Below, piece after piece: positions 1 to 64,000 of a DNA stretch of 64,000 nt (position 1 is its first letter; each line of letters begins with the position of its first letter). The stretch is from the NCBI RefSeq assembly GCF_000299355.1, contig NC_018664.1, forward strand, positions 124,001-188,000, written 5' to 3'. Made by a program: the position numbers and the translations under genes. Below the pieces are notes generated by a model. The model had not been told where the DNA came from and ran no database searches. It worked only from the letters and a program-made list of their open reading frames with translations. The stretch is from Gottschalkia acidurici 9a (GTDB lineage Bacteria > Bacillota > Clostridia > Tissierellales > Gottschalkiaceae).

Positions 1-281
1 ACTTATCATTCCAAAGTACAGGAAAAAATCCTGGGGATAGGGGGTATGGACTTACAGCTTCAGGAACTCAAGTAAGACCTGGAGTAGTTGCAGTAGACCC
101 TAAAGTTATTCCACTTGGAACAAAACTATATGTAGAGTCTATGGACGGATATCCATCGTATGGGTATGCAGTAGCTGAGGATACAGGTGGAGCTATAAAA
201 GGAAACAAGATAGATGTATTCCTTCAAAGTGGAACTAAAGAATTCGGAAGAAGACAAGTAAAAGTTTATATATTAGATTAA
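1..281 (+). CDS. 3D-domain cell-wall protein, C-terminal part only
   Basis: The reading frame is open from base 3 and ends with TAA at 281; the start lies outside the window. The 92 visible residues form a 3D domain, named for its three conserved aspartates: they are seen in VAVDPKVIPLGT, AVAEDTGGAIKG and NKIDVF. The domain is found at the C-terminus of YabE/Rpf-like and MltA-like muralytic proteins. In Bacillus subtilis yabE lies directly before rnmV and rsmA, exactly as here, so a YabE-like wall-remodelling protein is likely. Any G5 or DUF348 domains upstream cannot be seen. Confidence 0.85.
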   Translation, partial: LSFQSTGKNPGDRGYGLTASGTQVRPGVVAVDPKVIPLGTKLYVESMDGYPSYGYAVAEDTGGAIKGNKIDVFLQSGTKEFGRRQVKVYILD

Positions 282-300
282 ATAAAAATAGATAATATAC

Positions 301-325
301 AGGTTGCTTTTTAGCAACCTTTTTT
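301..325 (+). terminator. Rho-independent terminator after the 3D-domain gene
   Basis: A perfect 8-bp stem, AGGTTGCT with AGCAACCT, encloses a TTTT loop and is followed by five T. It separates the 3D-domain gene from rnmV. Confidence 0.85.
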
Positions 326-450
326 ATTGGAAATTAAAAAACTAATAGAAACTAGACTTGTAGTGATATAATATAGTATAAGAAAGACTAATTTGAACTG
401 TAAGATAGGTAAAGTAGCCAAGTAGATATTTATCTAAAGGAAGTGAACTT

Positions 451-996
451 ATGATAAAGGAAATAATAGTAGTTGAAGGAAGAGATGATATATCAGCGGT
501 GAAAAAGGCCGTAGAAGCTGAAGTAATAGCAACTCATGGACTTGGGATAACAGAGGAAACCTTAAAGCAAATAAGGATAGCGGGAGAAAGACGAGGCGTT
601 ATAATATTCACAGATCCAGATTATCCTGGAGAAAAAATTAGAAAAATAGTTTCAGAAGGGGTTAAGAACTGTAAGCATGCTTTCTTACCAAAAGATAAAG
701 CTTTAAAAGACGGAGATATAGGAATAGAAAATGCAAAGCCGGAGGATATAATACAAGCATTAAATAAAGCTAGAGTAGAGACTATAAGACCAAATAATGA
801 ATTTTCAAAGTCTGATCTTTTAAAGTACGGTTTAATAGGGACTGAAGATTCAAGTAAGAAAAGAGACTTATTGGGAAGAATATTAGGTATAGGATACTGT
901 AATTCAAAACAGTTTTTGAAAAGATTGAATAATTACAGCATAGGTAGAGAAGAATTTGAAGAAGCTATAAGGAGTGTGTTAGTAGAACATGAGTAA
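451..996 (+). CDS. rnmV: Ribonuclease M5 (5S rRNA maturase)
   Basis: 181 residues, the usual length. RNase M5 trims both ends of precursor 5S rRNA in Firmicutes. The N-terminal Toprim domain shows its acidic motifs: VVEGRDD at residues 7-13 and FTDPDYPGEKIR at about 53-64. A small C-terminal helical domain follows. The ATG at 451 has the ribosome site AAAGGAAGTG nearby. The stop overlaps the start of rsmA by 8 bases, so the two are translationally coupled, a pairing widely conserved in Firmicutes. Confidence 0.95.
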   Translation: MIKEIIVVEGRDDISAVKKAVEAEVIATHGLGITEETLKQIRIAGERRGVIIFTDPDYPGEKIRKIVSEGVKNCKHAFLPKDKALKDGDIGIENAKPEDIIQALNKARVETIRPNNEFSKSDLLKYGLIGTEDSSKKRDLLGRILGIGYCNSKQFLKRLNNYSIGREEFEEAIRSVLVEHE

Positions 997-1858
997 TGAA
1001 CTGTATATACCAAGTGTCACTAAGGAAATAGTGAGTAAGTATGGATTTAAGTTCTCTAAAAGCTTAGGACAAAATTTTTTGGTGGATGGAAATATCATAA
1101 GAAACATATGTGAAGGTGCAAATATAACTGAAGAAGATGGAATAATAGAGATAGGACCTGGGATAGGAACTCTTACTCAACAATTATCTAAATATGCAAA
1201 AAAAGTAGTAGCTATAGAATTAGATAAAAAGCTATTACCAATTTTAGAGGAAACTTTAAGTGAGTGTGAAAACGTTAAGGTAATAAATGAAGATGTACTT
1301 AAAGTAGATTTAGAAAGATTAATAGAAGAAGAATTTAAAGGATTGAATGTAAAAGTGGTGGCAAATCTTCCTTATTATATAACCACTCCTATTATAATGA
1401 AACTTCTTGAAAGTAAGTTAGATATACAACAAATAGTAGTAATGATTCAGAAAGAAGTAGCCTTAAGAATGCAAGCAAATCCAGGAAATAAAGATTATGG
1501 AGCACTATCAATAGCAGTACAGTATTATTCACAACCAGAAATAATAGCTAATGTTCCTGCATCAGTATTTATACCAAGACCTAATGTGGATTCAGCAGTA
1601 ATAATGTTAAGTGTATATGATGAACCTAAAGTTAAAGTTAAAGATGAAAAGCTAATGTTTAACGTAGTAAAGTCAGCATTTGGCCAAAGAAGAAAAACAC
1701 TTTTAAATGCATTAAGTGGAGGAAATTTAAACTTGACTAAAGAAGAAGTAAGTAAAGTACTAGAAGAAGCAAATATAGATCCTAAAAAGAGAGGGGAAGT
1801 ATTAGCTATAGAAGATTTTGTTAATATATCAGATAAAATATGCTCTTTAAAAAAGTAA
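989..1858 (+). CDS. rsmA: 16S rRNA (adenine1518-N6/adenine1519-N6)-dimethyltransferase
   Basis: 289 residues. KsgA/RsmA dimethylates two adjacent adenines in the loop near the 3' end of 16S rRNA, using SAM. The SAM-binding motif I (IEIGPGIGTLTQQL) and the catalytic motif IV (ANLPYYIT) are present, as are the C-terminal FGQRRKTLLNAL and RGEVL segments. The gene begins inside rnmV. No clear terminator follows before the next gene. Confidence 0.97.
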   Translation: MSNELYIPSVTKEIVSKYGFKFSKSLGQNFLVDGNIIRNICEGANITEEDGIIEIGPGIGTLTQQLSKYAKKVVAIELDKKLLPILEETLSECENVKVINEDVLKVDLERLIEEEFKGLNVKVVANLPYYITTPIIMKLLESKLDIQQIVVMIQKEVALRMQANPGNKDYGALSIAVQYYSQPEIIANVPASVFIPRPNVDSAVIMLSVYDEPKVKVKDEKLMFNVVKSAFGQRRKTLLNALSGGNLNLTKEEVSKVLEEANIDPKKRGEVLAIEDFVNISDKICSLKK

Positions 1859-1892
1859 TTTATATATTTTGTTTATCTTTTTAAAAACAGTT

Positions 1893-1920
1893 CACTATTC
1901 CCATTGTCATACATATACTA
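1893..1920 (+). promoter_or_regulatory. Possible sigma-E/sigma-K-type promoter
   Basis: CATATACTA at 1912-1920 fits the -10 of mother-cell sigma factors (CATAnnnTA). The upstream CACTATT at 1893-1899 resembles the sigma-E -35, but the spacer is 12 bases, slightly short. It lies about 30 bases before the start of the next gene. This is weak evidence for sporulation-stage expression. Confidence 0.3.
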
Positions 1921-1948
1921 AGTAATAATGACTAAAGGAGGGGGAGTA

Positions 1949-3499
1949 GTGTTTTTAAGAAAATTCATCATATTAAATAAAAAAAGTGACCAAAATGCTA
2001 AAGGACATGCCAAACTAGAAGTAAGAAGTGGCAAGGGAAAAGTTTCTTTAAACTTAGAGGGATTAGATACACAATTAGATGAAGATGATATATATAAAGG
2101 GTATTTAGTATCTAATGAAAAAAACAACTTTAAAAGCGTAGATATAGGCATTGTGGATCTTACAAAAGACGGTAGAGGTACTCTTGACTGGGAATTTAAT
2201 TCAAGTTCAGTTGGAGGTACAGGAATAGACATAGCAAATTTCAACATTGTACTTATAAAGCTAGAAACTAATCATAGTAGCAAATTAGAAATACCTTTAG
2301 GCGGATATATTCATACAGATGATAGAACAATACAGATAGTTATGAATAAACTAGAAAAGGAAGTAAAGAAAGTTAGACTAAAAGAAACAAAGATAAAAGA
2401 GACAGAGATATTAGATACCGAAAAAATAGAAGAAACACAAGAAGCAGAAGAAGAAAATATTGAAGAAAAAGATATTGAATTAGAAGAAAGTTTAGAACAA
2501 GATCCTGAAGAAATAGAAAATTTAGAAGAAATAGAAGAAACAGATGGGATTGAAGATATAGGTGAAGTTGAAGAAGATATAGAATATACAGAAGATCCAA
2601 AAGAAATAGATGAAGTAGAAGAAGATGAAGTAGAAGAGATAGAAAGAATTATACAAGATAATTTAGAAGATACGATAATTCAAGAGGAAATTGAAGAAAT
2701 CAGTGCTGATACTGATGAATATATTGAAGATGAAGAGGAATATAAATCAGTAAGACCAATGTTTAAAAAAGGTGAACATGGATTTATACAAGATTTACAA
2801 GAATATCTCATAGATAAAGAGATAATAAATGCGGAAGATTTAGAAGATGACTCCGAAGATACTCATGTAGAAGAAGATATAGAAGATAATTCAGAGTATT
2901 ATACTGAAGATGATTATTTAGAAGATGACTATATAAAAGGTGAAGAAGACTTATTATATGACGTAAGAAATGCTCAAGGTGCAAGTGCATTTATGAATGA
3001 CCAGAACTATCTATATAACGAAAGTTATGCTAATAATAAATATACAAATGATAGCTTTGCCAACTATAGCCAGCAAATAGCTAATTATACATTGAATATA
3101 CTTAAATTCTTTAAGAAAGTAAGTCCTTTTAAACAGGAATTTGAAGGATATACATGGTGGGAAATAGAATATGACAAGAGAAATATAAACAGAGGATTCT
3201 TGCCATACTATAATTATCTTGTAAATATGTACTATCCTTATAACTGCATAACTAAATATGCAACTAGTCAGAGTCAAATAAAGAAGCATGAACACTATAT
3301 ATTTGGTGTGGTACAAGAAAACCAAAAAATAAGACACTATGTATATGGAATACCTGGGAAGTTTACAGAAGAAGATCAGCCATATGGAGGTAAAACAGGA
3401 TTTGTAACATGGTTTGAGAAAGAAGAGGATGATGACAACCTAGGATATTGGATTATATATATAGATGCTCTAACAGGAAATATAGTGAGACCTCTTTAA
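1949..3499 (+). CDS. Acidic protein of unknown function, possibly spore-associated
   Basis: 516 residues from the GTG at 1949. An upstream in-frame ATG at 1928 lies before the Shine-Dalgarno AAAGGAGGGGG, which fixes the GTG as start. Three parts are visible: an N-terminal beta-rich domain (about 1-125), a very acidic Glu/Ile-rich low-complexity middle (about 135-330), and an aromatic C-terminal domain (about 385-516) with FEGYTWWEIEYD and a closing YWIIYIDALTGNIVRPL. No signal peptide or membrane helix is seen. I do not recognise the family. It occupies the place where yabG is often found after rsmA, and a sigma-E-like -10 precedes it, so a spore-layer role is possible but inferred. Confidence 0.7.
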   Translation: MFLRKFIILNKKSDQNAKGHAKLEVRSGKGKVSLNLEGLDTQLDEDDIYKGYLVSNEKNNFKSVDIGIVDLTKDGRGTLDWEFNSSSVGGTGIDIANFNIVLIKLETNHSSKLEIPLGGYIHTDDRTIQIVMNKLEKEVKKVRLKETKIKETEILDTEKIEETQEAEEENIEEKDIELEESLEQDPEEIENLEEIEETDGIEDIGEVEEDIEYTEDPKEIDEVEEDEVEEIERIIQDNLEDTIIQEEIEEISADTDEYIEDEEEYKSVRPMFKKGEHGFIQDLQEYLIDKEIINAEDLEDDSEDTHVEEDIEDNSEYYTEDDYLEDDYIKGEEDLLYDVRNAQGASAFMNDQNYLYNESYANNKYTNDSFANYSQQIANYTLNILKFFKKVSPFKQEFEGYTWWEIEYDKRNINRGFLPYYNYLVNMYYPYNCITKYATSQSQIKKHEHYIFGVVQENQKIRHYVYGIPGKFTEEDQPYGGKTGFVTWFEKEEDDDNLGYWIIYIDALTGNIVRPL

Positions 3500-3516
3500 A
3501 GATGAGGTCTTTTTTA
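3488..3516 (+). terminator. Terminator overlapping the stop codon
   Basis: AGACCTC (3488-3494) pairs with GAGGTCT (3504-3510), followed by six T. The left arm lies inside the last codons of the acidic protein gene. Confidence 0.8.
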
Positions 3517-3541
3517 CTATAATGATAAAAGGAGATTAAAT

Positions 3542-3895
3542 ATGAAAGATGATATCTGTGAAGAAAAACTTCAAAATGAAGAGATAGTTAATACCATGAA
3601 AAAGGAAAACTTATCGGAAGAAACAGTGATAGAATTATCTAAAATATTTAAAGCACTTGGTGATCCTACTAGATTAAAGATAATATACAGTTTATCAAAA
3701 AGAGAGCTCTGTGTATGTGACATAGCACTACTTTTAGAAATGAATCAATCTGCTATATCACATCAATTAAGAGTACTCAGAAACTTAAGGTTAGTAAAGT
3801 ATAGAAAAGAAGGAAAATCAGCAGTATATTCATTAGATGATGATCATGTACTAGGATTATTTAGCCAGGGACTTGAACATATAAATCATGAATAA
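3542..3895 (+). CDS. ArsR/SmtB-family metal-sensing repressor
   Basis: 117 residues with the winged-helix DNA-binding core (recognition region MNQSAISHQLRVLRNLRLV). Two metal sites known in this family are visible. The alpha-3 site motif ELCVCD has Cys57 and Cys59, with a further Cys at residue 6. The alpha-5 site has Asp100, His102, His113 and His116, the same D-x-H-x10-H-x2-H pattern as the zinc/cobalt sensor CzrA. Such proteins release DNA when metal binds. No metal exporter is adjacent, so its target is unknown; the downstream glutaredoxin-like gene is separated by 100 bases. Confidence 0.88.
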   Translation: MKDDICEEKLQNEEIVNTMKKENLSEETVIELSKIFKALGDPTRLKIIYSLSKRELCVCDIALLLEMNQSAISHQLRVLRNLRLVKYRKEGKSAVYSLDDDHVLGLFSQGLEHINHE

Positions 3896-3995
3896 AATAA
3901 ATTTTTAATTTAAAACTAGATTAAAAATTATATAGTAGGGTATCATAAAATTAGTAAAAAGCATATTAACGATATAAATTTAGGAGGGATATATT

Positions 3996-4220
3996 ATGTC
4001 AAAAGTAACTATATATACAAGTAACACTTGTCCACACTGCGTAACGGCGAAAGAGTATCTTAAAGAAAAGGGCGTAGAATATACAGAAAAGAATGTTCAA
4101 ACAGATCCTGAAGCAAGAAAAGAACTTATTCAAAAAGGTTATATGGGAGTTCCAGTAATTGTTGTAGGAGAAGAAGAAATACAAGGATTTGACAAAGATA
4201 AATTAGAAAAAACTTTATAA
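3996..4220 (+). CDS. Glutaredoxin-like (NrdH-type) thiol-disulfide protein
   Basis: 74 residues with a thioredoxin fold. The active site is C12-P-H-C15, and the cis-proline segment is MGVPVIVV. The size and the C-terminal [13 protein letters not shown] fit the small glutaredoxin/NrdH group that reduces disulfides in ribonucleotide reductase or other proteins. The ribosome site AGGAGGG lies just upstream of the ATG. It is a single gene closed by a strong terminator. Confidence 0.88.
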
Positions 4221-4222
4221 TG

Positions 4223-4263
4223 AAAAGGACTGTTCTAAGAAATTCTTAGGTACAGTCCTTTTT
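4223..4263 (+). terminator. Terminator after the glutaredoxin-like gene
   Basis: AAAAGGACTGT (4223-4233) pairs with ACAGTCCTTTT (4252-4262), and an inner CTAAG/CTTAG stem extends it. It sits between convergent genes and may serve both. Confidence 0.85.
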
Positions 4264-4264
4264 A

Positions 4265-4447
4265 TTATTTATTTAGAGCTTCTATAAGATCATCTACATT
4301 AATTCCATGAACTGCAGCAGCTTGCTCTAAAGATTCCATTTGAGAAGAAGGGCATCCTATACATCCCATACCAAATCCCATTAAGATTTGTGCAGCCTCA
4401 GGTTTAGTTCTTAAGATTTCACCTATTAACATGTCTTTAGTTATCAT
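4265..4447 (-). CDS. DUF1858-domain protein
   Basis: 60 residues: one DUF1858 domain, the small putative redox-disulfide domain seen alone or fused to hybrid-cluster-like proteins. The conserved GFGMGCIGCPSS segment holds two cysteines (C-x2-C). The domain fills the whole protein. The ribosome site (AGGAGG on the minus strand) is well placed. Function is unknown; a role in thiol redox or sulfur chemistry is commonly proposed. Confidence 0.85.
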   Translation of the reverse strand: MITKDMLIGEILRTKPEAAQILMGFGMGCIGCPSSQMESLEQAAAVHGINVDDLIEALNK

Positions 4448-4567
4448 GAGTAAATTCCTCCTTTTAAAAGTAAAACTTAATAATTCAATATAATCATACC
4501 ATATTTAAAGAAAAATAAAATGATTAAAATCACATAATTATATAATATATGATTCTTGCCGAACTAT

Positions 4568-4789
4568 CTAGCTAAGTTTTTCTGTATTTTTTATTATATT
4601 TTTAAAATTATTAAACAAAAATGATATATTCATAAATAATATAAGAAAAATAGAGAATGCTATAAGTGGAGACAAATTAGCAATATCTTTAATTACTAGA
4701 GCTAATTTATAAGTAAAAGTAGTGCAGTAAACCATTATTAAAGTTAAAGTTATAAATAAAGTAATAGTAAAAAACTTTTTTAAAGTCAA
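4568..4789 (-). CDS. Small two-helix membrane protein
   Basis: 73 residues from a TTG start, supported by AAGGAGG seven bases upstream on the minus strand. Two hydrophobic segments (about 8-30 and 40-60) predict two membrane helices with a short basic, asparagine-rich tail. No family recognised. It is transcribed alone, divergently from the gene at 4943. Confidence 0.55.
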   Translation of the reverse strand: MTLKKFFTITLFITLTLIMVYCTTFTYKLALVIKDIANLSPLIAFSIFLILFMNISFLFNNFKNIIKNTEKLS

Positions 4790-4843
4790 AGCAATACCTC
4801 CTTAAAAGATAGAAATTAAAAAACATTTTATTATCTTTTAGTT

Positions 4844-4871
4844 TTGACAAAAACTGAATGACCTATACTAT
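4844..4871 (+). promoter_or_regulatory. Sigma-A-type promoter
   Basis: TTGACA at 4844-4849 and TACTAT at 4866-4871 with a 16-base spacer, about 70 bases upstream of the membrane-protein gene at 4943. Confidence 0.6.
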
Positions 4872-4942
4872 TTAAAAAAATAAAATATTTGTGAATAAAA
4901 TTAGGAAAAAAACTGATAATAAGTATATGGAGGTGAAGAAAA

Positions 4943-5311
4943 GTGTCTGATAGAGAAAGAGATGATGACATGGGTTTTGACATAAAGGCGATATTAATAA
5001 GGGTTATAACAACTATAGTAGTTGTAGGTATAGCTGCTTTTTTAACTCCTGGATTTTCAATAAGAAACATATGGAGTTTAATAGTAGCGAGTATAGTAAT
5101 AGCATTAGTAGATTACATTATAGCTAAACTTACAGGGGTGGATGCTACACCATTTGGAAGAGGAATTGTAGGATTTGTAGTATCAGCGTTGATACTTTAC
5201 GCTACTAAGTACTTAGTAGCAGGATTTGATATTTCAGTATGGGGAGCTATAATAGGAGCGTTAATTATAGGTGTAATAGATGCAATTATACCTGGAAAAT
5301 CTGCACTTTAA
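4943..5311 (+). CDS. YvlD/phage-holin-4-superfamily membrane protein
   Basis: 122 residues starting at GTG with the site TGGAGGTGA upstream. Four hydrophobic segments are visible. The segments FLTPGFSIRNIWSLIVASIV and VGFVVSALILYATKYLV are typical of the PF04020 (YvlD-like) family. The short N-terminus is charged and cytoplasmic. The family has unknown function, is linked in Bacillus to envelope stress regulons, and is not a true phage holin. It has its own promoter and terminator. Confidence 0.8.
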   Translation: MSDRERDDDMGFDIKAILIRVITTIVVVGIAAFLTPGFSIRNIWSLIVASIVIALVDYIIAKLTGVDATPFGRGIVGFVVSALILYATKYLVAGFDISVWGAIIGALIIGVIDAIIPGKSAL

Positions 5312-5325
5312 GTTTAACCATATTT

Positions 5326-5356
5326 AAAAGGACCTTGGAGAATTAAGGTCCTTTTT
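5326..5356 (+). terminator. Terminator after the YvlD-like gene
   Basis: AAAAGGACCTT (5326-5336) pairs perfectly with AAGGTCCTTTT (5345-5355). Confidence 0.85.
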
Positions 5357-5469
5357 ACATGTTTAAAATAAAAAATATAGGTAAACATTAAATATAGATA
5401 ATCTACGATGATATCGATAGGATTGCTAGGTATGTGTAAAATATAAATAAACAAGAAAGGAAGATTAAA

Positions 5470-5748
5470 ATGAAAATTAGTATAACAGAAAGTGCAAAAA
5501 AGGAACTTAAAGGTATAAATCAAGATAATGAAAAAGGTGGTAGAATAATACTAACAGGAAGTAAGTGTAGTACTGGAGAACCTCAATTTTCTTTATCAGT
5601 AGATAAAGAAAAGGAAGATGATATAGTAGTAGATGTTGAAGGTATAAAAATACTTGTTCAAAAAAATCTAGAGGAAATAATAGATAATGTTTCTATAGAC
5701 TATGAAGAAGAAGGTTTAAAAAGAGGATTTAATATTATACTTAAATAA
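5470..5748 (+). CDS. HesB/IscA-like protein with a single cysteine
   Basis: 92 residues resembling the HesB/IscA (Fe-S biogenesis) fold: N-terminal ITESAKKELK, central RIILTGSKCSTGEPQFSL, and C-terminal IDYEEEGLKRGFNI. Classical IscA proteins carry three conserved cysteines; only the one in SKCSTG is kept here, as in the HesB-like group common in Clostridia. A classic scaffold or carrier role is therefore doubtful. The ribosome site AAGAAAGGAAG precedes the ATG. It is a single gene. Confidence 0.75.
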   Translation: MKISITESAKKELKGINQDNEKGGRIILTGSKCSTGEPQFSLSVDKEKEDDIVVDVEGIKILVQKNLEEIIDNVSIDYEEEGLKRGFNIILK

Positions 5749-5774
5749 AATTATAAAAAATAATAAAAAAATTG

Positions 5775-5803
5775 TTTACACACAAAAAATTTGGATATAT
5801 ATT
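5775..5803 (+). promoter_or_regulatory. Sigma-A-type promoter for the 5-formyl-THF cyclo-ligase gene
   Basis: TTTACA at 5775-5780 and TATATT at 5798-5803 with a 17-base spacer. It implies a leader of about 85 bases. Confidence 0.65.
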
Positions 5804-5825
5804 AAGGTAGTATGTCTAAATTTAT

Positions 5826-5889
5826 ATGTTGAAGGGAGTGATTCCGCTACAGAGGCCATACTTAACAATTAAGTAGGCTTTGTTGCGGG
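5826..5889 (+). promoter_or_regulatory. Structured leader with a possible tiny ORF
   Basis: Bases 5844-5854 (CCGCTACAGAG) and 5856-5865 pair imperfectly with 5869-5888, giving one long hairpin with a CAA loop that ends six bases before the ATG at 5895. A ribosome site (GAAGGGA, 5831-5837) lies before it with a possible GTG start at 5838. That 12-codon frame stops with TAG at 5874, inside the hairpin. The real gene has only a weak Shine-Dalgarno (GCGGG), and that lies in the stem. It does not match the THF, ZTP or 6S consensus as I know them. Confidence 0.4.
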
Positions 5890-5894
5890 TAAAT

Positions 5895-6479
5895 ATGTCG
5901 TTTTTAGACAAGAAGGCCATAAGAAAAAGAATGTTAAATATAAGACAACAAATGAATAGGGATAAAGTTGAAAGTCTAAGTAAAGAGATAAAACTCAAAC
6001 TAATGAAATTACCTATATATCAAAAAAGTAAAACTATAATGCTTTACTTAAGCTTTGGTAACGAAGTAGATAGCTATGAGCTAATAAAAGCTTGTCTTGA
6101 GAGTGGAAAAAAAGTAGTAGTACCATTTTGTGTAAAGAAGGATATGAAAATAATACCAACCGAAATAAAAAGCCTAGACATACCACTTAGAACCCATGAT
6201 ATGGGTTATATGGAGATTGAAGAAGAATTTGTAGATCCAGTAAGTGCAGATGAAATAGATCTTATAATACTTCCTGGAATAGCCTTTGATAAGAAATGTT
6301 ATAGAATAGGATTTGGAGCAGGCTATTATGATAGATTCCTTGGAGAACTAAACTTTGGGATTCCTACTATAGGGGTTGCTTATGATTTTCAGATAATAGA
6401 AAGCTTCTTAGAAATGGAAAGTCACGATGTGCCTCTGGACTATGTTATAACAGAAAGTAGAATTATAATAAGATCATAA
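5895..6479 (+). CDS. 5-formyltetrahydrofolate cyclo-ligase
   Basis: 194 residues. The enzyme converts 5-formyl-THF to 5,10-methenyl-THF with ATP, salvaging a dead-end folate. The family signature LPGIAFDKKCYRIGFGAGYYDRFL region (about residues 131-154) is intact, as is the N-terminal SFLDKKAIRKRM with the basic phosphate-binding residues. The ATG at 5895 is chosen over TTG codons at 5880 and 5883 because the family starts at this point. It is alone behind its own promoter and a hairpin leader. Confidence 0.92.
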   Translation: MSFLDKKAIRKRMLNIRQQMNRDKVESLSKEIKLKLMKLPIYQKSKTIMLYLSFGNEVDSYELIKACLESGKKVVVPFCVKKDMKIIPTEIKSLDIPLRTHDMGYMEIEEEFVDPVSADEIDLIILPGIAFDKKCYRIGFGAGYYDRFLGELNFGIPTIGVAYDFQIIESFLEMESHDVPLDYVITESRIIIRS

Positions 6480-6554
6480 AAAATGTAACGTAAATTATGA
6501 AAAATAAAAAAGATTATCGAATACGGATGAATACGACGGTTTTAATATAACCAG

Positions 6555-6695
6555 TTTTGTCATTCTGAATACAGTGAAGAATATTAAGTATAGAGATAGT
6601 TAAAAGTTATAAATTTTACTAGTCGCTTACTCGAGAAGTAGGAAATTGAAAACCCTACACTTAAATCCTTCGCATGCACTCAGGATGACATTTTT
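6555..6695. repeat. Inverted pair of a TGTCATTCTGA...GAAGAAT-type repeat
   Basis: Bases 6557-6582 read TTGTCATTCTGA...AGTGAAGAAT. Bases 6664-6690 carry the reverse complement of a related unit (ATCCTTCGC...CAGGATGACA). The right copy lies inside the 3' end of the minus-strand gene at 6627-7340. Short dispersed repeats of this kind occur in many bacterial genomes; here they frame about 80 bases that also contain AGTCGCTTACTCG, found again at 22991. Confidence 0.6.
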
Positions 6696-7340
6696 TATTC
6701 TATTGTTTTTTATAATTTTGTGTAAAGATCCCTCAATTTTATATTCAAAATCAGGATTTAGTGTACTTACAAAAGCACCTATCCAAGCATGTCTTAAATC
6801 ATACATAATATTAGCATCTACACCAACAGATCTCCAATAATCTATATGAAGACAGCTAACTTTTTCATATTCTAATAAATCATCATTAGATTCAATTATC
6901 TTATTTACACTATCGCAAGGCATACCATCAAGTATAAAATTATTTATAACTTTAAATATATCTTCTGGAGTAAAAGCTTGAACACTTTCTCTTGCTAAGT
7001 TTGCGTTCTTTATAGCATTTTCTATATATACATCTTTGACAAGTTCAACTGCATCATTTTTATAAATATTAAATAAATCAGCCAATATTCCTGCTTGCCT
7101 AGTTTCAGCAATGCTTATCTTATTTTGTAACCATCCATGTATATTATTTTGATCTATTATATCTTCTAGTGGAGCTTGTGGTATTCTTTCCCCATATTTA
7201 TTTATACTTGATCTCTCAATCTCATATACATCGTCCCCGTATTTAGATACAAATCTTGATATAACTTCACTTTCAAGTTCCTCATGAAGCTTTATTTTAT
7301 TAAAAAGCCAAGAATGTATTGGAGCTAAAAATCTACTCAT
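6627..7340 (-). CDS. Conserved protein of unknown function in a putative Fnr regulon
   Basis: 237 residues, soluble and helix-rich, start ATG with TAAGGAGG upstream on the minus strand. An internal duplication is visible: IHSWLFNKIKL near residue 8 and IHGWLQNKISI near residue 67. Histidines and cysteines cluster in the second half (CLHIDYWRS, YDLRHAWIG). I do not recognise a function. It is divergent from an Fnr-like regulator, and a TGTAAC-AAAT-GTCACT site sits just upstream. The last 20 or so residues are encoded by a dispersed repeat, so the natural C-terminus has probably been replaced. Confidence 0.7.
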   Translation of the reverse strand: MSRFLAPIHSWLFNKIKLHEELESEVISRFVSKYGDDVYEIERSSINKYGERIPQAPLEDIIDQNNIHGWLQNKISIAETRQAGILADLFNIYKNDAVELVKDVYIENAIKNANLARESVQAFTPEDIFKVINNFILDGMPCDSVNKIIESNDDLLEYEKVSCLHIDYWRSVGVDANIMYDLRHAWIGAFVSTLNPDFEYKIEGSLHKIIKNNRIKNVILSACEGFKCRVFNFLLLE

Positions 7341-7362
7341 AAAAAGACCTCCTTATGTTATA

Positions 7363-7379
7363 ATGTAACAAATGTCACT
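7363..7379 (-). promoter_or_regulatory. Putative Fnr/Crp-type operator for the 6627-7340 gene
   Basis: TGTAACAAATGTCACT has the same half-sites and AAAT centre as the box before the regulator at 7501-7516. It sits about 23 bases upstream of the minus-strand start codon. Confidence 0.5.
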
Positions 7380-7500
7380 TCTTCTATATAGTATAAATTT
7401 GTTTAACTTTTTTATTCATAGACAGTAAATATTTCACTATCCACTAATTAAATTCTAATTGAAAATGAGAAGAAAAAATATGAGTACAATCAATCGAAGA

Positions 7501-7516
7501 TGTGATAAATATCACA
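7501..7516 (+). promoter_or_regulatory. Putative Fnr/Crp-type operator, autoregulatory
   Basis: TGTGATAAATATCACA has perfect 6-bp inverted arms and fits TGTGA-N6-TCACA, the Bacillus Fnr-type box. It lies 21 bases before the ATG of the regulator gene. Confidence 0.65.
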
Positions 7517-7537
7517 AATATAAAAAGAGGTGAAAAT

Positions 7538-8257
7538 ATGATTAAAATGTGTGGAACTGAAGAGGCATGTAAGAAATGTAAGGGAAGATACTGTGCAGGT
7601 AAAGCATCAATATTCTCAATACTAGAAGAACCACAATTAAAAGAAATAACAGATAATATAACCAGAAAGACTTATAAAAAGGGTGAAATTATTTTTTTTG
7701 AAGGTGATATATCAGACAAGCTGCATGTTATAAATCATGGAAAAATTAAAATATTTAAATATACAAAAGAGGGAAAAGAACAAATACTATATATATTATC
7801 TAATGGAGATTTTTTAGGAGATTTAAGTCTTCTCAAGAAAGATGAATTTAAATTTAATGCAGAAGCATTAGAAGATGTAAGTCTATGTCAATTAACTAAA
7901 GATGACTTTGATGATATAGTTATGAAAAATCCGGAGATAGCTTTAAAAATATTAGAAGTATTGTATGAAAGGATTTATAAGTTAGAAAACCTAATACAAA
8001 GTTTAAGTACAAAAGATATAGAATCTAGAATATCAGGACTTTTACTTAGCTTTATAAAAGATTTTGGAGTTCCACAAGATAATGATGTGAAATTAGAAAT
8101 ACCATTAAGCAGAGAAGATATGGCTAATTATATAGGAGTCACTAGGGAGACCATAAGTAGAAAGTTAAATAGTATGCAGGAAGATGGAATACTAGAACTT
8201 GTAGGAAACAAGACAATAATCATAAAAGATTTAGAGTATTTGGAAGGGCTAAACTAG
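7538..8257 (+). CDS. Crp/Fnr-family regulator with an N-terminal four-cysteine motif
   Basis: 239 residues. The ATG at 7538 has AGAGGTG upstream; an in-frame GTG at 7502 falls inside the operator and lacks a ribosome site. The N-terminus carries Cys5, Cys11, Cys14 and Cys19, suggesting an oxygen- or NO-sensitive Fe-S cluster as in Fnr proteins. A cyclic-nucleotide-fold domain follows (IIFFEGDISDKLHVI ... GDFLGDLSLL). Then comes a helix-turn-helix with recognition helix GVTRETISRKL, the E-xx-SR pattern of Fnr. It probably controls itself and the divergent gene through the two matching boxes. The effector is inferred, not shown. Confidence 0.88.
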   Translation: MIKMCGTEEACKKCKGRYCAGKASIFSILEEPQLKEITDNITRKTYKKGEIIFFEGDISDKLHVINHGKIKIFKYTKEGKEQILYILSNGDFLGDLSLLKKDEFKFNAEALEDVSLCQLTKDDFDDIVMKNPEIALKILEVLYERIYKLENLIQSLSTKDIESRISGLLLSFIKDFGVPQDNDVKLEIPLSREDMANYIGVTRETISRKLNSMQEDGILELVGNKTIIIKDLEYLEGLN

Positions 8258-8285
8258 GATATTATAAAATTATTGCATATCACTA

Positions 8286-8314
8286 TTTACAAATACAAAT
8301 AATAGTATTATAAT
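8286..8314 (+). promoter_or_regulatory. Sigma-A promoter of the copper operon
   Basis: TTTACA at 8286-8291 and a perfect TATAAT at 8309-8314 with a 17-base spacer. Confidence 0.8.
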
Positions 8315-8319
8315 GAAGG

Positions 8320-8343
8320 TACACCCCCTATAGGGGAGGGGTA
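8320..8343 (+). promoter_or_regulatory. CsoR operator
   Basis: A GC-rich pseudo-palindrome, TACACCCCC-TATA-GGGGAGGGGTA in structure, sits directly downstream of the -10. It fits known CsoR boxes (a run of C, TATA-like centre, run of G), and csoR is the third gene of this operon. In AT-rich DNA this island stands out. Confidence 0.85.
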
Positions 8344-8362
8344 TAAAAAAGGAGTGATATCA

Positions 8363-10732
8363 ATGAAAACTATTCTAAATGTAGAAGGCATGACTTGTGC
8401 TGCGTGTTCATCTAGAGTAGAAAAAGTACTCTCAAAACTAGATGGAGTAACCTCAGCATCAGTAAATTTAATGTCTAAGAAAGCCAATATAGAGTATGAT
8501 GAAGAAAGGCTAAAGGTAGAAGATTTAATAAAAGCAATAGAAAAAGCAGGCTTTAAAGTGCCAATGAGAAAAGTTAATTTAAGTATACAGGGAATGACTT
8601 GTGCAGCATGCTCAAATAGAGTGGAGAAAGTAATATCCAAACTTGATGGGGTAAAGCAAGCTAGTGTAAACTTAACGTTAAATAAAGGAACGGTAGAGTT
8701 TATAGAAGGAGAAGTTACATTACAACAAATTATAGAAGCAGTTAAAAAGGCAGGATTTAAAGCTCATGAAGAAATAGAAGAAGATGAAGATAGGGAAAGA
8801 AAAGCTAGAGAGAGTGAGATAAAATCACTGAGAAACTTACTAATAGTTTCTACAATATTATCAGTGCCACTTTTTTCAGCTATGTTTTTCCACATGGCAG
8901 GAATAAACAATATACTATCTAATGGATACTTTCAACTTGCATTAGCTACACCGGTTCAGTTTATAGTTGGATATAGATTTTACAAGGGTGCATATAACTC
9001 ACTAAGAGGTGGGGGAGCAAATATGGATGTACTAATTGCTATGGGTACATCAGCAGCCTACTTTTATAGTCTATACAACACTATAGTAGGAATTCATGAA
9101 TATTACTATGAATCATCAGCAGTTATAATAACTTTGATACTGCTAGGAAAATATTTAGAGGCAATAGCAAAAGGAAGAACTTCAGAAGCTATAAAAAAGC
9201 TTATGGGACTACAAGCTAAAACCGCAAGAGTAGTAAGAGATGGTAAAGAAATAGATATACCAATAGAAGAAGTATTATTAGATGAGATAATAGTAGTTCG
9301 TCCTGGAGAAAAGATACCAGTAGACGGAGTAGTTGTAGAGGGACATTCATCAGTAGATGAGTCTATGCTTACTGGAGAAAGCGTTCCAGTAGATAAAAGT
9401 GCAGGAGATGAAGTAATAGGTGCCACTATTAACAAGCATGGAGTATTTAAATTTAAGGCTACTAAAATTGGAAAAGACACGGCACTTGCACAAATTATAA
9501 AATTAGTAGAAGATGCTCAAGTTTCAAAAGCACCAGTACAGAGACTAGCAGATAAAATCTCTGGAATATTTGTTCCGGCGGTAGTTGTTATAGCATTTAT
9601 AACATTTGCTGTATGGTACTTTGTATTTGGAGACTTTAATCAGGCATTGATAAGTGCAGTATCAGTTCTAGTAATAGCGTGTCCTTGTGCATTAGGACTT
9701 GCGACACCTACAGCTATAATGGTAGGAACAGGAAAAGGTGCTGAAAATGGAATATTAATAAAAGGTGGAGAACACTTAGAAAAAACTCATCAATTAGATG
9801 TAGTAGTACTAGATAAGACAGGTACTATAACTAAGGGAGAACCAGAAGTTACAGATATCATAGCTATTACAGAAAGTGAAGAAAATATACTAAGATATGC
9901 AGCTATAGCGGAGAAATCATCAGAACATCCATTAGGTGAGTCAATAGTAGAAGAAGCTAAAAATAGAAAAATAGAATTATCAGATCCAGAAAAGTTCGAA
10001 GCAATACCTGGACATGGAATTTACTCACTTATAGATGGTAAAGATATATATATAGGTAATAGAAAGCTTATGAGAGATAAAAATATAGATATAGATTCAA
10101 TGTTAGCCCAATTAGAAAGACTAGAGGACGAGGGAAAAACAGCTATGTTAATGTCTATAGATGGAAAAGCAGGTGGAATAATAGCAGTAGCGGATACAGT
10201 AAAAGATACATCAAAGCAAGCCATAGATAGACTGAAAGAAATGGGAATTGAAATTTATATGATAACAGGAGATAATAAAAGAACAGCAAATGCTATAGGA
10301 AAACAAGTAGGTATAGAAAATATACTAGCAGAAGTACTTCCAGAGCATAAAGCTGAAGAAGTAGAAAAGATAAAAGCAAAGGGTAAAAAAGTGGGAATGG
10401 TAGGAGACGGAATTAATGATGCTCCAGCACTAGTAGCAGCAGATATAGGATTTGCAATAGGAACAGGTACAGATATAGCAATGGAAGCTGCAGATATAAC
10501 ACTTATAAAAGGAGATCTAAGAGATATTCCTACATCAATACGTTTAAGTAGAAAAACTATGAGAACTATAAAACAAAACTTATTCTGGGCATTTGCATAT
10601 AATACGGCAGGTATTCCACTAGCAGCATTAGGACTATTGAACCCTATGATAGCAGGTGGGGCTATGGCATTTAGCTCGGTATCAGTTTTAAGTAACTCAC
10701 TTAGATTAAAAAGATTTAAAGCAAAAAGATAA
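8363..10732 (+). CDS. copA: Copper-exporting P1B-type ATPase
   Basis: 789 residues from the ATG at 8363 (AAGGAG 8 bases upstream; an in-frame GTG at 8354 overlaps that site). CopA pumps Cu(I) out of the cytoplasm. Two N-terminal HMA domains each carry GMTCAAC. Membrane helices follow, then the actuator TGES, the metal-binding [10 protein letters not shown] in the channel, the phosphorylation site DKTGT, the nucleotide-binding SEHPLG, and the hinge [10 protein letters not shown]. All key motifs are intact. It leads an operon with copZ and csoR behind a CsoR operator, so copper induction is expected. Confidence 0.98.
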
Positions 10733-10752
10733 ATATAAGAGGAGGAATAAAT

Positions 10753-10959
10753 ATGAAAAAAACAATATTAATTGAAGGAATGAGCTGTGGACACTGTACT
10801 AGCGCAGTAACAGAGGCTTTAAGTAAATTATCACGAGTAACTTCAGTAGATGTTAACTTAGAAGGAAAAAAGGCAGTAATAGAATGTGAAAATGTAGATG
10901 ACAAAGATATAAAAGATAGTATAGAAAATATAGGATTTGATGTAGTAGGAATTGAGTAA
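10753..10959 (+). CDS. copZ: Copper chaperone
   Basis: 68 residues, a single HMA domain with the Cu(I)-binding motif GMSCGHC. CopZ carries Cu(I) to CopA and to CsoR. AGGAGG precedes the ATG. It lies 20 bases after copA and ends directly against csoR. Confidence 0.95.
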   Translation: MKKTILIEGMSCGHCTSAVTEALSKLSRVTSVDVNLEGKKAVIECENVDDKDIKDSIENIGFDVVGIE

Positions 10960-10960
10960 T

Positions 10961-11224
10961 ATGAATGAAGAGAAAAAGAAAGCAGTAACACTATTAAAAA
11001 CCTCTAAAGGACAGATAGAAGCAGTCATAAAAATGATAGAAGATGATAGATACTGCGTAGATATAGCAAATCAAATACTCGCAGCAAAAGGACTTCTTGA
11101 AAAAGCAAATTTGAAAATCCTAGAACAACACATAAAGAGTTGTGTAAAAGATGCAATAGTAAAAGGCGAAGGCGATGAAAAGATAGATGAAATACTAAGT
11201 ATATTAGATAAGTATTTTAAATAG
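10961..11224 (+). CDS. csoR: Copper-sensing repressor CsoR
   Basis: 87 residues from the ATG at 10961 (a TTG at 10952 is the alternative). The four-helix protein shows the Cu(I) ligand triad Cys32, His57 and Cys61, with the same spacing as in characterised CsoR proteins. Copper binding lowers DNA affinity and opens the operon. Unusually tight packing with copZ suggests coupled translation. It is last in the operon, before a strong terminator. Confidence 0.95.
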   Translation: MNEEKKKAVTLLKTSKGQIEAVIKMIEDDRYCVDIANQILAAKGLLEKANLKILEQHIKSCVKDAIVKGEGDEKIDEILSILDKYFK

Positions 11225-11266
11225 TTGTTAAATAAAAAAAAATAAGATAGAATAATATAAGAGTAT

Positions 11267-11297
11267 AAAAACCTTTCTAATGTTAGAAAGGTTTTTT
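11267..11297 (+). terminator. Terminator of the copper operon
   Basis: AAAAACCTTTCTAA pairs with TTAGAAAGGTTTTT around a two-base loop. Confidence 0.85.
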
Positions 11298-11325
11298 ATA
11301 TTGTATTAAAAAGAAGATAGGAGTG

Positions 11326-11388
11326 ATGAAAGTGGACGAAGGGCCTAGTTTGACAAAGTCAGATTCAGTCCAGATTCATTACATATGA
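11326..11388 (+). CDS. Putative 20-residue leader peptide upstream of corA
   Basis: ATG at 11326 directly follows ATAGGAGTG and opens a frame reading MKVDEGPSLTKSDSVQIHYI, ended by TGA at 11386-11388. The stop lies inside the first arm of a hairpin that can decide access to the corA ribosome site. The ribosome-binding site and the placement argue for a regulatory upstream ORF; no homology supports it. Confidence 0.5.
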   Translation: MKVDEGPSLTKSDSVQIHYI

Positions 11389-11451
11389 CATAGATAGTCA
11401 CAGAAAACGACTTCCTTGTCATATGTATGAAATAAACATTTGACAAGGAAG
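11381..11451 (+). promoter_or_regulatory. Mutually exclusive hairpins before corA
   Basis: Arm A, ACATATGACA (11381-11390), pairs perfectly with TGTCATATGT (11417-11426). The overlapping arm CTTCCTTGTCA (11411-11421) pairs perfectly with TGACAAGGAAG (11441-11451), which holds part of the corA Shine-Dalgarno. The two structures share 11417-11421 and cannot form together. Structure 1 frees the ribosome site and structure 2 hides it. It does not look like the M-box riboswitch. Confidence 0.6.
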
Positions 11452-11461
11452 GAGAATGATT

Positions 11462-12400
11462 ATGTTAAATATATACAAATCATCGTTAACGGGAGAACTG
11501 CAAGAAGTAGAGGATTTTGAAAAAGGCAGTTGGATAAACCTAACAAACCCTACTGAAAGTGAAATACAAAAAGTTAGTTCAGAGTTAGGCATAGATATAG
11601 ACTTTATAAAGGCACCACTAGATGATGAGGAAAGTCCAAGACTTGAGATAGAAAACAATCAAGAGTTAATAATTGTAGATATGCCTATGGTGGATGAAGA
11701 TGAGAATTCAATAACATACTATACACTACCATTAGGAATAATTATAACTGAAAGAAATATTATAACTACATGCTTAAAATCAAGTTATTTGATAGACCAA
11801 TTTATACAACATAAAGTTAAATCATTTTTTACATTTAAGAAAAATAGATTTTTACTTCAAATATTATTTAAAATAGCAACAAGATATTTGTTATATCTTA
11901 AACAAATAGATAAAATAAGTGATGATATAGAATATAGACTTCATAAATCAACTAGGAATAAAGAACTTATACAAATGTTAGAACTTCAAAAAAGTTTAGT
12001 TTATTTTTCAACTTCACTAAAATCAAATGATGTAGTGATGCAAAAAATACTAAAAATGGAGGCAATAAAACTATATCCAGAAGATCAAGAACTACTAGAA
12101 GACGTAATTATAGAAAATAAGCAAGCTATAGAAATGACAACTATATATAGTAATATACTAAGTGGAACCATGGATGCTTTTGCATCAATAATATCTAATA
12201 ATCAAAACATAGTGATGAAATTTTTAACCACAATAACTATCGTAATGGCAATCCCTAATATAGTGTCAGGGTTCTTTGGAATGAACGTTGAAGGTATACC
12301 ACTTAATGGATATCCGATGGCATTTGCAACAGTAATAATTATTACTACTACAATATGTGGAATTGTGGCTGCGATTTTAGCTAAGAAAAGAATGTTTTAA
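11462..12400 (+). CDS. corA: CorA-family Mg/Co/Ni ion transporter
   Basis: 312 residues from the second ATG (11462), which is seven bases from GGAG; the first ATG at 11456 is too close to it. CorA forms a pentameric inner-membrane channel with a large cytoplasmic N-terminal domain and two C-terminal helices. The GMN signature is in SGFFGMNVEGIP, at the end of the first helix, and a second helix with a KKRMF basic tail ends the protein. It is transcribed alone behind a leader with a small ORF and alternative hairpins, so its translation is probably controlled. Confidence 0.9.
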   Translation: MLNIYKSSLTGELQEVEDFEKGSWINLTNPTESEIQKVSSELGIDIDFIKAPLDDEESPRLEIENNQELIIVDMPMVDEDENSITYYTLPLGIIITERNIITTCLKSSYLIDQFIQHKVKSFFTFKKNRFLLQILFKIATRYLLYLKQIDKISDDIEYRLHKSTRNKELIQMLELQKSLVYFSTSLKSNDVVMQKILKMEAIKLYPEDQELLEDVIIENKQAIEMTTIYSNILSGTMDAFASIISNNQNIVMKFLTTITIVMAIPNIVSGFFGMNVEGIPLNGYPMAFATVIIITTTICGIVAAILAKKRMF

Positions 12401-12487
12401 AATTAACAATGTAATTAGAGTAAAACTTAAAGTATTTTTGTCATTCACAATTAAGAAAAATTATAAAATTAATAAATTATTTATATA

Positions 12488-12529
12488 AAAAAATCCCTGA
12501 TAAATCATATGATTTATCAGGGATTTTTT
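12488..12529. terminator. Long palindromic terminator after corA
   Basis: A perfect palindrome centred on CATATG at 12506-12511, with arms of about 20 bases including ATCCCTGATAAATC, flanked by A and T runs. It can stop transcription in either direction. The rest of 12401-12721 holds only a promoter. Confidence 0.85.
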
Positions 12530-12655
12530 GAGCTTATATGGTTTTATTGGGTTAAAAGAGCACCTCGTAACATATAATAAAATATAATAACTAGTAATTA
12601 AAAGAAAACATTATGATTGAAACCTATAAAAAAGAAATATAACCCTAAATAGGCT

Positions 12656-12683
12656 TTGACAATTAAAAAACAAAAATTATAGA
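12656..12683 (+). promoter_or_regulatory. Sigma-A-type promoter of speA
   Basis: TTGACA at 12656-12661 and TATAGA at 12678-12683 with a 16-base spacer. Confidence 0.6.
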
Positions 12684-12721
12684 ATTTCAACCATATGTAA
12701 ATAGATGATAGGGGTGAATAT

Positions 12722-14176
12722 ATGAATATAGATCAAAATAAAACTCCACTACTAGATGCTCTAAGGGAGTATCATGAGAGAAAAGTTATTCCTTTTGATG
12801 TACCTGGACATAAGCATGGGAAAGGATTAAGCGAATTAGCAGAGTTTTTAGGACAAAAAGTACTAGAGGTAGATGTTAACTCCATGAAATGCTTAGATAA
12901 CTTAAACAAACCTACAGGTGTGATAAAAGATGCTGAAGATTTAGCAGCTAAAGCATATGGTGCAGACTATGCTTATTTTCTAGTTAATGGTACTACATCA
13001 GCAGTACAAGGTATGGTCATGAGCGTATGCAAACCAGGAGATAAGATAATATTACCAAGAAATGTTCACAAATCAGTAATAAATGCAATAATTTTAACAG
13101 GAAGTAAACCTGTATATATTCAACCAGAGATAGATGGAGAGTTAGGAATTGCTATGGGTATTTCTACTAAAAGTGTGGAGAAAGCTATAGATGAAAACCC
13201 AGATGCAAAAGCTATTCTTATAATTAACCCAACGTACTATGGAGCTACTTCTGATATAGGGAATATAGTGAAACTTTCACATGATCATAATATAAGAGTA
13301 TTGGTGGATGAAGCTCATGGAGCTCATTTTGCATTTCATAAAGAATTTCCGAAAAGTGCAATTTCATTAGGGGCAGACATTGTATCTGTAAGCTCACATA
13401 AGACAGGGGGATCTCTTACCCAAAGTTCTATGTTATTGCTAAATGAAGGGTTAATAAAACCCGAGGAAGTTAGAACTGCAATAGAACTTACACAGACTAC
13501 TAGCGCGTCATATCTTTTAATGACTAGCTTAGATGTATCTAGAAAAGCTCTAGCAGTAAGTGGAGAAAAGTTGCTACAAGGAGCTTTAGATCTAAGTAGA
13601 TATGCCCGTGAAGAGATAAATAAGATAAGTGGACTTTATGCATTTGGAAAAGAACTAATTGGGACAGATGGTGTATTTGATTTTGATGAAACAAAGTTAG
13701 GAGTAAATGTATCAAAGCTTGGGCTTACAGGATTTGAAGTATATGATAGATTGAGAGATGAATATAATATTCAAGTGGAGCTTGGAGATGTATATAATAT
13801 ACTAGCGATAATAAGCATAGGCGATGACATTGAAAGTATAAATCAATTAATAAATGCACTCAAGGATATAAGTGAGAAATTTAGAGGAACTAAGATAGAA
13901 TTTGATAAGACTCCGGTACTGGAAAATCCAGAAGTAGTCCTTTTACCAAGGGAGGCATACTATAGTAATAAGAAATCAGTATCACTTGAAGATGCTGAGG
14001 GGTTAGTTAGTGGAGAATTTATAATGGCTTATCCACCTGGGATTCCAATAGTAACACCTGGAGAAAGATTTACTAAACATATGATAGAGTATGTAAAAGT
14101 ATTAAAAAGACAAAAGACCTTAATTCAGGGACCACAAGATGAGGATATAGACTTTATAAGAGTTCTAGATATATAA
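12722..14176 (+). CDS. speA: PLP-dependent arginine decarboxylase (Orn/Lys/Arg decarboxylase family)
   Basis: 484 residues, the short fold-type-I form typical of Gram-positive SpeA. The PLP lysine lies in [17 protein letters not shown], and the cofactor-facing [11 protein letters not shown] is intact. The family includes lysine and ornithine decarboxylases, but speD, speE and an agmatinase gene lie nearby, which makes arginine the likely substrate and agmatine the product. It has its own promoter and terminator. Confidence 0.88.
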
Positions 14177-14185
14177 AAATCTATT

Positions 14186-14236
14186 AAAAATGCTGTTAGT
14201 ATCAAACAAATTTAATGATACTAACAGCATTTTTTT
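14186..14236 (+). terminator. Terminator of speA
   Basis: AAAAATGCTGTTAGTATCA (14186-14204) pairs with TGATACTAACAGCATTTTT (14215-14233), followed by more T. Confidence 0.9.
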
Positions 14237-14271
14237 ATTTTTGAAAAAAATTCTTTATTTATTAAATTTTA

Positions 14272-14300
14272 TTGTACAATTTGAAAATTTATCATATAAT
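14272..14300 (+). promoter_or_regulatory. Sigma-A promoter of the receptor gene at 14343
   Basis: TTGTAC (14272-14277), 17-base spacer, perfect TATAAT (14295-14300). Confidence 0.75.
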
Positions 14301-14342
14301 ATACTAAACCTATATGAATTATATAGATTGGGAGGGGTTTTC

Positions 14343-15893
14343 ATGTATATAAGTCCAACTTTAATAGTAATGCTTGTAGCTATAGTGTTATTTATAATAG
14401 TAATACCTATAGTGATTATTTTAAAAATGAAAAGAGACATTAATTTTATAAGTAATAAGATTTATCAAATGGCACACGGAGATTTGACACAAAAGCTTGA
14501 AATAAGGGAGAATAGCATAAAACATTTATGTAAGAATATGAACTTTCTAATTTTAAAAATAAGGGAACTCATAAATCAGTCTACAAATATGACAGATAAA
14601 CTTATAGACTATTGTTATGAATTAGAAAATGATGCTACTACAATTAAAACTGCTTCACATGAGAACTGTAAAGCCATAGAGGAAATATCTGCAGAGACGG
14701 AGGTTCAGTTAAAAGACACTTCCCATGCAGAGTCCCTTATAAGTGAAATAGTGACTGATCATGATAAAGTACTTGAAAACTCAAAAACAATAGACGAGAT
14801 GGCAAGTTCTATGATGAAATCCGTGGATGAGGGAAATGAAGTATATAAACAACTTAAGATAAAGCTTGAGAGCTCTGCTACATCTAATTTAAATCTGTCA
14901 GCTAAAGTATCTACCCTAAATGATAAGGCATATAAGATTCAAAAAATTGCAGATGGAGTAAGAGAGATAAGTGAAAATACTAACCTACTTTCACTAAATG
15001 CTGCAATTGAAGCTGCAAGATCGAACGTTAGTGGTCATGGATTTTCTGTCGTAGCAGCTGAAATTGGAAAGTTAGCTAAGATATCATCAGAACAGGCAAA
15101 TGAAATTCAAAGTATAATAAATGATATTAACTCTGAGATTTCAGAGATATCAATGTGGATGAAAGAAGAGGTTGAAATAATAAATGAAAATATAAAGTTC
15201 TCAGATATAACTAAAGAAAACCTTGATAAGATATCTACTGAAAGTAATAATACTTTATCATCAGTAAGAGATATAAATAAAATAATACATTTACAAAATG
15301 ACAAAATAAATGGAATTAGACAATTGATAAATAAAGTATGTTCACTTTCAGAACATACAGTATATGAGACTGATAAAGTAAATATATCTTCTAAATCACA
15401 GCTAGATACTATACGACGAACATTAGGTTCAATAAATAATTTAAATGAAATGAATAAAAGTCTTAAAATATCTATAGCATCATTTGCTAAGAACTATGAA
15501 ATTACAGATAGCACAAAAAGATATATAGAAAATGGACTTAAAGCACTAAAAGAACTTTCTAAAAATGAAATGTTTCTTACTATGGATTACCACAAATGCA
15601 CAAGTCTTCTTAGGGATAGTATAAAAAAACATCCCGAGTTTGATCTCTTTACTCTCATGCAAAAAGATGGACTTAGAAAGGCTATAACTCTTGACTATAC
15701 CGAACAAGAAACATATGTGAACTTCTCACACCGTCCTTACTTTAAAGCTAGTGTTCACGAAGGACTTGACTATCAGTCACAACCTTATATTTCTGATGAT
15801 ACATATAACTACTGTATAGCGATAACAGTTCCTGTTAACAACAAAAAAGGAGAGCCAGTTGGGCTTCTAATAGGTGATTTAATTTTAGGATAA
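14343..15893 (+). CDS. Methyl-accepting chemotaxis-type protein with a C-terminal Cache-like domain
   Basis: 516 residues from the ATG at 14343, which has GGGAGGGG upstream. One N-terminal membrane helix (about 5-28) is followed directly by a HAMP-like linker ([12 protein letters not shown]). A coiled-coil signalling domain contains the hairpin tip [18 protein letters not shown] and [13 protein letters not shown]. The last 120 or so residues ([20 protein letters not shown] ... [18 protein letters not shown]) look like a PDC/Cache sensor, which would be cytoplasmic here rather than in its usual outside position. There is no extracellular domain. Ligand and partners are unknown. Confidence 0.85.
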
Positions 15894-15900
15894 AATGCAA

Positions 15901-15950
15901 AACCCCAAGAATTAAGCTGATATCAGGCTTTATTTCTGGGGTTCTTATTT
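15901..15950. terminator. Terminator between convergent receptor genes
   Basis: AACCCCA-AGAA (15901-15911) pairs with TTCTGGGGTT (15934-15943), with T-rich DNA after it. It can act on both converging genes. Confidence 0.7.
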
Positions 15951-15956
15951 TTAAGT

Positions 15957-17759
15957 TTATAAATTATATTTTTCTAAATCGCCTTTAAATGTCTCAGAGA
16001 CTCTTTTAAATTCTGAAATATCCTCCATCATTTTTCCTAATTCATGAGTAAACGTGGATACACTTGAACTAACTTCCTCAGATGAAGCCGAGTTTTCTTC
16101 GGCTATTGCAGCTAATGATTCTATACTTAAAGAAACTTTATTAATAGAATCAGTTTCATGAGTTAACTGGTTTATCATGTCAATTATAGAATTAGAAACA
16201 TTTTTAATAGACTTAACAGTTTCATAGTTACTGTCAGCAACATCTGAAAGCTTACCATTTTCATCTTCTAGAACTACATACTGAGATTCTATTTGTTTAA
16301 CCATGGAGTCAATATCGTTTATAAAAGAAACTAAATTGTCATTTATATTCTTAACAGCAGACTTAGACTCTTCAGCTAAATCTCTAATTTCTTCTGCAAC
16401 AACGGCAAAGCCTTTTCCAAACTCACCAGCTCTGGCAGCTTCTATAGCAGCATTGAGGGCTAGAAGATTAGTCTGATCAGCTATACGTTCAACTGCCTCA
16501 ACAATTTTAGTAACATCTTGAGCTTTTTGTTGCAGATCTATACTGTTTTCTTTAACTTCAGAGAATTCTGTTAATATATTATCCAAATTAGCAGATGTAA
16601 ACTTAAGATTTTCATAATCCTTATTTATTCTTTCTACAGTAGATTCAAGATCATCTTTACTTTTATTCTCATCTTCGACAATTTTATTTAGAGTAGATAT
16701 ATTATTATTAAGTAAATAAGCAGATCCTTCGGTTTCTTCTGCTTGATTTACAGCTACATGAGCGACTTCTTCTACGACGCTTGAGATATCTTTGGATATA
16801 TGACTCATGTTCAAAGAAGTCTCATTAAATCTATCACTAAATACATTTAACTCATCAGTAAGTCCCTTAAATCCTACAAAGTCACTTTTTACCACATCTT
16901 TATATTTACTTATAAGTTTATTCAAATCTTCGAATTCGTCATTGGTAGATATTTCAGTGTCTACAGAGAATTTCCTTTCCTTTAAGTCATTTAGTTGACT
17001 AAAGATGATGTCAAGTGGCGAGTTTAGAACTTTAGTAGCTAGGAAAGGAACTATTATACTTAAGATTATTGTAATTAGACTCCCAATTCCATTATCCAAA
17101 ACTTTAGATATTATAATAGAGGGTACCCCTAAAAAGACTAAGCTCATGATAGCTACTTTAGTTTCTAGACTTTTAATGAAACCTAAAGAGAAGAATTTGT
17201 TGACAGAATACGATTTATGAAAATATATTTGATTAGAGAAAGTAATCAATATTTTAGTAAAGCTATCTGTTTTTTCAACAGTTTCAATGTTTATATTCTC
17301 TTTAAAATACCTCGCAGCACCTTCTAACATTCCATGGAAGTAAGCAAACATGCCACGCTTGGATTCATAAGACATTTCTGCAACATGATCACTTACAGGA
17401 TTTACATGTAAAATAGGTGGACGAGCACCTGGAATTCTACTAGCTATTACCATATGAACATCGTACATAGATTTTAAGAATGAATAAAGATTTTTCTGTT
17501 TAAAGAAAGCAGGATAGTCTTCAGCAAAAGTAATTACGTTGTCTATACCGATCTCTTTCCAAGTGTCATACTCAGATTTTCCTATTTTCTTAGATATATA
17601 AGTTACTATACCTTTAGCTGAACTGTCATCAATATCTTCTGTAGGCTTAAAAACTTTGTCAGAAGAAATATTAACTGAATTTAGAGCTTCATCGATTAAA
17701 TCGTCTCCATATAGCTTTCTAGACGTTTTAACCCAAACCGATACCATTGTACCTTTCAT
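15957..17759 (-). CDS. H-NOX haem-sensing chemoreceptor (predicted O2 sensor)
   Basis: 600 residues from the ATG at 17759 (AAGGAG eight bases upstream; an in-frame GTG at 17768 is less likely). Residues 1-185 are an H-NOX haem domain: [10 protein letters not shown] at the N-terminus, proximal haem ligand His102, Pro115, and the propionate-binding Y131-x-S133-x-R135. The distal pocket has Trp9, Asn74 and Tyr140, the hydrogen-bond set known from the O2-binding Caldanaerobacter H-NOX. Two membrane helices (about 205-255), a HAMP-like region and a chemotaxis signalling domain ([36 protein letters not shown]) follow. It likely steers the cell with respect to oxygen. Confidence 0.95.
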
Positions 17760-17960
17760 TTTAAGCACTCCTTTTCAAATAAAATAGCAATATATAATTA
17801 AATAATAAGCCCATATAACAAAGATATATATTAATATAGTTAGATATATATAACAGAAACTCCTTCTTTTCCTTAAATGATCTTTTCATAATACGACAAA
17901 TTTAAATAAATTGAATAAAAATCTTTTTTAGGGAAAAGATAAAATAAATCCAAAATATAA

Positions 17961-17990
17961 TTGACAATATATATGTGTATATAGTAAAAT
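17961..17990 (+). promoter_or_regulatory. First tandem veg promoter
   Basis: TTGACA at 17961-17966 and TAAAAT at 17985-17990, spacer 18. Confidence 0.7.
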
Positions 17991-18002
17991 GATAGATTAA
18001 AC

Positions 18003-18031
18003 TTGACAACGAAATTTTACTATGATAGTAT
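18003..18031 (+). promoter_or_regulatory. Second tandem veg promoter
   Basis: TTGACA at 18003-18008 and TAGTAT at 18026-18031, spacer 17. Tandem strong promoters are also known before veg in Bacillus. Confidence 0.7.
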
Positions 18032-18079
18032 ATAGTCGTGGGAAATTTATTTATTGAACAAAGAAAGAGGTGCTGCTTT

Positions 18080-18349
18080 GTGCAAAAAAATCCTTTAGCT
18101 GAAATAAGATCAAATGTAGAGAACTATATAGGTCAGAAAGTGAGACTTAAAGCTAATAAAGGGAGAAAGAGAACTACCGTTAGAGAAGGAGTAATCGAAG
18201 GAGCGTACCCTAGTTTATTTGTAGTAAAAATCGATGGAGGATATAATTCCACAAGAAGAGTATCCTACTGCTATTCAGATATACTAACATCAACAGTTGA
18301 GTTGACAGTATTTGATAAAGAAAGTGAAAATGAAATACTAATAAGTTAA
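18080..18349 (+). CDS. veg: Veg protein
   Basis: 89 residues from the GTG at 18080, which follows AAAGAGGTG. Veg is a small, strongly expressed protein found throughout Firmicutes. In Bacillus it promotes biofilm gene expression by interfering with SinR, but its molecular role elsewhere is unclear. The family core GQKVRLKANKGRKRTTVREGVIEG region and the YPSLFVVKI and RRVSYCYSDILT segments are intact. Two strong promoters and a terminator make it a single-gene unit. Confidence 0.95.
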   Translation: MQKNPLAEIRSNVENYIGQKVRLKANKGRKRTTVREGVIEGAYPSLFVVKIDGGYNSTRRVSYCYSDILTSTVELTVFDKESENEILIS

Positions 18350-18358
18350 ATGATCTGG

Positions 18359-18406
18359 TTAAAATGGTTCATCTTAAATTTTAAGATGAACCATTTTAAT
18401 TTTTTG
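18359..18406 (+). terminator. Terminator of veg
   Basis: TTAAAATGGTTCATCTTAA (18359-18377) pairs with TTAAGATGAACCATTTTAA (18381-18399), followed by T-rich DNA. Confidence 0.9.
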
Positions 18407-18493
18407 TCGATTTGTATAAAAAACATGAGCATTGCACATTACTAAAATTAAAGGGGAAAAATAAAAAATCATAAAAAAATCATAAAAAAATTA

Positions 18494-18522
18494 TTGACAT
18501 TTTAAAAAAATGAAAGTATATT
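18494..18522 (+). promoter_or_regulatory. Promoter of the speD-speE-speB group
   Basis: TTGACA at 18494-18499 and TATATT at 18517-18522, spacer 17. It leaves a leader of about 135 bases in which I see no known riboswitch. Confidence 0.7.
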
Positions 18523-18666
18523 ATCTATAGTATAATAAATGTAAACATAAAGTTTACTTAAAGTAATCAAATTTTTTTGGCGAAAAAGTTTAGTAAAAAT
18601 AAACAAAATATATAGCAAAAGTGTACTTTGAACAAACTTTTAAATGACAGGAAGGGGATGTAAACA

Positions 18667-19083
18667 TTGAAAATAGAACAGTTAGGGAGACATATCTTAG
18701 TTGAGTTTTATAACTGCGACAATGATATATTAAATAATCATGAATTAATAGAACAATATATGAATGAGGCAGCAGTGAATGCTAAAGCAACAATAGTTAA
18801 GAGTGTTTTTCATCATTTTAATCCTTGGGGAGTTAGTGGTGTAGTAGTAATTCAAGAATCACATTTAACTATACACACATGGCCAGAATATGGATATGCA
18901 GCAGTAGATCTATTTACATGTGGAGAAGAAGTAGATCCTTGGACTGGCTTTGCACACTTAAAGAAAATGTTGAAATCAAATAGAACTGAAACTCTAGAAG
19001 TACCTAGGGGACTTGTAGATAAAATAGAGAGATTTTCAGAAGATGATATAGAGATAGAGGATTTTAAAGCGAAAGTTATATAG
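18667..19083 (+). CDS. speD: S-adenosylmethionine decarboxylase proenzyme
   Basis: 138 residues starting at TTG with GGAAGGGG upstream. SpeD cleaves itself and converts Ser65 to the pyruvoyl cofactor; the cleavage site is Glu64-Ser65 in [15 protein letters not shown]. The product, decarboxylated SAM, is the aminopropyl donor for SpeE. The [16 protein letters not shown] segment is intact. It is followed after 219 bases by speE. Confidence 0.95.
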
Positions 19084-19302
19084 AAAGTTTTAATATCTTA
19101 AATTAAATTATCTTTTCTTAAAAGCAGACTAAGTTGTAAACATTATAAATAAATACTGGTAAATGAGCTACAATCAGAACAGTGCAATTTTAAAAAATAT
19201 ACAATAGTTCGTCTGTTATTTTAGGACAAAAGGTATTTTAGACATGAAGCTATTAAAGTTTTTATTGGAATTATAAAGAAATGGAAGGAGAAAAGAAATT
19301 AG

Positions 19303-20157
19303 ATGGAATTGTGGTATACAGAAGAGCAGACAGATAACGTTAGATTTTCAATGAAGGTAAAAGAACACTTATTTACAGGTCAAAGTGATTTTCAAAAAGT
19401 AGATGTAATAGACACTTATGACTTTGGAAAAGTGCTTACTATAGATGGACTAGTAATGGTTACAGAAAAGGATGAGTTTATATATCACGATATGATAACA
19501 CATGTTGCTATGTCTACTAACCCTGAAATTAAAAGAGTACTAGTAATAGGAGCAGGAGATGGTGGAACTGTAAGAGAGCTTACAAGGTACAAAAACATAG
19601 ATCATATAGACATGGTGGAAATAGATGAACTTGTAGTTAAAGTATCTAAAGAATTTTTACCAATAACTGCTTCTAAGCTAGATGATCCTAGAGTAAACCT
19701 GTATTTTGAAGATGGTATAAAATTTGTAGAAGACAAAATTAATGAATATGACTTAATAATAGTGGATTCAACAGATCCAATAGGACCTGGTGAAGGACTA
19801 TTTACTAGGGAATTTTACAGAAACTGCTACAAAGCATTAACAGATAAGGGTATATTAATAAATCAAAATGAAAGTCCATATTACGAAGGCAATGCTAAAG
19901 AAATGGCTAGAGCAGTTAATAAGCTTTCAGAAATATTCCCTATATTCGAAGTGTATCAATACCATATGCCAACTTATCCATCAGGACATTGGTTATTTGG
20001 ATTTTCATCAAAAGAGCTTCATCCAATAAATGATTTTGATCCGAAAAAGTGGGAAAGCTTAGAAATAAAAACTAAATACTATAACACAGATATTCATAAA
20101 GGCGCATTTGCCCTTCCTACTTATGTCAAGGAGATGATAGACGGTGCAAAAGCATAA
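19303..20157 (+). CDS. speE: Spermidine synthase
   Basis: 284 residues. It transfers the aminopropyl group from decarboxylated SAM to putrescine. The signatures VLVIGAGDGGTVRELTRY and VDSTDPIGPGEGLFT are intact, including the catalytic aspartate in DSTD. GGAAGGAG lies 12 bases before the ATG. The 219 bases upstream show no clear promoter, so it is probably co-transcribed with speD. It overlaps speB by 14 bases. Confidence 0.95.
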   Translation: MELWYTEEQTDNVRFSMKVKEHLFTGQSDFQKVDVIDTYDFGKVLTIDGLVMVTEKDEFIYHDMITHVAMSTNPEIKRVLVIGAGDGGTVRELTRYKNIDHIDMVEIDELVVKVSKEFLPITASKLDDPRVNLYFEDGIKFVEDKINEYDLIIVDSTDPIGPGEGLFTREFYRNCYKALTDKGILINQNESPYYEGNAKEMARAVNKLSEIFPIFEVYQYHMPTYPSGHWLFGFSSKELHPINDFDPKKWESLEIKTKYYNTDIHKGAFALPTYVKEMIDGAKA

Positions 20158-20998
20158 GAATGTTTTAACTTTCATAGGCTTTGACAGTGAGTATGAGGAT
20201 TCTGAAATAATAGTATTTGGAGCACCATTTGATGGCACAACATCATTTAGACCGGGAGCTAGATTTGCTCCGAGCATTATGAGAAATGAATCGTATGGTT
20301 TAGAAACATATAGTCCTTATTTAGATAAGGATTTAGAAGATACGAAAATATGTGATGTTGGAGACTTAGAATTGCCTTTAGGGAATACAGAAAAGACAAT
20401 GATGGTTATAGAGGAGTTCTCAAAAGATGTATTAAACAGTAACAAGATACCTGTCATGATAGGCGGAGAGCATCTAGTAAGCTATCCTGTAATAAAGTCT
20501 GTATATGAAAAATATGAAAATCTTCACATATTACACTTTGATGCACATACAGATTTAAGAGATGAATTATTTGGAGAAAAGCTATCTCATGCAACAGTTA
20601 TAAGAAGGGCTTGGGATCTAGTTGGAGATAATAGAATACATCAGTTCGGAATCAGATCAGGAGAGAGAGAAGAGTTTAAGTGGGCGGAAAAGCATACAAA
20701 TTTAACTAAGTTTACATACGAGGGGCTTGATGAAACGGTAACATCTATAGGTGATAGCCCTGTGTATGTGACTATAGACTTAGACATATTAGATCCATCA
20801 GTAATGTCAGGGACAGGAACACCAGAACCTGGAGGAATAAGTTTTAACGATATGATGGTTATAATAGAAAAATTGCAAAGACTAAATATAGTAGGAGCAG
20901 ATGTAGTGGAATTATCACCCCACTATGATCAAAGTGGAGCATCAACAGCAGTAGCATGTAAAGTATTAAGAGAATTAGTATTAGCTATAAGCAACTAG
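20144..20998 (+). CDS. speB: Agmatinase (ureohydrolase family)
   Basis: 284 residues from the GTG at 20144, inside the end of speE. It hydrolyses agmatine to putrescine and urea with two Mn ions. Metal ligands are seen in GGEHLVSYP, HFDAHTDLRDE and TIDLDILDPSVMSGTGTPEPGG. The coupling to speE and the presence of speA fix agmatine, rather than arginine, as the likely substrate. Confidence 0.93.
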   Translation: MQKHKNVLTFIGFDSEYEDSEIIVFGAPFDGTTSFRPGARFAPSIMRNESYGLETYSPYLDKDLEDTKICDVGDLELPLGNTEKTMMVIEEFSKDVLNSNKIPVMIGGEHLVSYPVIKSVYEKYENLHILHFDAHTDLRDELFGEKLSHATVIRRAWDLVGDNRIHQFGIRSGEREEFKWAEKHTNLTKFTYEGLDETVTSIGDSPVYVTIDLDILDPSVMSGTGTPEPGGISFNDMMVIIEKLQRLNIVGADVVELSPHYDQSGASTAVACKVLRELVLAISN

Positions 20999-21014
20999 CT
21001 TATATAAGTTTTTT
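20986..21014 (+). terminator. Probable terminator overlapping the speB stop
   Basis: TATAAGC (20986-20992) pairs with GCTTATA (20998-21004), followed by AAGTTTTTT. The stop codon is in the loop. Confidence 0.5.
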
Positions 21015-21187
21015 CTGAACTGTGTAAGTACTGAATGACTGATGGAAGCTGAGTTTCTATACAGATATAGTGAGAGAAGTTTATATATTCCTAATAATAT
21101 TTTGGTATAAAAAGTAAGGTTTTCCTATAATAATATATGACACTAACTTAATTTTATAGATCCGATTAAAAAAATTATAATAAATAA

Positions 21188-21216
21188 GAATATTCCTACC
21201 TTGTAACTCATATTAT
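21188..21216 (+). promoter_or_regulatory. Sigma-E promoter of sipL
   Basis: GAATATT at 21188-21194 and CATATTAT at 21209-21216 with a 14-base spacer fit the sigma-E consensus (kmATATT, 13-15, CATACAnT). sipL is a known mother-cell gene. Confidence 0.7.
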
Positions 21217-21264
21217 TAAATAGTATGAATTGTGGATTTTTTATATTTTGAAGGGGGAGTATTT

Positions 21265-22842
21265 ATGGCAGTTGAGTTAATTAAAGATAGACTTAAGATA
21301 GACCAGTTAGTCGGAAAAGAAGAAATACAGTCACTAGTAGAAGGGGAAATCACATTACCAGAAAATAAGCCTAAGATAGAAAATGTAATAACACTAGACG
21401 GATCAGTAGAAATAACTAATAAACTGGTACGAGAAGATAGACTTATAGTAACAGGAATAGTTAACTTTAAGACTCTTTATACTACAGAAGAAGATGAAGA
21501 GCAATCTATACACAGTTTAGAGTCCAAAACAGATTTTAGAGAAGAGATACTCTTAGAGGAAGAATATCCAGGGGCAATACCTGTAGTAACAGCAGATATA
21601 GAGCATTTAGAATATACAAAAATTACAGACTATAAAGTAGCAGTAAAGACAGTAATCGATATAAGAAGTAAGCTACAATTAGATAATACTATAGATATAG
21701 TTAGAGATATACAAGGTGGGGAAGGAATACAAATATTAAAAGAAACTATAAAATATAATGATACAATAGGGTCTAATACTACTAGAAGTGTAGTAAAAGA
21801 AACATTTGAACTAGAAGAAGAAATGCCAAATGTACTAGATGTATTAAGAGTGAATGCAAAAGTGTATGAAAAAGAGACTAGGGTAGTAGAGGGAAAAGTA
21901 ATAGTAGGTGGAGCATTAGAGTGCTTTATAATGTATTTCTCAGACGATGAAGAGAAGAAAATAAACTACATAAGTCAAGAGATTCCATTTACACATTTTG
22001 TAGAAATACCAGGGGCATATAAGGATATGGACTATACGTTGTCACTACAATCTGGTGATATTAATTATGACGTAAGAGGGGACATAAACGGAGATCTAAG
22101 AATAATAGATGTAGAAACTTCTGTAAGAATAGAGGCAAAAGTATATACTCAATCAGAAAAAGAAGTTACAACAGATACATACTCTACGGTTAAAAAGTTT
22201 GATGTTAAAAATGAACAGATAGTAATTACAGAAAACATAGGGAAGCATTCAGTAGATGAAACGTTAAAAGGAGTAGTAGAAGTAGGACATGGAGATAAAG
22301 TAGAAGATATCTGTAACATAAGCGCAAAACCAGTATTAAGTGATTACAGAATATTAGAAGGAAAAGTGATAATAGAAGGGCTTATAGAAGTAGATATGCT
22401 TTATTTATCCGATACCAATAGTAGCTTAAATAGTGTTAAACAAGAAATTCCTTTCAAGTCATATATAGATATTGAAGATACAAAGAGCGATATAGATGTA
22501 GATATAGTAAATATATTAGATAATATAGACTATAATAAGACTAGCGATAAAGAAGTAGAATTAGAAATAACACTAAAAAATCAAGTATATATAAATAGAG
22601 TAAAAAACATAAATATAGTAAAAGAAGCTATAGAATTAGATGAGGAATTAGATAAGAAGTCAAGACCAAGCATAACGATATATATGGTTCAAAAAGAAGA
22701 TACAATATGGGATATAGCTAAAAGGTACAATACTACGGTAGATGAGATAATAAGAACAAACGATATAGTAAATCAGGAAAATATAATGCCAGGAGAAAAA
22801 ATAATAATAGAAAAGCATGTAGATACAGTTTACCAGCTATAA
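21265..22842 (+). CDS. sipL: SipL-type spore-coat/SpoIVA-interacting protein (DUF3794/SPOCS repeats and LysM)
   Basis: 525 residues from the ATG at 21265, behind GAAGGGGG; an earlier in-frame ATG at 21232 has no ribosome site. Three successive SPOCS/DUF3794-type regions can be seen (about 20-150, 165-300 and 320-440). A C-terminal LysM domain follows (YMVQKEDTIWDIAKRYNTTV...EIIRTNDI, about 475-522). In Clostridioides difficile SipL binds SpoIVA through LysM and is needed for coat attachment at the forespore. The sigma-E promoter and the place before ispE agree with this. Confidence 0.88.
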   Translation: MAVELIKDRLKIDQLVGKEEIQSLVEGEITLPENKPKIENVITLDGSVEITNKLVREDRLIVTGIVNFKTLYTTEEDEEQSIHSLESKTDFREEILLEEEYPGAIPVVTADIEHLEYTKITDYKVAVKTVIDIRSKLQLDNTIDIVRDIQGGEGIQILKETIKYNDTIGSNTTRSVVKETFELEEEMPNVLDVLRVNAKVYEKETRVVEGKVIVGGALECFIMYFSDDEEKKINYISQEIPFTHFVEIPGAYKDMDYTLSLQSGDINYDVRGDINGDLRIIDVETSVRIEAKVYTQSEKEVTTDTYSTVKKFDVKNEQIVITENIGKHSVDETLKGVVEVGHGDKVEDICNISAKPVLSDYRILEGKVIIEGLIEVDMLYLSDTNSSLNSVKQEIPFKSYIDIEDTKSDIDVDIVNILDNIDYNKTSDKEVELEITLKNQVYINRVKNINIVKEAIELDEELDKKSRPSITIYMVQKEDTIWDIAKRYNTTVDEIIRTNDIVNQENIMPGEKIIIEKHVDTVYQL

Positions 22843-22855
22843 GTAAAAGAGTAAT

Positions 22856-22881
22856 AGCCCTTGTTATCAGGGGCTTTTTTG
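22856..22881 (+). terminator. Terminator of sipL
   Basis: AGCCCTTG (22856-22863) pairs with CAGGGGCT (22868-22875) with one G-T pair, followed by six T. Confidence 0.8.
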
Positions 22882-22920
22882 TGTTTTTAAGAAAAAAATA
22901 AAAAAATTAACAAATGGATT

Positions 22921-22948
22921 TTGTATTCGTTATGAGATATTATATAAT
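22921..22948 (+). promoter_or_regulatory. Probable promoter of ispE
   Basis: TTGTAT at 22921-22926 and TATAAT at 22943-22948, spacer 16. Confidence 0.5.
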
Positions 22949-22962
22949 ATAGGCAGCGAACC

Positions 22963-23014
22963 AATTTTAAGAATATGCTAAAATTGTATGAGTCGCTTAC
23001 TCGGCGACGTATGG
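22963..23014 (+). repeat. Hairpin pair in the ispE leader sharing a motif with 6620
   Basis: CAATTTTAAG...CTAAAATTG forms one hairpin and GTCGC-TTACTCG-GCGAC a second. AGTCGCTTACTCG at 22991-23003 is identical to 6621-6633 near the other dispersed repeat, so both are probably pieces of one repeat family. Confidence 0.45.
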
Positions 23015-23059
23015 AGCGGAGTTTTATTGATATATGATTTTGCACAAGGAGCTGAATGA

Positions 23060-23920
23060 ATGAGAAAAGTAAAATTGAATGCTTATGCAAAAATAAATCT
23101 ATCACTAGATGTTCTAGGAAAAAGAGAAAATGGGTATCATGAGCTTTCCATGATAATGCAACAAATAGACTTAAAAGATATAATAACTATCGAGGAAGTA
23201 AACGGAATACAAAATAGTATAGAGATAAACTCAAATAGCTCTAAAGTACCATTAGATAACTCAAATATAGTATATAGGGCATGGGAAGAGATATCAAAGA
23301 AATATAGTGGAAATAAAGGAGTACGTGTAAGTATAGAGAAAAATATACCTATATCGGCAGGATTAGCCGGAGGAAGTACAGATGCTGCGGCAGTATTAAA
23401 GGGATTAAATAAACTGTGGTCACTAAATCTTACAGATGCTGAACTTATGGACATAGGTTTAAAAGTAGGAGCTGATGTACCGTTTTGTATAATAGGTGGA
23501 ACAGCACTGGCAGAAGGAATAGGAGAAAAACTAACAAAAATAAAATCATTTTCGAATAAGTACATACTACTAGCTAATCCAGGGATAGAAGTTTCAACTT
23601 CACATGTATATAAAAACTTGAATTTAAAAACAATAGAGAAAAGACCAGATATAAATAACATAATAAGATATATAGAACAATCTGATATATATTCACTTTC
23701 TAAAGAAATGTCAAATGTACTAGAGAGTGTAACTATAAAAGAAAATCCCATAATAGATGAAATAAAGCAGAGTATGATTTCAAATGGAGCAGTAGGTAGT
23801 TTAATGAGTGGAAGTGGTGCAACTGTATTTGGAATATTCGATAGTGAAGAAAAGCTTGAAAATTGTAAAAAAATACTAGAGAAAAAAATAGATACAGTTA
23901 TATGCACAAAGACAATTTAA
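23060..23920 (+). CDS. ispE: 4-diphosphocytidyl-2-C-methyl-D-erythritol kinase
   Basis: 286 residues, a GHMP kinase of the MEP isoprenoid pathway. The N-terminal AYAKINLSLDVLGKRENGYHEL, the ATP-binding PISAGLAGGSTDAAAV and the C-terminal MSGSGATVFGIF motifs are all present. AAGGAG precedes the ATG. Originally it was very likely followed directly by the GntR gene, now separated by an insertion element. Confidence 0.96.
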   Translation: MRKVKLNAYAKINLSLDVLGKRENGYHELSMIMQQIDLKDIITIEEVNGIQNSIEINSNSSKVPLDNSNIVYRAWEEISKKYSGNKGVRVSIEKNIPISAGLAGGSTDAAAVLKGLNKLWSLNLTDAELMDIGLKVGADVPFCIIGGTALAEGIGEKLTKIKSFSNKYILLANPGIEVSTSHVYKNLNLKTIEKRPDINNIIRYIEQSDIYSLSKEMSNVLESVTIKENPIIDEIKQSMISNGAVGSLMSGSGATVFGIFDSEEKLENCKKILEKKIDTVICTKTI

Positions 23921-24000
23921 TAGGAGGCAAACAACAGTTAAAATAAATATATAAGACTATATAAATATTATAGGTTTATAGTATGATATTTATATAGGTG

Positions 24001-24490
24001 ATGATACAAAGAAAAGATTATCGAATAGGTGAGTTTTCAGAGTTAATTGAAAAGACAGTAGAGACTTTAAGAAATTGTAATAACAACAGGCAACTAATAA
24101 AAAGAAAATAGGATATTGTAGAGATAGTTCCAACAAGCAAAAAGATGATATGGAACGTCAAATTGAAAATATTAAAACATATATGTAACAAGGGGTTATC
24201 AGTTTGAAATAATACAAGATATAGGAAGTTGAATTAACTACAATAAAAAAGGATTAAATCAACTAATAAATATGATGATTAATTCAGAAGTTAAAAAGAT
24301 AGTAATTCTATATAAATATATATTATTAAGATTCGGCTTTGAAATTATAGATAATGGTGAAAATACAGAAGAGTAGGGGCTAATTGAGGACTTAATTAAA
24401 ATTATTACAGTATTTTGTAGGTTGCAAGGTAAGAGAGCAAATAAAGCAAAGAAAATGGTTAAGGAGTTGTTAGAGAATGATACTGGCTAA
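24001..24490 (+). pseudogene. tnpA: Degenerate IS607 tnpA (MerR-type HTH serine recombinase)
   Basis: The ATG at 24001 begins DYRIGEFSELIEKTVETLRN, the MerR-like DNA-binding start. After a frame change come YCRDSSNKQKDDMERQIEN (the catalytic serine region), QFEIIQDIGS, KKGLNQLINMMINSEVKKIV, LLRFGFEII and LQGKRANKAKKMVKELLEND. In-frame stops, at least two frame changes and missing segments show it cannot make active recombinase. Confidence 0.88.
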
Positions 24491-25592
24491 GAAAGTTAGA
24501 ATTATTCCTAATATAGAACAAGAACAACAACTTTGGAAATCTGTTGGAACTGCAAGGTTTATATATAACTGGACACTCGCAAAACAAGAAGGGAATTATA
24601 AAAATGGTGGTAAATTTATAAGTGATGGGGATTTAAGAAAAAAAATCACTTTAATGAAACAAACAGAAGAATACAAATGGCTTAAAGAAGTGTCTAACAA
24701 TATAGCAAAACAGGCTGTAAAAGATGCCTGTAGTGCTTATAAAAGATTTTTTAAAGGATTAGCAAATAGGCCAAAGTTTAAAAGCAAAAGAAAAAGCAAG
24801 CCATCGTTTTATAATGACAATGTAAAGCTAAAAGTTAAACATAAGCAGATTATTATAGAAAAAGTAGGTTGGATTAAAACATCAGAACAAATACCAATTG
24901 GTGTTAAGTATACTAATCCAAGAGTAAGTTTTGATGGGAAGTATTGGTATATATCCGTAGGTACTGAGAAAGAAAACTTGAAAGTGGAATTAACTGATAA
25001 AAGCATGGGCATAGATGTTGGAATTAAAGACCTCGCTATATGCTCTAATGGAATGATTTTTAAAAATATTAATAAAACAAGGTTGGTTAAAAAATTAGAA
25101 AAAAGATTACGTAGGTTGCAACGTAAAGTATCAAGAAAATATAAAGTGAATAAAGAAGGGAGGAAGTTCGTCAAAACAAGCAACATTATAAAACTTGAAA
25201 AGCAAATTAGATTACTTCATAGAAAGTTATTTAATATTAGGAACAATCACTTACACCAAGCAACTACTAAGATAGTGAAAACCAAGCCATCAAGAGTAGT
25301 AATGGAAACACTTAATATAAAAGGCATGATGAAAAATAAACATTTATCAAAAGCTATAGCCAAACAAGGATTATACGAGTTTAAAAGACAACTTCAATAT
25401 AAATGTGAATTCTATGGAATTGAATTTATAGAAGCAGATAAATGGTATCCTTCATCAAAGACATGTAGTGAGTGTAGGCATATAAAAGGTAAATTATCAC
25501 TGTCAGAGAGAACCTATATCTGTGAAGAATGTGGAGCAGTAATAGATAGAGATTTTAATGCTTCAATTAATTTAAGCAGATATTCAGCATAA
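24477..25592 (+). CDS. tnpB: TnpB RNA-guided nuclease (OrfB zinc-ribbon type)
   Basis: 371 residues. TnpB proteins are RNA-guided DNA endonucleases related to Cas12. The RuvC triad is intact: Asp180 in GIDVGIKDL, Glu277 in VVMETLNIKG, and Asp359 in DRDFNASINL. The zinc ribbon has CSEC and CEEC pairs. A basic N-terminal helix region (FIYNWTLAKQEG) is present. It is full length and in frame although tnpA is dead, so it could still be active. The start lies inside the tnpA remnant. Confidence 0.95.
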   Translation: MILAKKVRIIPNIEQEQQLWKSVGTARFIYNWTLAKQEGNYKNGGKFISDGDLRKKITLMKQTEEYKWLKEVSNNIAKQAVKDACSAYKRFFKGLANRPKFKSKRKSKPSFYNDNVKLKVKHKQIIIEKVGWIKTSEQIPIGVKYTNPRVSFDGKYWYISVGTEKENLKVELTDKSMGIDVGIKDLAICSNGMIFKNINKTRLVKKLEKRLRRLQRKVSRKYKVNKEGRKFVKTSNIIKLEKQIRLLHRKLFNIRNNHLHQATTKIVKTKPSRVVMETLNIKGMMKNKHLSKAIAKQGLYEFKRQLQYKCEFYGIEFIEADKWYPSSKTCSECRHIKGKLSLSERTYICEECGAVIDRDFNASINLSRYSA

Positions 25593-25751
25593 CTACTAAA
25601 ACAGTTGTGCTTGAGGTGTAGGAATCGTTGTATCCGAAGTTAAGCCCTTGGAGTGTTATATCAAACGAAAGTAGTATGTTCTTAGAACTACAAAATCGGA
25701 CATAATGAACAGGGAATTAAACAAGCTTTATGGAGTTTTATAAGGTTTTGG
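25593..25751 (+). ncRNA. Probable omega (guide) RNA scaffold at the right end of the IS607 element
   Basis: The non-coding right end after tnpB contains hairpins such as GTAGT...GTTC-TTA-GAAC...ACTAC near 25671-25695. In TnpB elements this region, with the 3' part of tnpB, is transcribed as the guide scaffold, and the guide is the flanking DNA. Here the guide would begin with CAACGGAGATATATTG at 25752. The assignment rests on position only. Confidence 0.45.
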
Positions 25752-25764
25752 CAACGGAGATATA

Positions 25765-26445
25765 TTGAAAGACATAGGAAGAATAGAGATAGAGCAATAC
25801 AAACCTCTAAGAGATATAGTATTTGAAACATTAAGAGAAGCTATATTAAGTGGAAAGTTGAAACCAGGAGAGAGAGTTATGGAAGTTCAACTTGCTGAGA
25901 AGTTAGGAGTAAGTAGAACTCCAGTAAGAGAAGCTATAAGAAAACTAGAGTTAGAAGGACTGCTAGTAATGATACCAAGAAAAGGTGCTTATGTAGCGGA
26001 TGTATCTATAAAAGATGTATTAAATGTATTAGAAATAAGAGCATCTCTTGAAGGATTAGCTGCATCATTAGCTGCAGAAAGAATAACAGATGATGAAATA
26101 AAAGAACTAAAAGAAAAAGCAAAAGAATTTGAACAAATGTCAAAGGAAAATAATAAAGAAGGAATGATACAAAAAGATACAGAGTTCCATAATGTACTAT
26201 TGAATGCATCTAGAAACGATAAGCTTGTAAATATAGTGGAGGGCCTTGGAGATCAAGTTCAAAGATTTAGGGTTATATACTTTACGGAGTATAAAAATGA
26301 TGAAAATATAAAAATAGAGCATAGCAGAATAGTAGATGCTATATCAAAAAGGGATTCAGAAAAAGCTGACGAGGTAGCTCAAGAACATATAGGAAATATA
26401 GGTAATTACTTATTAAATCAAATAACGCAGAAAAAAGAAGGTTAA
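25765..26445 (+). CDS. GntR-family (FadR/FCD subfamily) transcriptional regulator
   Basis: 226 residues from the TTG at 25765, with GGAG five bases upstream. An N-terminal winged helix (LREAILSGKLKPGERVMEVQ, LGVSRTPVREAIRKLELEG) is followed by an FCD ligand domain whose metal-binding positions fit DTEFHNVLL, IEHSRIV and QEHIGNI. A GntR gene next to ispE is conserved in Clostridia. The ligand, probably a small carboxylate, is not known. The IS insertion cuts it off from the ispE promoter, so its present promoter must lie in or after the element. Confidence 0.88.
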   Translation: MKDIGRIEIEQYKPLRDIVFETLREAILSGKLKPGERVMEVQLAEKLGVSRTPVREAIRKLELEGLLVMIPRKGAYVADVSIKDVLNVLEIRASLEGLAASLAAERITDDEIKELKEKAKEFEQMSKENNKEGMIQKDTEFHNVLLNASRNDKLVNIVEGLGDQVQRFRVIYFTEYKNDENIKIEHSRIVDAISKRDSEKADEVAQEHIGNIGNYLLNQITQKKEG

Positions 26446-26462
26446 TATTAACCTTCTTTTTT
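26433..26462 (+). terminator. Terminator overlapping the gntR stop
   Basis: AAAAGAAGGTTAAT pairs with ATTAACCTTCTTTT as a perfect palindrome, followed by more T. Confidence 0.85.
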
Positions 26463-26582
26463 TATGCATAAAAACATAAATATTTTGCTTAAAAATATAG
26501 TTGAAATTAGTATCTAAAAATCTCATTTATTGTATAACTTCTTTTAAAGTGGAAATATTAAATTACTAAGGGGTGATACAAT

Positions 26583-26792
26583 TTGTCATTTGAAATTCAA
26601 CAAGCACTAAGATATATGTTTAATGCATATAATTTAGCATTTACTATATTAGCATGTATGTACGGACTTATAATAGATTTAAAACTATTTAATAAAGAGG
26701 GATTAGATAGAGAGAAAAAGATAGCAAAAGGTATGTATATTGGCGGTATTATAATAGGAATAATTATATTTGCAATCCCAAGGATTTTTTAA
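26583..26792 (+). CDS. Small CLC_0170-like membrane protein of the germination operon
   Basis: 69 residues from a TTG start behind AGGGGTG. Two hydrophobic helices (about 15-33 and 48-66) are joined by a charged loop. Small proteins of this kind often precede gerA genes in Clostridia (CLC_0170 family). It lies 12 bases before gerA, so it is in the same operon. Its role is unknown. Confidence 0.7.
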   Translation: MSFEIQQALRYMFNAYNLAFTILACMYGLIIDLKLFNKEGLDREKKIAKGMYIGGIIIGIIIFAIPRIF

Positions 26793-26804
26793 GGAGGTCA
26801 TAAG

Positions 26805-28424
26805 TTGAAATTTTTAAAGAACTTCTTCAGAAGAACTAAAACGAAAAAAAATAAGCAAAAATATGATAATGAAAAAAAAGCTGTAAATAAAGAAGAAAGC
26901 TCAGATGATTCATATTTAAAAGAAGATGGATCAAATATATTAATAAACATAGATGACAATATAAAGATTTTAAAAGAACTATTTAAAGATTGTGATGATA
27001 TTGTATTTAAAAACTTTGTAATAGGACCAAAGCTAGATACTAAGCTGGTTATGGTATATATAGACGGTCTAGTGGATAAAACTTTGATTGCTGATAATGT
27101 CACTCAGGCATTAATGCAACAAGCTAGAGGAAGGAAACCAGAAGATGTAAAGGCAAATTTATATAAAGTTATAGAAGAAGGAAATGTTTCTGCACCGGAA
27201 ATGGAAGACATAAAAACTATAGATGATATGACTAACAGTATACTTGGAGGAGATACTGTACTTATAATAGATGGATATCAAAAAGCAATGGTAATAGGTT
27301 CTAAAGGGTGGCCAACTAGAAGCATTTCAGAACCACAGTCAGAGGCATTAGTAAGAGGACCAAGAGATGGATTTAATGAAACATTAAAGACAAATATAAC
27401 TCTGGTTAGAAGAAGGATAAGAGATACAAAGTTAAAAGTAAAAACTATGCAAATAGGTAGAAGATCAAAAACAGATGTAGCAGTGCTTTACATATCAGAC
27501 ATAGCAGATGAAAGAATAGTAAATGAGGTTAAATCTAGGCTTGAACAAATAGATATAGATGCTGTATTAGAGAGTTCATATATAGAAGGATTTATAGAGG
27601 ATGATAACTATACGATATTTCCACAGACTGAGAATACAGAAAGACCTGATGCTATAGCGTCTGGACTTTATGAAGGTAGAGTAGCTATATTGGTAGATAA
27701 TACACCATTTGGTTTAATGGTACCAATAAATATAAATAGTCTTTTCCAGTCATCGGAAGATTATTATGAAAGATGGACTGTAACATTTATACTGAGACCA
27801 ATAAGATATCTTGCAGCTATGATAGCAGTATTTGCTCCGGCATTTTATATTGCAGTAACTTCATACCATCCTGGGTTACTACCAACTAGACTAGCACTTC
27901 ATATAGCGGCTAGTAGAGCTACAACACCTTTTCCAGCGTTTTTAGAAACGTTTATGATGATTTTAGTTGTAGAGTTTTTAAGAGAGTCAGGGACTAGAAT
28001 ATCAGGACCGATAGGAACTACAATAGGGGTTGTAGGAGGACTAGTTATGGGACAATCGGCAGTAGAAGCGGGTCTCGTATCACCACTAATGGTAATTATA
28101 ACAGCATTAACCACAGTATCGATATTTATGATACCAAACTATAACTTTAGTGGGAGTATTAGACTTTTGTGCTTCACAATGATATTTCTAGCATCTATAT
28201 TAGGTTTTTATGGAATGATGCTAGGCGCTATAGCTACAGGAATACATTTATCTAAATTGGTAAGCTTTGGGACGCCATATCTTTCACCATTTGGAATCTT
28301 AGGCAAGTACTTAGATGATTTACAAGATAGCTTTATTAGAATACCGCTAAATAAAATGAGAAAGAGAGCTCGTTTTGGACATATTACTGACCAGACTAGG
28401 CTACCTGATGATAAGTCTAAATAA
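26805..28424 (+). CDS. GerA-family spore germination receptor, A subunit
   Basis: 539 residues from a TTG behind AAGGAGG. The soluble N-terminal domain (about 35-290) with DGLVDK, LGGDTVLIIDGYQKAMVIGSK and RGPRDGFNETLKTNITLVRRR is followed by the membrane domain of about five helices (VEFLRESGTRISGPIGTTIG). A subunits sense germinants in the inner spore membrane and may form an ion channel. It leads gerA-gerB-gerC. Confidence 0.95.
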   Translation: MKFLKNFFRRTKTKKNKQKYDNEKKAVNKEESSDDSYLKEDGSNILINIDDNIKILKELFKDCDDIVFKNFVIGPKLDTKLVMVYIDGLVDKTLIADNVTQALMQQARGRKPEDVKANLYKVIEEGNVSAPEMEDIKTIDDMTNSILGGDTVLIIDGYQKAMVIGSKGWPTRSISEPQSEALVRGPRDGFNETLKTNITLVRRRIRDTKLKVKTMQIGRRSKTDVAVLYISDIADERIVNEVKSRLEQIDIDAVLESSYIEGFIEDDNYTIFPQTENTERPDAIASGLYEGRVAILVDNTPFGLMVPININSLFQSSEDYYERWTVTFILRPIRYLAAMIAVFAPAFYIAVTSYHPGLLPTRLALHIAASRATTPFPAFLETFMMILVVEFLRESGTRISGPIGTTIGVVGGLVMGQSAVEAGLVSPLMVIITALTTVSIFMIPNYNFSGSIRLLCFTMIFLASILGFYGMMLGAIATGIHLSKLVSFGTPYLSPFGILGKYLDDLQDSFIRIPLNKMRKRARFGHITDQTRLPDDKSK

Positions 28425-28453
28425 TTATATAAAATAAAAGGTGTGAATAAAAA

Positions 28454-29563
28454 ATGATGGATGACAACAGTAAAATAAATAAAACACAATTATCTATGAT
28501 TTTATTTAATACTATGATGGGTGTAGAAGTTCTATCACTTCCTAATAGATTAGCAGACGAAATAGGAACAAGTGGTTGGATAAGTATAATACTAGGTGGA
28601 TTATTAAGTGCTGCTATAATGGCTATGATAACTAGCGTGGCTTTAAAGTACCCTGGAAAGTCAATGGTTGAATTTTCAAGAGAGCTTCTGCCACCTGCTA
28701 TAGCAAATACTATAAGTTTTATATATATGGTTGAATTTTTGATCATTGGGTCGCTAGTCATAAGACTGTTTAACGAAGTTGTAGGTATATTCCTACTTGT
28801 AAATACACCATACGTCATAATTAATATAACTATAGCTATGTTAGCCGTATATATGGTTAGAAGTGGTATAGAACCTATGGGAAGACTTTTTATTGTAGCA
28901 ACAATGTTACTTATTCCAATTGTATTGTTTGCAGGATTAACTTTATTAACTGATATAAAGCTAAAAAACTTTCTACCTTTGTTTCAGTTTGATACAAAAA
29001 CTTTAGCAAAGTCTGTAACAAGCACTATAAGTAGTTATTCAGGATTTCAGATTGCATTTTTACTAGTGCTCTTTGTAAAAGAAGATAAGGATAAAACTAT
29101 AAAATACAATGTAATGTCTGTAATATTCTTAATAGTATTTTATTTACTAACGTTTTTCGCTACCTTAGGTAAATATGGTGTGGATAAAATGAAATCTCAA
29201 ATTTGGCCACCTATGTCTCTTATGAGGAGTATTCAGATACCATCAGCGTTTGTAGAAAATATAGATGCATTAGTTCTATCTATATGGATAATAACTGTAT
29301 TTACCACGCTATCATCAGTATTATTTGGTGCTTCATTTATTGCAAGCAGATTATGTAATACACGACAAATAAAACCCTTTGCTATTCCGGCTGTACTAAT
29401 TATGATGTACTTATCAGTTATTCCTTCAAATTTATCTCAAACATACTTATTTGCTAAGACAGTTATGCCTAAGTTTAGTGCAGTAACTATATTTACAGTA
29501 CCAGTTATATACTTCATAATATCTAAAGTTAAAGATAAAAAGAAGGAGAGTCTAAATGGGTAG
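28454..29563 (+). CDS. GerB-family spore germination receptor, B subunit (permease-like)
   Basis: 369 residues with ten predicted helices, a member of the amino-acid/polyamine/organocation-like family. The N-terminal KTQLSMILFNTMMGVEVLSL and the SMVEFSRELLP segment are typical. B subunits bind the germinant. Its end overlaps gerC by 8 bases. Decayed copies of its 3' end are found before the second and third gerC genes. Confidence 0.95.
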   Translation: MMDDNSKINKTQLSMILFNTMMGVEVLSLPNRLADEIGTSGWISIILGGLLSAAIMAMITSVALKYPGKSMVEFSRELLPPAIANTISFIYMVEFLIIGSLVIRLFNEVVGIFLLVNTPYVIINITIAMLAVYMVRSGIEPMGRLFIVATMLLIPIVLFAGLTLLTDIKLKNFLPLFQFDTKTLAKSVTSTISSYSGFQIAFLLVLFVKEDKDKTIKYNVMSVIFLIVFYLLTFFATLGKYGVDKMKSQIWPPMSLMRSIQIPSAFVENIDALVLSIWIITVFTTLSSVLFGASFIASRLCNTRQIKPFAIPAVLIMMYLSVIPSNLSQTYLFAKTVMPKFSAVTIFTVPVIYFIISKVKDKKKESLNG

Positions 29564-30716
29564 GTTTATTAAAACTATAGCTATAGTTATGATAATACTG
29601 TTATCAACAACAGGATGTTGGGATAGGGTTGAAATAAACGAAAGGGCATTTGTAGTCCTGACGGGATTGGATTTATATGATCCTGAAAAGAGTGCGGGTG
29701 AAGAAAGACATAAGCCACCTAAAAATGAAGAAAACAGATATAAAATAACTTATGTACTACCAAGTTTTGCGGCAATAAAGCAGACATCTCCTAGTGGAGA
29801 AAATAGAATAGTGCTTCAGACAGTAGCAAAAAGCTCTTATAAAGGAACTAGGGAGCTTACAGCTAGAATGGATAGTAGACCATTCTTTCAACATATGAAA
29901 GCATCTATACTTGGAGTAGATGTAATTAAAAATGAACAATATTTTATGGAGGCACTAGATGGATTAGAAAGGCAAGATGAAATAAGTAAAAAGATACATA
30001 TATTCATTGCAAGTGATCAGGCTAGTGATGTCTTGAATGTTAAGTCCATACTTAAGCCATTATCATATAAATTACAAGGCATGGGACAAGGATATAGAGG
30101 AACACCTATATATATTCCAAAAACATTGGAAGAAGTTATTACTGAAGTAAAGCAAGGAGATGCCATTATACCAAGAATTCAAGCAAGTGATACAGAAGTA
30201 AAGGTTGCAGGTAGTGCAATAATAAAAGATAAAAAGTTTTTCTCATGGTTAGGAGAAGAGGAAACAAAGATAGTATCATTTTTAACTAATAATATAAAGA
30301 AAGGTATAATGGAGGCTGATCATAAGGGAATTAATATACCATATATGATAGAGAACACAAAAACTAGGAAGAGTGCAAGGGTTGAAGATGGAAAGATAGT
30401 TATAGATATAATGATATCAACTCGAGGAGATATACAAGAGTACATTATAGGTAGAGAACCTAGGCTTACAGATGTAGACTTTCTAGAAGACATAGAAGTA
30501 ACAATACAGGAAAAAATAAAACATGAAGCTGAAAGAGTTATAAACAAACTTCAAAAAGAAATGAAGGTAGATATAATAGGGATAGAAGATCATCTAAGAA
30601 GATATAATCCGGAAATATGGAAGGAAGTAGATCATGATTGGAGAGATATATATCCAACAGTAGATATAAATGTGAAAGTGACTTCAAGTATTACAGATAT
30701 AGGCACTGTAAAATAG
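29556..30716 (+). CDS. Ger(x)C germination lipoprotein, copy 1
   Basis: 386 residues. The signal peptide ends in a lipobox (STTGCWDRVEINERAFV), so the mature protein is anchored on the outer face of the inner spore membrane. Typical GerC domains follow, with IPRIQASDTEVKVAGSAII and a C-terminal NPEIWKEVDHDWRDIYPTV. It overlaps gerB and is the original C subunit of the operon. Confidence 0.95.
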   Translation: MGRFIKTIAIVMIILLSTTGCWDRVEINERAFVVLTGLDLYDPEKSAGEERHKPPKNEENRYKITYVLPSFAAIKQTSPSGENRIVLQTVAKSSYKGTRELTARMDSRPFFQHMKASILGVDVIKNEQYFMEALDGLERQDEISKKIHIFIASDQASDVLNVKSILKPLSYKLQGMGQGYRGTPIYIPKTLEEVITEVKQGDAIIPRIQASDTEVKVAGSAIIKDKKFFSWLGEEETKIVSFLTNNIKKGIMEADHKGINIPYMIENTKTRKSARVEDGKIVIDIMISTRGDIQEYIIGREPRLTDVDFLEDIEVTIQEKIKHEAERVINKLQKEMKVDIIGIEDHLRRYNPEIWKEVDHDWRDIYPTVDINVKVTSSITDIGTVK

Positions 30717-30784
30717 AGTTTTTGCTAAGTACTTTAAGATATAAAGGTTTATGAAAGAATGTTTTAAAGTTAATATAGGTATTC

Positions 30785-30975
30785 TTTATTTGTGGAAAAT
30801 AAAAAATACTTCTTAACTTTATCTATATTAAATATTATGTAGTTGTCAGTTATTTCTTCAAAATTGACCAAAGCTATTTATAGAACCAGAAAACAATGGA
30901 TAAGTTCTAATATAGTTAATTATACTTATACTATCTATACTTTCTAATATAAAAGGTTAGAGATAAAAGAAGGAG
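30785..30975 (+). pseudogene. Decayed 3' end of gerB between gerC copies 1 and 2
   Basis: ATTATGTAGTTGTCAGTTAT and the following bases align with the end of gerB (from about 29395 to 29545), keeping the order of segments down to the GGAGAGTTTAAATG that starts gerC. Frame and many bases are lost. It shows that the duplicated unit was the gerB tail plus gerC. Confidence 0.65.
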
Positions 30976-30982
30976 AGTTTAA

Positions 30983-32143
30983 ATGAATAGATTTACTAAA
31001 ATTATAACTATATCCATGATTATATTACTATTAACGACAGGATGTTGGGATAGGGTTGAAATAAATGACAGAGCATTTGTAGTCATGACAGGATTAGATT
31101 TATATGATCCTGAAAAGAGTACGAGTGGAGAAAGATATAAGCCACCTAAAAATGAAGAAAATAGATATAAGATAACTTATGTACTACCAAGATTTGCAGC
31201 AATAAAAGAGTCTATTTCCGGTGGTGCAAGTAGCGTAGTGTTTCAAACAGTGGCAAAAAGTGCTTATAAAGGAACTAGGGAGCTTACAGCTAGAATGGAT
31301 AGTAGACCATTCTTTCAACATATGAAAGCATCTATACTTGGAGTGGATGTAGTTAAAAACGAAAAATACTTTATGGAGGCATTAGATGGATTAGAAAGAG
31401 AAGTTGATATAAGTGGAAAGATACAGATGTTTGTTGCAAATGATCAGGCTAGTGATGTTTTGACTGTTAAGTCTATACTGAAGCCATTAGCATATAAATT
31501 ACAGGGTATGGGAGAAGCATATAGAGGAACAACCGTATATATTCCAAAAACATTGGAAGAAGTTATTACTGAAGTAGAGCAAGGTGATGCCATTATACCA
31601 AGAATTCAAGCAAGTGGTACAGAAATAAAAGTTGCAGGTAGTGCAATAATAAAAGATAAAAAATTTTTCGCATGGCTAGGAGAAGATGAAACAAAGCTAG
31701 TATCATTTTTAACTAATAATGTGAAGAAGGGTATAATGCAGGCTGATTATAAGGGCATTAATATACCATATATGGTACAGGACGCGGAAACTAGAAAAGT
31801 TGCAAGGATAGAAGATGGAAAGATAGTTATGGATATAATGATATCAACTAAAGGTGATGTACTAGAATATATTATAGACAGGGAACCTAGACTTACTGAT
31901 GTAGGTTTTATAGAAGAACTAGAAGTAATAGTGCAGGAAGAAATAAAGCATGAAGCTGAAAGAGTTATAAACAAACTTCAAAAAGAAATGAAGGTAGATA
32001 TAATAGGAATAGGAGATCATCTAAAAAGATATAATCCGAAAATATGGAAACAAGTAGAGCGTGATTGGAGAGAAGTATATCCGACAGTAGATGTAAACGT
32101 AAAAGTAACCTCAAGTATTATAGATGTAGGTACTGTAGAATAA
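30983..32143 (+). CDS. Ger(x)C germination lipoprotein, copy 2
   Basis: 386 residues, very similar along its full length to copy 1, with the lipobox TTGCWDRVEINDRAFV, TRELTARMDSRPFFQHMKAS and the C-terminal IWKQVERDWREVYPTV all kept. There is no frameshift. It has its own ribosome site (AGGAGAG). The 266 bases before it hold a gerB remnant and no clear promoter. Confidence 0.95.
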   Translation: MNRFTKIITISMIILLLTTGCWDRVEINDRAFVVMTGLDLYDPEKSTSGERYKPPKNEENRYKITYVLPRFAAIKESISGGASSVVFQTVAKSAYKGTRELTARMDSRPFFQHMKASILGVDVVKNEKYFMEALDGLEREVDISGKIQMFVANDQASDVLTVKSILKPLAYKLQGMGEAYRGTTVYIPKTLEEVITEVEQGDAIIPRIQASGTEIKVAGSAIIKDKKFFAWLGEDETKLVSFLTNNVKKGIMQADYKGINIPYMVQDAETRKVARIEDGKIVMDIMISTKGDVLEYIIDREPRLTDVGFIEELEVIVQEEIKHEAERVINKLQKEMKVDIIGIGDHLKRYNPKIWKQVERDWREVYPTVDVNVKVTSSIIDVGTVE

Positions 32144-32299
32144 AAAAATCACCAATTATTTTAATTTACAAGGTTTTATTTAAACTTGTAAATGGTTCTA
32201 TATGTAGATTGGAATTACATTTAGCGATTTATCTATGATTTTAAGGATCACTGTTTATTAAAAATACACTATGTAATATATAATAAGTGAAATTGTTCA

Positions 32300-32362
32300 T
32301 TACTTTAGCTATAGTAATTATACATTGTTATATCGAAGGTTAAAGGTAAAGAAAAAGGGAGA
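32300..32362 (+). pseudogene. Decayed gerB tail between gerC copies 2 and 3
   Basis: The last 60 bases before copy 3 (GTTATATCGAAGGTTAAAGG and following) align with the last bases of gerB. The fragment is shorter and more decayed than the one before copy 2. Confidence 0.5.
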
Positions 32363-32368
32363 GTTTAA

Positions 32369-33535
32369 ATGGGTAGATTTACTAAGATTATAGCTATAGC
32401 TATGACAGTATTATTATTCACAACAGGATGTTGGGATAGAATTGAAATAGATAACAGAGCATTTGTGGTCATGATGGGGTTAGATTTATATGATCCTGAA
32501 AAGAGTACGAGTGGAGAACGGCATAAGCCACCTAAAAATGAAGAAAATAGATATAAGATAACTTATGTTCTACCAAGATTTGCAGCAATAAAAGAAGCCC
32601 CTTCTAGTGAACAGCAATCAGGTGCAATAGTACTCCAGACAGTGGCGAAAAGTGCTTATAGAGGAACTAGAGAACTCACAGCCAGAATGGATAGTAGACC
32701 GTTTTTTCAACATATGAAAGCATTTGTATTTGGAATAGGTGTAGTTGAAAATGAACAATATTTTATGGAAGTATTAGATGGGTTAGAAAGAAACACTGAT
32801 ATAAGTAGCAAAATACATATATTTGTAACAAATGAGCAATCTAATGATATTCTGAGTGTAAAATCTACATTGAAACCATTAGAATATAAACTACAAGGAA
32901 TGGGGCAAGCATATAGAGGGACACCTATGTATATTCCAAAAACATTAGAAGAAGTTATAAATGATGTGCTAGCAGGAGATGCAGTTATACCAAGGATTCA
33001 GGCAAGTGATACAGAAGTAAAGGTAGCAGGTAGTGCAGTAATAAAAGAGAAGAAATTTTTTGCATGGTTAGAAGAAGAAGAAACAAGGGCAGTGGCATTT
33101 TTAACCAATAACGTTAAAAAAGCAATACTAGAGGTTGATTATAATGGAATTAATATACCTTATATGGTAGAGAGAGCAAGAACTAAAAAAAGTGCGAAGA
33201 TAGAAGATGGAAAAATAGTTATAGATATAATGATATCAACTAAAGGTGATATACAACAGTATATTGTAGGGAAGGAACCTAGACTTACTGATGTGGATTT
33301 TTTAAAAGAATTAGAAGAAATTATAGAGAAACAAATAAAAGATGAAGCTGAAAGAATTATAAATAAAGTTCAAAAAGAAATGGAAGTAGATATAATAGGA
33401 ATAGGAGATCACCTAAAGAGATATGAACCTAAGATATGGAAACAAGTAGAACATGATTGGAGAGAAGTATATCCAACGGTAGATATAAATGTGAAGGTAA
33501 CTTCATCTATTACAGATATAGGGACTGTGAAGTAA
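32369..33535 (+). CDS. Ger(x)C germination lipoprotein, copy 3
   Basis: 388 residues with the lipobox TTGCWDRIEIDNRAFV. It is more diverged from copies 1 and 2 in the middle (SSEQQSGAIVLQ, VFGIGVVENEQYFMEVL), yet all GerC segments are intact. AGGGAGAG precedes the ATG. Copy 3 may pair with the same A and B subunits or with others elsewhere. Confidence 0.94.
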   Translation: MGRFTKIIAIAMTVLLFTTGCWDRIEIDNRAFVVMMGLDLYDPEKSTSGERHKPPKNEENRYKITYVLPRFAAIKEAPSSEQQSGAIVLQTVAKSAYRGTRELTARMDSRPFFQHMKAFVFGIGVVENEQYFMEVLDGLERNTDISSKIHIFVTNEQSNDILSVKSTLKPLEYKLQGMGQAYRGTPMYIPKTLEEVINDVLAGDAVIPRIQASDTEVKVAGSAVIKEKKFFAWLEEEETRAVAFLTNNVKKAILEVDYNGINIPYMVERARTKKSAKIEDGKIVIDIMISTKGDIQQYIVGKEPRLTDVDFLKELEEIIEKQIKDEAERIINKVQKEMEVDIIGIGDHLKRYEPKIWKQVEHDWREVYPTVDINVKVTSSITDIGTVK

Positions 33536-33651
33536 AAACTTCATTAATTACTTTGATTATTAAAACTCTATAGAAGAATATTTAAAAAATAGTATAGAAG
33601 CCTCTTTTTTGTCAATACTCTTATTAAGATGATTATATAGGAGGATGTTTC

Positions 33652-34398
33652 ATGATGAACAAAAAGGGGATTTTTATTGCCATAGCAATTATTACTGTTT
33701 CAATACTTATGAGTACAATGTATATACAAAAACAAAATAGAGTTGAAGTTAATAATCAAAACTATAATGAGAGCTATAAAGATAAGCTAATAAGATTTCA
33801 CGTATTAGCTAATAGTGACTCACCAGCGGATCAAGAATTAAAGCTAAAAGTAAGAGATAGTATAATAGAAAATATGAATAGTGAGTTTGAAAAGTCATCA
33901 TCTATAGAAGAAACTAGACAAATAATAAGCGAAAATATAGAAAACATGAAAAATATAGCATTAAATGAGATACATAAAAATGGGAAAGACTATAATGTAG
34001 ATATAAAGCTAGAAAAAAGCAATTTTCCAACAAAATCATATGGGAAGTTTACACTGCCAGCAGGAGAATATGAAGCTGTAAGAGTTTTAATAGGAGAAGC
34101 AAAAGGACAAAATTGGTGGTGTGTAATGTTTCCACCGCTATGTTTTGTAGATGTAGTAAACGGAGTAACAGATACAAAGACGGAAGAAAATATGAAGAAG
34201 TACTTAACTGAAGAAGAGTATGAAAAGATAATTACTAATAAAGATAAAAAAGACAAAGAAGATATAGAAGACATAAAAGATATTGAAGACATAAAAAATA
34301 CTGAAGATAATATTATGGATGGTAAAGTAGTCATAGAAGAAGAAAATACTATAAAGTTAAAGTCTAAAATAGCAGAATTAATAGAGAAATACATATAA
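33652..34398 (+). CDS. spoIIR: Stage II sporulation protein R
   Basis: 248 residues. SpoIIR is exported from the forespore and triggers SpoIIGA to activate pro-sigma-E in the mother cell. An N-terminal membrane or signal segment (about 5-24) is followed by the family motif IRFHVLANSDSPADQELKLKVRD and by NWWCVMFPPLCFVD. The charged lysine/aspartate linker near residues 200-225 is an expansion. AGGAGG precedes two ATGs at 33652 and 33655. Confidence 0.95.
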   Translation: MMNKKGIFIAIAIITVSILMSTMYIQKQNRVEVNNQNYNESYKDKLIRFHVLANSDSPADQELKLKVRDSIIENMNSEFEKSSSIEETRQIISENIENMKNIALNEIHKNGKDYNVDIKLEKSNFPTKSYGKFTLPAGEYEAVRVLIGEAKGQNWWCVMFPPLCFVDVVNGVTDTKTEENMKKYLTEEEYEKIITNKDKKDKEDIEDIKDIEDIKNTEDNIMDGKVVIEEENTIKLKSKIAELIEKYI

Positions 34399-34400
34399 AG

Positions 34401-34426
34401 AAGGGGGTCTAGTGACCCTCTTTTTA
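34401..34426 (+). terminator. Terminator of spoIIR
   Basis: AAGGGGGTC pairs with GACCCTCTT (one G-T pair) around a TAGT-type loop, followed by T. Confidence 0.85.
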
Positions 34427-34561
34427 TTTATATTTAAAAGTTATAGCTTATTTTTATAATTTAATATAATTAATTTCTATTTTATTGAATAAATTTTGAA
34501 AAATTACAGAAAATACAGTTACATAGCTTTAAACTTTTATAAAAAGGAGGAGGAAGAATTC

Positions 34562-35275
34562 TTGAAAAGAACATCAATATATCTGAGTATAGCTATATTA
34601 ATAACTTTTATAGGCGGATCTCTATACTTAGACTATAATAAACCTAAAATAGAAGAACAGCAAGTATCTTCAGCAGCAAATGGAAATGTTCTTACATGGG
34701 GATCTTCAGGTGAAGAGGTAAGAACTGTTCAACAAAAATTACTGAACTGGGGATTTTTCAGTGGAGATGTTGATGGTGTGTACGGAGCAGATACATACCG
34801 AGGAGTAAGAAGATTTCAAAGACATCATGGGATAGCAGAAGATGGAATAGTAGGTGGAGAAACAGCACAAAAAATAGGAATAACTCTAGGAGGGGCTGCT
34901 GCTGCTGGTAATAATATAAATAGAGAAGATGATGTATACCTGTTAGCAAGAGCAATTCATGGAGAGGCAAGAGGAGAACCATATATAGGAAAGGTAGCAG
35001 TAGCAGCAGTTATATTAAATAGAGTTCAAGCTAGTGAGTTTCCAAACACCATAGCAGGTGTAATATATCAACCGCTTGCATTTACAGCAGTAGCAGATGG
35101 TCAAATAAACTTAACACCAGATGAGGAATCTATGAAAGCAGCAAGAGATGCATTAAATGGATGGGATCCAACTTATGGTTGCACATACTATTGGAATCCT
35201 CAGACTGCTACTAGTAAGTGGATATGGAGTAGAAAGGTAATGTTAAAAATAGGTAAACACTGGTTTGGTGTATAA
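34562..35275 (+). CDS. sleB: Spore cortex-lytic enzyme SleB
   Basis: 237 residues from the TTG at 34562, placed after the strong AAAAAGGAGGAGG. The frame is open further upstream, but those codons run through the ribosome site. An N-terminal signal/membrane segment leads to a peptidoglycan-binding domain (about 45-105: GSSGEEVRTVQQKLLNWGFF, GVRRFQRHHGI). The lytic transglycosylase domain (Hydrolase_2) then has ARAIHGEARGEPYIGKVAVA, with the catalytic Glu in HGEARGE. It works with YpeB in cortex hydrolysis. Confidence 0.95.
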   Translation: MKRTSIYLSIAILITFIGGSLYLDYNKPKIEEQQVSSAANGNVLTWGSSGEEVRTVQQKLLNWGFFSGDVDGVYGADTYRGVRRFQRHHGIAEDGIVGGETAQKIGITLGGAAAAGNNINREDDVYLLARAIHGEARGEPYIGKVAVAAVILNRVQASEFPNTIAGVIYQPLAFTAVADGQINLTPDEESMKAARDALNGWDPTYGCTYYWNPQTATSKWIWSRKVMLKIGKHWFGV

Positions 35276-35290
35276 AATGGAGGTGAGAAG

Positions 35291-36736
35291 ATGGATGATA
35301 ACAAAAGAAACGATAGAATGTATGATGAATTAGATAATAATGAGGATAATGATAACAACGATCATAGAAGAAGAAATAACTATATATTAGTAGGATTACT
35401 GACTGTAGCACTAATAGCAACAGCATTGTTTGGTATAAATCAAAGAAGAGTTAAAGGGGAATATAAAACAGCACTAAACAATGACTACCAAAGGCTTTTC
35501 TATGATACTAAAGCACACATAAATAATGTAGAGGTATCTCTTTCAAAAGCTGTGCTTTCAGACTCAAAAGAGCAAAATATATTACATTTGTCACAAGTAG
35601 TGCAACAATCACAGTCTGCACAAGAAAAGTTATCACAAATGCCTGTAAATCATACTGATATAAATAAAACTACAAAATATTTAACTCAAGTATCAGATTA
35701 TTGTTACTCATTAATAAAGGGCCACTTAGAAGGAAAAGACATAACTAAAGAACAGAGAGATTCTCTAAAAGAATTAGGGAAATACTCAACGTACTTATCT
35801 GGTGAAATGTCAAATCTTCATAATAAATTTATGAAGGGTGATCTGGACTTTGATCTAGTAAGACACAATGAAAAAAGAGAATTAAAGAAAGCTAATGAAA
35901 ATATGCTAAATACTAGCTTAGTAAAACTAGAAGAGGAAATGACAAAATATCCAGAGTTAATATATGATGGACCTTTCTCAGATCAAGCAAGAAAGATAAA
36001 AGCAAAAGGATTAGGAACTAAAAAAGTAAATAGAGAAGAAGCTAAAAAGAAAGCAGAAACATTTATAGGAACTAAAAAGGTAGGAAAGATCACTAAATTT
36101 GAATCAGGTAAAGATTTAGATAATGAGGCGACTATACCGTCATATACATTTAGTGTAGCTCCAAAGAACAAGGAAAAAGAACAGGCAATATATATAAGTG
36201 TGAGTAAAACAGGAGGAGACATAGTTTGGATGTCAAATCCTAGAAACGTAAGTAAAGCAAGCATATCTATGGAAGATGCACATAAGAGAGCAAAACAATT
36301 CTTAGAAGAAAAAGGTTTCAAAAATATGGAGCTTAACTACTCACTAAATAATCATAATGTAGCAACACTTAACTTTGCATATACATTAGACAATGTAACA
36401 ATATATCCAGACCTTATAAAAGTGAAAGTAGCGCTAGACAATGGCGAAATAGTAGGTTTTGATGCGTTACACTATTTAAAAGAGCATCACGAAAGAAATA
36501 TTCAAAAACCAACTATAACACTAGAGCAGGCAAGAGCAAAAGTGAGATATGACTTTGATATAACTAGTACTAGATTAGCTATAATTCCAAAAGGAACTAA
36601 AGATGAAGTATTATGTTATGAATTCAAAGGTAACTATGAAGGGGATAATTTCATAGTATATATAAACGCAAATACAGCACAAGAAGAACAAATATTAAGA
36701 GTAATAAAAGATGAAAATGGTACACTAACATTCTAA
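35291..36736 (+). CDS. ypeB: Germination protein YpeB
   Basis: 481 residues with an N-terminal polar segment, one membrane helix (about 34-55), a helical domain, and C-terminal PepSY-type repeats (VNREEAKKKAETFIG, SMEDAHKRAKQFLEEKGF, TLEQARAKVRYDF). YpeB is needed to stabilise and hold SleB in dormant spores. AGGTG precedes the ATG, 15 bases after sleB. Confidence 0.95.
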   Translation: MDDNKRNDRMYDELDNNEDNDNNDHRRRNNYILVGLLTVALIATALFGINQRRVKGEYKTALNNDYQRLFYDTKAHINNVEVSLSKAVLSDSKEQNILHLSQVVQQSQSAQEKLSQMPVNHTDINKTTKYLTQVSDYCYSLIKGHLEGKDITKEQRDSLKELGKYSTYLSGEMSNLHNKFMKGDLDFDLVRHNEKRELKKANENMLNTSLVKLEEEMTKYPELIYDGPFSDQARKIKAKGLGTKKVNREEAKKKAETFIGTKKVGKITKFESGKDLDNEATIPSYTFSVAPKNKEKEQAIYISVSKTGGDIVWMSNPRNVSKASISMEDAHKRAKQFLEEKGFKNMELNYSLNNHNVATLNFAYTLDNVTIYPDLIKVKVALDNGEIVGFDALHYLKEHHERNIQKPTITLEQARAKVRYDFDITSTRLAIIPKGTKDEVLCYEFKGNYEGDNFIVYINANTAQEEQILRVIKDENGTLTF

Positions 36737-36758
36737 ATTTAGTGACCATGTAGTCACT

Positions 36759-36798
36759 AAAGACATTTTACTTTATCTAAAAGTAAAATGTCTTTTTC
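36759..36798 (+). terminator. Terminator of sleB-ypeB
   Basis: AAAGACATTTTACTT (36759-36773) pairs with AAGTAAAATGTCTTT (36781-36795). A smaller AGTGAC/GTCACT hairpin precedes it. The remaining bases to 37082 contain TAGAGATAAA/TTTATCTCTA as an inverted repeat and no gene that I can support. Confidence 0.85.
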
Positions 36799-37082
36799 GT
36801 TGTAAAAAAAAACTTGTTATAATAAAATATTATTTAATGAAAAATTTAAAAATTACTTTCTTTGATAAGCTTTTCTGAAACATCTTAATGATTATGCTTA
36901 TAGAGATAAATAGTGTAGATCCTTATGAAGTTAAAAGAAGTCTTTATCTCTACTATAATCTATACTTAGTTTTATCAGAGCTTCATAGACAGTATTTCCT
37001 GAGCGATGTTTTAAGATAGAGTATAGTAAAGTTTTTCATGGTTTGAAATTCAATTGACGATTTAAAGGGAGGGATGTCTAAA

Positions 37083-37889
37083 ATGGATAATAGACCTATA
37101 GGTATATTTGACTCAGGCATAGGCGGATTAACAGTTTTAAAAGAAATATCAGAGCAACTTCCACATGAAGATATAATATATTTTGGAGATACTGCAAGAG
37201 TTCCATATGGAACAAGATCAACGGAAACAGTTATAAAATATTCCTTTCAATGTATAAAATTTTTACTAAGTAAAAATATAAAGGCGATAGTGATAGCATG
37301 CAATACGGCTACATCAGCAGCGCTAAAAACTGCACTAGAGCACTTTGATGTACCAATAATAGGGGTAATAGATCCAGGAGTAAAAACAGCGGTAGCTACA
37401 ACTAAGAATAATAAAATAGGAATAATAGGAACTACTGGAACTATAAATAGTGAAGCTTACCAAAAAGGAATAAGAAAGCTAAACAAATCAGCAGAAGTAA
37501 TAGGGATAGCTTGCCCTCTATTTGTTCCGATAGTTGAAGATGGATGGGAAGATACAGAAATAGCTATGATGACAGCTGAGAAATATCTAATAGAGTTAAA
37601 AGAACATAATATAGATACTTTAGTATTAGGATGTACACATTATCCTATACTTAGATACACGTTATCTAAAGTTATGGGAGATAACGTAAATTTAGTAAAT
37701 CCTGCATATGAAACGGCTAAGGAAGTAAAGCAATTATTGAAGTCGAAGGATATGCTTTCAAATAAAGCGGATAAGTCAAAGCAAGAATTTTATGTAAGTG
37801 ATGATCCAGAGAAATTTAGAAGAATAGGTGGAAATATTTTAAATAAGAATATTGTAGATATAGAAATGGTAGAGATTGAAAACTTGTAG
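37083..37889 (+). CDS. murI: Glutamate racemase
   Basis: 268 residues from the ATG at 37083, nine bases after GGGAGGG; the upstream ATG at 37074 touches that site. It makes D-glutamate for peptidoglycan. The substrate region GIFDSGIGGLTVLKEI and the two catalytic cysteines in ACNTATSAAL and LGCTHYPIL are present. It is followed by two co-directional small genes. Confidence 0.96.
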   Translation: MDNRPIGIFDSGIGGLTVLKEISEQLPHEDIIYFGDTARVPYGTRSTETVIKYSFQCIKFLLSKNIKAIVIACNTATSAALKTALEHFDVPIIGVIDPGVKTAVATTKNNKIGIIGTTGTINSEAYQKGIRKLNKSAEVIGIACPLFVPIVEDGWEDTEIAMMTAEKYLIELKEHNIDTLVLGCTHYPILRYTLSKVMGDNVNLVNPAYETAKEVKQLLKSKDMLSNKADKSKQEFYVSDDPEKFRRIGGNILNKNIVDIEMVEIENL

Positions 37890-37909
37890 AATAGATCGGA
37901 GGATAAAAG

Positions 37910-38323
37910 TTGAAAGAAGTTACACTTAAGATAATAGGAATTCAGACCACATCAGATGGAGAAGAAGATACTATGGAACTGACTACTAGAGGGAAGTTTT
38001 ACGAGAAGTTAGGAAGCTATTTTATAGTATATGATGAAAGTGAAATATCAGGTATGGAGGGAGCAACTACCACATTAAAAATCCAAGGTAGAAAAGTTCT
38101 TATGAAAAGATTTGGAACAAGTAATTCAAGTATGATATTTGAAAGAGGAAAAAAACATACATGTGAATATGCAACTCCATATGGGAATATGGACATGGAT
38201 GTAGTAACAAATCATATAGATGTAGATGTAAACGAAAATGGGACAGGAAAAATTGAGATAAAATATAAATTAAATATAATGGGGTCTGAGGTAAACAACA
38301 AACTATCTGTAGATATAATGTAA
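37910..38323 (+). CDS. DUF1934 (YwiB-like) beta-barrel protein
   Basis: 137 residues from a TTG behind GGAGGAT. It looks like DUF1934, a calycin-like beta-barrel family of unknown function: DTMELTTRGKFYEK, ATTTLKIQGRKVLMKRFG and YATPYGNMDMDVVT are typical. It lies 20 bases after murI and 29 before the next gene. Confidence 0.85.
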   Translation: MKEVTLKIIGIQTTSDGEEDTMELTTRGKFYEKLGSYFIVYDESEISGMEGATTTLKIQGRKVLMKRFGTSNSSMIFERGKKHTCEYATPYGNMDMDVVTNHIDVDVNENGTGKIEIKYKLNIMGSEVNNKLSVDIM

Positions 38324-38352
38324 AATAGATTTAGAAGAATAGAGGGATTTAT

Positions 38353-38973
38353 TTGGCAGGACTCATATTAGAAGGAGTTTGTACTTCAGGAAAAAGTACA
38401 ATATTAAAGTATATATCTAATAATGAAAGATATATAAGAATGGAAACTAAAATTCAATTGAACGAATTTATGACAGAAAGAGTAATAGAGTATCCTAGAC
38501 CTAAAATAGAAGAGAGGATAAAGCTACTGCAGAATTATGTAGAAATAATAGATAATCTAAATTCAAACTTCTATAATTCAAGGTTTAAGAGAATACAACA
38601 ATCGGAAGTCAAGCCATGTTACTTATTAGAAAGGTTTCATCTAACACATTCAGTAGAAGAATTAAACTTTTTACCATTTAAAGATATAGACAAAAAATTA
38701 AACGAGCTAAACTTTAAGCTCGTTATATTAACTATAGATGAAAATATTATATCTAAAAGATTAGAAGATTCCTTTAAAAGAAGAAATAATAGCTGGTATA
38801 GATATATAATGTCTTTTGAAGGAATTGAGTACGCTAGCGAAAAGTATAAAAATATGCAAGAAAAGCTTGTAGAACATAGCAAATTATCAGTACTAGATAC
38901 TAAAATAATAAATACGTCAAAATGCAATTGGCAAGAGTATACAAATGAAATACTAGATTTTTGGATGAGCTAG
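38353..38973 (+). CDS. P-loop protein similar to small nucleotide or nucleoside kinases
   Basis: 206 residues from a TTG start with AGAGGGA upstream. The Walker A motif GVCTSGKST at residues 8-16 opens the protein. A central YLLERFHLTHSVE and the late RNNSWYRYIMSFEG resemble parts of the thymidylate/deoxynucleoside kinase fold, but no full signature is seen. The substrate is unknown. It ends 5 bases before a convergent gene, with a hairpin covering both ends. Confidence 0.65.
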   Translation: MAGLILEGVCTSGKSTILKYISNNERYIRMETKIQLNEFMTERVIEYPRPKIEERIKLLQNYVEIIDNLNSNFYNSRFKRIQQSEVKPCYLLERFHLTHSVEELNFLPFKDIDKKLNELNFKLVILTIDENIISKRLEDSFKRRNNSWYRYIMSFEGIEYASEKYKNMQEKLVEHSKLSVLDTKIINTSKCNWQEYTNEILDFWMS

Positions 38974-38997
38974 AATGTTTATCTCCTTAAACATTCT
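38972..38997. terminator. Hairpin between convergent genes
   Basis: AGAATGTTTA pairs with TAAACATTCT across the stop codon of the minus-strand gene. There is no strong T run. Confidence 0.4.
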
Positions 38998-40604
38998 GTA
39001 GCTATATCATTTGCAGCTATCATTCCAGTCTGATAAGCTCCGTTTTGCCAACCATGAGAGTTAGAAGTATGCTCACCAGCAAAGAATAATCTATTATCAT
39101 ATTCTGGTGTAATCATAGAGTAAGAGAACAATCTTTTTTGCTCAGGTTGGAAGTAAAGGAAGCACCCTAACTCATAAGGTTCACTTCTCCAGTTTATAGA
39201 AGCATATCCATCTACTATAGAATCGAGATATCCAGGACGAAGGCCATGCACTTCTTCCACTTGTCTCATTACTAAGTCTACTCTTCTTTCTATAGGTAAA
39301 TTACCAATTCGATCTGCATCTTTACTAACGTTGTAAGAAGCAAGTAAGACACCAGGAGTATCATTAGGTGCATAGTCAGGATACCATATAGATGCTATAG
39401 GTAAGTCAGTAAAAGACCCACCACCTACAATCCTTCCGGAAGGGTTATCCTCTTGCCAAAATCTTTTATTACATAAAAGTAGAGTTTTTTGAGCATTAAC
39501 ATAATATGTTTCTCTTATAGCTTGAAATTTCTTTTGTGAGAATAAAGGAAAAGTATCAACAGTTCTAAGGGCACTAAAAGGTATAGCACAAATTACATAG
39601 TCAAAACTTTCATCTTTAAGCTTTTTAGAATCTGTATTTCTAGATCTTAGTATCACACTATTATCAGATCCTTGATAAATACCTTCCACAGGGTGATTTA
39701 GCTTAAAAGTAACATTTCCTAAATCACTATTAGATATATTGCCGTATTCGGTAGGATTAGGACTAGTTAGTGAATTATAAAAAGCAAAAGGTAATCTAGA
39801 AAATCCTCCCACTACTTTATAAAGATTTGAAAAGACTAAACCCATATATTCATTTAAAATTTCAATATGAGAGTCATACCAAAAACCAAAAGTCATGGGA
39901 TCTACACTAGATAACATATCTATAGCACCATCACTAAGTTTGAGCATTTCCATGGCTTTTCTAGTACTAGTATAGTCCCAAAATTCTATTATTGAGTCAT
40001 ACTTAGGCTTAGTTTGTAGAAGCTCCTTACGAATTTCAGGAGGAATAGTTAATAATAGACCTTCACCCACATAGTCAAAGAGATCAGTCCAAGGTACTTT
40101 AGTTTCCCAATTAGCCATAGGGAATTGAGGATATATGTATTTGGATACTTCTTCACCATTTGGATCATTTCTGACTCTGACTCCTCTTACATATTTAAAA
40201 GCTTCTGGAGAAGACTGTATAAAAGGAGTAGTAGTTAATTTAAACATGTTAATATAGTGCCAAGTAGTTTCGTGAGATACAGGAATTCTCATAGGTCCTA
40301 ACTCACCATAATATTTTCCACTCTTATCGAAGTAGTAAGTACGAATTCTACCACCTATACGATTGGTGGCCTCAAATATTTTAATATCAAATCCTAATTT
40401 TCTAAGCTCAAAAGCAGCGGCAAGACCAGCAGCACCAGCACCAATTATTCCAACCTTAACCCCCTTAAATCGACCTGGATTAGCTATGGTAGTAATGTTT
40501 TGAGGAGGCCCTAGACAACTCAAAATACAATCATAGTCTTCAACTCTATTTAATTCTTTTAATTCATTTAAAATCATTTCATGTCTTTGTGCATCCGTAA
40601 CCAA
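38979..40604 (-). CDS. Flavin monoamine oxidase family protein
   Basis: 541 residues from a TTG at 40604, nine bases after AAGGAG. The FAD-binding VGIIGAGAAGLAAAFELRKLG with IFEATNRIGGRIRT lies near residue 50, after an N-terminal extension. The C-terminal FAD segment FFAGEHTSNSHGWQNGAYQTG is intact. The fold oxidises amines or L-amino acids, using O2 in known members; the acceptor in an anaerobe is open. Its ribosome site lies in a terminator-like hairpin shared with the upstream ECF gene. Confidence 0.9.
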   Translation of the reverse strand: MVTDAQRHEMILNELKELNRVEDYDCILSCLGPPQNITTIANPGRFKGVKVGIIGAGAAGLAAAFELRKLGFDIKIFEATNRIGGRIRTYYFDKSGKYYGELGPMRIPVSHETTWHYINMFKLTTTPFIQSSPEAFKYVRGVRVRNDPNGEEVSKYIYPQFPMANWETKVPWTDLFDYVGEGLLLTIPPEIRKELLQTKPKYDSIIEFWDYTSTRKAMEMLKLSDGAIDMLSSVDPMTFGFWYDSHIEILNEYMGLVFSNLYKVVGGFSRLPFAFYNSLTSPNPTEYGNISNSDLGNVTFKLNHPVEGIYQGSDNSVILRSRNTDSKKLKDESFDYVICAIPFSALRTVDTFPLFSQKKFQAIRETYYVNAQKTLLLCNKRFWQEDNPSGRIVGGGSFTDLPIASIWYPDYAPNDTPGVLLASYNVSKDADRIGNLPIERRVDLVMRQVEEVHGLRPGYLDSIVDGYASINWRSEPYELGCFLYFQPEQKRLFSYSMITPEYDNRLFFAGEHTSNSHGWQNGAYQTGMIAANDIATECLRR

Positions 40605-40657
40605 AAAAATCAACTCCTTAGTCAATATAGTAAATTATATTAACTAAGGAGTTGATT
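40603..40657 (-). promoter_or_regulatory. Attenuator-like hairpin holding the Shine-Dalgarno of the amine oxidase gene
   Basis: AATCAACTCCTTAGT (40608-40622) and ACTAAGGAGTTGATT (40643-40657) are a perfect 15-bp inverted repeat. Read on the minus strand the hairpin is followed by a run of T, like an intrinsic terminator. Its second arm contains AAGGAG, the ribosome site of the amine oxidase gene. Confidence 0.65.
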
Positions 40658-40665
40658 AATGACAC

Positions 40666-41190
40666 CTATATGTATCTAACAGATATATTACTGTTTCTAT
40701 AATAAGCTTTAACTAATATAGGTACTAATATAATTTGTATAATTATAGCAGGCCAAGCATATATAAAGGCAGCTTTTAGAAAAGTAGTAAATCCAAGCTC
40801 AAATCCAAATAATTGACCTAATAAGTAGCTAAAAGCACCACCAGCTAGTCTGCCAATAATCATACTAAAAACAAGAGAAGGTAGGATGGTGATCTTTAAG
40901 AAATTAAAAAATACTCCTGCTAAAAGACCATATATTCCAAGCTCAAGCATCATAACGAAGACTATAGGAACAGATGGCATTCCAGACACAATAAGATTTA
41001 ATACTGGAGCCAGAATTCCAACTAAAAGTCCCCAAAAAGGACCAACTATAAATCCCGCTAATAATACCGGTAAGTGCATAGGAGAAAAAATAGTGCCGTC
41101 AATTCCAGTCATATGAAATATAGATGAAAACAAAAGAGTCAAACCTAAAAGGACTCCAGATAAAACTAAATTTTTAATTTTAAAACTCAT
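40666..41190 (-). CDS. ECF transporter S component
   Basis: 174 residues with about six hydrophobic helices. The segment IFSPMHLPVLLAGFIVGPFWGLLVG is typical of substrate-capture (S) subunits of energy-coupling-factor vitamin transporters. The ATPase and T subunits are not in the window, as usual for group II systems that share a module. The substrate is not known. It is upstream of the amine oxidase gene. Confidence 0.85.
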   Translation of the reverse strand: MSFKIKNLVLSGVLLGLTLLFSSIFHMTGIDGTIFSPMHLPVLLAGFIVGPFWGLLVGILAPVLNLIVSGMPSVPIVFVMMLELGIYGLLAGVFFNFLKITILPSLVFSMIIGRLAGGAFSYLLGQLFGFELGFTTFLKAAFIYAWPAIIIQIILVPILVKAYYRNSNISVRYI

Positions 41191-41220
41191 AAAAACTCTC
41201 CTTTGTATTGAAAATTGTAT

Positions 41221-41241
41221 ATATCTTATTTACCAAGATAT
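41221..41241 (-). promoter_or_regulatory. Possible operator before the ECF gene
   Basis: ATATCTT-ATTTACC-AAGATAT is a perfect inverted repeat with 7-base arms, about 30 bases upstream of the start and just after a possible TATAAT on the minus strand. The rest of 41191-41425 shows nothing clear. Confidence 0.35.
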
Positions 41242-41425
41242 CTTTAATTATATCAGTAAGTTAATAAAAAAATAAAAATGTAACTATATTGTAACATAGA
41301 AGTAATCAAATTATATGAATGTGAGTCGATAATATAAATGGAGTACTATAATTAAAAATTATTTAATTGGAGAAAAGCTCCATTTTACATAGATCTAACT
41401 CAAAATAAGAAAAGGGGGAAAAGTC

Positions 41426-44400
41426 TTGAAAAGAATAATATCAATGTTTTTAGCAATCATTATGCTACTTACTTATATTCCCTTTGGGGATATAGCAATA
41501 GCAAGTGCAGATGGAAAAATAGACATAACTAATATGCAGATAAATACGGAAATAAGAAGGCAAAATTCGAATGGGCAAACCAGCCTTAGAAAAACAGATT
41601 TTGTTGATATCGAAGGTTTTGGGTTTAGGGATGTCACTATAAAGAATGTTAAGATAAAACAATATAGTAGTGATAAACCACCAATACCACAGAAGGAACT
41701 TACAAGTACATTTAATGTAGTGGGAGGAGGTAAGATAAGAGTAACACTTGATGGTGATTCACCTATAGAGTCAAATTTAAATTATAAGGTTGAGATAACT
41801 TATGAATATAAAGAAGATAATGTAACGAAAACAGAGATTGAGGAATCTAAATTTTTTAGTGTAGACAGAAAGCCTGACATTACACATGAACCTAATAAAA
41901 CTGTGCTGAATATAGGTGATGAGATAAGTATAGTAGGAACAGGACTTAAAGATGCTAAACTAAAATTTAAAAAAGGAAATACTATTTCTGAGGCTATGTA
42001 TACTACAAGCTCAGATAACAACATCACGGGAAAAGTAGACAAGGATAAAAATGTAACAACAGGTCTAAATGATATAGTAATAGAAAGTGCACAGGTTTCA
42101 GAATCTGGCTTACCTGTCGCCAAAGTAACATTTATAGAAGCAGTAGAAATAAACTTAGAGTCAACAATAATAGATGTAAGTAATATAACTCCTACAGCTG
42201 GACCAACTACAGGAGGGACAGAAGTAAGAATAACAGGGAAGGGTCTTACGGATACAGCCACAGTAAGATTTGGAGATAATCTAGCTAGAATAATAAAATT
42301 AGAGGATATAGTGGGAAATAGTGAAGAAAAAAGATTAGTAGTTTCAGCCCCAAAATCAGATATAACTGGTCCAGTTACAATTACTATAAATGGAAAAGGA
42401 GTAGGTACGTTCACATATATTGCAACAGGAAATAGTCTCTTAGTAACGGGAATAGCTCCTGACAGAGGTAATGTATTAGGTGGAGATATAGTAGAAATAA
42501 GAGGATTTAACTTTCAACTTACAAAAGGAGATGGAGAAGAAGAGGGTAGAAAATTCATATCAGACGAAGGTACCGGAGACGTTGAAATTAGTGATGGAGA
42601 CGAGGTATTAATGTTTAAGAAAGATGTTTCAAAAGAAAAAATAGGATTTAAGAGACCTACAGAAGAAGCTAAGTATAGAACAAGAGCAGTCAAGGTGACT
42701 GTAGGCGGGGAGTCTGCAACGTATAAGTTGGAAGAACCAATTAAAAGTCTAGAGGATTTAACTAGAATGGATCCAAAGACTGGAGAACAGATGTTAAAGA
42801 TAGTTACACCATCAATGGCAGTACAAGAGGATACAGTAGTAAGTCTAGCAGTTGAAGTAATAACTAAATTCTATAAAGATAAGCCAGAAAACTCGGATAA
42901 TGAATTAAAAGATTTAGAAATAGTAGAGAGAGAATTTAGAGAATTTATATATGAAACTGTAAAAATTCCAAAGGTAGAAAAAGTGACTCCTACACTGGGA
43001 TCTACATCTGATGTAGACGATGTGAAAACTCCAGAAGTAGAAGTAAATAGAGATGAGGGAGTAAACTTTCCTACAGTATCAATAAAGGGGGAGAAGTTCT
43101 TAGTTGAAAGTAAAGTTGGAGCAGATGGAGTACGTAAAGTGGAAAGACCTAAAGTATTCGTAGTCCCAAGTGATGTATCAGATAGCGTTATAAAATCAAA
43201 TGTAGGAGTAGATAAATACAGAGCAAAAGTAAGGGAAGTTTCATTAGATTCATCTGGAGAGACAGTAGAAGCAGATGGAGTATTTAATAAATTAGCAACA
43301 AAGATAGTTGCAGAATTACCAGCATATCCACATGAAAAAGAAGGTCCAAAGGATATAGTAATAGTAAATCCTGATGGTGGATATTTAAGAATGAAAGATG
43401 CTTTTATTTATAAGAAACCGTCTACCGAACCAGAAATAATAGAAATAAAACCAATGAAAGTAAATGCAAAAGGTGGAGAAAAGATAACTATAGAAGGAAA
43501 AAATATAGATCCACTTGTAAGCGACATAATAGTAACTATAGATGGAGAAGTTTCTAAAATAGAAAAAATAGACAGAGTAATAACTAATGAAGAAAATAGA
43601 CAAATAATCACAGTGGTAACTCCACCAGGAAAAGCAGGACTGAAAATAGTTCAAGTTATAAATAGAGATGGTGGAACAGCTACATCAGACATATCAAATA
43701 CAGAAACACCGGAAGGAAAATTAAATAGAAAGCTATATTATACTAGAGTAACATCAGCTCCAAAGATAACTGTTATAGCACCGAACTATGGAGGAGCAGG
43801 AGCAAAAGTTATTATAAAAGGAAGCGACTTTGTAATACCTGAAAAAGATGAAGACGATAATCCAATTCCTAACTCCGGTACAAGGGTATGGTTTGGAAAC
43901 CATGAGATAAAAAATGGCGAATCTTATGGAAAAGATAGATTTGGTGAAGAAACAGAAGGAAAAATAGAAATAATAGATACAAAGACTATAGAATTAACTC
44001 TTCCAAGTGGATTACCACTAGGATTCAAAGATGTAATAGTAGAAAATCCAGACACTGCAAGAGATGCAGTTAAAAATGGATTTAATTACTTAGAGCCTCA
44101 AACAAATCCTCAAATATATTCTATAGAACCAAACTACGGAACTATAAATGGTGGGACTATGGTAAAGATAAAAGGAGAAGGCTTTACAGATAATGTGGAA
44201 GTATACTTTGGAGAGAAGAAAGGTATAAAGCCTATAGTAAACGGGGATGGGACAGAAATTATAGTGGAAACACCATCATACCCAATAGATTCTACAAATA
44301 TGGATAATATAAAGGTACATCTAACAGTAGTGAACTATGATGGAGGAGCGAACACAATTGATAATGGATTCGAATATCGAATACCAGGTAGCTTCCCATT

Positions 44401-47104
44401 TATAAATAAAATAGATCCAGCAAGTGGAACTATGGCGGGAAATGATACAGTCGTTATAACTGGTGGAGATTTTAGATATAAAAAGGCTGAGGGTAACGAG
44501 AAGAAAGATAGATATGAAGAGGGAGACGAAATACCAAGGGTATACTTCGGTGGAGAAGAAGCCATAAATGTTAGGTATGCTGGGAATAGTCAATTAATAG
44601 TGACTACACCATCATATAATCAATCAGGAAGGGTAGACGTAGTTATAGTGAATCCAGATGCAGGGACAGCAATATCTAAAGGCGGATTCACCTATGGAAC
44701 GTCTAAACCAACAATAACTAGTATTACGCCATCAGTAATAGATAAAAATGGTGGCACAGTAATAACTATAAAAGGATCAGGATTTATAAAAGGCGAATAT
44801 GAAAACAAGATAGACATAGACACATTAGATTTACAAACTATATTGGGAAATGAAAAAGGTACAAGACAAATAATAGGTGGATTTGCAGAACTAAAAGTAG
44901 GAACTATAGATGTAGTATATGATGCAAGAGATAGCCAAAATCCTACAATAAAAGTTAAAAGTGATTTTGAAGAAAAAGAATTTACTGAAAGAATAAGTAG
45001 AAACAATCCATTATTAGTAGCTATGAAAACTACAAAAGATAGTGAATATCTTGAAGGAATAAAGGTATCAATAGAAGGAAATAACTTAACGGTTACTAGG
45101 AGATTAGCAACAAAAGTAGAGTGGATAGATGGAAACACTCTAGAGATCACGACACCACCAATGGATGGAGTGGGAGAAAGGGATATAGTAATAACAAATA
45201 AAGATGGTGGAGAAGCAAAAGGAAAAGTAACAGTAAAAAATCCAGCAAGTAATCCTAAGATAACAAACATAGAACCTAAGATAGAAAACTATGATGCGAG
45301 TAATGCCTTAGACTTTTATTCAGTAGAATCAACAGCAGAAGGAAATATTACATTCACTATATACGGAAGTGACTTCAGAACAGGAGTAAAAGTTTTAATA
45401 GGGGATCAAGAAGCTCAGATATTAAGTAAGGGGCCAAATGATGATAACCTAATAGTAAGATCTCCAAGAGCAAGAACAACTGATATAGACAAAAAACTTA
45501 TAATAACAATATTAAACGAAGATGGTGGAGTAGTGGCATCAAACGATGCAGAAAAAGTAAAAATAGGAGCTCAGGGAAAGCAAGCATACTATATATATAG
45601 AAATGCAGATAGTTCTCCAAAAGTAACGAAGATAGATCCAAACATAGGAAGTATAAAAGGTGGAGAAAGAGTAGTTATAACTGGAAATGATTTTAGACCA
45701 GAACAAGTAGAAGTAAAATTTGGAGGAAGATTGGCAACAGTTGTACAAAGTGAATCAAGATACGATAGATTAGTAGTAATAACACCACAAGGAGATATGG
45801 TTGGAAAAGTAGATGTTCATATTAAAAATACAAAAGCACTAGGTGAAATAGTAGTAAAAGATGGTTACACATATATCTCATCTCCAATTATAACAAGCAT
45901 AGATCCAGATAGGGTCAAAAATGATGGAGAACATAAAGTAACTATAAAAGGATCAGGATTTATGGAAGGCATAAAAGTAACTATAGGAGACTTAGGGGAC
46001 GTAGCAATAAGTGAATTAGAATTTAAAGACAGTCAAACTATAGAAATGACAATTTCTCCGAAAGTAGAAATAAATTCAAGAGAAGAAAGTGTATTTAGAG
46101 ATGTGACAATAGAAAATCCAGATGGAGGGAAATACACATCAAGGAATGGACTTGAAATTACACATCCTATACCAGATACACCTTCAGGATTTAGAGCAAC
46201 TGCTGGACATGAGAGATCAATAACATTGACATGGGATAAAGTAGAGGATGCAGGAAGATATAAGATATTTGCTTCAAAGTCAGGTAGAAGAAGCGATTAT
46301 GAATTCTTAGGAGAGACTACAGACTTAGAATATATAGTAAAAGACTTAGAACCAGACACAAGATATTACTTTAGACTATGGAGTCTAAATAAATATGGAG
46401 AATCTATAAGTTATGATTATGATGATGCAAGAACTTTCAGAAATAAAGATGATGATGGAAGAAATAAATATGATAACGACACTGAGAGTAGAAAAGATAC
46501 AGTCATAAATTATACAAATGGGGAATTATCAATAAATCTAGCAGATAGATATAACTATGGTCAATATTATCAAGATTTATCAGATGCTAAATATAGTAAC
46601 TATAAAAATATGAGAATAAGTATACCGATAAATGTCGCAAAATCGCTATATGGTAATGTCCAAGTGAAAACACAAGATATATTATTTGATATACCATTAG
46701 GTATATTCAGTGATATCGCTTACTATAAGCAAAATGATGATGCAAATGTAATAGTTACTTTATCAAAATTAGATAGTCAAGAAAAAGGACGAATAACTAA
46801 AGGAATAGAAAGAAATGAAGCAGTACTTGAAGATGGATATGAAATAAAATTTGAAGTGCAAAATGAAAGAGAAGTAACACCTATTGCAGTAAGAGGATCA
46901 GCTTCACTTACAGTCTATACAGACAAAGCAATACCAAATACAAATAGTGTATATATGGGAAGATACTCACCAGAGAGTAACAACTTATTAAGAAACACGG
47001 CAACAGTATCTCAATATGTAGACTATATGACAAATAAAAGAATATATGCAATATACGGCAATATAAATGCCGCAGGAAAGTACACTATAATATATAAAAA
47101 GTAG
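41426..47104 (+). CDS. Giant secreted IPT/TIG-repeat protein with fibronectin type III domain
   Basis: 1892 residues from a TTG behind AAAGGGGGAA. A signal peptide (about 1-29) is followed by some eleven IPT/TIG immunoglobulin-like repeats between about 250 and 1580. They are recognisable by lines such as ITPTAGPTTGGTEVRITGKG, IEPNYGTINGGTMVKIKGEG and IDPNIGSIKGGERVVITGND. A fibronectin type III domain follows at about 1581-1673 (FRATAGHERSITLTWDKV ... LEPDTRYYFRLWSLN). The last 200 residues form a beta domain that in related proteins often precedes SLH repeats. No SLH, LPxTG or membrane anchor is seen. It starts a run of four closely spaced exported-protein genes. Confidence 0.9.
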   Translation: MKRIISMFLAIIMLLTYIPFGDIAIASADGKIDITNMQINTEIRRQNSNGQTSLRKTDFVDIEGFGFRDVTIKNVKIKQYSSDKPPIPQKELTSTFNVVGGGKIRVTLDGDSPIESNLNYKVEITYEYKEDNVTKTEIEESKFFSVDRKPDITHEPNKTVLNIGDEISIVGTGLKDAKLKFKKGNTISEAMYTTSSDNNITGKVDKDKNVTTGLNDIVIESAQVSESGLPVAKVTFIEAVEINLESTIIDVSNITPTAGPTTGGTEVRITGKGLTDTATVRFGDNLARIIKLEDIVGNSEEKRLVVSAPKSDITGPVTITINGKGVGTFTYIATGNSLLVTGIAPDRGNVLGGDIVEIRGFNFQLTKGDGEEEGRKFISDEGTGDVEISDGDEVLMFKKDVSKEKIGFKRPTEEAKYRTRAVKVTVGGESATYKLEEPIKSLEDLTRMDPKTGEQMLKIVTPSMAVQEDTVVSLAVEVITKFYKDKPENSDNELKDLEIVEREFREFIYETVKIPKVEKVTPTLGSTSDVDDVKTPEVEVNRDEGVNFPTVSIKGEKFLVESKVGADGVRKVERPKVFVVPSDVSDSVIKSNVGVDKYRAKVREVSLDSSGETVEADGVFNKLATKIVAELPAYPHEKEGPKDIVIVNPDGGYLRMKDAFIYKKPSTEPEIIEIKPMKVNAKGGEKITIEGKNIDPLVSDIIVTIDGEVSKIEKIDRVITNEENRQIITVVTPPGKAGLKIVQVINRDGGTATSDISNTETPEGKLNRKLYYTRVTSAPKITVIAPNYGGAGAKVIIKGSDFVIPEKDEDDNPIPNSGTRVWFGNHEIKNGESYGKDRFGEETEGKIEIIDTKTIELTLPSGLPLGFKDVIVENPDTARDAVKNGFNYLEPQTNPQIYSIEPNYGTINGGTMVKIKGEGFTDNVEVYFGEKKGIKPIVNGDGTEIIVETPSYPIDSTNMDNIKVHLTVVNYDGGANTIDNGFEYRIPGSFPFINKIDPASGTMAGNDTVVITGGDFRYKKAEGNEKKDRYEEGDEIPRVYFGGEEAINVRYAGNSQLIVTTPSYNQSGRVDVVIVNPDAGTAISKGGFTYGTSKPTITSITPSVIDKNGGTVITIKGSGFIKGEYENKIDIDTLDLQTILGNEKGTRQIIGGFAELKVGTIDVVYDARDSQNPTIKVKSDFEEKEFTERISRNNPLLVAMKTTKDSEYLEGIKVSIEGNNLTVTRRLATKVEWIDGNTLEITTPPMDGVGERDIVITNKDGGEAKGKVTVKNPASNPKITNIEPKIENYDASNALDFYSVESTAEGNITFTIYGSDFRTGVKVLIGDQEAQILSKGPNDDNLIVRSPRARTTDIDKKLIITILNEDGGVVASNDAEKVKIGAQGKQAYYIYRNADSSPKVTKIDPNIGSIKGGERVVITGNDFRPEQVEVKFGGRLATVVQSESRYDRLVVITPQGDMVGKVDVHIKNTKALGEIVVKDGYTYISSPIITSIDPDRVKNDGEHKVTIKGSGFMEGIKVTIGDLGDVAISELEFKDSQTIEMTISPKVEINSREESVFRDVTIENPDGGKYTSRNGLEITHPIPDTPSGFRATAGHERSITLTWDKVEDAGRYKIFASKSGRRSDYEFLGETTDLEYIVKDLEPDTRYYFRLWSLNKYGESISYDYDDARTFRNKDDDGRNKYDNDTESRKDTVINYTNGELSINLADRYNYGQYYQDLSDAKYSNYKNMRISIPINVAKSLYGNVQVKTQDILFDIPLGIFSDIAYYKQNDDANVIVTLSKLDSQEKGRITKGIERNEAVLEDGYEIKFEVQNEREVTPIAVRGSASLTVYTDKAIPNTNSVYMGRYSPESNNLLRNTATVSQYVDYMTNKRIYAIYGNINAAGKYTIIYKK

Positions 47105-47110
47105 GGGTGT

Positions 47111-49795
47111 TTGAAAATTGGAAAGGTTAAAAAACAACTATCAATAGCACTAGCTATAGCAATGATCTTCACTACCCTTATCCAAAGCCCTATTAATGCA
47201 CAAAATCTAGATCAGTTAAAAATTTATGATGGTATAGAATCTTATAATCAACTATATAACAATGTGAACTTTAGAGATATATCAAATCATTGGTCAAAAG
47301 ATTCAGTATATAAGATGAGTGCATTATCAATAATAAGAGGATTGGGTCAAAGCTTGTTTAGTCCTGAAGGAACATTAACAAGACAAGAGGCTTTGACCCT
47401 TGTTATTCGCCTCGCAGGGCTGGAAGGACAAGGACAAGCATTAGGAAATGAAATGGCACAAAATGTAGACACAGGACAATATAATATATTAGAACCTAGT
47501 GACTACTGGCTAAGAGGATATATAGAAGTAGCAAAGAAATCAGGAATACTAACAGATGATGAAGTGAAGGAAATAGAAAGCTTATCAGAAAATCAAATAG
47601 AAGATATAGCTAAACAAGCCGAACAAAAACTAGGAACATATAATAATAAAAATTTAAGTCAAGAACAGTTAGAAAATATAAAAACACAACTTAATGAAAA
47701 AGTAAAGATAACACTTACTTGGAAAAAACCAGCTGAAAGAGAAAGAGTAGCTGCTTGGGTAGCTAAAGGAGCAGGACTTGCAAGCGTACAAGGAAACTCT
47801 CAGCAGTCAGTATATAATTTTAGAGACTGGTCAAATATGGATGGAAGATATGTTCCTATGATAGAAGCAGCTTTACAAGCAGGAATAATATCTGGGAACA
47901 CAGATGGTACATTTAGACCAAAGTCATCGTTAAAAAGAAGTGAGGCAGCAAGAATATTAGATAATGCTCATGAAAAAACTTTAAAGAATCAAGGATATAT
48001 TATAGGTACAGGAACTATAGAATCTATAGAAGCATTATCTCGAACTAAAGAAAATCAAAAGTCACAGGACAATTTGATAAAAATAAAGAACTATGACAAT
48101 TCGTCTATTGGTCTATCCTACGGAGCTAATAATGGATTTGTAGTATATAAAAATGGACAAATAGGACTAGCAAACTCTCTAAGACCAGGAGACTATGTAA
48201 AATACTATATAAATAATCAGGGAAAAGTAGTTTACGTTGAAACTATAAGAAATGAAGATATAAATATTAAAGGAAATATAGAAGATATAAATACAGAACA
48301 AAAAACTATAACAATTAGAGACTATTATGGACAAGTTCATAAATATGACATAATAGCAGATGTAGATGTAAAGATAAATAAAGAGTGGACAGAACTAAAA
48401 AATCTCTTATATGATCAAGAAGTAGAAGTAAAAGTATCAAACGGAAAAGTAGTATCTATTGAAGGAAGCTTAGACCAAGGAGAAGATGGATATATACATC
48501 CAGGAGAGAGAATAGATATGGGAAAAGTACTTTATATAGATAGAGAAAAAGGAAAATTAACTGTTATAGATGGAGAAAAGCAAGCTGAGTTTCTAATAGA
48601 TCCATCTATACCTATAGTAAAGGGAAATAGAAACATAGAAATAAACAGCATAAAAGAAGGCGATACAGTAAGACTAGAATTTGATCAATATCAAGGAAAT
48701 ATTCCTATGAAAGTTCATGTACTAGAGCCAGAAAGAGAAATTACTAATATATATAAAGGAACTGTAACGCACTATAATCCAAGTAAGAATCAAATAATAA
48801 TTAAAGATCCATACTACTATAATAATGCATCATGGAGTAAAACATCTCAAGATAAAGTAATAGACTTAGGATATAATTCACAGATATATATAAATGGTAG
48901 GGGTATATCTAAAGAGTTGCTAAAGAACTATTTAAATAGAGATATATATGTAGCATTAGGAGATAATTTTGGAAAAGAAGAGGCTGTAAAATTAGTATTC
49001 AAAAGTGGCTACGAAAAAAATTATCAGAACGCAGTACAAGGAGTAACATTTGGAGATAGAAAAATAACTGTAGACTATAATAGCGTGTACTATGATGATA
49101 GTACAATAATAGTAAAGGATGGAAGACTAGTTCAACCATATAATCTAAGAGAGGATGACGATGTATTCTTAGTATCTCATGGACTATCTAATGATACAGC
49201 ATCGTTCATATCAATAGAAGGAACGAAACATGAAAGCACAGGAATGGTAGTATATAGAGGTGAAATAGAAGAGATAGAACAATATGGTCTAGAACTTTAT
49301 AGACCTACTATAATAGATGGATTAGAAAAGGATAATAGAAGGAATAGAGATATTAAATTAAGTGAAGATACGAAGATAATAGATAGTAGAGGAAAAGAGA
49401 TAGAAAGAGTATCTGTAAAAGAATTTACAGATAGCAGATTCTTAAAAGACAAAGGAAAAGATAGCTACTATGACGAAGATGTGTATGTAATAGCTAAAGG
49501 AGACATGGCACTAGCAATAAACATCATAAACTCTAATACAGAGCACCAAACAATATCAATATCAGATATAAAAAGTATAGATAGAGAAAAAGAAATAATG
49601 ACTCTTAAAAATGTAAGAGACTGGAGTGAGTTTAGAGAAAAATGGAATGTAAATAGTGCAGAAATAGAGCTAGATATTAGTGAAGCCATGTTTATAAAAG
49701 ATGGTAAGCCAGTAAGCTTAAATGAAATAAGAGGAACAGAGAGTATATATATAATGAGAAGAAACGATAGAGGGTATATAGTAATATGCAGATAA
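47111..49795 (+). CDS. SLH-domain surface protein with tandem beta repeats
   Basis: 894 residues from a TTG behind AGGGGTG, six bases after the giant TIG gene. A signal peptide (about 1-30) leads to three SLH units. The first (FRDISNHWSKDSVYKMSALS) and third (FRDWSNMDGRYVPMIEAAL ... FRPKSSLKRSEAARILD) are clear, and the middle one is degenerate with an inserted helical stretch. From about residue 300 come repeats of about 70-90 residues, beginning with lines like KGNIEDINTEQKTITIRDYY and GKVLYIDREKGKLTVID. SLH units bind pyruvylated wall polymers. Confidence 0.9.
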   Translation: MKIGKVKKQLSIALAIAMIFTTLIQSPINAQNLDQLKIYDGIESYNQLYNNVNFRDISNHWSKDSVYKMSALSIIRGLGQSLFSPEGTLTRQEALTLVIRLAGLEGQGQALGNEMAQNVDTGQYNILEPSDYWLRGYIEVAKKSGILTDDEVKEIESLSENQIEDIAKQAEQKLGTYNNKNLSQEQLENIKTQLNEKVKITLTWKKPAERERVAAWVAKGAGLASVQGNSQQSVYNFRDWSNMDGRYVPMIEAALQAGIISGNTDGTFRPKSSLKRSEAARILDNAHEKTLKNQGYIIGTGTIESIEALSRTKENQKSQDNLIKIKNYDNSSIGLSYGANNGFVVYKNGQIGLANSLRPGDYVKYYINNQGKVVYVETIRNEDINIKGNIEDINTEQKTITIRDYYGQVHKYDIIADVDVKINKEWTELKNLLYDQEVEVKVSNGKVVSIEGSLDQGEDGYIHPGERIDMGKVLYIDREKGKLTVIDGEKQAEFLIDPSIPIVKGNRNIEINSIKEGDTVRLEFDQYQGNIPMKVHVLEPEREITNIYKGTVTHYNPSKNQIIIKDPYYYNNASWSKTSQDKVIDLGYNSQIYINGRGISKELLKNYLNRDIYVALGDNFGKEEAVKLVFKSGYEKNYQNAVQGVTFGDRKITVDYNSVYYDDSTIIVKDGRLVQPYNLREDDDVFLVSHGLSNDTASFISIEGTKHESTGMVVYRGEIEEIEQYGLELYRPTIIDGLEKDNRRNRDIKLSEDTKIIDSRGKEIERVSVKEFTDSRFLKDKGKDSYYDEDVYVIAKGDMALAINIINSNTEHQTISISDIKSIDREKEIMTLKNVRDWSEFREKWNVNSAEIELDISEAMFIKDGKPVSLNEIRGTESIYIMRRNDRGYIVICR

Positions 49796-49819
49796 CTATT
49801 GTCACAAAGGAGTGATAAA

Positions 49820-51313
49820 TTGAAAAAGTTCATAGCAGCACTAATGACAACCATACTTCTTATATCTCCACTAAGTGCATTTGCCGAATTTGGAAATGCA
49901 GGATTTGAAGGGGGAATACACAAAAATGAAAGGGATTCAAAAAAAACAAAAGAATATAAAGAGCTACTGTTAATCACAGGCAAACCAGTAATGTTAGAAG
50001 GAACTATAGAACCTAAGTATAGCGATAAAAAAGTAACTTATAAATATACGCTTGCAAATAAAGATAAGACTGTACAACTAAAGAGAAACTTAGAATTTGA
50101 TAGGGAAATAAACTTTTCAAATAATCAAAAGCAGATAGTAGAAGTAAATAATATAACAAAATATACAGAAACGATAACAGACCAAAGTGAAGGTGAAAGA
50201 ACGACATATACTTTAACAGACTATCAACTTCATAATTCTACAGTAGACGATAATCAACCAGTAGTAACATTTTACCAAGGTAACTGGGAAGGAACTAAAA
50301 CGTATGCTATAAATAGAGATGAAGGAGAAATAGAAGTAAGTATATCAGGAACTACTTATGGGTATGATCATTTTTGGGGAGGAACAGAAACACAAAAGAT
50401 ACACCAAGACATAAATTATAGTCGAAAAACAGAAGATGATAAAACTATGACTTGGTATGGTAACTCTGACATAGATGTGTCTTTCAATAGAACCAAAGAT
50501 ATGACGTACTTTTCAAATATTCCAAATCAGTCTAGTTTTGATGGAGTATATACACTGACAGAGCAAGACCAAACTATAATGAAGTATTCATATAGTCTAC
50601 CTATAATAGATAGGAATGGAAAAATAAAAGAACAAAAAAATATAGGACATGGTACAGAAAGATACGATACAGTGCCTACTCAGAAAAAACTGTTTATACC
50701 ACAATATAAAGACATAAAAGGACATTGGGCAGAGTGGGATATAAAGAAATTAGGTGGACTGGAAGTTTTAGATGATAAAACATATTTTGGACCAAACCTA
50801 AGCATAAAAAGATCTGAGTTTGCAAAATGGATAGCAAAGTCTATGGACTTAATTCAAGAAGAGGATAGCTCGTCAAGAACTAGTAGAAGAAAAAAGGAAG
50901 AAAAAGTAGACCTTTTCTCAGACGTTACAAAAGTATATCCCGATTATGACTATATAAAGGTAATAACAGAAAAAGAAATAATGAATGGAATAGGCGAAAA
51001 TAGATTTTCACCGGATGGAAGTCTAACAAGAGCAGAAGCTATAACTATAGTAATAAGATCTCTTGGACTAGAAAGACTAGCACCAAATGGATATTTCCAA
51101 ACTAGATTTAGAGACGATGGAAGTATACCAGTTTGGGCTAAAAGGTCAGTATATGTGGCAGACCAGGTAGGTATATCGAAAGGAACACCAGAAGGGTATA
51201 TATATCCAAACGAAGTTATGACTAAAGCAGAAGCAGCAACATTCATAAACAGACTTATAAACTATTTACAGCAAGACTTAAAGGTAAACTATAGAGAACA
51301 CATAATAAACTAG
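49820..51313 (+). CDS. Exported protein with three C-terminal SLH domains
   Basis: 497 residues from the TTG at 49820 (AAAGGAGTG upstream). The frame is open to 49799, but that TTG has no site. The signal peptide ends at SPLSAFA. A beta-rich central part of unknown function (about 25-300) is followed by three SLH units: YKDIKGHWAEWDIKKLGG, FSDVTKVYPDYDYIKVITEK with ENRFSPDGSLTRAEAITIV, and FRDDGSIPVWAKRSVYVAD. A serine/lysine-rich insert separates units one and two. Confidence 0.88.
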   Translation: MKKFIAALMTTILLISPLSAFAEFGNAGFEGGIHKNERDSKKTKEYKELLLITGKPVMLEGTIEPKYSDKKVTYKYTLANKDKTVQLKRNLEFDREINFSNNQKQIVEVNNITKYTETITDQSEGERTTYTLTDYQLHNSTVDDNQPVVTFYQGNWEGTKTYAINRDEGEIEVSISGTTYGYDHFWGGTETQKIHQDINYSRKTEDDKTMTWYGNSDIDVSFNRTKDMTYFSNIPNQSSFDGVYTLTEQDQTIMKYSYSLPIIDRNGKIKEQKNIGHGTERYDTVPTQKKLFIPQYKDIKGHWAEWDIKKLGGLEVLDDKTYFGPNLSIKRSEFAKWIAKSMDLIQEEDSSSRTSRRKKEEKVDLFSDVTKVYPDYDYIKVITEKEIMNGIGENRFSPDGSLTRAEAITIVIRSLGLERLAPNGYFQTRFRDDGSIPVWAKRSVYVADQVGISKGTPEGYIYPNEVMTKAEAATFINRLINYLQQDLKVNYREHIIN

Positions 51314-51343
51314 ACCCTAAAAAGTAAAGGAAGGGGAACATAT

Positions 51344-52450
51344 ATGAATAAATTTAGTAAGAGATTATCAGCGTTAGCGCTTAGTGGGGCTATAATGTTT
51401 AGCACTAGCGTTATAAAAGCGGAACCAGCATTAGACTTAGGATATGTGGATGCAATGGCTCAATTTGTAAAAGACAATTATCTTTATGAAATAACAGACG
51501 AGCAATTAACAGAAGGGGCAATAAAAGGCCTCTTCTATCACCTAGATCCATACAGTAACTACTATACAGCAGAAGAATATAAAAAGCTTGAAGAACAATT
51601 AACAGGAGAAATGCAAGAAGCTGGTATAGGTGTAAGAGTAATGGAACACAGTGGATATGTAAAAGTAATAGATGTAATAAAAAATTCATCATCAGAAAAA
51701 GCAGGACTAAAGTCAGAAGACATAATAGTATCTGTAGATGGTCAAAGCATAAATGGACTTCCAATTGATAATATAGTAGCTCTTATAAAAGGAGAAGAAG
51801 GAAGTAAGGTAAAAATAGGAGTAGTAAGAGAAGGTGAAAAAGATACATTAAACTTTGACATAACTAGAGCAAAAGTGATATATAATCCAATCAAGTCTGA
51901 AGTACTAGACGACAATATAGGATATATAAAGATAGAAGAGTTTAATCAACACTCATTTGAAGAAGTGTCGAAAGCATTAGGAGAGTTTGAAAGCAAAGGT
52001 ATATATAATGTAGTATTTGATGTAAGAGACAATCCTGGAGGATCACTTACAGAGGTAATAAATATACTTAGACTAATAGTACCAAAAGGCCCAATAGTTC
52101 ATGTGAAGTATTCGACAGGAGAAGAAGTTACTTATAAATCATTTAATGAATCGCCAAAATATAAGGTGTCAGTAATGGCGAATAAAAATAGTGCAAGTGC
52201 ATCTGAGATATTTGCAGGAGCTGTAAAAGAAAGTGGAGCAGGAAAAGTAATAGGTGAAAAGACATATGGAAAAGGATCAGTTCAAGATATAGCAACACTT
52301 AAAGATGGTGGAGCAGTAAAATTAACAATAGCAGAATACTTTACACCTAATCGTAATAAAGTAAATAAAGTAGGTATAGAACCAGATATATTAGCAGAAG
52401 ACGACATTATGTTAAAAAAAGCTGTAGAGGTACTTAAAAATAATAAATAA
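51344..52450 (+). CDS. S41-family C-terminal processing protease with PDZ domain
   Basis: 368 residues with a signal peptide (about 1-26). A PDZ domain (about 90-170: EAGIGVRVMEHSGYVKVIDV, SSSEKAGLKSEDIIVSVDG) is followed by the tail-specific protease domain. The probable catalytic dyad is Ser285 in NSASASEIFAGAV and Lys310 in TYGKGSVQ. CtpA-like enzymes cut exported proteins near their C-termini. It lies 30 bases after SLH genes, so the surface proteins are possible substrates. Confidence 0.93.
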   Translation: MNKFSKRLSALALSGAIMFSTSVIKAEPALDLGYVDAMAQFVKDNYLYEITDEQLTEGAIKGLFYHLDPYSNYYTAEEYKKLEEQLTGEMQEAGIGVRVMEHSGYVKVIDVIKNSSSEKAGLKSEDIIVSVDGQSINGLPIDNIVALIKGEEGSKVKIGVVREGEKDTLNFDITRAKVIYNPIKSEVLDDNIGYIKIEEFNQHSFEEVSKALGEFESKGIYNVVFDVRDNPGGSLTEVINILRLIVPKGPIVHVKYSTGEEVTYKSFNESPKYKVSVMANKNSASASEIFAGAVKESGAGKVIGEKTYGKGSVQDIATLKDGGAVKLTIAEYFTPNRNKVNKVGIEPDILAEDDIMLKKAVEVLKNNK

Positions 52451-52462
52451 AAAATTAAAAAA

Positions 52463-52505
52463 AGAAGATTTTTTTCTAAATAAGGAAGGAGATCTTCTCT
52501 TTTTG
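52463..52505 (+). terminator. Probable terminator of the TIG-SLH-protease run
   Basis: AGAAGAT (52463-52469) pairs with ATCTTCT (52492-52498), followed by CTTTTTG. The loop is long. Confidence 0.55.
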
Positions 52506-52694
52506 TCTAAATATATATTATAAAGCCTAAAGTTAAAATAGCTTTACAGGCTTAAAAGGTATATACGTTAAAAGTGTAACATAACTGTAATGTTACAAAT
52601 ACTTTTTGTATAGTATAATACCATTGAGTAAAGAAACATCTGTAAGTACTCATCAACTTAAATATTACGATTCTATTACAGAAAAATTTCAAAG

Positions 52695-52723
52695 TTGACG
52701 GGCATGGTAACAGATGTTATAAT
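52695..52723 (+). promoter_or_regulatory. Strong sigma-A promoter of the main S-layer gene
   Basis: TTGACG (52695-52700), 17-base spacer, perfect TATAAT (52718-52723). A leader of about 80 bases follows with a CAGGAAA...TTTCCTG hairpin, a feature that often stabilises S-layer mRNAs. Upstream, 52576-52596 holds the inverted repeat GTAACAT...ATGTTAC, followed by a second TATAAT at 52614-52619. Confidence 0.8.
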
Positions 52724-52807
52724 AGGGAATAGATTCAGGAAATAGTTTATTTTCCTGATTTTATATCCTAAAAAATTAAAAACATAAACTAAGGGGGTTT
52801 ATACAAA

Positions 52808-55798
52808 ATGAACAAGAAGATTCTATCACTAGTACTAGTTTTAACATTAGTATTAGGAAGCTTCAGTTTTGCATTTGCAGATACGAAAGTTTCAAGCGAT
52901 GTAGTTGGAACTGACTATGAAGATGCAGTTACAAGACTGAACAAATTATCAATATTAACAGGATACCCAGATGGGTCATTCAAACCAGAAAACACAATAA
53001 CAAGAGCAGAATTCTCTGCAGCAGTAGCTAGAGCGAGAGGACTTGAAGCAGCTTCTCAAAACTCTAAAGGAGATACTCCTTTCACAGATGTTACAGCTAA
53101 TCACTGGGCATCAGGATATGTTAACCAAGCATCAAAACTTGGTTTAGTAAATGGTATGGGAAATGGAATATTTGCTCCAGAATCTCAAATCACTTATGAA
53201 CAAGCAGTTACATTAGTAGTAAGAGCATTAGGATATGAAGAAAAAGCTAAAACTCAAGGTGGATATCCATATGGACACTTATCAGTAGCATCAGAAACAG
53301 GATTATTAAAAGATGTTAAAAGTGGAACACAAGGAACACCAGCAACAAGAGGATTAGTTGCACAATTACTTGACAACGCATTAGACATTGAAAAAATGAT
53401 CCAAACTGGATATGGAGATCAAGCTAAATGGGTTGTATCAGGAACAGAAGGTACTGTAAAACAATACTTATTTGATGATCTAGGACTTAAAAGACTAGAA
53501 AAAGCAACTATAACAGAAGCAGATAAAGATAAAAACAAAGTAGTAGTAAAAGTAGAAGATAGAAACAGTTCAGATTATAACAAAGGAAAAACACTTAAAG
53601 TTGAGAAAAACTTTAACTTTGCAGGATTAGAAGGATTAAGAGTTACAGTATGGTACAATGACAAAAACGATGAGCTAATTGATGTTAAAGTTGAAAATGA
53701 CTTCCAAGTTAAGTTCGATGGTTTCGAAGTAACTAAAGAAGCAACTAAAAGTAGAGATGCAGAAATCAAACTTCTAACAGAAGATAAAAAATACGATGTT
53801 GCTGATGACGCAGTAATCAAGATTGATGGAGAAAAAATTGACGCAAGTGAATTAGAATTAGATGAAAAAGAATATAACTTTGCTAAAATTATATTAAATG
53901 ATTACAATAATGTTTCGTGGATAGATGCATATTCACTAGACGGACCAATAGTAGTAGATAAAGTTGAAAAAGACGTTCTTAAAGGTTATGATGATGAAAG
54001 TTTAGATGATATAGATGACTATACTATCATAAAAGATGGTAAGCAAATATTATCAGATGACTTAAGTAAAAAAGACGTATTATTATACAACTCAAAAGAG
54101 GAATATGCAGTAGTTGTTACAAATACTAAACAAGGTGAAGTTGAAAGAGTTTACAAAGATGGATTTAGATTTGATGGAGAAATATATCAATATGATAATG
54201 ATTACGGTACAATTAAGTATCTTTCTGGAGATAGCTTAGAAGAAGTAGATGCAGACGTAATGGACGAAATGAGAGACAACGGAAAAATAACAGTTTACTT
54301 CTCATTTGATGATAAAGTAGTATTTATTGATGGTAAAGCTGAAGAAGTATCAGGTAACTACGCAATGGTAAAAGAAACTAGTAGTGAATCATTTAAAAAT
54401 CGTGGAGAAGACTACTATAAATTAGACGTATTGAATTCTGAAGGAAAAGTATTAGAATTTGATATAAAAGCAAAAGATATTAAGGATACAAGTGAAGATT
54501 TCCTAAAATCAGAAGCTGAGTGGAAAGACACAATTGTAGAGAAAAACATAATTAAATTATCACTTGATGCAAACAATAAGCCAACAAAAGTAGAAAAAAC
54601 ATCAGAAACAAGATTACCAAAAGAAATAACTGGTGATAATAAAGTAAGATTAAAAAGCGACTATGCAGCAGGATATAAGCTACAAAGTAAAACTCAAATA
54701 TTCTGGAGAGATGGAGAAAATGAAGTTAAAAACTACGAAACATTTACTTGGGATCAAGCAGATAAATACTTTACTGAGATACAAAAAGGATGGGTATATG
54801 CAGATGACCAAGGAAGAGCAGTAGCTATCTTCGCAGAAGAGACTGATAACGATGGAGATACTAACGCTGTAGTTGGAATATTAAGAGATGTTCAAGAAAG
54901 AAAAGGTAAAGAAAGATATGAATTTGAAATAGAAGTAAATGGTAATAAACCAGATATATATGAAGGTAAAAAAGATGCTTTCAAAGACTATACATTATCA
55001 GAGTTAAGAGACGAAGTTAATGAGGTAGTGGTTCTTAGAGTTGGAGATAAGGACAAAGAAGTTAAGAGGATATTAATAGGAAACGATGTAGAGAAGTCTG
55101 CACCAGTAACAGTTAAGAGTGCAACTAACAGTAAACTAGTAGATACAAATAATAATGAGTATACAATCGTAGGTAAATACTATGATGATAGATCTACTGA
55201 GCGTAAAGACATAGCGGCTAGAAATGTTATAGGTGAAGAAGTAATATTATACTTTGAGCCAGGATCAGATACACACGTTCAAGTAGTAATTCTTAATGGA
55301 AAAGGAAATAGCGGTGGTAACACTAAAACTGATGTGTTACAATTTGCATACAAAAAAGGTAGTCTAATTTATGTAACAATAAATGATAGAGACTATGAAT
55401 ATGGTGGATCGCAAGAACTTACAGATTTACAAGCATTATCAGGAAAAGAAGTTAAATTCTCAGTACGTAATGGAGTTATTGTATCGGTTGAGGAAAAAAA
55501 CCCAACAACAACAGAACCTGAAACTCCAGATCCAATAGATACAACGAATTTAGAAGCTGAGATAGCTAACGCTAAAGAAGCTAAAGCTGATGTTGAAATA
55601 AGTGCTGATGGTACTGATATTGAGGTAGGAAAAAAGTGGGTTACTCAAGACGTTAAAGAAGCACTAGATGCTGCAATATTGAAAGCTGAAGAAGCTTTAG
55701 AATCGGCAACAACAAATGAAGAAGTTACAGCTGCAATAAATGCTTTAAGATCAGCAATAGAAACATATGAAGCTGAAATAGCAGATGGAACAATGTAA
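52808..55798 (+). CDS. Probable main S-layer protein with three SLH domains
   Basis: 996 residues. A clear signal peptide (SFSFAFA) is followed by three SLH units at the N-terminus: PDGSFKPENTITRAEFSAAV; FTDVTANHWASGYVNQASKL with FAPESQITYEQAVTLVV; and GYPYGHLSVASETGLLKD. The first lacks the usual FxD start. A long Lys/Asp/Glu-rich beta region follows, then a proline-threonine linker (TTTEPETPDP) and a C-terminal FIVAR-like helical domain (LEAEIANAKEAKADVEIS ... ALRSAIETYEAEIADG). The strong promoter, leader hairpin and strong terminator fit a very abundant protein. Confidence 0.9.
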   Translation: MNKKILSLVLVLTLVLGSFSFAFADTKVSSDVVGTDYEDAVTRLNKLSILTGYPDGSFKPENTITRAEFSAAVARARGLEAASQNSKGDTPFTDVTANHWASGYVNQASKLGLVNGMGNGIFAPESQITYEQAVTLVVRALGYEEKAKTQGGYPYGHLSVASETGLLKDVKSGTQGTPATRGLVAQLLDNALDIEKMIQTGYGDQAKWVVSGTEGTVKQYLFDDLGLKRLEKATITEADKDKNKVVVKVEDRNSSDYNKGKTLKVEKNFNFAGLEGLRVTVWYNDKNDELIDVKVENDFQVKFDGFEVTKEATKSRDAEIKLLTEDKKYDVADDAVIKIDGEKIDASELELDEKEYNFAKIILNDYNNVSWIDAYSLDGPIVVDKVEKDVLKGYDDESLDDIDDYTIIKDGKQILSDDLSKKDVLLYNSKEEYAVVVTNTKQGEVERVYKDGFRFDGEIYQYDNDYGTIKYLSGDSLEEVDADVMDEMRDNGKITVYFSFDDKVVFIDGKAEEVSGNYAMVKETSSESFKNRGEDYYKLDVLNSEGKVLEFDIKAKDIKDTSEDFLKSEAEWKDTIVEKNIIKLSLDANNKPTKVEKTSETRLPKEITGDNKVRLKSDYAAGYKLQSKTQIFWRDGENEVKNYETFTWDQADKYFTEIQKGWVYADDQGRAVAIFAEETDNDGDTNAVVGILRDVQERKGKERYEFEIEVNGNKPDIYEGKKDAFKDYTLSELRDEVNEVVVLRVGDKDKEVKRILIGNDVEKSAPVTVKSATNSKLVDTNNNEYTIVGKYYDDRSTERKDIAARNVIGEEVILYFEPGSDTHVQVVILNGKGNSGGNTKTDVLQFAYKKGSLIYVTINDRDYEYGGSQELTDLQALSGKEVKFSVRNGVIVSVEEKNPTTTEPETPDPIDTTNLEAEIANAKEAKADVEISADGTDIEVGKKWVTQDVKEALDAAILKAEEALESATTNEEVTAAINALRSAIETYEAEIADGTM

Positions 55799-55822
55799 TT
55801 AAATAATAGTCATTGATACAGG

Positions 55823-55856
55823 CAAACCCCCAAGGATTTAATCCTTAGGGGTTTTG
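55823..55856 (+). terminator. Terminator of the S-layer gene
   Basis: AAACCCC and AAGGATT pair with AATCCTT and GGGGTTT, with T-rich DNA after. Confidence 0.9.
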
Positions 55857-55973
55857 TTATATCATAAGGAAAAGCGCCCAACTATAATTAATATGATAAC
55901 TTAAGGATTCACCAAATAAGTTTTGCTATGACTGCGTTATGAATATATCGAAGTCAAAGAAGTCTTAGTATAA

Positions 55974-56168
55974 ATACTACTTGCAATTATAAGCGGTTTT
56001 TTATTTTATTTTTCAGTATTTGTTTGGGATTCCTTTATAGGATTAATGATAGGTGATAACTTTATAATACTACCTTTATCTATAATGATAATTTGGAAGT
56101 TTTTCGAAATATCATTACTATATGGACTTTCAATTATAGTAGCTCCTATTGGAATGCTGTTTATTTAA
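55974..56168 (+). pseudogene. Remnant of an integral membrane protein
   Basis: An open stretch of 64 codons between TAA at 55971 and TAA at 56166 encodes very hydrophobic sequence (SGFLFYFSVFVW, LPLSIMIIWKFFEISLLYG, SIIVAPIGMLFI), like the end of a membrane protein. It has no ribosome site or suitable start, and its 5' part is missing. The family is not recognised. The other bases of 55857-56354 show only a terminator-like hairpin. Confidence 0.5.
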
Positions 56169-56202
56169 ATACTAGATAAATGGAAAATCTTAAAATTAAG
56201 AT

Positions 56203-56240
56203 AAATACCTCAAATGTATTTTTACATTTGAGGTATTTCT
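56203..56240. terminator. Terminator-like hairpin
   Basis: AAATACCTCAAATGTA pairs perfectly with TACATTTGAGGTATTT. It follows the membrane-protein remnant. Confidence 0.7.
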
Positions 56241-56354
56241 GCATTATAGACTACATGACCTTTCTATATTATAATAAGATTATTGAAAACTTATCCTATA
56301 GAATTAAGCTTTTCTAAATAATTACAGTAAAATTATAACTAGGAGGAAGATAAA

Positions 56355-57176
56355 TTGAGAAAGATGCTTTTTATTAAGTCGAAGTATATGCTTTTATTTA
56401 TAATTTTATTTATAACAATATTTTCTGTTTCAGATAAAAGAGTATTTGCTCAAAGTAAATCTGATAAAATACAACCCATCAATCCATTAGTAGCTCATGC
56501 TGGTGGCTCTATATATGGTTTTAAATATACTAATTCTCTTGAAGCTTTAGAAGAAAGCTACAAGAACGGATTTAACTTAATAGAGATAGACTTTGAATGG
56601 ACATCTGATGGTAAGGTTGTAGCAATACATGATTGGGACTCTATGGCTAAGAGAATGCTTATGTCTGAATCAAAAGTTTATAGCCTGTATGAGTTTAAAA
56701 ATTCAAAGGTTTTTCAAGATTTAACTTTAATGGATTTAGATGATTTAGCTAAGTGGCTTGAAACTAAAAAGGATGTATCTATAATTACAGATATGAAGAA
56801 GGATAATATAGAGTTTTTAAAGCTTATATCTCAAGACTATAAAAATATACAAGATCAAATAATACCTCAAGTATATTCTCAAGGCGAATATTTCCCGGTA
56901 AAAGATATGGGATATAAAGACATTATATTAACTTTATATAAAGAGAATATTAATGATGATGAAGTATTAGAATTTGTTAAGGGAAATACTGTTTTTGCTG
57001 TGACTATGCCTATTGAAAGAGGGTATTCTGATTTACCAATGAAATTGAAACATATAAATGTAAATACATACGCTCATACAGTAAATGACTTCTATATTTT
57101 TGAGGAATTAAGTAAAAATGGAGTGACAGGTATTTATACTGATATTTTTCATGCTAATAGATTTAAATTAAATTGA
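56355..57176 (+). CDS. Glycerophosphodiester phosphodiesterase-like exported protein
   Basis: 273 residues from a TTG behind AGGAGG. A hydrophobic N-terminal segment (about 12-30) is a signal or anchor. The GDPD/PI-PLC-like barrel shows VAHAGGSIYG with NSLEAL, then IEIDFEWTSDGKVVAIHDWDS, which contain the usual catalytic His and metal-binding Glu/Asp. At about 240 mature residues it is a short family member. The substrate, glycerophosphodiesters or a cell-wall polymer, is not known. Confidence 0.85.
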   Translation: MRKMLFIKSKYMLLFIILFITIFSVSDKRVFAQSKSDKIQPINPLVAHAGGSIYGFKYTNSLEALEESYKNGFNLIEIDFEWTSDGKVVAIHDWDSMAKRMLMSESKVYSLYEFKNSKVFQDLTLMDLDDLAKWLETKKDVSIITDMKKDNIEFLKLISQDYKNIQDQIIPQVYSQGEYFPVKDMGYKDIILTLYKENINDDEVLEFVKGNTVFAVTMPIERGYSDLPMKLKHINVNTYAHTVNDFYIFEELSKNGVTGIYTDIFHANRFKLN

Positions 57177-57248
57177 TATAATAATATAAAAGTCATTCAC
57201 TTATAAGTCAATATATGAGATAATATAAAAATGTGATTAATAAAATAT

Positions 57249-57276
57249 AACTCTCACTTCTACAGGTGGGAGTTTT
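57249..57276 (+). terminator. Terminator before the DUF1846 gene
   Basis: AACTCTCAC pairs with GTGGGAGTT with one G-T pair, followed by TT. Confidence 0.6.
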
Positions 57277-57326
57277 AAAATGGGATAAAACAACGGTAAA
57301 AACATTTTAAGAAGAGAGGAATAGCA

Positions 57327-58835
57327 ATGAAGATAGGATTTGATGACAGGAAGTACCTTGAAGAACAATCTCAATACATTTTAGAAAGAGTTAATAAGTA
57401 CGATAAGCTTTATTTAGAATTTGGAGGAAAACTTATAGGCGATTTTCATGCAAAGAGGGTTTTACCTGGATTCGATGAAAATGCTAAAATTAAGCTACTA
57501 TGCAAACTACGAGAAAAAGTTGAAATAGTTATATGTGTATATGCAGGAGATATAGAAAGAAATAAGATAAGAGGGGACTATGGGATTACTTATGATATGG
57601 ATGTACTAAGACTCATAGACGATTTAAGAGCATATAACTTACTAGTTAACAGTGTTGTTATAACAAGATATGATGATCAGCCTTCAGCTACTGTATTCAT
57701 CAATAAACTTGAGCGTAGGGGTATAAAAGTTTATAAGCATAGAGCAACAAAAGGTTATCCAACAGATATAGATACAGTAGTAAGTGAGGAAGGATACGGA
57801 CAAAACCCTTATATAGAAACTACGAAGTCTATAGTAGTAGTTACAGCGCCGGGACCAGGGAGCGGGAAATTAGCAACGTGTCTTAATCAAATGTATCATG
57901 AATATAGCAATGGGAAATCTTCAGGATATTCAAAGTTTGAAACATTTCCAGTTTGGAATATTCCTTTAAAACATCCATTAAACATAGCCTATGAAGCAGC
58001 AACAGCTGATCTTAAAGACGTAAACATGATAGATTCATTTCATTATGATGCCTATAACGTATTAGCTACAAATTATAATCGTGATATAGAAACATTTCCC
58101 GTGTTGAAAAGAATAATAGAGAAGATAACAGGGGAAGAAGCAGCATATAAGTCTCCTACAGATATGGGCGTAAACAGAGTAGGATTCGGTATAACTGATG
58201 ATAAAGTTATTAAAGAGGCATCTAATCAGGAAATAATAAGAAGGTACTTTAAAACAAGTTGTGAATACAAGAAGGGTTATGTAGACAAAGACACTTTCCA
58301 GAGAGTAAAGTTAATTATGGAAGAGTTAGACTTAAAAGAAAATGATAGATCGGTTGTAATTCCTGCAAGAGAATATTCTACTAAGCTAAAAGATGATTGT
58401 GGGAAAAACGAAATTTGTCCAGTAGTAAGTATAGAACTTGAAGATGGAAAAATATTAACAGGTAGAAGTTCTGAAATAATGGACTCTACATCGGCAGTTA
58501 TATTAAATGCTATAAAGTATCTTGCGAATATATCTGACAATATTCACTTAATATCACCAGTTATACTTAAGCCTATTAGAGACTTAAAGATGAAGACTCT
58601 AGGAAGTGTAAGTGCAGCTTTAAACTGTGAGGAAATATTAATAGCTTTAAGTATTTGCGCGGCAACAAATCCAACGGCTCAAGTAGCAATGGAGAAGTTA
58701 TCTGAGCTCGATGGTTGTCAAGCTCATTCAACTACCATATTAAGCCTGAGCAACGATCAAACTTTTAGGAAATTAGGTATAGATGTAACTTGTGATCCAG
58801 AATATCCGACAGATAATCTTTTTTATAATGAATAA
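57327..58835 (+). CDS. DUF1846 (UPF0371) family protein
   Basis: 502 residues, the full family length. Signature segments are [41 protein letters not shown] and [21 protein letters not shown]. The last looks like a nucleotide-binding loop. Crystal structures of the family exist, but the reaction is not firmly known. AAGAGAGGA precedes the ATG. It stands alone between two terminators. Confidence 0.93.
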
Positions 58836-58857
58836 TTTTGTTAATATTTTATCTAAA

Positions 58858-58888
58858 AATAGGGAGCTATGTAGCTTCCTATTTTTTG
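58858..58888 (+). terminator. Terminator of the DUF1846 gene
   Basis: AATAGGGAGCTA pairs with TAGCTTCCTATT (one G-T pair) around a TG loop, followed by T. Confidence 0.85.
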
Positions 58889-59038
58889 TTTTCAATATGT
58901 TTAAAAATTATTACAAGTTCTTTACTTTCATTGACAATGAAAATTAACTATTATAAGCTATAAATAGAGCAAATTATGTTTATGACACCTAGTATTGGAT
59001 ATAGGTAAAATGTGTAGTTGAAGATAGGAGAGAATGAA

Positions 59039-59641
59039 ATGAGTGAGGAAAATAATATAAAAGTACCAGGGGAAATATCTGAGTATCTTTGGACAAGGTA
59101 TCTACCAGAAACTACTTATAAGGTATATGCTTTAATAGCTTATTTAAACAAAAAAAGAGCTATCTTAGACGCACAAATAGAAATAGAAAATAATATACCA
59201 AGAGTCATTCAAGAGAAGAAAGACATATTAAATAAGCTAGGATTTAAGTATCCAGAAAATAGACAGGAAGATATAGACTTGCTGTTGAAGTATAACCTTA
59301 TAGAAATGTCTAAGGATGAAGATGGTGAAGATATATATGTACATGTATATCCTATAAAAAGGCCACAAGAAGTACTAAACATAGATGAAGAAGAGTTAAA
59401 AACACTAGATAATATAAAATTTGAGATAAAGCATGAACAAGCTTTAAACATGCTATTTACATTAATACTAAATAATAATGGTAAATTAACTTGCTCTGTA
59501 GATCATATAACAAAGACTACTAAGGTGAAGCTAACAGAGGTAAAAGAAGTCATGAACTATCTATTAAGTGAAGAAGGTTCTATAAAAGTTACAGGGAATA
59601 AAGATATAAAAAAATTAAAAAAGACGATAAAGTATATATAA
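59039..59641 (+). CDS. Protein of unknown function, possibly DUF6042-like
   Basis: 200 residues from the ATG at 59039, after GATAGGAGAG; an in-frame TTG at 59018 precedes that site. It is soluble and charged, with an N-terminal SEYLWTRYLPETTYKVYALIAYL, a central LGFKYPENRQEDIDLLLKYN and a C-terminal lysine-rich helical part that may be winged-helix-like. There is some likeness to DUF6042 proteins in the first half, but I am not sure. No signal peptide is present although it lies in a surface-protein region. Confidence 0.65.
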   Translation: MSEENNIKVPGEISEYLWTRYLPETTYKVYALIAYLNKKRAILDAQIEIENNIPRVIQEKKDILNKLGFKYPENRQEDIDLLLKYNLIEMSKDEDGEDIYVHVYPIKRPQEVLNIDEEELKTLDNIKFEIKHEQALNMLFTLILNNNGKLTCSVDHITKTTKVKLTEVKEVMNYLLSEEGSIKVTGNKDIKKLKKTIKYI

Positions 59642-59726
59642 CGTTAGATGAAGAAGTTTTTAATCAAAAGAGATTTATGCTTTAATGACACTTATGAATA
59701 TAAACTACTAAATGGGGGTAACTTTT

Positions 59727-60755
59727 ATGAAAAAACAAAAAAATTATTTCTACAATCCTAGTTTCAACTTTAATAATATCTGGTACAAGTATAGGTTTAG
59801 CCCAAAGCGACACCAATATAATAACTTATAATGATAATAAATCAAAAGATAAAGATAAAGAATATAAAGAGAAAGAGAAAAAAGAAAAAGAAGAACGCAA
59901 AGAAAGTGAGAAAGTAGCAAAAGAGAAAGAGAAAAAGGAAAAGGAAGAACGTAAAGAGAAAGAAAAACAAGAAAAAGAAGAGCGTAAAGAAAAAGAAGAT
60001 CAAGAGAAAGTAGAACGCAAAGAAAAGAAAAGCAGGAGAAAGTAGAGCGTAAAGAAAAAGAAGATCAAGAGAAACAAGAACGTAAAGAAAAAGAAAAGTT
60101 ACTGAAAGAGAAAGAAAAAGAGCTTAAAGAAAAAGAAAAAGCCGAAGGCAAGGAAAATGAGAAAGATTTTTGGGAAATAAAGAGTAAAATTAAAGAACTT
60201 AAAAAAGAGTTAAAAGAAATAAGAAGAGGTCAATATAGCCAGGAAGAGCTACAAAAAATAGAAAGTATAGTTAATGAATTAAAACAAATTCATAAAGATA
60301 TAAAAGTTCTTCCAGTTGAGAATATAGCAGTGAAAAACAAGGATATAAAGTTTGACACACCTCCAGTAATAAAAGAAGGAAGAACTCTAATTCCAGTGAG
60401 AGCTATCACAGAAGGATTTGGTGCAAACTTAGAATGGAATGAAGAAACTAAAGAAGTGAAAATAAATAAAGACGGAAATGAAATAATATTAAAAATAGGT
60501 AGTGACATAGCACTAGTGAATGGAAAAGAAGTAAAACTAGATGTTAATGCAAATACTTTTAGTAATCGTACTTATGTACCTCTAAGATTTATAAGTGAAA
60601 ATTTAGGACTAAAAGTTGAATGGGACGATGAGAGTCAAACAGTAGAAATAGATGATGAAGATAATAGTGATGATGTAGATGATAAAGACGACATAAATGA
60701 TATAGACGATGACTCTGATAATGATGATGATACAGATGACGATAACGATAACTAA
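59727..60755 (+). pseudogene. Frameshifted secreted protein: charged repeats, copper-amine-oxidase-N-type domain, acidic tail
   Basis: The ATG at 59727 follows GGGGGT. One A too many in the A-rich run just after it puts the signal peptide (IISTILVSTLIISGTSIGLA) in another frame. A second error, one A too few near 60022-60030, shifts frame again. Corrected, the gene encodes about 340 residues: a signal peptide, a long Lys/Glu/Arg repeat (KEKEERKEKEKQ type), a helical part, a Cu-amine-oxidase N-terminal-like domain (GRTLIPVRAITEGFGANLEW, NRTYVPLRFISENLGLKVEW) and an Asp-rich tail. The last 141 codons from GTG at 60330 are open. Confidence 0.75.
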
Positions 60756-60770
60756 TAAATAGTTAAGAGA

Positions 60771-60819
60771 GGAGGAATTACCACCATAGATTTATTTAAG
60801 TGGTAATATACACATTATG
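60771..60819 (+). promoter_or_regulatory. Shine-Dalgarno brought to the start codon by a hairpin
   Basis: GGAGGA at 60771-60776 is 40 bases from the ATG at 60817, and no other ribosome site is near. ATTACCAC (60777-60784) pairs perfectly with GTGGTAAT (60800-60807). Folding this hairpin removes 31 bases and leaves nine between GGAGGA and ATG, a normal spacing. Confidence 0.65.
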
Positions 60820-62682
60820 AAGATAAGAGGAAAAAAATTTATATCTTTAGGACTAGCTACTATGATAACTATGAGCACATGCAGTGTATTTGCTAATACT
60901 GCAAATGGTTTTAAAGATGTTCCTAGTAATCACTGGGCAAAACAATATATAGATAGTGTTAGTAAAGAAGGATTATTTACAGGATACGAGAACAACATAT
61001 TTAAACCAGAAGAAAGTATATCAAGATCGCAAGTAATTATACTTTTAACTAGATTAGTTAAACCGGATCAAGGCGAAGTAAATCAGGCTAAGATTAAATA
61101 TGAAAGTGCGCTAACTAAAGCATTTGTGCCAGAATGGGCTAAAGCGGAAATAGCTTCTGCACTTTCAAGAGGAATTATACAAGAAAGTGAACTAAGTACA
61201 CTTTTCAATAAAGATGGATCTCAGCCAAAGGCTATTAGATCAGAAGTGTGTAAATACCTTACAAGAGTTTTAGGACTGGAAAACGAGGCTAAAAGTAAGA
61301 CAACCTTTAATCTACCTTTCAAAGATTCAGAGAAGATAAAAAAAGACGATATGCCGTACATAAGCATAATGTCAGAAAAGAAAATTATAAATGGAGATTC
61401 TAACGGTAATTTTAATCCTAATAATAGTCTAACTAGATCAGAAATGGCAAAAGTTCTTTCTGTAGCGAACGATTATAGAAAAGGAAATACTACAACGCCA
61501 GGAGTAACTACACAGGTAAAAGGAACTATATATAGCATTATAAACAATGCTACGAATAGTAATGAGATGTACTTAACTATAAGAGATACTAACTATAATC
61601 TAGTAGGGTACACTATAAACACCAATACTAAATTTTATATAGATAATAAAACTACAAGCATAAATGATTTTGCAAAAGACATGGAAGTAACTCTTGAAGT
61701 TACACAAGATAAAAAGGTAGTTAGTATGAAGACTGATAGTATAACTGAGGATTATGAGGGCACAGTTTATGGTGTAAGTACATCAGATAATACTATGACT
61801 GTAGAATATAAAATAAGTAAAAATAGTGATAAAACTGAGAGAAAAACATTTAAAGTAGATTCAAATGCAAAGATAAAAATAGATGGTAAAACGGGATATC
61901 TAAAAAATATAAGCAAAGGTGACTCAGTGGAAATAACAGTAGTGAATACTAAGATAACTGACATCGATGTAGACAGTAAGAACAAAGAAATAGAAGGTGT
62001 TATAAAGGAAATAGAATACAAAAAGGAAACTATTTTAACAATAAAGGGTGATGATAAGGAGACTTATAAATACCCGGTAAAAAATAAAGCTACTATAAAA
62101 AGAAATAGGAAAACAGCAAGTATAGATGATTTAAGAAGAGGCGACGAGGTAGAAATAACAGTTGAAGATGATGAAATAACAGAAATATATGCTGAATCTG
62201 TAGATAAAGATGATAAAGGAACTATAACAGGAATGAAGTATACATCTAGTGGTGTACAGATAACTATATCTAATAATGATGATGATGAAAGTAGTTATTA
62301 TATTTCTAAAGGAGCAAGAGTATCTATAGATGGTGAAAGAAAAAGCACATCAGACATTAAATTAGGACAATATGTAGAACTAGAAATAGAAGGGGAAGAG
62401 GTAGTATCTGTTAAAGCTAGTGAAGTAAGTGTTAATGATAGCGTTACAGGTATTATAGAATATATTAATAAAAATGCTGAAGTAGTTACTGTTCTATCTA
62501 TAGATAGCGGTAATAAGAAAGAAGTACAAGTTTCACTGTATGATGCGAATATAATAGATAGCAAAGGAAATACAGTGAGATTTAGTAGCTTAAAAGAAGG
62601 AGACACTGTGACTGTAGTGGGTAACCACGATGGAAGAATATTAAATGCTGCCACAGCTATAGTACTATCTTATAAAAAATAG
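60817..62682 (+). CDS. SLH-domain surface protein with five tandem beta repeats
   Basis: 621 residues with a signal peptide ending at SVFA. Three SLH units follow: FKDVPSNHWAKQYIDSVSKE with IFKPEESISRSQVIILL; VPEWAKAEIASALSRGI; and FKDSEKIKKDDMPYISIMSE with FNPNNSLTRSEMAKVL. After a short linker come five repeats of about 75 residues that start GTIYSI, GTVYGV, GVIKEI, GTITGM and GIIEYI. Each has a Thr/Ile-rich strand pattern and a final LxxGDxVxVxxxxxxI line. The same repeat type is seen in the protein at 47111. Function unknown. Confidence 0.9.
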   Translation: MKIRGKKFISLGLATMITMSTCSVFANTANGFKDVPSNHWAKQYIDSVSKEGLFTGYENNIFKPEESISRSQVIILLTRLVKPDQGEVNQAKIKYESALTKAFVPEWAKAEIASALSRGIIQESELSTLFNKDGSQPKAIRSEVCKYLTRVLGLENEAKSKTTFNLPFKDSEKIKKDDMPYISIMSEKKIINGDSNGNFNPNNSLTRSEMAKVLSVANDYRKGNTTTPGVTTQVKGTIYSIINNATNSNEMYLTIRDTNYNLVGYTINTNTKFYIDNKTTSINDFAKDMEVTLEVTQDKKVVSMKTDSITEDYEGTVYGVSTSDNTMTVEYKISKNSDKTERKTFKVDSNAKIKIDGKTGYLKNISKGDSVEITVVNTKITDIDVDSKNKEIEGVIKEIEYKKETILTIKGDDKETYKYPVKNKATIKRNRKTASIDDLRRGDEVEITVEDDEITEIYAESVDKDDKGTITGMKYTSSGVQITISNNDDDESSYYISKGARVSIDGERKSTSDIKLGQYVELEIEGEEVVSVKASEVSVNDSVTGIIEYINKNAEVVTVLSIDSGNKKEVQVSLYDANIIDSKGNTVRFSSLKEGDTVTVVGNHDGRILNAATAIVLSYKK

Positions 62683-62696
62683 AATATATATTAGTA

Positions 62697-62737
62697 AAGC
62701 AGGTATTATATAAATTTATATAATACCTGCTTTTTTA
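62697..62737 (+). terminator. Terminator of the SLH gene
   Basis: AAGCAGGTATTATATAAA pairs with TTTATATAATACCTGCTT, followed by six T. Confidence 0.9.
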
Positions 62738-62804
62738 TTGCTTTTAAGTGATAACTATTTATTTCCCATGACTCCTACAAAAATTTAAAAAATTATCAAA
62801 AATA

Positions 62805-62831
62805 AGAGGAATAATTTCCCGAATAGAGAAT
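62805..62831 (+). promoter_or_regulatory. Sigma-H promoter
   Basis: AGAGGAATA (62805-62813), 11-base spacer, AGAGAAT (62825-62831) fit the sigma-H consensus RnAGGAwWW-N11/12-RnnGAAT at every fixed position. It lies about 70 bases before the Spo0F-like gene. Confidence 0.8.
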
Positions 62832-62901
62832 AAGTATTAGTGTAGGGGAAAAAAGTTACTTGGGGAAGTAACCAAAACAGTAGGCAAAGGGGGGTAATCC
62901 T

Positions 62902-63285
62902 ATGAAAAGTAGGGTTATATGTGTAGATGATCAAATGGGGATAAGAATGCTACTGAAAGAAATCTTAAAAGAAGACTACAACGTAAAAACTGTGGGGACA
63001 GGCAAAGAAGCGATACAAGCATTTAAGGATTTTAGACCAGATGTGGTAATGTTAGATATGTGTTTAGAAGACATGAAGGGGACAGAAGTTCTAAATCACA
63101 TAAGAGAAGTAGATAGTAGTACTAAAGTAGTTATGATTACTGGATATACAGAAGACGACATGTTGAGTGAAATTAAGTCATTTGAACCAGAATATATACT
63201 GCATAAGCCATTTGATATATTATCTATGAAGAAAAAGTTGAGGAATATAGTAGAAAGATGTAATTATAGCACATTTTATAATTAA
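62902..63285 (+). CDS. Spo0F-like single-domain response regulator
   Basis: 127 residues, a receiver domain only. The acidic pocket is Asp9-Asp10, the phosphorylation site Asp52 (VVMLDMCLED), the switch Thr in VVMITGYT, and the conserved Lys in LHKPFD. The start VICVDDQMGIRMLLKEIL is very like Bacillus Spo0F. Spo0F passes phosphate in the sporulation phosphorelay and is itself sigma-H dependent, as predicted here. Whether a Spo0B partner exists cannot be seen. AAAGGGGGG precedes the ATG. Confidence 0.85.
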   Translation: MKSRVICVDDQMGIRMLLKEILKEDYNVKTVGTGKEAIQAFKDFRPDVVMLDMCLEDMKGTEVLNHIREVDSSTKVVMITGYTEDDMLSEIKSFEPEYILHKPFDILSMKKKLRNIVERCNYSTFYN

Positions 63286-63290
63286 TAATG

Positions 63291-63337
63291 ACACTATCAG
63301 ACTTACCCTAGACCGTAAGCCTGATAGTGTTATTTTT
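63291..63337 (+). terminator. Terminator of the response regulator gene
   Basis: ACACTATCAG (63291-63300) pairs with CTGATAGTGT (63321-63330), with an inner CTTA/TAAG, followed by T-rich DNA. Confidence 0.85.
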
Positions 63338-63403
63338 TATTATGGGAAGGAATTATATCATTTATGAAGAATACTTTAGTTATAAGGGGAGGTGCCAGAG
63401 GAA

Positions 63404-64000
63404 GTGATAATCGATAGTAATATTAAAGTCGCTGTAACATGTCATAAATGCGGTAGGATAAATGTTGAACAATTAAATTTATTTAATTTGAATAGAGATG
63501 AAAAAGTAAAACTATCATGTTCATGTGGCTCCTTAAATGCTATAATAAATTCTAGGAATTTAAAAAATATATACTTAAGAATAAATTGTGTTGACTGTGG
63601 CGAAGAACATTTTTATAAATATAAAGTTAAAAATTTTATCAAGGGAACAGAAATACTTTGTATGGAAAATGGCATGGGGATAGCTATTATAGGAAACACT
63701 AAGGATATAAGCAGATATATAAAAGATGCTGAAAAGAATACATTAGAAGCGTTGAATGACGAAAAATTTCAGTATTTCTTCACGGATCACTATATAATGA
63801 AACAAAGTCTTGAAAGATTACAGTGGTTAAGAGAAAATGGAAGGGTAAACTGTGATTGCGGAAATGAGGATATCATTATAGAGGTATACTTTGATAGAAT
63901 AGAATTAAGATGCACTAGATGCCATAGCACAAAGGTAATTTATGCTGAAAGTCAAGAAGACTTAAATAATTTTTATTGTAAAAATAAAATCAATATGCAT
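63404..64000 (+). CDS. Cysteine-rich zinc-ribbon protein of unknown function, cut by the window end
   Basis: 199 codons are open from GTG at 63404 (GGGGAGGTG nine bases upstream) to the end of the window; the C-terminus is missing. Pairs of cysteines recur: CHKC and CSC near residues 13-45, CVDC near 66, CDC near 150, CTRC near 170, typical of several small zinc ribbons. No signal peptide or catalytic motif is seen. I do not recognise the family. Confidence 0.7.
   Translation, partial: MIIDSNIKVAVTCHKCGRINVEQLNLFNLNRDEKVKLSCSCGSLNAIINSRNLKNIYLRINCVDCGEEHFYKYKVKNFIKGTEILCMENGMGIAIIGNTKDISRYIKDAEKNTLEALNDEKFQYFFTDHYIMKQSLERLQWLRENGRVNCDCGNEDIIIEVYFDRIELRCTRCHSTKVIYAESQEDLNNFYCKNKINMH

Follow-up and report, generated by a model that had tools for sequence, protein, structure and literature searches.

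The window, by which we mean the whole stretch of 64,000 nucleotides that was analysed, carries at 15957..17759 on the minus strand a gene for a chemoreceptor of 600 residues in which an H-NOX haem domain is fused to an MCP signalling domain. A first-pass annotation had already placed an H-NOX/MCP reading frame at these positions, which we confirmed and to which we add the strand, not given there. Two codons are candidates for its start, an ATG at 17759 that gives the 600 residues and a GTG nine bases upstream. Reading the sequence directly, we found a ribosome-binding-like AAAGGAG at 17768..17774 (minus strand), eight bases before the ATG, and because the GTG overlaps this motif the ATG is the likelier start.

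The H-NOX domain takes up residues 1-185 (17205..17759, minus strand) and was delimited using Pfam, PDB sequence matches and an AlphaFold2 model; the Pfam HNOB family (PF07700) matches residues 2-159 at 7.7e-44, scoring 149.9 bits where the cut-off is 25.5, and an HNOB search found this single H-NOX copy in the host genome. The MCP signalling domain follows at residues 400-551 (16107..16562, minus strand; Pfam MCPsignal, 1e-33), the match spanning profile positions 19-170 out of 172. Between the two domains, Kyte-Doolittle means over 19 residues exceed 1.6 in two segments, predicted to be membrane helices at residues about 199-220 (17100..17165, minus strand) and about 223-245 (17025..17093, minus strand). 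The hydropathy segments and the MCPsignal match thus bear out the earlier description of two membrane helices and a chemotaxis output fused to H-NOX. Since the predicted membrane segments have almost no loop between them, only a few residues, the H-NOX domain is the sole recognised sensory part of the receptor, and by inference it lies on the cytoplasmic side. The protein contains no cysteine.

On one side of the gene lie another MCP gene, a speA-like gene (12722-14176) and CorA, and on the other side veg, speD, speE and agmatinase-like genes, all named from Pfam. No haem gene was found among the Pfam-named neighbours within the window, and no operon partners of the H-NOX-MCP gene were seen, both of its window neighbours being transcribed against it. 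The second MCP gene (14190-15893, plus strand) is convergent with the H-NOX gene and has an MCP signalling domain (7e-25) followed by a C-terminal Cache-like stretch (dCache_1, 4.5e-8, 33.4 bits against a cut-off of 45); a Cache domain placed behind the output part is an unusual arrangement. At 15891..15953, between the two convergent genes, there is an inverted repeat with arms of 27 nt that are 74% complementary and a spacer of 9 nt, which is a possible shared terminator.

Gene contexts were clustered for 22 distinct cases, namely the window, 20 stretches and the locus L004. The gene veg is near the H-NOX-MCP gene in 18 of these. All 18 are from the host's order, which supplied 19 contexts, and they consist of the window plus 17 of L061-L078; the three contexts from outside the order have no veg nearby. 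Where present, veg is the direct divergent neighbour in 6, separated by one gene in 11 and more distant in 1. Directly downstream in L061-L078 we found an arginine-decarboxylase-like gene in 4, CorA in 4 and an MgtE-like gene in 4, the last of which we take to be such from its sequence. Among the contexts clustered, only the window holds a second member of the H-NOX/MCP cluster, a count that covers MCPs similar enough to cluster. Elsewhere in the window, 41426-62682 encodes very large surface proteins; one of them has 1892 residues and eight TIG stretches, and S-layer homology domains occur in three neighbours that were scanned. SPOCS and GerAC domains encoded within the window agree with the earlier description of the host as a spore former.

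Haem pocket, fold and relatives

When searched against PDB sequences with phmmer, the ten best distinct matches of the protein had E values from 3.3e-46 to 1.2e-44, far beyond chance, and by their entry titles all are the Tt/Cs H-NOX. This is the domain of the H-NOX-MCP of Caldanaerobacter subterraneus subsp. tengcongensis (Tt/Cs/Ct; 1u4h, 1xbn), to which the window protein aligns with a gapless pocket, the same distal triad and the same haem-binding residues. Identity is 73/163 (45%) over residues 1-163, and over this range the alignment is ungapped, but the claim that all 185 residues align without gaps did not hold to the end, as the window protein is 2 residues shorter at each of two later places, four in total after residue 163. 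These length differences touch no pocket residue. Trp9, Asn74, His102, Pro115, Tyr131, Ser133, Arg135 and Tyr140 are all where the first-pass annotation had put them, as are Met5 in place of Ile and Met144 in place of Leu.

A proximal His and a YxSxR propionate motif define the H-NOX family, and both are present in the window protein as His102 and Tyr131/Ser133/Arg135. On the minus strand, the alignment places the codon of the haem ligand His102 at 17454..17456 and that of the distal Tyr140 at 17340..17342, and the codons of the distal Trp9 and Asn74 were computed to lie at 17733..17735 and 17538..17540, respectively. The hydrogen-bond set Trp9-Asn74-Tyr140 is described for H-NOX in a passage of PMC7356049. 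Positions 5 and 144 (codons at 17745..17747 and 17328..17330, minus strand) have both been mutated in Tt H-NOX, as seen from the PDB titles of the mutants I5F and I75F/L144F. Further differences from Tt H-NOX are Asp81 and Val104 in the window protein, where Tt has Trp81 and Gln104, and these go with a separate clade described below.

An AlphaFold2 model of the window H-NOX domain, built from five sequences, had a mean pLDDT of 82.8 and a pTM of 0.78, with pLDDT below 50 at residues 1-4 and 181-189. Its best structural match was the O2-bound Tt H-NOX (Foldseek E 2.3e-18), and VIA-align gave a Z of 23.3 and an rmsd of 2.6 over 183 residues against 1u4h, the same fold. The NO-type H-NOX proteins (Shewanella, Nostoc, Kordia) and soluble guanylate cyclase also share the fold, at a Z of 9.6-18.5 (top 18.5, Nostoc and Shewanella), but are only 10-19% identical to the window protein. 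Tyr140 falls within the helix 138-151 of the model, and the gapless alignment together with near-identical aligned ranges suggests that it would sit beside the haem.

Relatives were collected from draft genomes; where completeness is listed, it runs from 55 to 100%. Of the 249 genomes in the host's order, 53 have HNOB over its cut-off, and a sample of its class, which overlaps in part with the order, gave 38 genomes out of 391. Residues were tallied over 90 rows, the window plus 89 loci that include fragments, with the best domain taken for each locus. Left out of the tally were L001, which is the window itself, L002 and L003, which are identical over the compared stretch to L026 and L098, and L119-L121, which fall below the Pfam cut-off and have no match to the H-NOX profile. 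The complete set W9/N74/Y140/H102/Y131/S133/R135 is found in 83 of the 90 rows, and of the seven others, six are truncated or gapped while one is an intact protein with Y140F. Counting only the rows that cover each position, Trp9 is present in 88/88, Asn74 in 87/87, and His102, Tyr131, Ser133 and Arg135 each in 87/87; Tyr140 is present in 86/87, the exception being Phe140 in L116. That the four haem-binding residues are kept in every covering row indicates that haem binding is under selection.

The two methionines differ in how common they are. At position 5 the 88 covering rows have Ile in 42, Val in 42 and Thr, Asn and Ala in one each, leaving the window with the only Met, whereas at position 144 the 87 covering rows have Leu in 46, Met in 40 and Ile in 1. 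Met5 is therefore unusual in the lineage and Met144 is ordinary, and with Met in 40/87 rows and at least seven changes needed on the tree, a role for Met144 as a special tuning residue was ruled out.

A quick H-NOX tree was built from 85 rows, with six incomplete rows excluded and a midpoint root used for drawing only. It separates a clade of 25 rows that contains Tt from a clade of 60 rows that contains the window, with 100% SH-aLRT. Trp81 marks the Tt-containing clade and is absent from the window's clade, a pattern for which one change on the tree suffices, and position 104 (Gln or Val) mostly separates the same two H-NOX-MCP clades. Because the tree program flagged an encounter of long branches, with L018 and four further rows on one side and all remaining rows on the other, as a possible source of false joins, we are unsure of the deep joins.

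L116 (genome G230, 2452-650 on the minus strand of the locus) is a natural Y140F H-NOX-MCP with an intact frame, an otherwise complete pocket and a long branch (0.8), and so offers nature's own equivalent of a Tyr-to-Phe substitution. L119, L120 and L121 (genomes G125, G128 and G123) have frames of 667-674 residues with a weak, sub-cut-off HNOB match within positions 9-97, and may be either a distant relative or a chance match. L130 (genome G466) is an H-NOX fragment in a 75-residue frame with a TAG inside the match, and is probably a decayed copy.

Haem supply, chemotaxis and motility of the host

Three haem routes are named in the abstract of PMC10965808. They end, as described in part in PMC12670364, in a ferrochelatase-type step, in the ferrochelatase CpfC followed by a decarboxylase, or in AhbD. 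Our search of the host genome found no full-length ferrochelatase, only one match of ~27 bits in a stop-broken frame, which also matches CbiX. This ferrochelatase/CbiX-like gene (L081/L131, C2 of the host genome, about 1392600-1393800) is apparently broken by stops and was set aside as not being a working ferrochelatase gene; in several relatives the frame is 393-420 residues long and the PF00762 matches are similarly weak. Nor did the host genome have an AhbD over the cut-off, the best of its ten radical-SAM candidates, all of which were scored, reaching 67.8 bits against 500. With neither a full-length ferrochelatase nor an AhbD over the cut-off, haem loading of the receptor is not assured.

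Across the order, any PF00762 match was found in 16 of 249 genomes and one over the cut-off in 11, the best single match having 36.9 bits. For AhbD, up to the 8 best radical-SAM candidates were scored per genome among the matches listed; at least 12 of the 249 genomes had an AhbD-like match of at least 300 bits, with none over the cut-off of 500 among those listed. Within the 53 genomes that have H-NOX, again among the matches listed, 2 (G006 and G245) had an AhbD-like match of at least 300 bits, 8 others had PF00762 over the cut-off though none above 37 bits, and 43 had neither. Clostridia are described as lacking late haem genes in a passage of PMC3004389.

The host has the parts for a chemotaxis response, with 6 CheW-domain matches in its genome, two CheA-like frames that each adjoin a CheW gene, and 2 flagellin matches. 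A TAA inside a CheA-like match coincides with the end of the frame and was read as a natural stop. Across the order, flagellin accompanies an H-NOX that exceeds its cut-off in 51 of 53 genomes and is present in 42 of the 196 others, figures that become 50/52 and 42/67 with one large family removed; both comparisons ignore relatedness. Promoters of the SigD/flagellar-sigma type were not enriched in the 87 upstream stretches scored, where the mean was 15.26 compared with 14.82-15.30 in ten shuffles, one of the ten shuffled sets exceeding the observed mean, and the window's best flagellar-sigma-like site is poor (15/20). A flagellar-sigma promoter as a general feature of H-NOX-MCP genes was ruled out by these shuffles. 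Sites of 18-20/20 do occur upstream of L019, L025, L052, L055 and L056, all of the Trp81 clade, a pattern noticed post hoc; the Trp81 clade may belong to the motility regulon and the window's clade not. Cytochrome bd, the only oxidase type covered, was found in 0 of the 249 order genomes and in 10 of 14 control genomes, and its lack in the order fits anaerobes.

Ligand, response and significance

Taken as a structural class, the window protein is almost certainly an O2-class H-NOX chemoreceptor, an ordinary addition to the H-NOX-MCP family that has already been described. A passage of PMC8738867 describes the H-NOX of obligate anaerobes as O2-binding, with a distal Tyr, membrane-bound and fused to an MCP, and that of facultative anaerobes as excluding O2 and acting via kinases or c-di-GMP enzymes. 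The prediction of an oxygen sensor in the first-pass annotation is in line with this class, whose pocket, fusion and lineage the window protein appears to match, though the function is still a proposal there: according to a passage of PMC9814294, Ct H-NOX binds NO, CO and O2, its oxy form absorbs near 416/555/590 nm, and its O2-sensing role has been proposed and not yet demonstrated. The same protein qualifies the statement that NO-selective H-NOX proteins lack the distal Tyr, which stands as a mark of class, but proteins that have the Tyr may bind NO as well. Nor does the distal Tyr fix the affinity, because KD(O2) differs about 1000-fold, 44 nM (4.4e-8 M) against 53 uM (5.3e-5 M), between proteins with the same closest residues; in section 3 of PMC7356049, an MD study, the weaker binder is the Clostridium botulinum H-NOX (SONO), which is said to share its closest distal residues with Cs H-NOX and to bind O2 less tightly.

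We think it probable that O2 is the main physiological signal and that the response is avoidance; the presence of haem in the receptor, the role of O2 as its ligand in the cell and the avoidance response are all inferred here. In the mechanism we propose, a ferrous haem would hang from His102 and O2 would bind on its far side, hydrogen-bonded by Tyr140, which Trp9 and Asn74 would position. Ligand binding would then alter the haem along with both H-NOX subdomains, and the signal would pass along the membrane hairpin, probably an anchor only, to the coiled-coil MCP hairpin and on through the CheA/CheW array to the bias of the flagellar motor. Most likely the cell would leave oxygenated places.

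It is also conceivable, though in our view unlikely, that the physiological signal is nitric oxide, which would be bound far more tightly, with the Tyr allowing O2 binding as a side effect. The Clostridium botulinum homologue is reportedly called a femtomolar NO sensor in the title of a paper, which counts for this explanation, as do the weak KD(O2) of 53 uM of that homologue and the binding of NO by Ct H-NOX, both in the passages cited above, and the position of the window protein outside the Tt-containing clade (60 rows against 25). On the other hand, Trp9, Asn74 and Tyr140 would be needless for NO alone, and they are kept across a diverse set; the excerpt of PMC8738867 moreover says that NO-type H-NOX excludes O2 and takes a distal Tyr as the mark of the other group. 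The idea that the gene is decaying or non-functional, for which one could point to the natural Y140F in one relative and to the fragments in a few draft genomes, is hardly credible for a protein with an intact 600-residue frame, a full pocket, an MCPsignal match over 19-170 of 172 and a locus conserved in 18 of the 19 order genomes examined.

The haem results raise another question, which is whether the receptor is mostly haem-free in this organism and senses haem supply, or works only with haem from neighbours. The absence of a full-length ferrochelatase and of an AhbD above the cut-off in the host genome, the 43 of 53 H-NOX genomes with neither match among the matches listed, and the published description of Clostridia in PMC3004389 all favour this, but we regard it as very improbable given that His102, Tyr131, Ser133 and Arg135 are each kept in 87/87 rows. 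Haem uptake is also common in bacteria. A haem-free H-NOX of Vibrio cholerae is reportedly redox-responsive via cysteines, a mode that is impossible in a protein without cysteine, and haem-free cysteine redox sensing was ruled out. A further proposal, which we hold to be unlikely, is that flagellated anaerobes of this lineage have strictly conserved an O2-type haem receptor while 43 of the 53 H-NOX genomes, in the ferrochelatase and AhbD searches and among the matches listed, have no recognised final haem step, the haem coming from neighbours or from an unknown terminal enzyme.

With O2 sensing as the preferred reading, the window supplies a receptor of the O2 class of H-NOX whose clade is distinct from that of the studied Caldanaerobacter one. 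The literature leaves open what sets the O2 affinity, and relatives such as the natural Y140F protein, and the window's lone Met5, could show what does so when the hydrogen-bonding residues are equal. The missing step of haem synthesis also makes the source of the receptor's haem directly testable, and if the haem does come from neighbours, oxygen avoidance would depend on the community.
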